DNA of 34,334 nt. It comes from Chloroflexota bacterium. Lineage in GTDB: Bacteria; Chloroflexota; Dehalococcoidia; Dehalococcoidales; RBG-16-60-22. A program made the position numbers and the translations under genes. This document shows, piece by piece, positions 1 to 34,334 of the stretch. The notes beneath the pieces are model-generated. The model ran no database searches. It saw nothing but the letters and a program-made list of their open reading frames with translations, and had not been told where the DNA came from. The stretch is from the NCBI GenBank assembly GCA_018829775.1, contig JAHJTL010000034.1, positions 1 to 34,334 of the forward strand. Direction: 5' to 3'. Positions within the stretch are counted from its first letter, which is position 1. The number at the start of each line of letters is the position of its first letter.

Positions 1-783
1 CACATACTCTGGTATGAGGTCGGTGGGGCATCGGTGCTGGGTGGGGTGGTTATCCGCACCGTTCCCAATGATGAGGACGGGAAATTAGACCCTGCTGATG
101 TGGAAAAGACGATACGTTCGGTGAACATCCACTTCCCGGCGAGCACTCTGCTCTGTCTGGAAAACACCCACAACCGGTGTGGCGGTGCGGTACTGACTCG
201 GGAATATACTGAGGAAATCTCCGGGCTTGCCCACAGGCATGGCCTGCTGGTTCACCTGGATGGAGCCCGTATCTTCAACGCTGCGATTGCCCTCGGCGTA
301 CCCGCCAGGGAACTGACCGCACCGGCAGATACGGTCAGCTTCTGTCTTTCCAAAGCGCTCAGCGCACCGGTGGGCTCACTGGTCTGTGGAACGAAAGAAG
401 CGGTGGAGAGGGCGCGGAAGTGGCGCAAGATGCTGGGTGGAGGGATGCGGCAGGCGGGGGTCATCGCTGCCGCCGGCATCGTGGCCATTGAAAAGATGGT
501 CGACCGCCTCGCGGAAGACCATGCCAATGCCAGACGGCTGGCGGAGGGGCTGGCCCAGGTATCCGGCTTTTCCATCCGCCCGGAGAAGGTGGTGACGAAC
601 ATCGTGAACTTTGAATTTCCAGAGAACGTCAGCGATTTTGTAATCAAAATCGGGGAGCGGGGGGTTAAATTCCTTTCCCGGGGCGGTCGGAGTGTGCGGG
701 CGGTAACCAACCGCATGGTCAGCGCGGAAGACATCGATGAGGCGCTGGAACGCATAGCCAGGATGGTGAAAGAAGCGAGTTAA
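1..783 (+). CDS. ltaE: Low-specificity L-threonine aldolase, 3' part (N-terminus outside window)
   Basis: PLP-dependent aldolase that splits L-threonine or L-allo-threonine into glycine and acetaldehyde in the cytoplasm. The frame is open from base 1 (first residues HILWYEVGG), so the gene starts before the window; the GTG at 34 is internal. What is seen fits fold-type I threonine aldolases: the ENTHN stretch, the HLDGARIFNAA segment that holds the PLP-contacting Asp and Arg, and SFCLSKALSAPVG, whose Lys (codon 352-354) is the expected Schiff-base lysine. The C-terminal small domain is complete and ends at TAA 781-783. The next gene lies 45 nt downstream on the same strand. The family is clear; distinguishing threonine aldolase from the closely related beta-eliminating lyase or phenylserine aldolase subgroups is less certain. 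Confidence 0.9.
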   Translation, partial: HILWYEVGGASVLGGVVIRTVPNDEDGKLDPADVEKTIRSVNIHFPASTLLCLENTHNRCGGAVLTREYTEEISGLAHRHGLLVHLDGARIFNAAIALGVPARELTAPADTVSFCLSKALSAPVGSLVCGTKEAVERARKWRKMLGGGMRQAGVIAAAGIVAIEKMVDRLAEDHANARRLAEGLAQVSGFSIRPEKVVTNIVNFEFPENVSDFVIKIGERGVKFLSRGGRSVRAVTNRMVSAEDIDEALERIARMVKEAS

Positions 784-828
784 AATCGTTAGCTATATAA
801 ACATACAAATTTGTTCAGGAGGAGATGA

Positions 829-2007
829 ATGAAGGACAAACCCAAAATCACGAGACTGGAAATCCACCGGTTTGACTATCAACTCAAAGACCTGGCCCTG
901 CTTCCCGGTCATACCATCTTTGCCTACGAACCGGGCGCAACCATGACCCTGAAGGCCCACGCTCTCAAAATCATTACCGACGAAGGAGTCACCGGGGAGT
1001 ATGTGGGTTCATGGGCGGCTACTGATTGGATGGCTATCCCTGAATACGGGCACATTTTGATAGGGCGGAATGCTCTGGACCGGGAAGGAATATACAACGA
1101 CCTCAAGCTGGAACTGCGACAGCGTGCCCGTCTGGGGCTGAGCCAGCTGGACATCGCCCTGTGGGACCTGGCCGGAAAGTTCTACGGGGCTCCCATTTAC
1201 GAGCTTCTAGGTGGCAATCGGATTAATCTTCCCTGTTATGCCAGCACGCATACCGCAGATAATCACCAGGGAGGGCTGAATAGCCCCGAGGCCTTTGCTG
1301 ATTTCGCCGAGCAGTGCCTGGAGATGGGGTATCCCGGATTCAAAATACATCCCTGGGCGGATGCGCCGATGGCGCAGCATGTGGCCACGATACACGCTGT
1401 GGGCAAGCGCGTCGGCGGCAAAATGGACTTAATGCTCGACCCCTACTGTGCCCTCAAAACATTCGGTGATGCGCTTAAGGCAGGCTGGGCCTGTGACGAA
1501 GAGAAATTCTTCTGGTGGGAGGACCCGTTCCGGGATGGCGGCATCTCAGCCTTTGCCCATCGCAAGCTGAGACAGCTGGTGAAGACGCCCCTTTTACAGC
1601 TAGAGCATGTGCGTGGCCTGGAGCAGCATGTCGACTTCATCGTGGCGGATGGCACCGACTTCGTGCGCGGCGACCCTGACATCGACGGTGGTATCACCGG
1701 CGTGATGAAAATAGCCCACGCCGCCGAAGGCTTTGGCCTCGATGTGGAGATGCACGCCCCGGCCGGTCCCGAACGGCGCCACCTGATGGCGGCGATACAC
1801 AATATGAACTACTACGAGATGGCGCTGGTCCACCCCAAAGCGCCCTTCGCTCCACAGGCACCTGTCTTCAAGGGCGACTACAAGGACGGTCTGGATGCCA
1901 TCGATAAGAACGGCTGCGTTCAGGTGCCCCAGGGGCCCGGGCTGGGTGTGGAGTATGACTGGGACTATATCACCAAGCACAGCCAGGGCGTGAAGGTAAT
2001 CGATTAG
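829..2007 (+). CDS. Mandelate racemase/muconate lactonizing enzyme family (enolase superfamily)
   Basis: A 392-residue enolase-superfamily enzyme, a group that abstracts the proton alpha to a carboxylate using a divalent metal (racemases, cycloisomerases, sugar-acid dehydratases). The N-terminal capping domain spans about residues 1-130 and the barrel follows. Visible barrel features are GFKIHPW (KxH in place of the usual KxK base), then the three metal ligands in LMLDPY, WWEDPF and LQLEHV, and a late His in EMHAPAGPERR. The start is ATG 829 behind AGGAGGAG at 817-824. The KxH and the C-terminal His suggest a dehydratase or racemase of a hydroxy acid, but the substrate cannot be read from the sequence. 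It may be in one transcript with the aldolase upstream (45-nt gap); a shared pathway is a guess. Confidence 0.85.
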   Translation: MKDKPKITRLEIHRFDYQLKDLALLPGHTIFAYEPGATMTLKAHALKIITDEGVTGEYVGSWAATDWMAIPEYGHILIGRNALDREGIYNDLKLELRQRARLGLSQLDIALWDLAGKFYGAPIYELLGGNRINLPCYASTHTADNHQGGLNSPEAFADFAEQCLEMGYPGFKIHPWADAPMAQHVATIHAVGKRVGGKMDLMLDPYCALKTFGDALKAGWACDEEKFFWWEDPFRDGGISAFAHRKLRQLVKTPLLQLEHVRGLEQHVDFIVADGTDFVRGDPDIDGGITGVMKIAHAAEGFGLDVEMHAPAGPERRHLMAAIHNMNYYEMALVHPKAPFAPQAPVFKGDYKDGLDAIDKNGCVQVPQGPGLGVEYDWDYITKHSQGVKVID

Positions 2008-2034
2008 CCAGGGTGTAGTAAATCAGGTTTATTA

Positions 2035-3177
2035 TCATTCGAAAAAGGCGGCCAGACGCTGGCGAATTTCTTCACGGTCAGGCGGGCAGCCGGTGATACA
2101 TCTTGCCTCTTCCCCACCCTCGATGATGGCACAGTCGCCGACCAGCAGGCAGTCCCTGTCTTCAGGAATATCAGGTTCGGTACCCACGCAGATACGCAGC
2201 GGCATTTCAAGCCTTGCGCCACGCTCACTTAAAAGTAATAAATTTGAAAGCAGCGGGATGAGGCAGCCGCTGCACGCTCTCTCCGTGCCGGTTATTTCCA
2301 GCTGCGGGAAACTCTGACGCAGCTGCTCCTGCGGCAGCTTGACTTTAAAATTCAGCCGTTTCAGCTCTTCGCCGATGATATCTATTTTGGTCAGGTCGTT
2401 TTCCCCCAGTCCGGCAGCCGCGCCCAGGGTTACCGTTGGCACATCGTTGGGGTCGATGCCCATGAGGGCGGTGCCGACAGCGTCCACAGCCACCGCGTCG
2501 GTGCTGGTGAGTAGCAGGCGCACACCGATGGGCTGGCCGCGGTAGGAAGAGCCGACGCTGCCGATGGTCCTGGCGGTGGCATCTATAATGTTGATTGTGG
2601 GCCTGACAATCTTGTTCAGCTCGACGATAGCTCCATCCAGGTCTTTGGAATGGAAGCGGGGCTTGTCCTCGCGTTTCAGGCAGCCCTTCAGGTTCTTCAT
2701 CGCCAGCGTGACCGTGGTCTGGTAATGCGTTTTCAGCACCGGCACGTTGAGCAGCTTATCGCAGGCGAAGGCGTATTCCGTCACCTGGAATTCATCAGGC
2801 GTGGCCTTTGAGATATTCTTAAAAGTTCGATATTTGTGCTCGTCAAAAAGCACCCACTCGATGCCCAGGCGGTCGGCGACCTCGCTGATGCCGGTCTGGG
2901 TAAAGCAGGGCCTGAGGCGTGACTCCGACTGGTAATAGCTCGGCCCCTCCCCGATAATCACCCTGCCTGCGCCGGCATCGAGGCAGTACCTGGCCACCGC
3001 TTCGACCACTCTGGGACTGGTTATCTCACCGCTGTCGAGAGCGCTGGGCTCGTAAAGGTTGGGCTTTATGAGCACGCAATCTCCCCTTGCCACCGGTTTT
3101 TCCCCAACGCCGTCGAGTGCCTGAAGAAGGGCATCATAATAGTCGTTTTCGACTCTGACGATTGAAACCTTGCTCAT
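2035..3177 (-). CDS. DUF362 domain protein with Cys-rich C-terminus
   Basis: A 380-residue protein with the DUF362 architecture: KPNL near residue 38, a conserved LNVPVLKTH/MKNLKGC core near residues 140-165, and the DAVAVDAVGTALMGIDP segment typical of this family. DUF362 proteins are widespread in anaerobes, are often fused to ferredoxin domains, and have no firm biochemical role. The C-terminal 90 residues hold six cysteines (ERACSGC, RICVG, RDCLL, GDCA, ARCITGC), which could bind metal or an Fe-S cluster; that is inference, because no standard CxxCxxCxxxC ferredoxin motif is present. It is the last gene of a minus-strand run with the dCMP deaminase and UPF0200 kinase (27-nt gap). The start ATG at 3177 has a modest AGGT ribosome site. 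Confidence 0.82.
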   Translation of the reverse strand: MSKVSIVRVENDYYDALLQALDGVGEKPVARGDCVLIKPNLYEPSALDSGEITSPRVVEAVARYCLDAGAGRVIIGEGPSYYQSESRLRPCFTQTGISEVADRLGIEWVLFDEHKYRTFKNISKATPDEFQVTEYAFACDKLLNVPVLKTHYQTTVTLAMKNLKGCLKREDKPRFHSKDLDGAIVELNKIVRPTINIIDATARTIGSVGSSYRGQPIGVRLLLTSTDAVAVDAVGTALMGIDPNDVPTVTLGAAAGLGENDLTKIDIIGEELKRLNFKVKLPQEQLRQSFPQLEITGTERACSGCLIPLLSNLLLLSERGARLEMPLRICVGTEPDIPEDRDCLLVGDCAIIEGGEEARCITGCPPDREEIRQRLAAFFE

Positions 3178-3204
3178 GGCTGTTACCTGCTTGCGCTTCT
3201 GGCA

Positions 3205-3690
3205 TTAATCCAGAAAACTGATTTGGGCTGGGGGTTTTTCTTTGCTTTCGATTTCGATGCCCGCTTCCCGGAAAAGCTCGATAAAGGTGTTATCATTGTA
3301 GCTGCCAAAGGTAACCAAGCGTTTTATCTTGGCGTTGACCAGCATCTTGGCGCAGAGAACGCAGGGCGTGTGCGTGCAGTAGATGGTGCTCCCCTCCAGG
3401 CTGACACCGTGCAGGCTGGCCTGAATGATGACGTTCTGCTCGGCGTGAATGCCGCGGCAGATTTCATGTCGCTCTCCGGAAGGTATCCCCAATTCGTCGC
3501 GGAGGCAGCCCAGTTCCAGGCAGTCCTTGGAGCCGGCGGCGGCGCCGTTGTAGCCGGTGGACAGAATGTGCTTATCCTTTACCGCCACCGCCCCCACGTG
3601 ATGTCGACGGCAGGTGGCGCGTTCCGCCACCACCGAGGCGATTTTGAGGAAATATTCGTCGACAGCTGGCCGGATAATGGCTTTTTTCAC
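3205..3690 (-). CDS. dCMP deaminase family protein (ComEB-like)
   Basis: A zinc-dependent deaminase of 161 residues, expected to convert dCMP to dUMP and so feed thymidylate synthesis. The zinc site is plain: HAEQN at residues 82-86 (zinc His and catalytic Glu) and PCVLCAK near 109-115 (two zinc Cys). The family segments [12 protein letters not shown] and [14 protein letters not shown] (substrate loop) are present, and the length matches ComEB-type dCMP deaminases. It starts at GTG 3690, which overlaps the TGA of the upstream kinase gene by 3 nt, so the two are translationally coupled. Coupling with a P-loop kinase-like protein suggests a nucleotide-metabolism pair. ComEB names come from competence operons; nothing here supports a role in competence. 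Confidence 0.93.
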
Positions 3691-4241
3691 TTCAATCTTT
3701 CCAGTACCTTACTCGTCTGCTCTTCAAGGTCAGACAGCGAGGACTCATTGATGAGCGTGTAATCGGCCATGGCAATCGGCCCGCCTTTATCGGTGTTTTC
3801 GATTTCCGTGCGGTCGCGGCTGGCGGCTTCGGCACGGGTCAGCGGTCGTTCCGCTCTGCTATTTAGACGTGTGTACCTCGTTTCCGGCGAGGCCCAGACG
3901 GCAATAACGGAGAAATCTGCTCCATAGCGGTCTTTCAAAAAGGTATACTCCTCCCAGGAATAGAGCCCATCAACCACGACATTTGATTCTTTCAGGGCGG
4001 CATCGATTCGGGGCAGATTCAGTTTGGCATATGCGGCCATGCCGTGCTCTTTTCTCAAAGATTCCCTGATGCTCCGCTCGTTATCCTCGTTGAGGACAAG
4101 GCCGCTCTTCCGGACTTCTTCGTCGGTGATATCGCCGAACCTGACTCTGGTGAAGCCGTGCTGCTCAAAAGCTTTAGCGACCTCTGATTTGCCTGACCCG
4201 GCCATCCCCACAATGGCGACGATTTTTCTACTTTTGGACAT
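3687..4241 (-). CDS. UPF0200-type P-loop kinase (dephospho-CoA kinase-like)
   Basis: A P-loop NTPase of 184 residues. Walker A is GMAGSGKS at residues 12-19; it is followed by [15 protein letters not shown], a segment with [12 protein letters not shown], and [16 protein letters not shown], which together match the UPF0200/dephospho-CoA-kinase-like family better known from archaea. The substrate is not established; a nucleotide or nucleoside kinase role is plausible because the dCMP deaminase gene overlaps it by 3 nt. I place the start at ATG 4241 (MSKSRK): Walker A then falls at the expected distance, and a TATAAT (minus strand, 4257 to 4252) lies only 10 nt upstream, so the mRNA is probably leaderless. 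The frame stays open further upstream to 4625 only as antisense of the CCA gene. Confidence 0.82.
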
Positions 4242-4251
4242 TATGGGATTA

Positions 4252-4257
4252 ATTATA
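4252..4257 (-). promoter_or_regulatory. -10 box of the UPF0200 kinase gene (probable leaderless start)
   Basis: A perfect TATAAT on the minus strand ends 10 nt before ATG 4241. A -35 match at 17 nt spacing is poor (TGTTAT). There is no Shine-Dalgarno between the box and the start codon. Confidence 0.6.
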
Positions 4258-4304
4258 ACGAAGATGGTGGGGAAATAACAGCGGGGAAGAGCATCAGCCA
4301 CCTG

Positions 4305-4313
4305 TGCTATAAT
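4305..4313 (+). promoter_or_regulatory. Extended -10 promoter of the CCA nucleotidyltransferase gene
   Basis: TGCTATAAT, an extended -10 element, ends 10 nt before ATG 4324. No ribosome site can fit between a start point about 7 nt downstream and the ATG, which suggests a leaderless or nearly leaderless mRNA. It lies about 50 bp from the divergent TATAAT of the kinase gene. Confidence 0.65.
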
Positions 4314-4323
4314 TTTGACTGTA

Positions 4324-5586
4324 ATGAATGAAGTTACCAATTTTGCCAATAAAATCAAAGAGCAGATGCCGGGAGAGCTGGTTGAATTCATGCGGCAAGC
4401 CGGGGAGCTGGCGCAGCAGCGGGGACAAAAGCTGTACCTGGTGGGTGGGGTGGTACGTGATTTACTACTCGGAAGGGGAAATTTTGACCTCGACCTGGTG
4501 GTGGAGGGGGACGCCATCGCGCTGGCCAGTGAACTGGCGAATGAAAAGCAGGGTAAACTGGTTACCCACCAGCGCTTCGGCACGGCAAAGCTGACGTGGG
4601 ACGGCTGGAGCGCCGACATTGCCACCGCCCGCTCCGAGACCTATGCTAAAGCCTGTGCCCTGCCCACGGTAAATCCCAGCACCATCAAAGCCGACCTGTT
4701 CCGTCGCGACTTCACCATCAACGCCATGGCCGTCGAGCTTAATCCCGGTCACTATGGTCGGTTGCTCGACCTGTATGGGGGTCTGGCGGACCTGAAGGGG
4801 AAACTGGTTCGGATTCTCCACGAAAAGAGCTTTGTTGACGACGCCACCCGCATCTGGCGCGCCATCCGCTACGAGCAGCGATTGGATTTCAAATTGGAGC
4901 CAAAAACGCTTCAGCTTGTGAAACGTGACGCCGACTACCTGAAAAAGGTGAGCGGCGACCGCATACGCCACGAACTGGAGCTTATTTTCAAAGAAGATTG
5001 CCCTGAGAAAGCCCTGCAACGTGCCGATGAGCTCGGGGTGCTCAAAAAATTGCACCCGGGACTGAAAGCAGATGGCTGGCTCGTGGAAAAGTATGAGCAG
5101 GCACGGCAATGGAGCTCCCCCGATGCTCTTTCTCTTGGACTCTACCTTGCCCTGCTCGTTTACCGTATGAAATCTGATGATGTCGAAGAGCTTATTTCAT
5201 ACCTGCGATTGCGCAAGTCAACGAGCAAAACGCTGCTTGACACGATTGGCCTGAAGGCAAATTTGGAGCGTTTAACCTCTCCACAGATAACCTCTAGTCA
5301 GGTTTACACGCTGCTCATCGATTATTCAACGGAAGCGGTGGTCGCCAATGCTATTGCCGGAGAGATACCGGAGGCGGTGCACCGCCTGAACGAGTTTATG
5401 AATAAACTGAGGTATATCAAGCCTGCCCTCAACGGCGAAGATTTAAAAAGACTGGGGGTGGCGCAGGGGCCGGAGATTAAAGCCGTGCTGCATCGCCTCC
5501 TTGAAGCTAGGCTGGAAGGGAAAGCAGCGACAAAGCGCGACGAGGAAGCCCTCGTGGGAAACTGGCTGGCGAGGAAAGACAGATAG
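4324..5586 (+). CDS. CCA tRNA nucleotidyltransferase / poly(A) polymerase family
   Basis: A class II nucleotidyltransferase of 420 residues that adds or repairs the 3' CCA end of tRNA. The head domain shows LVGGVVRDLLLG, then the catalytic DLDLVVEGD (two metal-binding Asp), LFRRDFTINAMA (the RRD motif) and DDATRIWRAIRYEQRL (the base-recognition ERxxR-type helix). The C-terminal half is the helical body and tail that holds tRNA. A member of this family can be a full CCA enzyme, an A-adding or CC-adding enzyme, or a poly(A) polymerase; the sequence alone does not decide. I choose ATG 4324 over the TTG three codons earlier because it fits the -10 box. The next gene begins 3 nt after the stop, so the pair is an operon. 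Confidence 0.9.
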   Translation: MNEVTNFANKIKEQMPGELVEFMRQAGELAQQRGQKLYLVGGVVRDLLLGRGNFDLDLVVEGDAIALASELANEKQGKLVTHQRFGTAKLTWDGWSADIATARSETYAKACALPTVNPSTIKADLFRRDFTINAMAVELNPGHYGRLLDLYGGLADLKGKLVRILHEKSFVDDATRIWRAIRYEQRLDFKLEPKTLQLVKRDADYLKKVSGDRIRHELELIFKEDCPEKALQRADELGVLKKLHPGLKADGWLVEKYEQARQWSSPDALSLGLYLALLVYRMKSDDVEELISYLRLRKSTSKTLLDTIGLKANLERLTSPQITSSQVYTLLIDYSTEAVVANAIAGEIPEAVHRLNEFMNKLRYIKPALNGEDLKRLGVAQGPEIKAVLHRLLEARLEGKAATKRDEEALVGNWLARKDR

Positions 5587-5589
5587 GCA

Positions 5590-6330
5590 ATGGGAAAAAA
5601 GAAATCTTATATTATTCTTTTCGGGCTGCTGGTACCGGTGCTGGCGCTTTTCGGCTGGGGGCTCAATGCTCGATTCAACGGCACCGAAACGGTGCATTAC
5701 CGGTTTGAGGCGTTGGGGCAGAATGAGCACAATTTAACCATTTCCATACCGTTAGAAGACTATCGTGAGTATCGGGCGATACCAAGGCCGAGCTGGGATG
5801 ATTATCGTGATATGCCAAATAATCGCAGCTACTATGATTTTTTCGCTGAATATAAATCGATAGCGAACCATCCTGATGACGATTATATAATTCGGGCTGT
5901 GGCCAGCAAGCTGGAAGAGACAGCTTCTGCGGCGGGTCTGGACGACAAGGAAAAAGCCGAACTGGCCCTTAATTTCATCCAGAGCTTCACCGTTACCAGC
6001 GATAACGAAACCACACCGTTTAATGAATACCCTCGCTATCCGCTGGAAACGCTTTTTGAACGAAGGGGCGACTGTGAAGACACCTCAATTTTGCTGGCAG
6101 CGCTTTTGACCGAAATGGGCTATGATGTGGCACTCCTCCTCTTCGAGGACTATGACCACATCGGGCTGGGCATCAACATGCCCCCGGAATATGCAATGTA
6201 CGGCAATTCCTGGATACATGATGATGACAGGCGCTACTGGTACCTGGATACTTTAGGGAAACAGTCAATCGGCTGGTGCCCGGAGCCTTACCACCAGACA
6301 TCAGCGTATATCTATCCAATCGGTGGATGA
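5590..6330 (+). CDS. Membrane-anchored transglutaminase-like cysteine protein
   Basis: A 246-residue protein with one N-terminal membrane helix (about residues 7-24) after a Lys-rich start, so the rest should face outside. The C-terminal half is a transglutaminase-like fold of the papain superfamily: a Cys-His-Asp triad can be placed at Cys162 (RRGDCEDTS), His190 (DYDHIGLG) and Asp220 (YWYLDT), in the right order and spacing. Such proteins may be peptidases, amidases or cross-linking enzymes of the envelope; the substrate is unknown. It starts 3 nt after the tRNA nucleotidyltransferase stop, an unexpected partner, so the link is probably only co-transcription. Its last 19 nt overlap the end of ispE on the other strand. 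Confidence 0.8.
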   Translation: MGKKKSYIILFGLLVPVLALFGWGLNARFNGTETVHYRFEALGQNEHNLTISIPLEDYREYRAIPRPSWDDYRDMPNNRSYYDFFAEYKSIANHPDDDYIIRAVASKLEETASAAGLDDKEKAELALNFIQSFTVTSDNETTPFNEYPRYPLETLFERRGDCEDTSILLAALLTEMGYDVALLLFEDYDHIGLGINMPPEYAMYGNSWIHDDDRRYWYLDTLGKQSIGWCPEPYHQTSAYIYPIGG

Positions 6331-7175
6331 TTCGCGGCCAGTGTCTCCACCAGATACGTTCCCATGTTCTGCTGTTGGCAGCGGGTGAAAAGTTCTTCGG
6401 CTCTGGTTTTATCTTTAAAAAGCGTAAAAAGCGCCGGACCGGAGCCGGCTAAATGCACGTGAAGCGCACCGAGTTTCCGTATGTGGTCGCGGTAAACCTT
6501 TAATTCTGACCCACTGGCAAAAGCGACGTTTTCAAAGGTATTGAAAAGCGTTGATGGCTCCCTGCCTTCTTTCAGTTCGTTGACCAGTTGCTCGGTGATA
6601 TGACCGTCGGTAAAGTGGCTCGCAGTAAGACTGGCGTACAGCCTGGCCGTCTTACCAGGTGGGCGGGGCACACTGGGCATGACCAGAACGACCCAGTGAC
6701 GGGGGAAAGGGGGGAGCTGGGTTACCACCTCGCCTCTGCCCTCCGCTAATGCCGTACCACCGTGGAGGAAGAAGGGGACATCCGAGCCCAACTGCGCCGC
6801 GAGCTCAAGCAACTTTTCCTCCGGCAGGTTCAGCTCCCAGACTTCGTTCAGGCCGCGCAGGGTAGCTGCTGCAGCGCTGCTGTCGCCACCCAACCCCGAA
6901 ATCAGTGGGATGCGGTTCTCAATATCAATGGCGATTCCTTTATCAATCCCCAGTGTCTCCCGTACCAGGTTCACTGTCCGTGAGACGAGACTTTTCTCCG
7001 GCGACCATTCCGGCAAGTCCGACCTGATGTCTACCGACTGGCTGGCTCTGAAAGTGAGACGGTCGCAGAGGTTGACCGTCTGGATAACGCTCCTGATTTC
7101 GTGGTAGCCGTCCGGGCGTCTGGCGAGCACCTCAAGGGTCAAATTCAGTTTGGCCGGTGCCGGGATGGTCAGCAT
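6312..7175 (-). CDS. ispE: 4-diphosphocytidyl-2-C-methyl-D-erythritol kinase
   Basis: IspE phosphorylates the 2-hydroxyl of CDP-methylerythritol in the MEP isoprenoid pathway. The 287-residue protein shows the GHMP-kinase signatures: PAPAKLNLTLEV at the N-terminus (catalytic Lys), RPDGYHEI, the ATP-binding GLGGDSSAAAATL (usual form GGGSSDAA) and the C-terminal HLAGSGPALFTLF. I start it at ATG 7175 (MLTIPAPAK), which gives the family length. That ATG lies inside the last codons of rsmA (7-nt overlap), with GGGAAG about 10 nt upstream acting from within rsmA, so the two are translationally coupled. A frame extending upstream to 7226 only covers rsmA antisense-free codons in another frame. The rsmA-ispE pairing is a common bacterial arrangement. 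Confidence 0.96.
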   Translation of the reverse strand: MLTIPAPAKLNLTLEVLARRPDGYHEIRSVIQTVNLCDRLTFRASQSVDIRSDLPEWSPEKSLVSRTVNLVRETLGIDKGIAIDIENRIPLISGLGGDSSAAAATLRGLNEVWELNLPEEKLLELAAQLGSDVPFFLHGGTALAEGRGEVVTQLPPFPRHWVVLVMPSVPRPPGKTARLYASLTASHFTDGHITEQLVNELKEGREPSTLFNTFENVAFASGSELKVYRDHIRKLGALHVHLAGSGPALFTLFKDKTRAEELFTRCQQQNMGTYLVETLAANHPPIG

Positions 7176-8032
7176 GCCATCTTCTTCCCTTGCCATTGCG
7201 CATACGCTCGCCGCAGCTGTGCCCATTCCTCAAGGGTCAAAGTCTCGGCACGACGCTGCGATGATATGTTCGCTTTTTCCAGCACGTTAATAACGTCGGT
7301 CTTGGGCAGTCTCAGGCCGTAAGACAGGGAGTTGGCGAGCTGCTTGCGGGGGCTGGCGAAGCCAGCCCTGACCGTTTTAAAAAAGCTGTCCACATCATCC
7401 ACCGCCACCGCTGGTTCGGGATACAGGTCAATGCGCAGTATGGCGGAATCGACCTCCGGCGCCGGGTAAAATGATTCGGCTGGTACCTTGCTGATAATTG
7501 TGGGCCGACCGTAAAACTGCACGCTGATGCTGAGGAGGCTCCTTTTTCCCGGCCCGGCAGCAATGGCCTCGGCCACCTCTTTCTGCACCATCACCACTAT
7601 CAAATCTGGCTTTAGCGTTGCTTCCAGGAAGTGGCGCAGGACAGGGGAGGTGATGTAGTAGGGGAGGTTGGCCACCAGTTTGTACCGTTCCGGTGCAGGC
7701 AACAAATCAGACGGGTCGATTTTGAGGATGTCCCCGCTGATGACCCGGACGTTGGGAAAAGAGGCCATTTCCTGCCTCAGGAAGTCGGCCAGTTTATCGT
7801 CAAGCTCAACGGCCATGACCTGCTTGGCCCTTTGCGCAAGCTCTCTGGTCAGAATGCCCAATCCCGGGCCAATCTCCATAACAATATCATCAGTGGTAAG
7901 TTCGGCTGCGGAGAGAATTTGCTGCAGCACCTCATTATCGATAAGAAAATGCTGTCCTAATCTCTTCCTTGCCCTTAAATTGAAACGGCGCAGCAAACGC
8001 CTGGTTTCGGCCAGCAGCGATTCTTCTTTCAA
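7169..8032 (-). CDS. rsmA: 16S rRNA (adenine1518-N6/adenine1519-N6)-dimethyltransferase RsmA (KsgA)
   Basis: RsmA (KsgA) dimethylates two adjacent adenines in helix 45 of 16S rRNA late in small-subunit assembly, with SAM as donor. The protein shows RKRLGQHFLID at the start of the fold, the SAM motif VMEIGPGLGILTRELA, VMAVELDDKLADFL, GDILKID and the catalytic NLPYYITSPVL, followed by the C-terminal helical domain (FASPRKQLANSL). I place the start at TTG 8032, with GCAGGTG just upstream, giving 287 residues; no ATG occurs in frame before the GQHFL motif, and the open frame further up (to 8134) runs into the SRP RNA gene. The gene begins 33 nt after the SRP RNA end and may share its transcript. 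It overlaps ispE by 7 nt. Confidence 0.94.
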   Translation of the reverse strand: MKEESLLAETRRLLRRFNLRARKRLGQHFLIDNEVLQQILSAAELTTDDIVMEIGPGLGILTRELAQRAKQVMAVELDDKLADFLRQEMASFPNVRVISGDILKIDPSDLLPAPERYKLVANLPYYITSPVLRHFLEATLKPDLIVVMVQKEVAEAIAAGPGKRSLLSISVQFYGRPTIISKVPAESFYPAPEVDSAILRIDLYPEPAVAVDDVDSFFKTVRAGFASPRKQLANSLSYGLRLPKTDVINVLEKANISSQRRAETLTLEEWAQLRRAYAQWQGKKMAC

Positions 8033-8065
8033 ATGGCACCTGCCCGTAGATTGCTCGTGAAAACG

Positions 8066-8340
8066 GTGAGGTCGTGCACCTGCCCTCGACCCTGCCCAAT
8101 AGCTTGCTTGAGCCAGCCAGCTCCAGCCAGGCAACCCTGCGGCACCCGGAAAATACTATTTACCGCTGCTTCCTCTCGGACCTGACGGGGTTCATAGCCT
8201 TCCGCCGCGCAAGACCCAGCCTTCAACACCGCTTGGCCAAAGTAGTCCCACCAGACAAGAGCCTCAAACCGGAATTAAACCCTGCTGTAGCGGATTGCAG
8301 GTTCAGGGCACCGCTAGCTCCCCGTCTAGCACGACCTCAC
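8066..8340 (-). ncRNA. ffs: Signal recognition particle RNA, large bacterial type
   Basis: The RNA scaffold of the signal recognition particle, which binds Ffh and targets nascent membrane proteins. Read on the minus strand, it has the large (Bacillus-like) layout, about 275 nt. Terminal strands GTGAGGTCGTGC (8340 to 8329) and GCACGACCTCAC (8077 to 8066) pair perfectly. The Alu-domain signature GCGGTGCCCT...CAATCCGCTA follows the 5' end. The helix 8 Ffh-binding signature GTCAGGTCCGAGAGGAAGC lies near 8168-8186 with a GAGA tetraloop, and the matching GGGTGCCGCAGGGTTGCCTGG closes the 3' half. A consensus promoter sits right before the 5' end. Identified by recall of the family sequence; a covariance-model search was not possible here. 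Confidence 0.95.
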
Positions 8341-8344
8341 AGAA

Positions 8345-8373
8345 ATGCTAAACCGCCCGCTTCACTTTGTCAA
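8345..8373 (-). promoter_or_regulatory. Promoter of the SRP RNA gene
   Basis: On the minus strand, TTGACA (8373 to 8368), a 17-nt spacer, and TAGCAT (8350 to 8345). The predicted transcription start falls at or within a few bases of the paired RNA 5' end at 8340. Confidence 0.8.
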
Positions 8374-8420
8374 GGTATAAGTAGATAGCGGCGATAACCA
8401 TATCACGGCTGTCCCAAAAC

Positions 8421-9782
8421 CTAGCCCGGGAAGGCGATTATTTTCGCCAGTTCCGAAATATCTTTTATGTTTTCCAGTTCAAGCACCAGTTCTATAGAGC
8501 GGTCTGCCCGTGCCGGCGAGAGGACTTCGCTGGTACCGTCCCTGTATTTGGCAATCAGCTCATCGGTGGTCATGGGCGTCTTGTGAAAGCCCCGCCATGC
8601 CTCCCACTTGACGCTGTGTTCCTGCCCGTTCTTCAGCTTGATGGTAACGATATCGAAGCCCTCGGGCCAGCTGACCGTCCACTCCGGTCGGGGAATGAGC
8701 TTGACCTTCCCTCGAGCCTCTCTGAACCCGGGGTCAACACGCTTCTCCTCGGTGAAGATATGCCGGTCGGCGCGCTTTTCCAGCAGGACGCCGGCTATGC
8801 CGTGCTGTAAACTGACCCTGGTGTGTTCGCCGTCCGGGGGTTCGAGCAGGTCGAGTTCGTGCACGGCGCCCGGGCTCATCTCAACCTCAACGCTCTCAAC
8901 GTCATCATAGGCGATGCCGTGCTCGCTGACGAGGTGGAGCGCCGCTTCGAGAGGACGCTGCTGTAGAGAGTGGCAGGGGAAAACCTTGGTGTCAAGGAGG
9001 TTGAAACGGAACTCCTTGCCCAGTCCCTCGGTCACTTTCTGGATGACGTAATCGCCTTTTCCAGCGACCGCGCTGCCGAAGCCGAGGCCAAGGCCGGTAT
9101 CCTCCAGGATATTCATATCGGCGTTAATCCCCTCTCCGGCCAGCAGGGCTGCGGTGACTCCGTTCCGGCAGGCAAACCCGGTCTCGACAAAGTGAGTCAT
9201 GGTCGAGTGGTGTCTCAACGTGCCCGCCGCCTGTGAGGCGACCAGGCCAAAGGCATTGCATATCTGTTCCTCATTTAATTTCAGTAGCCTGGCGGCGGCC
9301 ACCGTGGCGCCGAAGTTGCCGAACACGGGCACGGCGAAAAAGCCCCGGCCGGTGGCGGGCAGACAGGCGAGGCCAATTCGCGACTGAACCTCGTGGGCAA
9401 TAATAGCTGCTTCCAGCACGTCCTTCCCAGATGCCCCCACCTTCTCGGCGACCGGGAAAACGACCGGAAACACCGTCATAACCCCGACCATCTCCGGTCG
9501 GCTGTCGCCTTCCCATTCCGCGGCATGGGCAAAATTGCCATTGGCCAGCGCCGCGTTGGGCAGCGACGTTTTGAACCCGCCGCCGATAACGCCGGCCTCA
9601 GGAGTCCCGCCGATATCCCGGATAAACCTGGTGACAATCCTGCTTGCTGGCAGCGTTGAGCCCCACATCATTGAACCCAGATTGCACAATGCCAGTTCTT
9701 TCGCGTACTGCACCGTCTTCTGAGGGATGTCATTGAGACTGGTATCGACCACAAAGCCTGCTACCTGCTCGGTTACAGTCAT
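8421..9782 (-). CDS. MmgE/PrpD family protein
   Basis: A 453-residue member of the MmgE/PrpD family, which includes 2-methylcitrate dehydratase, aconitate decarboxylase and other dehydratases of small acids. The all-helical lyase domain covers about residues 1-270, with typical segments NGNFAHAAEWEGDSRPEMVG (a position where the family has D-D), HEVQSRIGLA and AFGLVASQAAGT; the C-terminal alpha/beta domain follows with KVFPCHSLQQRPLEAAL. It starts at ATG 9782 with a strong AAGGAGG at 9788-9794. No prpB or prpC is nearby, so a methylcitrate-cycle role is not supported and the substrate is open. The metallophosphoesterase gene lies 36 nt upstream on the same strand. Confidence 0.86.
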   Translation of the reverse strand: MTVTEQVAGFVVDTSLNDIPQKTVQYAKELALCNLGSMMWGSTLPASRIVTRFIRDIGGTPEAGVIGGGFKTSLPNAALANGNFAHAAEWEGDSRPEMVGVMTVFPVVFPVAEKVGASGKDVLEAAIIAHEVQSRIGLACLPATGRGFFAVPVFGNFGATVAAARLLKLNEEQICNAFGLVASQAAGTLRHHSTMTHFVETGFACRNGVTAALLAGEGINADMNILEDTGLGLGFGSAVAGKGDYVIQKVTEGLGKEFRFNLLDTKVFPCHSLQQRPLEAALHLVSEHGIAYDDVESVEVEMSPGAVHELDLLEPPDGEHTRVSLQHGIAGVLLEKRADRHIFTEEKRVDPGFREARGKVKLIPRPEWTVSWPEGFDIVTIKLKNGQEHSVKWEAWRGFHKTPMTTDELIAKYRDGTSEVLSPARADRSIELVLELENIKDISELAKIIAFPG

Positions 9783-9818
9783 TTAATCCTCCTTCACCGT
9801 GATTTATCAAAAGATGGC

Positions 9819-10550
9819 CTACATGCAATGCTGCAGTCGTACCGCCAGCCGTACCGGCAAACCTTTTTCCATCATTCTGTCCTGTACGGCGGTAACGTCG
9901 TAGGGTATGCGGTATAGTCTTATCATTTTGATGTTGCTGTCGTAAAGCGCGTAGCTGGCGCGCGGGTCTCCATCGCGCGGCTGCCCCACCCCTCCGGGAT
10001 TGATTATCAACCGGCTTTCCCCCAGGGCAAGCCCGATATTGGCCATCAACTGGCTGAAAGTGCAGGAACCGTCTTCTTCCTTGAAAATGAGCGGGACATG
10101 GGAATGACCGACCAGGCAGTAGGGCGACTGAAAAAAGTTGAAGTTCTCTCTGGCAATGCTGGTTGATATAACGTATTCCCAGATCGGCTCCCTCGGGCTT
10201 CCGTGTACCAGTGTGAATTTACCTTTATCGATTGTCAGGGGCAGGTCCCCCAGATACTTTATATCTTCTGGGCTTAACTGCCGGGCTGTCCACTGGCAGG
10301 CAAGCGCGGCATCGGGATTGAAATCGGCGGTGCTTATCTTGCCGATGGCGGCCCAGTCATGATTCCCGGCCACGCAGACGTGGCGATGCCGTTGCAGCAG
10401 CTCAATGCACTCGTGGGGGTCAGGCCCATAGCCAACGATATCGCCCAGGCACCATATCTCCTCCACCCCTCCCCTCCGCTCCATATCATCGAGAACCGCG
10501 CTGAAGGCGGTCAGATTGGCGTGGATATCGGCGATGATGGCGTATAGCAT
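9819..10550 (-). CDS. Calcineurin-like metallophosphoesterase (YfcE/MJ0936-like)
   Basis: A 243-residue phosphoesterase with the full set of metal-site motifs in order: ADIHANLTAF, GDIVGYGPDP, GNHDWAA, VHGSP and GHSHVP, followed by NPGGVGQPRDGDPRASYALYD, which is typical of the YfcE/MJ0936-like group. These enzymes hydrolyse phosphodiesters using two metal ions; the cellular substrate is unknown. The start is ATG 10550. An extended -10 (TGATATAGT, minus strand) ends 6 nt before the ATG with no ribosome site between, so the mRNA is probably leaderless. It may be in one transcript with the MmgE/PrpD gene that follows after 36 nt. Confidence 0.9.
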   Translation of the reverse strand: MLYAIIADIHANLTAFSAVLDDMERRGGVEEIWCLGDIVGYGPDPHECIELLQRHRHVCVAGNHDWAAIGKISTADFNPDAALACQWTARQLSPEDIKYLGDLPLTIDKGKFTLVHGSPREPIWEYVISTSIARENFNFFQSPYCLVGHSHVPLIFKEEDGSCTFSQLMANIGLALGESRLIINPGGVGQPRDGDPRASYALYDSNIKMIRLYRIPYDVTAVQDRMMEKGLPVRLAVRLQHCM

Positions 10551-10556
10551 TCTATA

Positions 10557-10565
10557 ACTATATCA
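10557..10565 (-). promoter_or_regulatory. Extended -10 promoter of the metallophosphoesterase gene
   Basis: TGATATAGT on the minus strand, ending 6 nt before ATG 10550. The expected start point coincides with the start codon. No good -35 is visible at normal spacing. Confidence 0.5.
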
Positions 10566-10681
10566 ATTTTTGTATAAGATGAGAAGGCGGCAGGTAAAAA
10601 GCAGCAACAATGACAGCGAACTTGACCAATTACATTTGCGCAGTTGAGGAGATCGCGGATTTACCAAGTTAAGGTCTAATT

Positions 10682-11254
10682 TTACTTACCGCAGCATTTC
10701 TTATATTTCTTACCACTACCACATGGACATGGGTCATTCCTACCCACCTTGCGGGAAAGCGGTAAAGACCTAGCTTTGGGCAGGCTTTTAACTTGTTCTA
10801 CAAAGTCTATCCGTTCAAGAGATGGCATCCGAAATGTAAACGTTGTCTTCCCATCTTTATTACTGATTGCAAAATCGCCCCTACTTATTATATCCATGCC
10901 TATTAGAACTTCAACATCACCAACTAAATCACCTTCAGTTACCCTTAATGCGTGAAAACAAACATTATTCGGTAAGAAAACACTCACGAGATATACGAGA
11001 GTTGAAGATGTTCCTTTTGCGTGGTGAACGTTAGCTCTGCCTATGGGTTTTAGTCCACATTCATCGACAACCTTACGGGTAATAACAGAGCCCGTTGCCC
11101 CTGTATCCCACAAAGCTTTATATTCTTTAGCACTTTTGGGTCTTGTAATTCGTGGAGATGAAGATGTGACTACTTCGGATATATAGACTTTGTTTATTAG
11201 AACATTTGAAGGTCTGTCGTAGCTGGAGGTAAATGCAACAACTCTTGGTTGCAT
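10682..11254 (-). CDS. Retropepsin-like aspartic protease with C-terminal SEC-C zinc motif
   Basis: A 190-residue protein combining two recognisable parts. Residues about 15-140 are a single retropepsin-like lobe: [13 protein letters not shown] holds the catalytic Asp50 (DTGA), and [15 protein letters not shown] is the second family signature (IGMD). Because there is one Asp triad, activity would need a dimer, as in retroviral proteases. Residues about 170-189 are a SEC-C motif, [18 protein letters not shown], a zinc-binding tail first known from SecA. Codon use is visibly richer in A+T than in the neighbours, which suggests transfer. It is second in a two-gene unit, 9 nt after the DUF5678 gene. 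The substrate is unknown. Confidence 0.85.
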
Positions 11255-11263
11255 TGAAAATCC

Positions 11264-11506
11264 TTAGACAAATGCTACCCTTGAGTGATAAGTATATGTA
11301 TAGCTTTCACTGCCAGGTTCGCATTTTTGAACTAAAAAAGTACCTAATTCATGCTGTTTGGATGTTTCTTCAACAGCTTCAAGTTCGGATTCATATTCTC
11401 CTATTACAGCCTCATCCTTAATAACGATGAATTTGCCACTGTATTTCTTTATGAGTTCTTTTTGATGTTCTAGGTAGTAGTTAAACTCCCTTTCTAATTC
11501 ACCCAT
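11264..11506 (-). CDS. Small DUF5678-type protein
   Basis: An 80-residue protein without membrane segments or signal peptide. The core KYSGKFIVIKDEAVIGEYES followed by a helix and GTFLVQKC matches my recollection of the DUF5678 fold: a short beta-alpha domain of unknown function that is often encoded next to retropepsin-like genes in Chloroflexota and cyanobacteria. That arrangement is reproduced here, 9 nt upstream of the aspartic protease gene. Start ATG 11506 has AGAGGTG at 11511-11517. It is A+T-rich like its partner. It could be a substrate, an inhibitor or a partner of the protease; the sequence does not tell. Confidence 0.7.
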   Translation of the reverse strand: MGELEREFNYYLEHQKELIKKYSGKFIVIKDEAVIGEYESELEAVEETSKQHELGTFLVQKCEPGSESYTYTYHSRVAFV

Positions 11507-11535
11507 AATGCACCTCTATAACCAGTACCTTTTGA

Positions 11536-11564
11536 CTTGTATTTAATAATAACATGCTTGTCAA
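11536..11564 (-). promoter_or_regulatory. Promoter of the DUF5678-retropepsin unit
   Basis: On the minus strand, perfect TTGACA (11564 to 11559), 17-nt spacer, and a weaker TACAAG (11541 to 11536). It is back to back with the promoter of the homocysteine operon, about 60 bp away. Confidence 0.55.
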
Positions 11565-11624
11565 TAGTCTAGCATTTCTATTTTATCAAATTTCAAATTG
11601 AACCGCTACCCCAACACAATTCCT

Positions 11625-11653
11625 TTGACTAATTCAGCGGTAAATTATATAAT
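11625..11653 (+). promoter_or_regulatory. Promoter of the homocysteine operon
   Basis: TTGACT at 11625-11630, a 17-nt spacer, and perfect TATAAT at 11648-11653. The predicted start near 11660 leaves a leader of about 120 nt before the first structural gene. Confidence 0.82.
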
Positions 11654-11685
11654 GTAACTTTCTATCGCATAACAAGGGGAGTGGA

Positions 11686-11862
11686 ATGAAGCGTGGCTTT
11701 GTAAGCGTGGTGATGAATATATGTATCATGCGTTGCCCGAGAGGGCGAGCGGATAGCCAGATTATGTCTTGGAGGGCGATGCATGATGAAGACAATAGCG
11801 GAAATCAACGAGAGGATACAGCAGGGCAAGGCGGTGGTCGTCACCGCCGAAGAAGTCATTGA
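11686..11862 (+). CDS. Putative translated leader ORF (58 codons) overlapping the homocysteine synthase start
   Basis: A short frame that starts at ATG 11686 behind a good ribosome site (AAGGGGAG at 11674-11681) and ends at TGA 11860-11862, inside the following gene in another frame. The first part reads like a sensing peptide more than a protein: residues 10-18 are MNICIMRCP, with Met codons at 10 and 15 and Cys codons at 13 and 17. These codons sit exactly on the 5' arm of a helix that can bury the ribosome site of the next gene. Beyond residue 30 the sequence is Arg-, Gly- and His-rich, as expected for an out-of-frame reading of the next gene. I infer a regulatory leader; whether the product accumulates is unknown. 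Confidence 0.5.
   Translation: MKRGFVSVVMNICIMRCPRGRADSQIMSWRAMHDEDNSGNQREDTAGQGGGRHRRRSH
11724..11788 (+). promoter_or_regulatory. Candidate translational attenuator sequestering the homocysteine synthase start
   Basis: Bases 11724-11738 (TATCATGCGTTGCCC) pair with 11774-11788 (GGGCGATGCATGATG) over 15 continuous positions: 12 Watson-Crick and 3 G-U. The 3' arm covers the end of the Shine-Dalgarno (GGAGG at 11771-11775) and both candidate start codons (11783, 11786). An alternative hairpin, TTGCCC (11733-11738) with GGGCGA (11743-11748) around a GAGA tetraloop, uses the same 5' strand, so the two folds exclude each other. The arm is read as codons by the leader ORF. Pairing is seen in the sequence; the regulatory role is inference. 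Confidence 0.55.
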
Positions 11863-12991
11863 CCTGGTCAGGGCGGAGGGCGTTGCCAAAGCCGCCCGGA
11901 AGGTTGACGTGGTGACCACGGGCACCTTCGGCCCGATGTGCTCATCCGGCATCTATTTCAATATCGGCCACAGCAAGCCAAGGATTAAACTGGGTGGCGG
12001 GCGTCTTTATCTCAATGACGTCCTCGCTTACCCCGGGCTGGCGGCGGTGGACGTTTTCTTCGGGGCTAACGCCCTGCCCGACGATGACCCCAGGAACCGG
12101 GTGCATCCCGGCGATTTCAATTACGGCGGCGGTCACGTTATCGAGGAACTGGTGGCCGGTGAGGATATACGCCTGATGGCGACCGCCTACGGCACCGATT
12201 GTTACCCGAGGAAGCGACTTGAGACATGGATTAACATCAAGGACCTCAATGAGGCCGTGCTGTTCAATGTCCGCAATGCCTACCAGAACTACAACGTAGC
12301 CGCCAATCTATCTGACAAGACCATCTATACGTACATGGGGGTGCTCAAGCCGCGCCTGGGCAATGTCAACTACTGCAGTGCCGGGCAGCTATCGCCATTG
12401 CTTAATGACCCGCACTACCGGACCATCGGCATTGGCACCAGGATTTTTCTGGGCGGAGGCGTCGGATACGTTGCCTGGCAGGGAACCCAGCATAATCCGG
12501 GTGTGCTCCGCACGGAAGCTGGCGTTCCCAAGAGAAGTGCCGGGACGCTGGCCGTGATCGGTGATTTAAAGCAGATGAGCGACAGGTGGCTCGTCGGGAC
12601 GAGTATGTACGGCTACGGCGTCACTCTGACCGTGGGGGTTGGCGTGCCCATCCCCATCCTCGATGAGGAAATGCTCCGCCACACGGCGGTCACCGATGAG
12701 GAAATATACGGCGCGGTGATTGACTATTCGGATGCTTATCCCAATCAGAAGCCGGACATCGTCGCGGAAGTGAGCTACGCTGAACTAAAGAGCGGCACGG
12801 TAAAGCTGCAGGGTAAAAAAGTGCCCACCGCCTCTCTGTCCAGCTATTCACGGGCGGTGGAAATCGCAGAGACCCTGAAGGGCTGGATAAAACGCGGCGA
12901 GTTCCTGCTCACCGAGGCGGTAACACCGCTGCCGGGTGCGGAGTCCGGGGTAGCCTTCAAGCCATTGAAGGAGCGCCCGCTGGAGATATAA
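11783..12991 (+). CDS. L-aspartate semialdehyde sulfurtransferase (homocysteine biosynthesis protein, DUF39)
   Basis: A 402-residue DUF39-family protein. Members studied in Methanosarcina make homocysteine by inserting sulfide-derived sulfur into aspartate semialdehyde, replacing the usual O-acylhomoserine route. The conserved segments are present: TFGPMCSSGIYFNIGHSKPRIKLGGG (Cys53), YGTDCYPRK (Cys140), NYCSAGQLSPLLNDP and IFLGGGVGYVAWQGTQHNP. Cys53 and Cys140 are probably the pair implicated in persulfide chemistry in the archaeal enzyme. The next two genes encode the NIL-ferredoxin partner and UPF0280, the expected set. Start ATG 11783 (or 11786) has GGAGG at 11771-11775. Translation is probably controlled by the leader described separately. 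Confidence 0.92.
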   Translation: MMKTIAEINERIQQGKAVVVTAEEVIDLVRAEGVAKAARKVDVVTTGTFGPMCSSGIYFNIGHSKPRIKLGGGRLYLNDVLAYPGLAAVDVFFGANALPDDDPRNRVHPGDFNYGGGHVIEELVAGEDIRLMATAYGTDCYPRKRLETWINIKDLNEAVLFNVRNAYQNYNVAANLSDKTIYTYMGVLKPRLGNVNYCSAGQLSPLLNDPHYRTIGIGTRIFLGGGVGYVAWQGTQHNPGVLRTEAGVPKRSAGTLAVIGDLKQMSDRWLVGTSMYGYGVTLTVGVGVPIPILDEEMLRHTAVTDEEIYGAVIDYSDAYPNQKPDIVAEVSYAELKSGTVKLQGKKVPTASLSSYSRAVEIAETLKGWIKRGEFLLTEAVTPLPGAESGVAFKPLKERPLEI

Positions 12992-13045
12992 TTCCATCAT
13001 TGATGTAATTGAAATAATTTCTAGTATTTAATGGAGGTAGAGGCA

Positions 13046-13462
13046 ATGACAGTTTCAAAAAGAGTGGTGCTGCATTTTCCAAGAAGGCTGGTGGAGCAAC
13101 CGGTCATCTACCGTCTGGTCAAGGACTACAACCTTGAATTCAATATCCTGAAGGCGTCCATCACCGCCGAACCGGAGGAGGAAGGGCTGCTGGTGCTGGA
13201 GCTTAAGGGCGAGCAGGAGGAATATGATAAGGGGATTAAATTCCTGCTCAAGTCCGGGCTTAAAATTCAGTCGCTCAGCCAGGACGTTACCCGGAATGAG
13301 GCGCGCTGCACCCACTGCGGTGCCTGCATCACCGTCTGTCCCCCCGCCGCCTTCGAGATTGACCCGAAGACGAGGCAGGTCAGGTTCGACGATGAGAAAT
13401 GCGTGGCCTGCGGACTTTGTATCAAGGCCTGTCCGCCGCGGGCGATGGAAGTCCACTTTTAA
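13046..13462 (+). CDS. NIL-domain dicluster ferredoxin, partner of the homocysteine synthase
   Basis: A 138-residue protein. Residues about 3-75 form a NIL domain, a small ACT-like fold also found in methionine ABC transporter ATPases, where it senses methionine. Residues about 85-135 hold two [4Fe-4S] sites: CTHCGACITVCPP and CVACGLCIKACPP. In Methanosarcina the equivalent protein is needed with the DUF39 protein for sulfide-dependent homocysteine synthesis, probably for electron or persulfide handling. Start ATG 13046 is preferred over ATG 13031 because GGAGGT at 13033-13038 is then correctly spaced (7 nt). The UPF0280 gene follows after 4 nt. The NIL domain could also bind methionine as a feedback signal; that is inference. 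Confidence 0.93.
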   Translation: MTVSKRVVLHFPRRLVEQPVIYRLVKDYNLEFNILKASITAEPEEEGLLVLELKGEQEEYDKGIKFLLKSGLKIQSLSQDVTRNEARCTHCGACITVCPPAAFEIDPKTRQVRFDDEKCVACGLCIKACPPRAMEVHF

Positions 13463-13466
13463 TGAG

Positions 13467-14198
13467 ATGTATCAGCCGCGTACCTACCGCCACTGGGTAA
13501 AGGGCGATGACCTGGTCAGCTTCAGCGTTGTGGTGAAGGAGACCGACCTGTACATACGCGCCGCGAGCAACCTTCACCGCAAAGCCCATAGGCTGGTGCT
13601 GAAGTACCGCAGCAGTCTGGAGAAGTACATTGCCCGCCGCCCCGATTTTCTGACCTCTCTCGAGCCGATTGAGGTTGAAGCAGAGGCACCGAAAATCGTC
13701 CGAGATATGGCCGATGCTGCCCGCATGGCCGGCGTCGGCCCGATGGCGGCGGTGGCGGGGGCCATTGCCGAGTTCGTCGGCAAAGAGTTGCTCGATTTCT
13801 CTCCGGAAGTCATTGTGGAGAACGGCGGCGACATTTATTTGAAGATTCAGCGCCAGAGAACGATAGGTATCTTTGCCGGAGGTTCACCGCTGACCGGCAA
13901 GCTGGGACTTGAGATAAATCCGGAGGACACGCCGCTGGGTATCTGCACCTCATCAGGGACGGTGGGACATTCACTGAGCTTTGGTCGGGCGGACGCGGTG
14001 ATTGTGCTCGCCGACTCTGCCACGCTGGCCGATGCCGCGGCCACCGCCATCGGCAACCGGGTCAGCGAGCCGGCGGATATAGAGAAGGGCATCGAGCTGG
14101 CGCGCGATATCGGGCAATTGAGGGGGGTGGTCATCATCAAGGATGACAAGCTGGGGGTCTGGGGAGGGGTGAAAATCGTGCCCACACAAAATGAGTAA
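13467..14198 (+). CDS. UPF0280 family protein (COG2122, ApbE-like)
   Basis: A 243-residue UPF0280 protein. The N-terminal YQPRTYRHW and the core MAAVAGAIAEFVGKELL...EVIVENGGDIYLK and TSSGTVGHSLSFGRADAVIVLADSATLADAAATAIGN match this family, whose fold resembles the ApbE FMN transferase. In Methanosarcina acetivorans the COG2122 protein is reported to help sulfide assimilation into homocysteine at low sulfide; the chemistry is not settled. Here it is the third gene of the same operon, beginning 4 nt after the ferredoxin stop. ATG 13467 gives the usual length. The frame is open upstream to 13224 but only as a shadow of the ferredoxin gene. Confidence 0.88.
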   Translation: MYQPRTYRHWVKGDDLVSFSVVVKETDLYIRAASNLHRKAHRLVLKYRSSLEKYIARRPDFLTSLEPIEVEAEAPKIVRDMADAARMAGVGPMAAVAGAIAEFVGKELLDFSPEVIVENGGDIYLKIQRQRTIGIFAGGSPLTGKLGLEINPEDTPLGICTSSGTVGHSLSFGRADAVIVLADSATLADAAATAIGNRVSEPADIEKGIELARDIGQLRGVVIIKDDKLGVWGGVKIVPTQNE

Positions 14199-14249
14199 TT
14201 AAATATTTTTTATTAGATAGTGTGTTCATGCTGTTGCATAAGAACACCT

Positions 14250-14684
14250 TCACCAAGGCATTGGTCTATTTAGTAAGTAGAGCATATACGAGTTTGCTAA
14301 CAACCATATTACCAGTAGACCCATCATCCAATATGCCAACTGCTTACGGAAGCTATCTTCAACCCAATTCTTTAAATCCCTCATTGGTTTGTCAGGGTCA
14401 AATGGGTGTAACGGCAAATGCTCCATAACTCCCTCTTTCGCCGAATAATAAAGAAGTCTTACTATTTCTGGCGAATCTCCAATCTTAACACCTGCTTCAT
14501 CCTCAACCAAAAGAATGCGATGAATTTCGCCTTTTATTGGCGTGTTTTCTTTGAGAACCTTAACTAATTCATTAAACCCTTTATCCCCCCTTTTCACTAT
14601 CCCTTGCTTCTGCTCCTCAATCTTAACGCCTTTCTCATTAAAAACTTCTTCGTCTAGGGCTTGGAGCTTGTCAAGCCCCATCAT
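14250..14684 (-). CDS. Hypothetical tail-anchored membrane protein
   Basis: A protein of 144 residues that I do not recognise. Most of it is soluble and charged (EEQKQGIVKRGDKGFNELV, IHRILLVEDEAGVKIG), followed by one hydrophobic helix at the C-terminus (about residues 117-138, AYWMMGLLVIWLLANSYMLYLL) and a short tail, the topology of a tail-anchored protein. I start it at ATG 14684, because that ATG overlaps the stop of the small membrane ORF upstream as ATGA, a classic coupled junction. A longer frame up to 14897 exists, but its extra part reads like non-coding sequence. The gene is A+T-rich and sits alone between two plus-strand operons. Confidence 0.55.
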   Translation of the reverse strand: MMGLDKLQALDEEVFNEKGVKIEEQKQGIVKRGDKGFNELVKVLKENTPIKGEIHRILLVEDEAGVKIGDSPEIVRLLYYSAKEGVMEHLPLHPFDPDKPMRDLKNWVEDSFRKQLAYWMMGLLVIWLLANSYMLYLLNRPMPW

Positions 14685-14818
14685 AGCATGTGCGAGGAAT
14701 CGTGCTGGGGGGAAAATGCGAAAAAACGCATGCGTAACATACTTGAATGCAGACCGAAGATAGAAAGCGAACCCACGATGAAGGCAATCACCAATACTAT
14801 TATGCTTACTACAGTCAT
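14681..14818 (-). CDS. Hypothetical small membrane protein (45 aa), overlapping the next gene
   Basis: A 45-residue frame starting at ATG 14818, with GGAGGG about 13 nt upstream across an A-rich spacer. Residues 1-23 (MTVVSIIVLVIAFIVGSLSI, then FGL) form a convincing membrane helix; the remainder is short and polar. Its stop TGA overlaps the start of the tail-anchored protein gene as ATGA. Two readings are possible: a two-gene unit of small membrane proteins, or one former gene with N- and C-terminal helices that was split by a frameshift. A run of seven A residues next to the ATG makes slippage or assembly error worth considering. Confidence 0.4.
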   Translation of the reverse strand: MTVVSIIVLVIAFIVGSLSIFGLHSSMLRMRFFAFSPQHDSSHML

Positions 14819-14945
14819 TTTTTTTGAATCCCTCCCCGCTAATTACTTGAAGGGATTCTACATCAATCCTCCCCCTTTGGCTAGTCATTGCTCGCACCCC
14901 ACGAGTTTCGCAACAAGCTATATTTTGTCCCTCATACTCTCACCG

Positions 14946-14954
14946 TGATATAAT
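14946..14954 (+). promoter_or_regulatory. Extended -10 promoter of thiL (probable leaderless start)
   Basis: TGATATAAT ends 7 nt before ATG 14962, so the expected transcription start is the A of the start codon. No Shine-Dalgarno is present. Confidence 0.68.
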
Positions 14955-14961
14955 TCAAGCT

Positions 14962-15972
14962 ATGAAAGTATCGGAGCTGGGGGAGTTCGGGCTGATTGAC
15001 CTCCTGGCCGAAATGATTTCCGCATCGCAGAATAAGAATGCGGCAGCATATCGTAAACTTTTAGTTGGCATCGGGGATGACGCCGCCGCCTGGAAAGGCG
15101 ATTCTTCTACTCAGCTGGCCACCACCGACTCGCTATTTCAGGACGTCCATTTCCGGTTGAGCACCACGCCCTGGTACGAGCTCGGCTGGAAGGCGCTGGC
15201 GGTCAATCTGAGCGACATTGCCGCCATGGGAGGCCTGCCCCAGTACGCTTTGGTCTCACTGGCACTGCCGCCGGATACGGAGGTGGATGACGTCAAAGCA
15301 ATGTACCAGGGGATGATTGAGCTGGCGCAGCGATTTGAGGTCGCCTTAATCGGCGGCGATACCTGCCGGGCACCTCTGGTATCGATTACGGTTACCGTCC
15401 TGGGCAGTGCCAAAGATAAAGATGGCAGGATGCTCACGCGTTCCGCAGCCCGGCCCGGGGAAAAAATCGCCGTGACCGGCGCGCTCGGCGCTGCAGCAGC
15501 CGGCATGGAGATGCTGGATAAGAAAATGCAATTCGATGCTGAGTCGAGCCGTCAACTGCGCCAGGCCTTTCTGCAACCTGAGCCGCGGGTGGCGGAGGGG
15601 CAACAACTGGTGGAACTGGGCGTGAAAGCGGCCATCGATATCAGCGACGGACTTATATCCGACCTGAAGCACGTCTGCGAGGCAAGCAGGGTCGGTGCCA
15701 GGGTCGAGATGGAACGGATACCGATTGCTCCTGCCGTGAGTGCTCACTTCAAGGACCGGGCGCTGGCGCTGGCCGCAGCCGGCGGTGAAGACTATGAACT
15801 GCTATTTACCGCCAGCGAAGAGAAGATAGCTAAAGTGAGAACAGTGCTCTCCTGTCCGGTAACGACCATCGGTGAGATTGTGGCTGAAGAGACGGGCAAT
15901 GTGGTCATAGTTGATGCGCATGACGCGCCGGTTGACCTGGAAAAGTCCGGGTGGGAGCATTTCGGCGCTTGA
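14962..15972 (+). CDS. thiL: Thiamine-monophosphate kinase
   Basis: ThiL phosphorylates thiamine monophosphate to the active cofactor thiamine diphosphate, using ATP. The 336-residue protein has the ThiL/PurM-like layout: N-terminal LGEFGLIDLL, the metal- and ATP-binding GIGDDAAAW, TTDSLFQDVHF, AVNLSDIAAMGGLPQYALVSLALP, LIGGDTCRA, and in the second half AAIDISDGLISDLKHVCEAS and GGEDYELLFT. All expected Asp clusters are present. It heads a run with the thioesterase-HAD fusion (12-nt gap) and ndk (12-nt gap). No other thiamine genes are in view. Confidence 0.96.
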   Translation: MKVSELGEFGLIDLLAEMISASQNKNAAAYRKLLVGIGDDAAAWKGDSSTQLATTDSLFQDVHFRLSTTPWYELGWKALAVNLSDIAAMGGLPQYALVSLALPPDTEVDDVKAMYQGMIELAQRFEVALIGGDTCRAPLVSITVTVLGSAKDKDGRMLTRSAARPGEKIAVTGALGAAAAGMEMLDKKMQFDAESSRQLRQAFLQPEPRVAEGQQLVELGVKAAIDISDGLISDLKHVCEASRVGARVEMERIPIAPAVSAHFKDRALALAAAGGEDYELLFTASEEKIAKVRTVLSCPVTTIGEIVAEETGNVVIVDAHDAPVDLEKSGWEHFGA

Positions 15973-15984
15973 AATAGTATCTGG

Positions 15985-17088
15985 ATGAAGGAAAGAATGA
16001 AAGGGAAAGACCAGGAATCCTCTGCAATGAAATCGGGTCAGGGTATGTGCTTCGGCTGCGGGCGGAAGAACCCGTTCGGTCTGCGTCTGAAATTCAAGCG
16101 GGATGGCAGGGGCGTCAGGACGGAGCACACCCCCGGCGAGTATTACCAGAGCTGGCCGGATATCATCCACGGCGGCATCATCGTCACCATGCTCGACGAG
16201 GCCATGGGACACGCCACCCTGATGAGTGGCAACTTCGGTTTTCTCACCGCATCGATACAGGTCAATCTCAAGCGTCCCGCCTACGTGAATGACAGGCTTA
16301 TTATAAGTGCTGAAGTGGGCAAGAACAATGGGAGGACGATTGAGGTGGCGGGGAAAATGTCTTTGCCCGACGGTACGCTGGTGGCCGACGGCAGAGCGGT
16401 GCAGGTCATCCTTGAGGGCAACCGGCTCGAGGCGGTTATCTGGGATATGGATGGGGTGATTGCCGATACGGCACCCTTCCATTTTCAGGCCTGGCAGGAG
16501 GTGTTTGGCAAAAGAAAAGTGCCTTACTCCAGAGAGGTCTTTCAGCGCAATTTCGGTAAACGGAATGATATCATTGTGCGGAGCATTGTCGGTGAAGGCT
16601 ACCCTGAAAATGAAATAGAAGCCATTCTGGTGGAGAAGGAAGGACTGTTCCGCGCCAAGGCAGCCGGCAATATCCAGCCGATTCCCGGCGCTTTAGGATT
16701 GATTGATGAGCTGAAAGAATATGGGGTAAAAGTGGCGCTGGCCACTTCCTCCCCGATTGAGAACGGGCAGTTTGTTACCCGACAGCTGGGCATCGAGGAT
16801 AGTTTTGACGTTACCGTTTGGGGCAGGGAGGTTACTGAAGGTAAACCGAGTCCTCAGATTTTCCTGCTCGCTGCCGAGCGACTGAAAGTTGACCCGGGCA
16901 ACTGCGTCGTTATCGAGGATGCGGTGGCCGGGGTTGCCGCGGCAAAACGGGCCGGGATGAAATGCCTTGCCGTGACCAACAGCCACCCGGGAGAAAAGCT
17001 CGGCGAGGCTGACCGCGTGGTTGATAGCCTGGAATATGTCAGCGTGGCCGACCTGGCGGCGATTTTCTATTCGCCGGAGAAAGGATGA
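15985..17088 (+). CDS. Fusion of PaaI-type hotdog thioesterase and HAD-family phosphatase
   Basis: A 367-residue two-domain protein. Residues about 18-145 are a hotdog thioesterase of the PaaI/YbgC type, with CFGCGRKNPFGL and the active-site helix HGGIIVTMLDEAMG. Residues about 148-360 are a complete HAD hydrolase of the beta-phosphoglucomutase-like subgroup: motif I DMDGVIADT, motif II LATSS, motif III Lys in TEGKPSPQIF, motif IV VVIEDAVAGV, and a helical cap between I and II. The domains join with almost no linker. The first would cleave an acyl-CoA and the second a phosphate ester; a joint pathway is not obvious. The start may instead be ATG 15997, which has AAGGAA upstream. Confidence 0.88.
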   Translation: MKERMKGKDQESSAMKSGQGMCFGCGRKNPFGLRLKFKRDGRGVRTEHTPGEYYQSWPDIIHGGIIVTMLDEAMGHATLMSGNFGFLTASIQVNLKRPAYVNDRLIISAEVGKNNGRTIEVAGKMSLPDGTLVADGRAVQVILEGNRLEAVIWDMDGVIADTAPFHFQAWQEVFGKRKVPYSREVFQRNFGKRNDIIVRSIVGEGYPENEIEAILVEKEGLFRAKAAGNIQPIPGALGLIDELKEYGVKVALATSSPIENGQFVTRQLGIEDSFDVTVWGREVTEGKPSPQIFLLAAERLKVDPGNCVVIEDAVAGVAAAKRAGMKCLAVTNSHPGEKLGEADRVVDSLEYVSVADLAAIFYSPEKG

Positions 17089-17100
17089 TAATTTAAAATC

Positions 17101-17529
17101 ATGGTGGCAATGGAAAGGTCCCTGGTGCTGGTTAAACCCGATGCCGTACAGAACGGGCAGGGCGGCGAAATTATCAGTCGCCTGGAAAAGCTGGGACTTA
17201 AGATGGTGGCGCGCAAGGTGTTGCGTATGGATAGAGCTCTGGCCGAGCAGCTCTATGCGATTCACCGGGATAAGCCTTTTTTTGGCGAACTGGTCGAATA
17301 TATGACGTCAGCGCCGATAGTGGCGGCGGTCTTTATGGGGGAGGGGGCGGTGGCAAAAATCAGGCAGGCAATGGGTGCCACCGACCCGGCCAAAGCCGAC
17401 GCGGGAACGATTCGAGCGGATTTTGGTCTGGATGTAAGGCGTAATGCGGTACACGGCTCCGACTCGGTGGAGACGGCGGAGAAAGAAATTCCCCTGTTCT
17501 TCTCTGAGGATGAAATCGTTGCCGCTTAG
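17101..17529 (+). CDS. ndk: Nucleoside diphosphate kinase
   Basis: Transfers the gamma-phosphate of ATP to nucleoside diphosphates through a phosphohistidine, balancing the NTP and dNTP pools. The 142-residue protein has ERSLVLVKPDAVQNG at the start, FGELVEYMTSAPIVAAV, a nucleotide-binding GATDPAKADAGTIRADF and the active-site histidine in NAVHGSDS, at normal family length. ATG 17101 and ATG 17110 are both possible starts; the second gives the more usual N-terminus (MERSLVLVKP). It is the last gene of the thiL run and converges with rsfS, leaving 15 nt between their stops. Confidence 0.96.
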   Translation: MVAMERSLVLVKPDAVQNGQGGEIISRLEKLGLKMVARKVLRMDRALAEQLYAIHRDKPFFGELVEYMTSAPIVAAVFMGEGAVAKIRQAMGATDPAKADAGTIRADFGLDVRRNAVHGSDSVETAEKEIPLFFSEDEIVAA

Positions 17530-17544
17530 AAACACCGGGCAATA

Positions 17545-17889
17545 TTAGTGGATTCTGAGCACCAGGTCGGCCTGGCCCCAGAGTCGGTCAAGCTGGTAGA
17601 ATTCCCGCTCCGATGTGGAGAATATGTGCACGATTACGTCGCCGTAGTCCAGCAGAAGCCAGCCTGAGTCTACCGTGCCTTCGTGGTGGATGGGAAGGAC
17701 CCCGTCCTTTTTCAGGCTGTGTTCCACGTCTTCAAAAATAGCCCTTATCTGCCGTTCGCTCTCTCCGGTGCAGATAACAAAGTAATCGGCAAAGCTGCAT
17801 ACCTTGCGGGTATCGAGCAGCACGATATCACCGGCCTGCTTGTCACCGGCCACATCCACTGCCCTTCGGGCTACTTCGATTCCTTCCAG
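17545..17889 (-). CDS. rsfS: Ribosomal silencing factor RsfS
   Basis: RsfS binds ribosomal protein uL14 on the large subunit and blocks subunit joining when nutrients are scarce. The family core is clear: AGDIVLLDTRKVCSFADYFVICTGESERQIRAI, then DSGWLLLDYGDVIVHIFSTSEREFYQLDRLW. Starting at GTG 17859 (104 residues) would remove most of the N-terminal helix that precedes GDIV in this family. Ten codons further up, CTG 17889 restores it (LEGIEVARRAV) and has GGGGAGG 8 nt upstream, so I extend the gene there; ATT 17892 is another possibility. This non-standard start is inference. An extended -10, TGCTATAAT, lies at 17922-17930 on the same strand. Confidence 0.85.
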   Translation of the reverse strand: MEGIEVARRAVDVAGDKQAGDIVLLDTRKVCSFADYFVICTGESERQIRAIFEDVEHSLKKDGVLPIHHEGTVDSGWLLLDYGDVIVHIFSTSEREFYQLDRLWGQADLVLRIH

Positions 17890-17921
17890 AATTCGGGCCT
17901 CCCCTACCTTTGGTACTTAAA

Positions 17922-17930
17922 ATTATAGCA
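17922..17930 (-). promoter_or_regulatory. Extended -10 promoter of rsfS
   Basis: TGCTATAAT on the minus strand, about 32 nt before the proposed CTG start. No convincing -35. It is divergent from the aromatic operon promoter. Confidence 0.55.
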
Positions 17931-17957
17931 TAGCTGCGGTAATTGTACAGGTGCATA

Positions 17958-17986
17958 TTGACAAAGCCTTTCGGGTGTGCTATGTT
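17958..17986 (+). promoter_or_regulatory. Promoter of the aromatic operon
   Basis: Perfect TTGACA at 17958-17963, a 17-nt spacer, and TATGTT at 17981-17986 preceded by TG at 17978-17979 (extended -10). The predicted start is near A17993, giving a leader of about 187 nt up to the terminator. Confidence 0.88.
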
Positions 17987-18020
17987 TGACATAAATAAAA
18001 GCGAAAAAATTTTGGTCGAG

Positions 18021-18110
18021 ATGAATAAGCACAAGTTTTACGCCTATTATTATTTTTATTACTTTTTCTGGCGCTCAAGCGCTGGGGAGGGCCTTGTTTG
18101 TATGAGCTAA
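18021..18110 (+). CDS. Aromatic-rich leader peptide of the aro operon attenuator
   Basis: A 29-codon frame from ATG 18021 to TAA 18108-18110, not similar to any protein I know but of unmistakable type. Residues 6-17 read FYAYYYFYYFFW: six Tyr, four Phe and one Trp in twelve codons, using both Phe and both Tyr codons. The ribosome site is weak (GGTCGAG at 18014-18020). In classical attenuators such as those of pheA and trp, such runs make the ribosome stall when the charged tRNA is scarce. Here all three aromatic amino acids are sampled, matching an operon that supplies all three. The aromatic codons end 10 nt before the antiterminator strand, and the stop codon lies just beyond it. Confidence 0.93.
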   Translation: MNKHKFYAYYYFYYFFWRSSAGEGLVCMS

Positions 18111-18167
18111 ACACAGCCAAAAGCTAAAGAAGATAAGAAATAAAGCAATCAGAAGAGCCCTCCCCGG
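18071..18167 (+). promoter_or_regulatory. Antiterminator and competing hairpins of the aro attenuator
   Basis: Bases 18082-18092 (CTGGGGAGGGC) pair with 18157-18167 (GCCCTCCCCGG) over 11 positions, one of them G-U. The second strand includes the 5' arm of the terminator, so the two structures exclude each other. A small hairpin GCGC-TCAA-GCGC at 18071-18082 directly follows the Trp codon and could act as the pause or protector stem. A further stem, 18090-18099 with 18109-18118, overlaps the antiterminator strand and spans the leader stop codon. A ribosome stalled on the aromatic codons leaves 18082-18092 free; one at the stop codon would sit on or against it. Confidence 0.85.
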
Positions 18168-18179
18168 AAGGGCTTTTTT
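18153..18179 (+). terminator. Intrinsic terminator of the aro attenuator
   Basis: AGCCCT (18156-18161) pairs with AGGGCT (18169-18174) around a 7-nt loop, extended by a G-U and A-T pairs at the base, and runs into six T residues (18174-18179). It lies 35 nt before the aroF start codon, after the leader peptide stop. Confidence 0.92.
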
Positions 18180-18214
18180 ATTTGCCCGTCATTGACAAAC
18201 TGAGGAGAAGGAAG

Positions 18215-19294
18215 ATGATAATCATGAAATCGGAAGCTAGTAAAGAGGAAATCGCCCACGTGGTGAAGGAGATTAAAAAATTTGGCCTTAAGGCCGATGT
18301 CTCGCAGGGGGAGTTCCGGACGGTAATCGGCCTGGTCGGCGATGAGAGAAAGGTGGACTTTTCCCACTTTGCCACCCTTCCCGGTGTGAAGGAGGCTATC
18401 CCGGTGGAATCGCCATACAAGCTTATCAGCCGGGAGTACGGCAAGCAATTTGATGAAGGGATAGACCGTCGGCCGATACAGGTGGGTAACGTGGCCATCG
18501 GTGGCGATGCTCTGGTAATTATTGCCGGGCCGTGCACCATTGAAAGCCGGTCGCAGCTCTTCCGCATCGCCGAGGAGGTGAAGAAAGCCGGCGCTCATAT
18601 ACTGCGGGGTGGCATATTCAAGCCCAGGAGTTCCGTCCATTCTTTCCAGGGACTGGGGGCCAACGGCCATGATGAAGCGGAGGAAGCGTTGCGGTGGTTG
18701 CATGAGGCCGGACAGCGCTTTGAGATGCCAGTGGTAACGGAAGTAAGGGGGGAGGCACAGATTGACCTGGTGGCCAGCTACGCTGATATAATACAGATTG
18801 GTGCCCGCAATATGTACAGCCAGGACCTGCTTGCCAGCGTGGCCAGAGCCGGGAAACCGGTCCTGTTCAAGCGCCACTTCGGTGCCGGCGTTGATGAGTT
18901 TCTGTCTTTCGCCGAATACATGGCGGCGGAGGGCAACAAGGATATTATTCTGTGTGAGCGCGGCATATTGCCCGTGGGAAAGGGAAAAAACTACACCCGC
19001 TATACCTTTGACCTCTCGGCGATTCCGGCAATTCAGAAGGAGACCTACCTGCCGGTGGTTGCCGACCCCAGCCATGCCACCGGGCGGCGCGACCTTATTT
19101 TCAATATGAGCTGCGCGGCAGTTGCCGCCGGGGCGAGCGGCCTGATGATAGAGACACACTATGACCCGTCGGAGGCGCTGGTTGACGGTATGCAGATGAT
19201 AACGCCGGATGAGTTGAAAGAGGTTATCGGCGCCTGCCAGAAAATCCACGAACTGGTTGCCCCCAGGCACGAAGTAAAGGCGGTTAGTGGATGA
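18215..19294 (+). CDS. aroF: 3-deoxy-7-phosphoheptulonate (DAHP) synthase, type I-beta with N-terminal regulatory domain
   Basis: Condenses phosphoenolpyruvate and erythrose-4-phosphate to DAHP, the first step of the shikimate pathway. Of 359 residues, about 1-75 form a ferredoxin-like (ACT-like) regulatory domain (KEEIAHVVKEIKKFGLKADVSQGEFRTVIGLVG); in the Thermotoga enzyme of this type it gates the active site in response to Tyr and Phe. The barrel shows VIIAGPCTIES, LRGGIFKPRSS (PEP and E4P binding), QIGARNM, PVLFKRHFGAG, ILCERGI and VVADPSHATGRR (metal ligands). I start at ATG 18215, with GAGGAG at 18202-18207; a TTG at 18182 would lie against the terminator T-run. The enzyme thus seems controlled both by its own domain and by the attenuator. 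aroB overlaps its end by 4 nt. Confidence 0.96.
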   Translation: MIIMKSEASKEEIAHVVKEIKKFGLKADVSQGEFRTVIGLVGDERKVDFSHFATLPGVKEAIPVESPYKLISREYGKQFDEGIDRRPIQVGNVAIGGDALVIIAGPCTIESRSQLFRIAEEVKKAGAHILRGGIFKPRSSVHSFQGLGANGHDEAEEALRWLHEAGQRFEMPVVTEVRGEAQIDLVASYADIIQIGARNMYSQDLLASVARAGKPVLFKRHFGAGVDEFLSFAEYMAAEGNKDIILCERGILPVGKGKNYTRYTFDLSAIPAIQKETYLPVVADPSHATGRRDLIFNMSCAAVAAGASGLMIETHYDPSEALVDGMQMITPDELKEVIGACQKIHELVAPRHEVKAVSG

Positions 19295-20376
19295 GAGAGA
19301 TTAGCGTAGCGCTGGGCAGTAAAAGCTACCCGGTATTTATCGGGTCTGGACTGCTGTCTCAAACGGGCCGCTATCTGAAGGGACGCGGATTTGCCGACCG
19401 GCTGGTGGTTATCACTGACTCCACCGTGAACAGACTGTATGGTCGCACACTGAGCCTGGCTCTGGAAGATGATGGGTTCGGGGTCAGCACCCTTGAGTTG
19501 CCCCCCGGTGAAGAGCAGAAGTCGCTGGAAAACGCTGGCCTGCTATACGAGCAACTGACCGCGGTTCGTGCCGAGAGGACGACGCCAATTCTGGCGCTGG
19601 GAGGAGGCGTAATCGGTGACCTGGCGGGGTTTGTGGCGGCCACCTATCAGAGGGGGGTGCCGCTGGTGCAGCTGCCGACCACGCTGCTTGCCCAGGTAGA
19701 CAGCAGTGTTGGCGGGAAGGTGGCGGTGGACCACGGTCAATTGAAGAACATGATAGGTGCCTTCTACCAGCCGGAAATGGTCATCACCGATACCAGTACC
19801 TTGAAATCTCTGCCTGATGAAGAACTGGTCAATGGGCTGGCCGAGGTTATTAAAAGCGCGACCATACGGGATGGTCGGTTCTTTTCCTTTCTGGAGGAGA
19901 ATATGGAAAAGATAAAATCACTTGATGAGGATATTCTGGAGGAGACTGTATATCAGTCGGTGAAAATCAAAGCGGAGGTGGTGGCGGAGGACGAGTTGGA
20001 CATGGGCTTGAGGCATATTTTGAATTACGGCCATACCATCGGACATGCGGTTGAATCGGTCTCCGATTTCAAAATAAAGCACGGCAAAGCGGTGGCCATC
20101 GGAATGGTGGCAGCTGCCCGAATCTCCAATAAGCGCGGAATGCTTGGAGATAACGAAGTGAGAAGACTACTGGGATTAATAGAGCAGGCCGGCCTGCCCA
20201 CGAAGATTCCCGACCTCGGGGTTGAGGAAATAATACAGGCGATGCAGCATGACAAGAAAGTGCGTGAGGGAAAAGCCAGGTTCGTACTGCTGAAATCAAT
20301 CGGAAATGCGGTGGTTGCCGATGACGTTTCTCCAAATTTAGTCGAAGAGGTATTAACTCAGAATGACACGACCTAA
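19291..20376 (+). CDS. aroB: 3-dehydroquinate synthase
   Basis: Converts DAHP to 3-dehydroquinate, with NAD and a divalent metal, the second step of the pathway. The 361 residues show ELPPGEEQKSLENA, the NAD-binding ALGGGVIGDLAGFVAATYQRGVPLVQLPTTLLAQVDSSVGGKVAVDHGQ region, the metal-binding Glu in NGLAEVIKSA, and two His-bearing segments around ILNYGHTIGHAVE. All are canonical. ATG 19291 overlaps the aroF stop as ATGA, and the end overlaps aroD by 14 nt, so expression is coupled to its neighbours. Confidence 0.97.
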   Translation: MREISVALGSKSYPVFIGSGLLSQTGRYLKGRGFADRLVVITDSTVNRLYGRTLSLALEDDGFGVSTLELPPGEEQKSLENAGLLYEQLTAVRAERTTPILALGGGVIGDLAGFVAATYQRGVPLVQLPTTLLAQVDSSVGGKVAVDHGQLKNMIGAFYQPEMVITDTSTLKSLPDEELVNGLAEVIKSATIRDGRFFSFLEENMEKIKSLDEDILEETVYQSVKIKAEVVAEDELDMGLRHILNYGHTIGHAVESVSDFKIKHGKAVAIGMVAAARISNKRGMLGDNEVRRLLGLIEQAGLPTKIPDLGVEEIIQAMQHDKKVREGKARFVLLKSIGNAVVADDVSPNLVEEVLTQNDTT

Positions 20377-21019
20377 AATCTGCGCCTCCATAGTGAATAG
20401 TGACCTTGAAGCTATCAAACGTGTTGAGCCGCTGGTTGATTTATACGAGATGCGAATAGACCTGATTGGCCCCGAATGGAAGGAGTTCGCCGGGCAGCTT
20501 TCGAAACCCTGGATTGCCTGCAATCGGAAACGGGACGAAGGGGGAATCTGGCAGGGTAGTGAGGAAGAAAGGCTCGCCGAGTTGCTCCGCGCTCTGAAAC
20601 TGGGTGCGGGGATAATCGATATTGAGCTCAGCACGGAAAACCTCGCTGATGTTGTGACACGAATTAAAGAAAAGGCAAAATGCCTGATTTCCTGTCACGA
20701 TACGGAAGAAACGCCTTCGATTGCTGTGATGAAGGAGCTGGTGCAGAAGCAGTTGGCTGCCGGTGCCGATATCTGCAAGGTGGTTACAACCGCCCGGAAA
20801 TTCGAGGACAATGTGAGCACCCTGCAGCTAATCAGGGAATTTCCTGAAGAAAGAATTATCTCGTTTGCCATGGGGCCGCTTGGCTCTGTGAGTCGACTTC
20901 TCTGCCCACTGGTGGGCGGTGAGTTCATCTACGCTTCCATAGAACCGGGTGGAGAGGCGGCGTCGGGGCAGATTACGGCGGGCGACCTGCGAAAAATTTA
21001 CGAAATGGTGAAAGGATGA
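20363..21019 (+). CDS. aroD: 3-dehydroquinate dehydratase, type I
   Basis: Dehydrates 3-dehydroquinate to 3-dehydroshikimate through a Schiff base. The 218-residue protein belongs to the type I (AroD, aldolase-like) class, not type II: EMRID at residues 29-33 binds the substrate, His112 in ISCHDTEETPS is the general acid/base, and Lys139 in ICKVVTTA is the Schiff-base lysine. SFAMGPLGSVSRLLCPLVGG and the C-terminal GQITAGDLRKI are typical. It overlaps aroB by 14 nt and aroE by 4 nt. The length is slightly shorter than the E. coli enzyme (252) but is common in this class. Confidence 0.95.
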   Translation: MTRPKICASIVNSDLEAIKRVEPLVDLYEMRIDLIGPEWKEFAGQLSKPWIACNRKRDEGGIWQGSEEERLAELLRALKLGAGIIDIELSTENLADVVTRIKEKAKCLISCHDTEETPSIAVMKELVQKQLAAGADICKVVTTARKFEDNVSTLQLIREFPEERIISFAMGPLGSVSRLLCPLVGGEFIYASIEPGGEAASGQITAGDLRKIYEMVKG

Positions 21020-21879
21020 GCTCCATAACCGGAAAAACAAGGGTCTGCGGGATAATCGGCGACCCCATAGAGCACAGCATGTCGCCGGTGATGCATAACG
21101 CCGCCTTCGAAGCGCTTGGCCTAGACTATGCCTACCTTCCATTTCGCGTGCGGCGGGAGGAGCTGCCGGAGGCGATAGCCGGCATCAGGGCACTCAACCT
21201 CGTTGGTCTGAACGTTACCCTACCGCATAAGGTGGACGTAATCCCGCTACTGGATAGACTGGACGCGATGGCGGAGAGAATGGGGGCGGTGAACACCATT
21301 GTCAATGAAAATGGAGTGCTCGCCGGCTACAATACCGATGCCCCCGGCTTTCTTCAGGCACTGCTGGTGAAAGGTATTGAGCCCGATGGTAAGAAAATCG
21401 CCATACTGGGCTCCGGCGGTGCCGCCAAAGGAATCTCCTTTATCCTCGCCGAGGCAGGCGCCAGTCTGGTCATCCTGAACCGCACTCTTCCCAAAGCAGA
21501 AGAGCTGGCATCCCAGATTGCGCAATACTATCATAAAAAACTGGAAGCGATGACATTAAGCGAGGAGAACATGGCTAAGGCGCTTGGTGGGGCCGATGTT
21601 CTGGTCAATACCACCAGCGTGGGCATGGTTCCCGGCGTTGACCAGACCCCCGTGCCGGCAAGACTGCTCAAATCAGATATGACCGTTTTCGATATCGTGT
21701 ATAACCCCCTGGAAACAAGGCTGCTCAGGGAGGCGAAGGCAGCCGGTGCCCGGACCATAGACGGGCTGGATATGCTCGTCTGGCAGGGCGTGCTGGCCTT
21801 TGAGAAATTTACCGGCCGGAAAGCACCGCTTGAAATCATGAAACAGGCAGCGGCAAAGGCTTTATCACATGAAAAGTAA
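21016..21879 (+). CDS. aroE: Shikimate dehydrogenase
   Basis: Reduces 3-dehydroshikimate to shikimate with NADPH. The 287 residues start with GIIGDPIEHSMSPVMHNAAF (the shikimate-binding SxS motif), then VTLPHKVDVIPLLD (catalytic Lys), GAVNTIV, GYNTDAPGF (catalytic Asp), the dinucleotide-binding ILGSGGAAKGISFILAEAGASLVILNRTLPKAEEL, and VNTTSVGM. The basic residue after NRT is the usual NADP determinant in AroE; here the sequence reads NRTLPKAEEL. It overlaps aroD by 4 nt and aroK by 11 nt. Confidence 0.96.
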   Translation: MSSITGKTRVCGIIGDPIEHSMSPVMHNAAFEALGLDYAYLPFRVRREELPEAIAGIRALNLVGLNVTLPHKVDVIPLLDRLDAMAERMGAVNTIVNENGVLAGYNTDAPGFLQALLVKGIEPDGKKIAILGSGGAAKGISFILAEAGASLVILNRTLPKAEELASQIAQYYHKKLEAMTLSEENMAKALGGADVLVNTTSVGMVPGVDQTPVPARLLKSDMTVFDIVYNPLETRLLREAKAAGARTIDGLDMLVWQGVLAFEKFTGRKAPLEIMKQAAAKALSHEK

Positions 21880-22396
21880 CATTGCCCTCATCGGTTTCAT
21901 GGGAACGGGAAAGACGGCGGTGGGTAGATTGCTGGCCGAAAAGCTGGGCAGGGAATTTATTGAACTGGATGCACTCATTGAAAAGAGGGCGGAAAAGTCC
22001 ATCCCCGAAATCTTTCAGCAGGATGGGGAAATCGCTTTCCGTGAGCGCGAGATTGAGGCGACCAGAGAGGTGGCGGAAAAGAAAAACGCGGTGATTGCCT
22101 GCGGCGGCGGCGTTGTCCTGAACCAGATAAACATTGACCGGCTCAGGAAAAACAGCGTGATTGTATATCTGACGGCATCGCCCGAGGTGATTTTGAAGAG
22201 GACATTATCTGATAAAGATGAAAGGCCACTGCTGGTAGCAGAGAATAAGGCTTCAAAGATTGAAGTGCTCTTGAAATTCAGAAAACCGTTCTATGAACGC
22301 GCGGCTGATATAACGGTGGATACTTCCGAACTGAAAGTGACCGAGGTGGTCGAGCAGATACTAGCCGGATTAAGTGAGTATGAAAGTCACCGTTGA
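21869..22396 (+). CDS. aroK: Shikimate kinase
   Basis: Phosphorylates shikimate at the 3-hydroxyl with ATP. The 175-residue P-loop kinase has Walker A GFMGTGKTAVGR at residues 9-20, the shikimate-binding FIELDALIEKRA, EIAFREREIEA (substrate Arg), the IACGGGVVLN loop and a lid Arg in DERPLL. ATG 21869 lies within the last codons of aroE (11-nt overlap), and its own end overlaps aroA by 17 nt if ATG 22380 is used. Normal length and all catalytic residues present. Confidence 0.95.
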   Translation: MKSNIALIGFMGTGKTAVGRLLAEKLGREFIELDALIEKRAEKSIPEIFQQDGEIAFREREIEATREVAEKKNAVIACGGGVVLNQINIDRLRKNSVIVYLTASPEVILKRTLSDKDERPLLVAENKASKIEVLLKFRKPFYERAADITVDTSELKVTEVVEQILAGLSEYESHR

Positions 22397-23642
22397 AAAA
22401 AGTAACATCAAAGGTAAAGTGATTGCTCCACCGTCCAAGAGCTACACGATAAGAGGCCTGATGTGTGCGGCGCTGGCTCACGGGCAGAGCCAGATATTGA
22501 ACCCTTTATACGCGGACGATACGGACGCTGCCGCCAGGGTGCTGGACGATATCGGTGTGCGCGTGGAGCGGACGGAAGACCTCTGGCGAATCGATGGCAG
22601 CGAGCTTCGCCAGCCGGAGGCAGACCTCTATTGCGGCGATTCGGCAGCGACGCTGCGGTTCATGACGGCCATCTGCTCGATAGTCCCGGGGAGGTGTCGT
22701 TTGACGGCGGGCGCTTCGCTGGCCAAGAGGCCGGTCGAATCGCTGGTGAAGGCGCTGCAGCGATTGGGTGTGGACTGCTCGTCAAATGGCGGCGTGGCAC
22801 CGGTGGTGGTAAACGGGGGGAGGTTAAAGGGTGGGGAGACCGAGCTGCCCGGCGATGTCAGCTCACAGTTCGTCTCAGCGCTGCTGCTGGTCTCGCCGCT
22901 TGCCGAGGAAGGGATACACATCAGGCTGACCACGCCTCTGGAATCAAAGCCCTACGTTGAGATGACCCTCGACTGCATGGAGAAATTCGGCGTAAAGGTG
23001 GAATTTTCCAAAAAGATGGACGATTTCTATACGGTAAAACAAACATATCAACCGGCAAGATATGAAGTGGAAGGGGACTGGTCGTCGGCTTCTTACTTCC
23101 TGGCGCTGGGCGCTCTTTCAAACGGAGTGGAGATCGAAAATTTGAATCCGGAAAGCCTGCAGAGCGACAGGGCTATGCTGGAATTCCTGAGCCAGATGGG
23201 CGCGGATGTGAATGTATCGCCAAACGCAATCAGGGTAAAAGGTTCAAAGCTGAAAGCGCTGCATGTTGATTTGTCCGACAGCATCGACCTTCTGCCCACG
23301 CTGGCTGTTCTGGCGGCGGTGGCCGAGGGAACGAGCGAGCTGGAGGGCATCGATAGGGCGAGGATAAAGGAATCGAACCGCGTTTCCGCCGTCCGGGAGG
23401 GGCTGGAAAGGATGGAGGTGAAGGTTGCCGAGGAAAAGGACCGAATGCTCATCACGGGCTCAAACCTGAAGAGCGCGGTCATTGACAGCCACGATGACCA
23501 CCGTATCGCCATGGCCTTCAGCATCCTGGGCACACTTGCGGGGAACACCATCATAAATAATGCGGAGTGCGTTAAGAAGACATTTCCGCAATTCTGGGAT
23601 ATACTAAGAAACATTGGGGGAAGACTGGAGATAAATGGATAA
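22380..23642 (+). CDS. aroA: 3-phosphoshikimate 1-carboxyvinyltransferase (EPSP synthase)
   Basis: Joins phosphoenolpyruvate to shikimate-3-phosphate. The 420-residue protein has the two inside-out domains: APPSKSYTIRGLMCAALA (PEP- and S3P-binding Lys and Ser), YCGDSAATLRFM, ASLAKRPVESLVKAL, PGDVSSQFVSALLL, and in the second domain DLSDSIDLLPTLAVLAAVAEG (catalytic Asp), IKESNRVSAVREGLERM and DSHDDHRIAMAF. YCGDSAATLRFM has S-A where many enzymes have N-A-G-T, a difference in the PEP-binding loop worth noting. The start may be GTG 22374 or ATG 22380; I chose ATG. It overlaps aroK by 17 nt and aroC by 8 nt. Confidence 0.95.
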   Translation: MKVTVEKSNIKGKVIAPPSKSYTIRGLMCAALAHGQSQILNPLYADDTDAAARVLDDIGVRVERTEDLWRIDGSELRQPEADLYCGDSAATLRFMTAICSIVPGRCRLTAGASLAKRPVESLVKALQRLGVDCSSNGGVAPVVVNGGRLKGGETELPGDVSSQFVSALLLVSPLAEEGIHIRLTTPLESKPYVEMTLDCMEKFGVKVEFSKKMDDFYTVKQTYQPARYEVEGDWSSASYFLALGALSNGVEIENLNPESLQSDRAMLEFLSQMGADVNVSPNAIRVKGSKLKALHVDLSDSIDLLPTLAVLAAVAEGTSELEGIDRARIKESNRVSAVREGLERMEVKVAEEKDRMLITGSNLKSAVIDSHDDHRIAMAFSILGTLAGNTIINNAECVKKTFPQFWDILRNIGGRLEING

Positions 23643-24723
23643 CACTCTGGGCAAGATTTTCACCCTCACCAGCTTCGGTGAGAGCCACGGCGACTGCATG
23701 GGAGTGGTGGTTGACGGCTGTCCTGCCGGTCTCCCCATCGGCGAAGCGGATATCCAGCAGGAGGTGGAGAGGCGGCGACCCGGCGCCACCGGCACCACGG
23801 AGCGGTGGGAGCCGGACAAAGTGGAAATCATCTCCGGCGTCTATGACGGACGTACCACCGGCGCGCCTGTCTGCATGCTCACCTGGAACAGGGATATCGA
23901 TTCCGGAGTTTACAGGAAAAATCGATTTGCCCTGCGTCCCGGCCATGCCGATTATACCGCCTTTGTAAAGTACGGAGGATTTAACGATTTCCGCGGCGGG
24001 GGCCGGTTTTCGGGGAGGATAACTTTAGCCTACGTCATGGCTGGAGCAATCGCCAGGAAGCTAATCGGTCGCCTAGGCATCGATGTCTTTGCCCATACCG
24101 TTGACATTGGCGGTATCAAAGCTCCCGCGCAGGCATTGACCGAAATTAAAGAAAGAGCCAGAGAAAACCCGCTGTGGTGCGCTGACCGGGAAGCTGCTGA
24201 GAAGATGACGCGCTTAATCGAACAGACAAAGCGGGAGAAAGACAGCCTGGGCGGGACTATCGAGGGCGTTGCCCTCAACGTGCCGGCGGGACTGGGCGAG
24301 CCGGTCTTCAATAATTTTGATGGTGAGCTGGCTAAAGCCCTGTTCGCCATTCCGGCGGTCAAAGGGGTGGAGTACGGTGCCGGCTTTGCCGTCGCGGGCA
24401 TGAAAGGTTCGGAAAATAATGACCTTTATGACATCAAGGATGGAAAAATCGTTACCGGGACCAACAACGCTGGCGGGGTGCTGGGTGGCATCAGCACCGG
24501 TATGCCGGTAATCGTCAGGGTTGCTGTCAAGCCGACCGCCTCCATCGCCAGAAGTCAGGAAACGGTGGATATCCAGAAGATGGCCAAGACCAGCCTCACG
24601 GTAATGGGTCGACATGATACCTGTATCGTCCCTAGGGCGGTGCCGGCGGTGGAGGCGATGATGGCGGTGACCATATGCGACTTTGTCCTGCAGGCAGGAC
24701 TTGTGCCGAGGGTGTTGTCATGA
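23635..24723 (+). CDS. aroC: Chorismate synthase
   Basis: Removes phosphate from EPSP to give chorismate, using reduced FMN without net redox change. The 362 residues show the signature [22 protein letters not shown] at the N-terminus, [72 protein letters not shown] and [17 protein letters not shown] near the C-terminus. FMN and substrate residues look intact. No dedicated flavin reductase is evident nearby. It overlaps aroA by 8 nt and pheA by 4 nt (ATGA). Confidence 0.97.
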
Positions 24724-25811
24724 ACCTTGAAGAGTTAAGAAAGCAGATTGATGATGTTGATGCCAGAATCATCGAGCTCATCGGTGAGCGGATACACATT
24801 GCCGAGGAGATAGGCAGGGGCAAGCGGGCAAAGGGCAGCTCAATTGAGGACCGGGAGCGAGAGAAGAAGGTCCTGGAGAATGTAAAACGCCTCGCTCAGG
24901 AGAAGGATATCGACATCAGCACGGAAGACCTGGGGAATATCTATGAGCGCATCATCTCTGCCTGTAAGAATAAAGAGGGCGTTACGGTTGCCTTTCAGGG
25001 TGAGGTGGGCGCCTACAGCGAGGAAGCCGCCTTTCAAATCTTCGGCACGTCGATAGAAATCCGGCCCCGTGAGACGCTGGAAGAGGTCTTCAAGTCGATG
25101 GAGGAGGAAGGGGTGCAATTCGGCGTGATACCGGTGGAAAACTCGCTGGAAGGGAGCATCAGCCGTTCTTATGACCTCATGCTTGAATCCCCTCTCCGCG
25201 TATGCGGCGAGACTGAAGTGAGGGTAATCCACTGCCTTATCGCCAGCCCTGATGCCAATCTGGATACGGTGAAGAAGGTCTACTCTCATCCTCAGGCGCT
25301 GGGACAGTGCCGCAGTTTTCTGAAACACCTGAATGCCGTCCTGATTCCCAGCTATGACACCGCGGGAAGCGTCAAGATGATCAAGGAACAGGGATTAACG
25401 GACAGCGCCGCCATCGCCAGTGCCCGGGCCGCGGAAATATATGGCATGAAGGTCATCGCCAGAGAGATAGAGGACACCCCTAACAATTTCACCCGATTCT
25501 TCACCCTGGCCAGAAAAGACTCACCACCAAGCGGGAATGACAAGACCTCGATTGTTTTTTCGACGAAGGACCGACCCGGTGCGCTCCATGAAGTTCTCGG
25601 TGAGCTATCCCGCCACAATATAAACCTGAGCAAGCTGGAATCCAGACCAACGCGGCAAAAGCCCTGGCAGTACAACTTCTATCTCGATTTCGAAGGTCAC
25701 CGTGAGGACGATGCCGCCCGCGAAGCACTTCAGAATGTAGAGAAACTATCGATTTTTCTCAAGGTACTGGGTTCGTATCCGAAGGCAAAAAGACGGCCGG
25801 TAGGTGAATAG
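24720..25811 (+). CDS. pheA: Bifunctional chorismate mutase / prephenate dehydratase with ACT domain
   Basis: Makes prephenate from chorismate and then phenylpyruvate, the committed step to phenylalanine. Of 363 residues, about 1-80 are an AroQ-type chorismate mutase (ELRKQIDDVDARIIELIGER...KRAKG), about 88-270 are prephenate dehydratase (VAFQGEVGAYSEEAA, VIPVENSLEGSI, and the catalytic NNFTRFF), and about 280-355 are an ACT domain with RPGALHEVL and NLSKLESRP, the two segments that bind phenylalanine in this family. Feedback inhibition by Phe is therefore expected. Start ATG 24720 overlaps the aroC stop; tyrA begins at the base after its stop. Confidence 0.96.
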   Translation: MNLEELRKQIDDVDARIIELIGERIHIAEEIGRGKRAKGSSIEDREREKKVLENVKRLAQEKDIDISTEDLGNIYERIISACKNKEGVTVAFQGEVGAYSEEAAFQIFGTSIEIRPRETLEEVFKSMEEEGVQFGVIPVENSLEGSISRSYDLMLESPLRVCGETEVRVIHCLIASPDANLDTVKKVYSHPQALGQCRSFLKHLNAVLIPSYDTAGSVKMIKEQGLTDSAAIASARAAEIYGMKVIAREIEDTPNNFTRFFTLARKDSPPSGNDKTSIVFSTKDRPGALHEVLGELSRHNINLSKLESRPTRQKPWQYNFYLDFEGHREDDAAREALQNVEKLSIFLKVLGSYPKAKRRPVGE

Positions 25812-26681
25812 GTGAAGGTTGCCATAATTGGCGGTTCGGGAAAAATGGGACGATGGTTCGCCCGTCATTTACTGGAAGAGGGCAACGAGGTGGTAATCAG
25901 CGGCCGGACTGAAAGCAAAGTCATGGAAGCCAGACAGGAGCTTGGCGTTGCTGCTGTCTCTAATGTTGAGGCGGTCAAAGATGCTGAAGTCGTAGTGCTC
26001 TCGGTGCCGATAGATACTTTCGAGGACATTGTCGTCGAGCTTGCCCCCCATATCCAGCCGGAACAGGCGGTGGTTGATGTCACCTCCGTAAAAGTGATGC
26101 CCGTAGCCGCTATGCACCGGCACCTGAAGACCAAGCTGGTACTGGGGACACACCCGCTCTTTGGGCCGGGGGCACAGGGAGTTGCCGGACAGAACTTTGT
26201 GCTGACTCCGACCAGCAACGAGGAAAGGGCGCTGGCGGATAAGGTCAGAAGTTATCTGGAAACAAGAAGTGCCAGAGTCAGCCTCATGACGCCCGAAGAG
26301 CACGACGATAAAATGGCCGTTACTCTCGGGCTTTCTCATTTCATTGCCATTGTGGCTGCCGATACGCTTCTCAGTTCGAATAAAAGTACACAGCCCACAA
26401 CGCTCGGCGGCATTACCTACAAAGTATTGCTGACCCTGGTGGAAAGCGTTATCTCGGAGAATCCGGAGCTTTATGCCTCCATCCAGATGAATTTACCCGG
26501 TGTTCCGGACGTTGAGACGCTATTCCAGGGGAAGGTGGCAGCGTGGGCGGAAATGGTGAAGAGTAAGGACAGGGACGCCTTTATCCGGCAAATGAAAACG
26601 CTGAAAAGCCGACTGGAAAAGGATAACCCCGATTTCGGTAAGGCCTACGAAAATATGTACCGGCTCGCCTCGGGATTATAA
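25812..26681 (+). CDS. tyrA: Prephenate dehydrogenase family protein (TyrA)
   Basis: Oxidatively decarboxylates prephenate to 4-hydroxyphenylpyruvate, the tyrosine branch. The 289 residues begin with a Rossmann fold (IIGGSGKMGRWFARHLLEEGNEVVISGR), followed by VLSVPIDTF, DVTSVK, the substrate-site GTHPLFGPG and TPEEHDDKMAVTLGLSHF, all characteristic of TyrA. SGR after the second strand suggests NADP, not NAD, as cofactor (inference). There is no fused chorismate mutase and no ACT domain, so prephenate must come from PheA. It starts at GTG 25812, directly after the pheA stop, and ends the operon. Confidence 0.92.
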   Translation: MKVAIIGGSGKMGRWFARHLLEEGNEVVISGRTESKVMEARQELGVAAVSNVEAVKDAEVVVLSVPIDTFEDIVVELAPHIQPEQAVVDVTSVKVMPVAAMHRHLKTKLVLGTHPLFGPGAQGVAGQNFVLTPTSNEERALADKVRSYLETRSARVSLMTPEEHDDKMAVTLGLSHFIAIVAADTLLSSNKSTQPTTLGGITYKVLLTLVESVISENPELYASIQMNLPGVPDVETLFQGKVAAWAEMVKSKDRDAFIRQMKTLKSRLEKDNPDFGKAYENMYRLASGL

Positions 26682-26683
26682 AC

Positions 26684-27010
26684 TTATTTCACCTCGTAGG
26701 GACCGAAAATAAAGTCCAGGTCCTCCTGCAACGCTGACAATTTCTCCTGCGAGAAGAGCTTATCATCAATGTCCAGCATCACCTTGGTTTCCGTTCTGGC
26801 GGAGCCAACGACGTGGGCCCGCAGGCATTCCTTTTCCTGAACTCTGAAGGTCAGAGTGCCCCGCGTGATAAATGAAGAGGTGTCGCTGGGCAGAGCGTAC
26901 GTTTCCATCTTTTCCTCGCCCAGACTAGCTCCCTGCTTCAGAATAAAATCCCTTATTTCGGCATAGAGCAGTTCTGGATTAACCTCTTTGTAAGTCTTCC
27001 TTATCTGCAT
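26684..27010 (-). CDS. Conserved-looking hypothetical protein (108 aa)
   Basis: A 108-residue soluble protein that I cannot assign. Alternating strands with charged helices (KTYKEVNPELLYAEIRDF near the start; KLSALQEDLDFIFG near the end) and a central beta-rich part (RGTLTFRVQEKECLRAHVVG, TETKVMLDI) suggest a small alpha/beta fold, possibly START-like, but this is weak. It starts at ATG 27010 with GGCGGAGG upstream, so it is probably a real gene. It converges with tyrA, leaving 2 nt between the stops, and lies 83 nt downstream of stt3. TTGACA at 27061-27066 (minus strand) may belong to its promoter, but the candidate -10 is 20 nt away, which is long. Confidence 0.65.
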   Translation of the reverse strand: MQIRKTYKEVNPELLYAEIRDFILKQGASLGEEKMETYALPSDTSSFITRGTLTFRVQEKECLRAHVVGSARTETKVMLDIDDKLFSQEKLSALQEDLDFIFGPYEVK

Positions 27011-27093
27011 GTAATATAACCTCCGCCTCCCTATATAATAGGGGGATTTTCGACCGTTTTTGTCAAGTGAAGATAAGCGTTAAAAGAGAGTAT

Positions 27094-29706
27094 TTATTTC
27101 ACATATTCAAATATTTTCACAATGGGCACATTGCTCACACCGGGTTGAGGTAAGGACTCCGGGGAGCTATAAACCAGTTTGTAGTGTTCTAATTCCTCAA
27201 GAGGTACCGCGCTGATAAACGGAGTTTCGCCAACAATCTGGAACTGCCCCGATTTCTGCTCCGATATGTAGCTCTTTGCTTCTTCATAACTGGGGAAAAC
27301 TTGTTTGCCATCGATTACTTTAACAGTGCCTCCTTCCTTTAGAGGCCTTTCTTGGTAAGAAATGACCTCTACCTGCGCTGGGGTTACCGCCTTGCCATCG
27401 AAGTTGTATAGCCTGACCGCCAGTGAGCGGTAATACTCAGGGTGTAAATACAGCGTTCCGACAAGCATATTTTTATTATCTGGCTTGGGTTCCAGATAGA
27501 TATCAAAATATTTAGATGCTTCTTGATTTGACCAAAAGATTAGTGCATAGAGCTTGCTCGTTATGGTCTGATTGTCAAGCATGATATATCTGGCACCCAT
27601 TTTGTCGACTATATCGCTCTCTGGGATTATTTCCTGTTCCCAATTCGTTTTCCACTCTACTTCCTGAGAGGAGTTTTCACCCTGAGAGAGGAAGTATTTG
27701 GCCACATAAAACCCTCCGGGCCCCGGGGTTAGGTTAACCGGTCGCTGGGCAATACGGGTGATCCAGTAGCCGTAGTCAACCCAGGCCATGACGGCATAAG
27801 CGGAATCAGGGTAATTATATTGTTCACCGGACACAGGGGGCTCATAGAACGCGTAGTAAAAATTCGAGTCGCCAAAAGGTTCTGGAGTATTTTCCTTCAT
27901 CCAGTCTAGTGAACTTACCCAGGCGTTGGGTGGGGCAAAGGCAGCCGCAGAGGCAACGCTTTTTGCTGGACTTATGTTGGGGAAGAAGATTAGGAAAAAT
28001 ATAACGATTATCACCACAACGATGTTTACATAGTACAAGGCAGAAGAAAATCCTGCAGGTGACCTTCCTTTATACTTGCTCTTTTTTTGCGGTTCCTGCT
28101 TGGGTTTGGAAAATTTTAAAAAATCCAGCGCCTGCAAAAATTGCCAGCCTATATAAGTGATGAGCATTGCTACCAAGATAGCTATAATCGCAGGGCTGAC
28201 GCCGGAATAAAAAATGAGGAAGATAATCATAGCAATGGAAACAAATATATTTAAGTGCTTGGCGGAAGGATGAACGTCCTTGTTTATCTTGAAGAATTGC
28301 CAGGACAGGAAACCAGAAAGTAAGGCGATATTGACTGCCAGGTAGTAGGCAAACCGACGTTGCCCAAGTGTTGCCAGCAGTACTATAAGGCTCCATATTA
28401 GCAAGATGTTTGTTTCTGCGGGAAGTGATTCCGGAAATAATTTAAAGCTACCTATTTTAAGTCGGGAAATCTTCCCACCAATGAATATGTGAAGAAAATA
28501 ATAAATCATGTAATAGAATATGATGAGAGCGGCCAGGAAGAAATTAGTATTGAAGTTACCCCAGATAAGTTGGGCAGTCCATTCCCCCGTCGGGCGAAGG
28601 AAGGGCTGCATTTCTATTATGGTACGTGATGCAAACATATTGAACACGTCTAATACGTTTCTTATGAAGTCAGGATAAATGGCACGCCCAATGAAAAGGG
28701 CCGCCACGCCCAACGCAACTAGCGTGACGGGGTAGTAATATAATTTGATTTTCCAGATTTTAAATCTACGGGAGATTACGTGCAGGATGATGGGAAGAAA
28801 CGCTGCCATGAGCAGAGAGAGCCAGGGTATTACGCTGGAAGGCTTGGAGGTAAACGTGCCGCCGACGAATATGACATAGATTATTAAAGCAATAAAGAAT
28901 GTTATTGTGCCCGCCGGCAGGAGATAATCAGTCTTGTTTCGCTTCAGATGGTCGATGGTGAACTGAATTGATAAGTAAAGAAGAATGATGAAAACGAAGA
29001 GCAATCCGCCAACCCAGGTCACGAGGTAGACTCCTAAAGAAAGACCGGTGAGCAGGCTATAGATAACCGGCTTGCGGATTACTTTCCAGTCCCTGTTCCA
29101 GAGATGCTGAACCGTCAGGCCGCTTTCATGTGCCCGCTTTACCGCCATAATGAGAAACATCATGGTGAGGGCAGTTAAAAGCGTCTCGGCAACGTGGTGG
29201 TCGGTGAAGCCAAGGATTGAGCGTCCTAGATATTCGCCGGGCAGTATGACGATTAGACCGGCGGAAATGACGCCGGCCCAGCGTCCGAATAGCTCCTTGC
29301 CGATGAAAAAAACCGGAATAACGGTGAGCGCGCCCAGTACGGCGGGAAAATATACCGAGATGACGTCAATGGTGTGCTGAGTTGGTGAACCAAGGCCGAT
29401 AACCCAGATTATACCCGCCAGAAACCAGTCAAAGAAATGGATGTTGTCCAGATTCATACCGAAAGGGTAGAGCAGGTATGGGTCAAAATCAATGAGGTTG
29501 GGGAAGTTATGCACCAGATTGTCCACCAGGCGCATGTGGAAGTAAGCATCAACGCTGGTAAACTTGATCCATTCGCCGATGAAGACGTGGTCATATGGAA
29601 GGTAGGCCCGAATGAACAGGGAAATGCCGAAGAACAGCGCCAGGCATAAACCGGCCACGGTTCCGGCGGAAAGCCTTTTCCCCCCGTTCGTGCTCTCATC
29701 ACTCAT
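27094..29706 (-). CDS. STT3/AglB-type oligosaccharyltransferase
   Basis: An 870-residue membrane protein of the STT3 family, which moves a lipid-linked glycan onto Asn of secreted proteins. About a dozen membrane helices are followed by a soluble C-terminal domain. Family motifs are visible: the first DxD-like site SVDAYFHMRL (Asp53), the second GFTDHHVAE (Asp169-His-His), and the sequon-binding WWDYG signature in the variant form WVDYG at residues 642-646 (MAWVDYGYWITR). The overall form is nearer to archaeal AglB than to bacterial PglB (inference). A glycosylated envelope or S-layer would be a natural target. It lies 84 nt downstream of rho; codon use becomes A+T-richer in the middle part. 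No other glycosylation gene is in view. Confidence 0.88.
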   Translation of the reverse strand: MSDESTNGGKRLSAGTVAGLCLALFFGISLFIRAYLPYDHVFIGEWIKFTSVDAYFHMRLVDNLVHNFPNLIDFDPYLLYPFGMNLDNIHFFDWFLAGIIWVIGLGSPTQHTIDVISVYFPAVLGALTVIPVFFIGKELFGRWAGVISAGLIVILPGEYLGRSILGFTDHHVAETLLTALTMMFLIMAVKRAHESGLTVQHLWNRDWKVIRKPVIYSLLTGLSLGVYLVTWVGGLLFVFIILLYLSIQFTIDHLKRNKTDYLLPAGTITFFIALIIYVIFVGGTFTSKPSSVIPWLSLLMAAFLPIILHVISRRFKIWKIKLYYYPVTLVALGVAALFIGRAIYPDFIRNVLDVFNMFASRTIIEMQPFLRPTGEWTAQLIWGNFNTNFFLAALIIFYYMIYYFLHIFIGGKISRLKIGSFKLFPESLPAETNILLIWSLIVLLATLGQRRFAYYLAVNIALLSGFLSWQFFKINKDVHPSAKHLNIFVSIAMIIFLIFYSGVSPAIIAILVAMLITYIGWQFLQALDFLKFSKPKQEPQKKSKYKGRSPAGFSSALYYVNIVVVIIVIFFLIFFPNISPAKSVASAAAFAPPNAWVSSLDWMKENTPEPFGDSNFYYAFYEPPVSGEQYNYPDSAYAVMAWVDYGYWITRIAQRPVNLTPGPGGFYVAKYFLSQGENSSQEVEWKTNWEQEIIPESDIVDKMGARYIMLDNQTITSKLYALIFWSNQEASKYFDIYLEPKPDNKNMLVGTLYLHPEYYRSLAVRLYNFDGKAVTPAQVEVISYQERPLKEGGTVKVIDGKQVFPSYEEAKSYISEQKSGQFQIVGETPFISAVPLEELEHYKLVYSSPESLPQPGVSNVPIVKIFEYVK

Positions 29707-29790
29707 CTGCCAGCCCTCTCAGGTGGATGGGTTCTGGGGTTCAGGAAGACTTTGCCGCCGTGGCTGCTCTCACCGTATCGGCAGGACAAT

Positions 29791-31053
29791 TTACGTCTCC
29801 TTGTTCAGGCTGTCCAGAAATTCAGCATTGTTCTTCGTTTTACGCAGTCGGTCGATGATACGCTCGGTGGCGTCGGTAAAGTTAGTTGAATCAGAGGCAA
29901 TCATGCCGACCATGCGTCGCAGCAGCCATATCTTGCTCAGGCTGTTTTCTTCAATGAGGAGTTCTTCCCGGCGTGTGCCACTGCGCTGGATATCCATGGC
30001 TGGGAAGATACGTCGCTCTGACAGCCGCCGGTCGAGATGGAGCTCCAAATTACCGGTGCCTTTGAATTCTTCATAGATGAGGTCGTCCATGCGGCTGCCG
30101 GTATCAACAAGGCAGGTGGCGATGATGGTGAGGCTGCCGCCCTCAGCAGTGTTGCGGGCGGCGCCGAAGAAACGCTTGGCGGGGTGAAGCGCCGAGGGGT
30201 CAATGCCGCCGGAAAGAGTACGACCGCTTGAGGGCATCGCCAGGTTGTAGGCACGGGTGAGGCGGGTGATACCGTCCAGGAGGATAAACACATCCTTCCC
30301 GCTTTCCACGATGCGCTTGGCCCTCTCCAGAGCCAGCTCAGCGACGCGCGTCTGGTTCTCTACCATCTCATCGAAGGTGGCGCCGATAACTTCCCCTTTC
30401 ACCGAGCGTTTCATATCGGTGACTTCCTCAGGGCGCTCCCCGATAAGGCAGACAAGCAAATGAATATCGCTGTAGTTGGTCGACGTGGCATTGGCAATAG
30501 CCTTGAGCAGCATTGTCTTACCTGCTTTGGGTGGGGAAACAATCATGCCTCTCTGACCGCGGCCGATTGGTGCGATCATATTCATCAAACGCGTGGAAAG
30601 CTCACTGGCTGAATGTTCCAGGTTGATGAGCCGGTCGGGAAAGGTAGGGGTGAGCGAGCCAAAGTGAGGCCTTTCTTTGCAGTGGTCGGGGTTGATGTTA
30701 TTAATAGACAGTATCTGAAGGAGGCTGTAATATTTTTCATTGCTTTTTGGCAGTCTGCCCTGTCCGACAATCATATCGCCATTGCGCAGGCCAAAGCGGC
30801 GAATCTGTGATGGGGAAATATAGACATCGGCTTGATTGGGCAGCAGCGTATCCTGCCTGAGGAAACCGTAGCCGTCACTCATGATATCCAGGATACCGCG
30901 GCAGAATACGTGGCCTTCCTGTTCAATATCTGCCTTGATTAATTGTGTGACCAGGTCTTCCTTGTCCAGGCTCTCTGCCTCGCCGATGCCCTTTTCCTTG
31001 GCCAGTGTTAGCAGCTCGGCTTGCGTTTTGCCTTCCAGGTCTTCCATGTTCAT
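29791..31053 (-). CDS. rho: Transcription termination factor Rho
   Basis: Hexameric RNA helicase that ends transcription at C-rich untranslated RNA. The 420 residues contain an N-terminal Rho helix domain ([15 protein letters not shown]), the cold-shock-like RNA-binding domain ([31 protein letters not shown]), and the RecA-like motor with Walker [12 protein letters not shown], Walker [16 protein letters not shown], the Q-loop and R-loop region ([20 protein letters not shown]) and the [15 protein letters not shown] segment. No large insertion is present. Start ATG 31053 has GAGGTGA 6-12 nt upstream. It follows pyrG by 157 nt on the same strand; the gap holds no clear promoter or terminator. 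Confidence 0.97.
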
Positions 31054-31210
31054 CGTGTCACCTCACTTCCGTGCCCCTTTTCTCGTCGGATGGGGATTAG
31101 TTATCGTTTGATAGTTTGAATTAATAATCTTAGATATATTGAAAAAGCTCTGCGTGGCTGACAAATCGTTGGCTGCGGATTGCTGTCTCGAAAAGAAGTT
31201 CATTGCATCC

Positions 31211-32851
31211 TCACTGTTCTGCGGAAAGAGGCAGGGGTGGCTGCGCACCTTCGCGCAGCACGTCCTTGGCCACACCGACGAAATCGCGGAAAAGCGGGTG
31301 GGGACGGCTGGGTCGGGAACCAAATTCAGGGTGGAACTGGCAGCTTACCATCCAGGGGTGATTAGCCAGTTCGCAGATTTCCACCAACCGATTATCCGGC
31401 GAGAGGCCGCTATAGACCATGCCGGCTTTTTCCAGCGTGGCGCGAAAATCATTATTGAACTCATAGCGATGCCGGTGGCGCTCATGAATCAGGCTCTGGC
31501 CATAGGCCTGTGCGGCATGGGTGCCGGGAGCCAAATTGCAGGGGTAATTGCCCAGGCGCATCGTGCCTCCCTTTTCGTGTACCTTTTTCTGCTCCGGCAG
31601 GATATCAATCACCGGGTAGGGCGTATCGGGGTCGAACTCGGTGGAATTCGGCTTCTTTGACCTGAGGGCATGGCGGGCAAGTTCAATGACCATTACATGC
31701 AGTCCCAGACACAGGCCAAGGTAGGGAATTTCATTGGTCCGCGCGTAGCTGGCGGCTCTGACCATGCCTTCAATACCCCGGATGCCGAAGCCGCCGGGAA
31801 CGATGATGCCCTGCGCCGACCTGAGCAGCGAATCGCAGCCATCACGTTCCAGGTCTTCGGAGTGCACCCAGAAAAGGTTCAACCCTCTATTGTGGTACAG
31901 TGCGGCGTGGCATAGTGCCTCACGCACCGAAAAATAGGCATCGGTTAATTCAACATATTTGCCCACCAGCGCGATATTTACCGGCTCGTGGTCCGTTTTC
32001 AATCGTTCCACAAGGTTGCGCCATTCTTTTAAATTGCTTCTTTTGGTCGGCAGGTGAAGCTTGTGCGCGAGTAATCGCCCGAGACCCGCTTCATCCAGCA
32101 AGAGAGGTATTTCATAAATCGTGGATACGGTCGGCAGAGGAATAACTGCCTCTCGTTCCACGTCGCAGAACAGGGATATTTTATCCCTAATACCTTCCGG
32201 AATCGGAAGGTCACTGCGGCAGATAATGATGTCAGGCTGGATACCCATGCGGCGCAGCTCATTGACACTGTGCTGGGTGGGTTTTGTCTTCAGCTCCTTG
32301 GTCGCGTTAAGATAAGGGAGCAGCGTAACGTGAACGTAAAGCACATTGTCCCGCCCGACGTCGTTGCGCATCTGCCTGATGGCTTCAAGGAAGGGCTGGC
32401 CCTCGATATCGCCCACCGTGCCGCCGACTTCAATGAGGATAACGTCCGCACCGGACTTATCTGCCAGGCTTTTAAAACACGACTTTATCTGGGAGGTGAC
32501 GTGAGGCACAACCTGAATCGTCCCGCCGAGGAAATCCCCCCGTCGCTCCTTGGCAATGACTGCGCTGTATATCTGGCCTGAGGTAACGTTCGACTCCTGG
32601 GTTACTTCAACGTCAATGAAGCGCTCGTAGTTACCCAGGTCAAGGTCAGTCTCGGCACCGTCCCGGGTGACAAACACTTCACCGTGCTGGTAAGGGGACA
32701 TCGTGCCCGGGTCAACATTGAGATAGGGGTCGAGTTTCTGTGCCGTGACTTTGAGCCGACGACTCTTCAGAATGGTGCCCATGGAAGCGACGGTTACACC
32801 CTTGCCAACAGAACTAACTACACCACCAGTTACAAAGATATACTTTGGCAT
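31211..32851 (-). CDS. pyrG: CTP synthase
   Basis: Makes CTP from UTP, ATP and glutamine. The 546 residues have the synthase domain ([78 protein letters not shown]) and a class I glutamine amidotransferase domain with the Cys nucleophile in YLGLCLGLH and the His-Glu pair in QFHPEF. I start at ATG 32851 ([10 protein letters not shown]); a TTG four codons earlier is possible. No Shine-Dalgarno is seen upstream. Two tandem promoters lie upstream, divergent from prs. In Firmicutes pyrG is controlled by slippage at a G-run at the transcript start; no such run is present here. Confidence 0.97.
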
Positions 32852-32970
32852 ACAGGAAACCAAATTTTACAAAACAATCAAGAAAAACCTTCACTTTTCT
32901 TGGCAGCATGTTTATTGAGGTTGGACTTTGACAACAGAGGGCACCGATTACAGGGGGACGTTCTTGTTAA

Positions 32971-32998
32971 TTTATACAGAAATAACGTTAGCTGTCAA
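32971..32998 (-). promoter_or_regulatory. Second (proximal) promoter of pyrG
   Basis: Minus strand TTGACA (32998 to 32993), 16-nt spacer, TATAAA (32976 to 32971). It would give a leader of about 113 nt. Confidence 0.65.
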
Positions 32999-33021
32999 GT
33001 TTTTGATGGGGAGTTTCTTTT

Positions 33022-33050
33022 ATTATAAAGATACAAATGCGTGTTGTCAA
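33022..33050 (-). promoter_or_regulatory. First (distal) promoter of pyrG
   Basis: Minus strand TTGACA (33050 to 33045), 17-nt spacer, TATAAT (33027 to 33022): a full consensus promoter. The leader to ATG 32851 would be about 164 nt. Confidence 0.82.
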
Positions 33051-33096
33051 GTTAGGAGCAATTAAAACTTATGGTAGTGAGGCGGGCGGTTAATCG

Positions 33097-33105
33097 TGCT
33101 ATAAT
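33097..33105 (+). promoter_or_regulatory. Extended -10 promoter of prs
   Basis: TGCTATAAT at 33097-33105, about 41 nt before ATG 33147. There is no good -35. The leader carries a normal ribosome site, AAGGAG at 33131-33136. Confidence 0.62.
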
Positions 33106-33146
33106 CTATATGGACTAAGCACTATGGCTAAAGGAGACAGGCGCCG

Positions 33147-34085
33147 ATGGATGAGTTAAAGGTATTCACGGGCAATGCCCATCCGGAGCTGGCCAAGGAG
33201 GTGGTCAATTATCTTGGCATACCTCTGGGGAAGAACGAGGTATTTCAGTTCAGCAACGAGAATATCTTTGTCCGCATTCTGGAGAATGTTCGCGAGCGTG
33301 ATACCTTTGTCATTCAGCCATTGTGCTCACCGGTTAACACCAACCTCGTCGAACTGTTGATTATGATAGACGCCCTCAAACGGGCTTCAGCCAAGCGAAT
33401 TACGGCGGTCGTGCCGTACTATGGCTACGGGCGAACCGATAAGAAAGACCAGCCTCGCGTCCCCATCACCGCGAGGCTTATTGCTGACCTGCTGACTGTA
33501 GCCGGCTCGGACCGATTGCTGACCGTTGACCTGCATGCGGCGCAGATTCAGGGTTTCTTCAGCATACCGGTGGACGAGCTGACAGCTCTGAATTTACTGG
33601 CTAATTATTTTAAAGAAAGCAAATTTAATGACCTGGTGGTGGTAGCCACCGATATCGGTATCACCAAGCGGGCGCGGGACCTGGCCGAGAAACTCAACGC
33701 GCCGCTGGCCATTATGGAGAAGCGACGTTTCGGTAATGTAGGCCAGGCGGAGACACTGAACGTCATCGGTGAGGTGGAGGGCATGACCGCGCTCACCGTG
33801 GATGATGAGATAGATACGGCGGGGTCTCTGGTCAACGTTGTTGAGACGCTGATTGAGAACGGTGTCAAAGGCGTATATGCCTGCTGTACTCATCCCATTT
33901 TTTCCGGGCCAGCGATTCAGAAAATCGACTCCTGTCCGGTAAAGGAAGTGGTCGTGACCAATACCGTTCCGGTGAAGGATGAGAAAAAAGTGGACAAGAT
34001 AAAGGTTCTCTCCATGGCGCCACTGCTCGGCGAGGCCATTCACCGCATCCATACCGGGCTGTCCATAGGGGCCATGTTCGAGTGA
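33147..34085 (+). CDS. prs: Ribose-phosphate pyrophosphokinase (PRPP synthetase)
   Basis: Transfers pyrophosphate from ATP to ribose-5-phosphate, giving PRPP for nucleotides, His, Trp and NAD. The 312-residue class I enzyme has KVFTGNAHPELAKEV at the start, the flexible ATP loop YYGYGRTDKKDQPRVPITARL, the metal-binding VDLHAAQIQGFF, the ATP-site KRR segment (IMEKRRFGNV) and the PRPP loop LTVDDEIDTAGSLVN, where many enzymes end DTAGT. ATG 33147 follows AAGGAG by 10 nt. It is divergent from pyrG, so two nucleotide-supply genes share one control region. The DUF2007 gene follows after 6 nt. Confidence 0.97.
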   Translation: MDELKVFTGNAHPELAKEVVNYLGIPLGKNEVFQFSNENIFVRILENVRERDTFVIQPLCSPVNTNLVELLIMIDALKRASAKRITAVVPYYGYGRTDKKDQPRVPITARLIADLLTVAGSDRLLTVDLHAAQIQGFFSIPVDELTALNLLANYFKESKFNDLVVVATDIGITKRARDLAEKLNAPLAIMEKRRFGNVGQAETLNVIGEVEGMTALTVDDEIDTAGSLVNVVETLIENGVKGVYACCTHPIFSGPAIQKIDSCPVKEVVVTNTVPVKDEKKVDKIKVLSMAPLLGEAIHRIHTGLSIGAMFE

Positions 34086-34091
34086 GCAGCG

Positions 34092-34322
34092 GTGACAAAG
34101 CATAAAAAGACGGTGGAAATATACCGGGCAACCAGCGAGGCTGAAGCCCGGATTATCAAGAGCTTTCTGGAGAGCAATGGCATACCGTGCCTGATGAAAG
34201 CGAACGCCGCCCCTTCCGTACACGCGTTCGCCATTGATGGCATGGGCGAGGTTGCCATCATGGTCTGGGAAGATGTGGCCGATAAGGCCAGAGAGCTCAT
34301 CAGGGAGGAAGAGGATGCTTAA
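34092..34322 (+). CDS. DUF2007 small protein (putative signal-transducing)
   Basis: A 76-residue protein from GTG 34092. VEIYRATSEAEARIIKSFLESNGIPCLM followed by the beta strand GEVAIMVWEDVADKARELIRE fits DUF2007, a small ferredoxin-like fold resembling the PII or ACT type and named a putative prokaryotic signal-transducing protein without proven function. It lies 6 nt after prs and overlaps the next start codon, so it is co-transcribed with prs. No cysteines suited for metal binding are present. Confidence 0.75.
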   Translation: MTKHKKTVEIYRATSEAEARIIKSFLESNGIPCLMKANAAPSVHAFAIDGMGEVAIMVWEDVADKARELIREEEDA

Positions 34323-34334
34323 GTGGCTGGGCAG
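34315..34334 (+). CDS. Start of a further gene, cut by the window edge
   Basis: ATG 34315 overlaps the end of the DUF2007 gene in another frame, with GGGAGGAAGAGG directly upstream. Only six residues (MLKWLG) are visible, too few to assign. Supported only by the strong ribosome site and the operon context. Confidence 0.4.

Follow-up and report, generated by a model that had tools for sequence, protein, structure and literature searches.

A predicted ribosome-mediated attenuator with an aromatic leader peptide at a Dehalococcoidia shikimate operon, and its recoded relatives across the class

The question raised by this locus is what a short reading frame crowded with aromatic codons does immediately in front of the genes of aromatic amino acid synthesis in a Chloroflexota bacterium. 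The window analysed here is the whole 34,334-nucleotide stretch of contig JAHJTL010000034.1, and its first-pass annotation had proposed a leader-peptide attenuator controlling a complete shikimate operon. Family models bear out that operon and its gene order, all on the forward strand: aroF (18215-19294), which encodes a DAHP synthase with an N-terminal ferredoxin-like regulatory domain, aroB (19291-20376), aroD (20363-21019), aroE (21016-21879), aroK (21869-22396), aroA (22374-23642), aroC (23635-24723), pheA (24720-25811), for chorismate mutase/prephenate dehydratase, and tyrA (25812-26681), for prephenate dehydrogenase, with aroD and aroK scoring slightly under the curated cut-offs. Because AroF carries the regulatory domain, feedback inhibition is likely to be layered with control at the leader. 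From its anatomy, conservation, covariation, recurrence and match between codons and genes, the leader is very probably a ribosome-mediated transcription attenuator belonging to a homologous Dehalococcoidia family whose codons are fitted to the operon that follows.

Direct reading of the sequence reproduced the coordinates previously assigned to the promoter, the 29-codon frame, the antiterminator and the terminator, all of which lie on the forward strand. The promoter (17958-17986) is of the sigma-70 type, with a TTGACA -35 element (17958-17963), a 17-nt spacer and an extended (TG) -10 element TATGTT (17981-17986), and transcription is predicted to start near 17993. The leader ORF (18021-18110) follows a weak ribosome-binding site and runs for 29 codons from an ATG at 18021 to a stop at 18108-18110, with the predicted peptide MNKHKFYAYYYFYYFFWRSSAGEGLVCMS; codons 6-17 (18036-18071), which read FYAYYYFYYFFW, specify four Phe, six Tyr and one Trp, so that 11 of the 12 are aromatic, the remaining one being A. 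Segment 2, the antiterminator strand (18082-18092), can form an uninterrupted helix of 11 pairs, including one G-U, with segment 3 (18157-18167), which consists of the 5' arm and loop of an intrinsic terminator (18153-18179; stem 3:4 formed by 18153-18161 and 18169-18177, U run at 18174-18179); 35 nt separate this terminator from the aroF ATG at 18215. The small GCGC hairpin described earlier (18071-18074/18079-18082) is present and extends beyond that description into a protector hairpin 1:2 (18062-18091; 18062-18074 with 18079-18091) of 13 pairs, G-U included, at -16.1 kcal/mol. Its 5' arm is made of the last control codons, from the last base of a Tyr codon through Phe-Phe-Trp. The pairing of these codons with segment 2 gives the leader the full classical set of 1:2, 2:3 and 3:4. 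Elsewhere in the window, a divergent ORF at 17545-17859 on the reverse strand, RsfS-like (ribosome silencing factor) by eye, has its own promoter-like site at 17949-17922, and a bacterial large SRP RNA lies at 8072-8334 on the reverse strand (Rfam RF01854, 200.8 bits).

Folding calculations place the competing states of the window at nearly equal energies, -27.5 for 1:2 with 3:4 and -24.4 for a short 1:2 with 2:3. A ribosome on the Trp codon would leave free the RNA from 18084 onward, and this RNA folds into the antiterminator; RNA beginning at 18105 or 18124, as left free by a ribosome at the stop codon, folds into the terminator. In the full leader without a ribosome 2:3 is part of the thermodynamic minimum, so termination would need either a ribosome or co-transcriptional kinetics. 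Judged by textbook ribosome footprints, a ribosome stalled on the last Trp codon (18069) masks segment 1 and not segment 2, which begins at 18082; in relatives the median distance from the last aromatic codon to the core of segment 2 is 21 nt. The stop codon lies 16 nt past segment 2 in the window and mostly 9-13 nt past it in relatives. Segment 2 may thus be only partly covered by a ribosome parked at the window's stop, in which case the off state would depend on 1:2.

The operation predicted from these elements is as follows. When charged tRNA-Phe or tRNA-Tyr, or here also tRNA-Trp, is scarce, the ribosome would stall within 18036-18071 and cover the 5' arm of 1:2, leaving segment 2 free to join segment 3 as it emerges; 2:3 would then block the terminator, and the shikimate-Phe-Tyr operon would be transcribed. 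When the aromatic tRNAs are charged, the ribosome would pass over segment 2 to the stop codon, or 1:2 would re-form behind it, or both, and 3:4 would form and stop transcription near 18179.

The first-pass annotation had suggested that conserved aromatic codons and covarying arms in the aroF upstream regions of related genomes would support such a mechanism, and both are present. A scan for AroF yielded 80 loci, to which whole-genome searches added more, giving 83 distinct Dehalococcoidia upstream regions that could be read. A leader ORF with aromatic codons, a terminator and a GGGAGG strand are common to nearly all of them, and the small hairpin occurs in most. Windows of 12 codons with at least seven aromatic codons occur in 62% of the native regions and in 0% of base-shuffled ones, and windows with at least five occur in 96% and 4.7%, respectively. 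A TTGACA element and a -10 element, mostly with TG, precede nearly all of the leaders (mean score 19.7, compared to 14.1 after shuffling). At about 15 loci the leader ATG lies 6-10 nt past the -10 box, which suggests that the leader peptide is translated there from a leaderless transcript; at L057, L066, L073, L077, L079, L082, L084, L014, L054, L104 and L030 the gap is 6-9 nt.

Covariation was computed on an alignment of 52 aroF leaders. In the antiterminator 91.5% of cells are paired, the covariation score is 0.307, compared to 0.183 for shuffled data and about 0.14 or less when the strands are slid against each other, and 37 cells carry double changes against a shuffled mean of 11. Columns 124-125, in the terminator loop, pair with segment 2 as UA, GC, CG and UG, and because these bases are unpaired in the terminator, only the antiterminator pairing explains their covariation with segment 2. 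With registers fixed, pairing at these loop positions is more frequent in native than in cross-genome combinations (84% vs 48% at position -2), figures for which the registers were picked on native pairing; the fairer comparison of best against best gives means of 23.3 for native and 18.1 for cross-genome combinations. The core of the protector hairpin also covaries (0.242 vs 0.166, with 15 double changes vs 4.5), and a stable form of this hairpin is absent or weak in some subclades. The leader combines a short, apparently translated ORF with many codons for the operon's end products, a terminator with a U run, a covarying antiterminator and a protector 1:2.

The further proposal that one leader integrates all three aromatic amino acids agrees with the codons in the window, but across relatives the leaders appear to sense mainly Tyr and Phe. 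The 83 leaders contain on average 4.2 Tyr, 2.6 Phe and 1.0 Trp codons; every one of them has Tyr, 82 have Phe and 67 have Trp, with a Trp codon before segment 2 in 61. The 16 leaders that have no Trp include that of a genus which is probably Dehalococcoides. In the genome from which the window comes, the trp branch appears to be under its own control, by a T-box leader before trpE (G000:C73, L126:2055-2276, reverse strand) that has the T-box motif GGGTGGCACCGCGG and a UGG (Trp) specifier and scores 54.7 against an Rfam gathering score of 93 (E 2.5e-11).

In the order, 127 of 151 genomes match R1, a covariance model built from the aroF leader, and about half of these 127 do so at two or more places. 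In the window's own genome there are exactly two sites, the aroF leader and a second attenuator (C72:4193-4320, reverse strand, locus L182) with the leader MERTKFVFTGRTGVRLGGSEYV, which lies before an AMP-ligase gene and one for a Liv-type ABC permease; no aromatic leader was found upstream of pheS in this genome. The commonest second-site operon, as assigned by Pfam, is AMP-ligase - LivH - LivM - binding protein - LivF - PaaK-like ligase, the last having PaaK as its best NCBIfam match at a score below the curated cut-off. Other second sites precede a hisC-type aminotransferase and pheST (both above cut-off), genes for a CoA ligase, IorA and IorB in that order (IorA and IorB above cut-off), a TRAP transporter with a CoA ligase, and an ABC transporter whose TrpX-like assignment is below the curated cut-off. 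R1 sites are also found at shikimate operons that start with aroB or an aldolase rather than aroF, and two sites (L228 and L227) precede genes for a family III CoA transferase, an MBL-fold protein and proteins of the 2-hydroxyacyl-CoA dehydratase/benzoyl-CoA reductase type, operons that perhaps serve aryl-lactate metabolism and that also contain an FAD oxidase with an Fe-S partner. Copies without an evident aromatic link occur at L200 (molybdopterin oxidoreductase) and L221 (MoxR-type ATPase). Two genera, probably Dehalococcoides and Dehalogenimonas, possess the version before aroF as well as that before the CoA ligase.

Such second sites might instead be unrelated local attenuators that have converged on a GC hairpin and a GGGAGG terminator, and it is true that the terminator motif is common in the clade and that some R1 matches are weak, with E-values near 1e-4. 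Convergence is nevertheless unlikely, because the strong matches span the full length of the model, TTT-ACC codons and hairpin included (E-values of 2e-18 at G035:C2 and 6.9e-8 at the second site of the window's own genome), because an aromatic ORF lies in phase at nearly every one of the roughly 50 second sites read, and because, of 301 genomes sampled evenly across the phylum, 20 had matches, all in the class, and none outside it.

The codon content of the leaders follows the gene of the operon, with Phe abundant before the PaaK-like operon and pheST and Tyr abundant before hisC. Per 12-residue core, the means are 2.1 Phe, 4.1 Tyr and 0.8 Trp for the aroF class, 2.7 Phe and 0.6 Tyr for the CoA-ligase/PaaK class, 1.9 Phe and 5.0 Tyr for the hisC class, 4.0 Phe and 1.5 Tyr for the pheST class, and 6.0 Tyr and 0.5 Phe for the class with a CoA ligase and IorAB, numbers being small outside the aroF and CoA-ligase/PaaK classes. 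This correspondence is consistent with the sensing of starvation, and it bears on an explanation of another kind, in which the aromatic peptide and a ligand in the ribosome tunnel would arrest translation, as in TnaC, and codon starvation would play no part. In the CoA-ligase and hisC classes an F-x-F-T sequence is fixed beside the hairpin, which favours such an arrest, but in the CoA-ligase class the codon between the two fixed Phe codons varies among V, I, A, T, M, S and L, as expected under selection for Phe decoding at set places. The order, ratio and run length of F, Y and W also vary freely among relatives, and so do the synonymous codons (TAT 173/TAC 125, TTT 115/TTC 37), which together make nascent-peptide arrest very improbable. 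No more room is left for translational control, in which segment 3 (CCCUCC) would hide the ribosome-binding site of aroF, the T run being incidental: the GGAGG-type sites before aroF are indeed complementary to segment 3, but a U run directly follows the terminator hairpin at nearly all loci, and the distance from terminator to aroF differs widely among them, so that we give this explanation hardly any weight.

Under transcription attenuation, the RNA chassis would have been kept while its codons were re-fitted, to Phe for pheST and the CoA-ligase/Liv-ABC/PaaK-like operon, to Tyr and Phe for the hisC-type aminotransferase, and to Tyr for the operon with a CoA ligase and IorAB. If the attenuators switch on under starvation, the second-site operons should supply Phe or Tyr; a CoA ligase, IorAB and a transaminase form a route, known from methanogens, by which aryl acids are converted anaerobically into aromatic amino acids. 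The attenuator copies would together constitute a regulon for de novo synthesis of aromatic amino acids and, putatively, for aryl acid salvage. That the regulon is class-wide, with one chassis copied and its leader recoded (Phe, Tyr or mixed) so as to link shikimate synthesis with PheRS and with aryl acid uptake and activation by CoA ligases, the Liv-type ABC transporter, IorAB and a transaminase, is a reading that we favour with some reserve.

Beyond this family, the second DAHP synthase of the window's own genome (G000:C61) has upstream of it a 53-codon frame containing aromatic codons and no T run, and the upstream regions of a DAHP synthase of about 45% identity in other Chloroflexota genomes are mostly without a leader. 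Exceptions outside the class are L128 (G116), L138 (G249), L133 and L137, in which short aromatic ORFs (for example MARLDSTCAYYFYRFFWYYAAV... and MGHFFYFYDSPA) precede the DAHP synthase gene; the terminators of L128 and L138 differ from the Dehalococcoidia type, and these ORFs may possibly belong to independent attenuators.

The class of mechanism is classical and known. The pheA, pheST and trp leaders of E. coli likewise have an ORF with control codons, competing 1:2, 2:3 and 3:4 pairings and a U-run terminator before the operon, and a pheST version exists both in E. coli and in the Dehalococcoidia family. Unlike the E. coli leaders, the leader in the window has mixed Tyr, Phe and Trp codons, precedes the genes of an entire shikimate pathway, DAHP synthase through tyrA, includes the terminator loop in its 2:3 helix and shares one chassis with many operons. 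Mixed sensing is not new in principle, since the ilvGMEDA, ilvB and thr leaders of E. coli are multivalent and sense more than one amino acid (branched-chain, or Thr and Ile, rather than aromatic). T-boxes also control amino acid operons through tRNA charging, but they bind tRNA directly and have no leader ORF; no T-box covariance match was obtained at the aroF leader, where no Rfam family attains its threshold, Phe_leader (RF01859) giving 26.8 bits in the window against a gathering score of 55 (E 0.019). The aroF leader of Corynebacterium glutamicum (cg1129) has a predicted Phe-Tyr-Phe peptide before a DAHP synthase gene (PMC4046766), but its aromatic run is much shorter, it belongs to another phylum, and it is not described there as part of a family spanning several operons. 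The ilvB and leuA leaders of Streptomyces resemble attenuators, yet their codon mutations do not behave classically (PMC1262725), which counts against the attenuator reading of the window.

Leader-peptide attenuation of amino acid operons has been described mainly in Proteobacteria, Actinobacteria and some Firmicutes (PMC2965389, PMC9413887), and a full-text literature search, with most subscription journals outside its scope, found no description of such an attenuator in Chloroflexota. What is new is the phylum, the mixed aromatic leader dominating a whole shikimate operon, and one chassis recoded across a regulon. Attenuation would then be pervasive in another phylum, in mostly uncultured organisms, and the reuse of a chassis with changed codons would provide a natural experiment in the spread of attenuators and in shifts of their specificity. 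Since the amino acid that limits an operon can be read from the codons of its leader, the leaders can also predict gene functions, and they suggest that aryl acids are turned into Phe or Tyr by the CoA-ligase/ABC/IorAB operons, whose annotation is poor. Two genera that carry these attenuators, probably Dehalococcoides and Dehalogenimonas, are grown for bioremediation.
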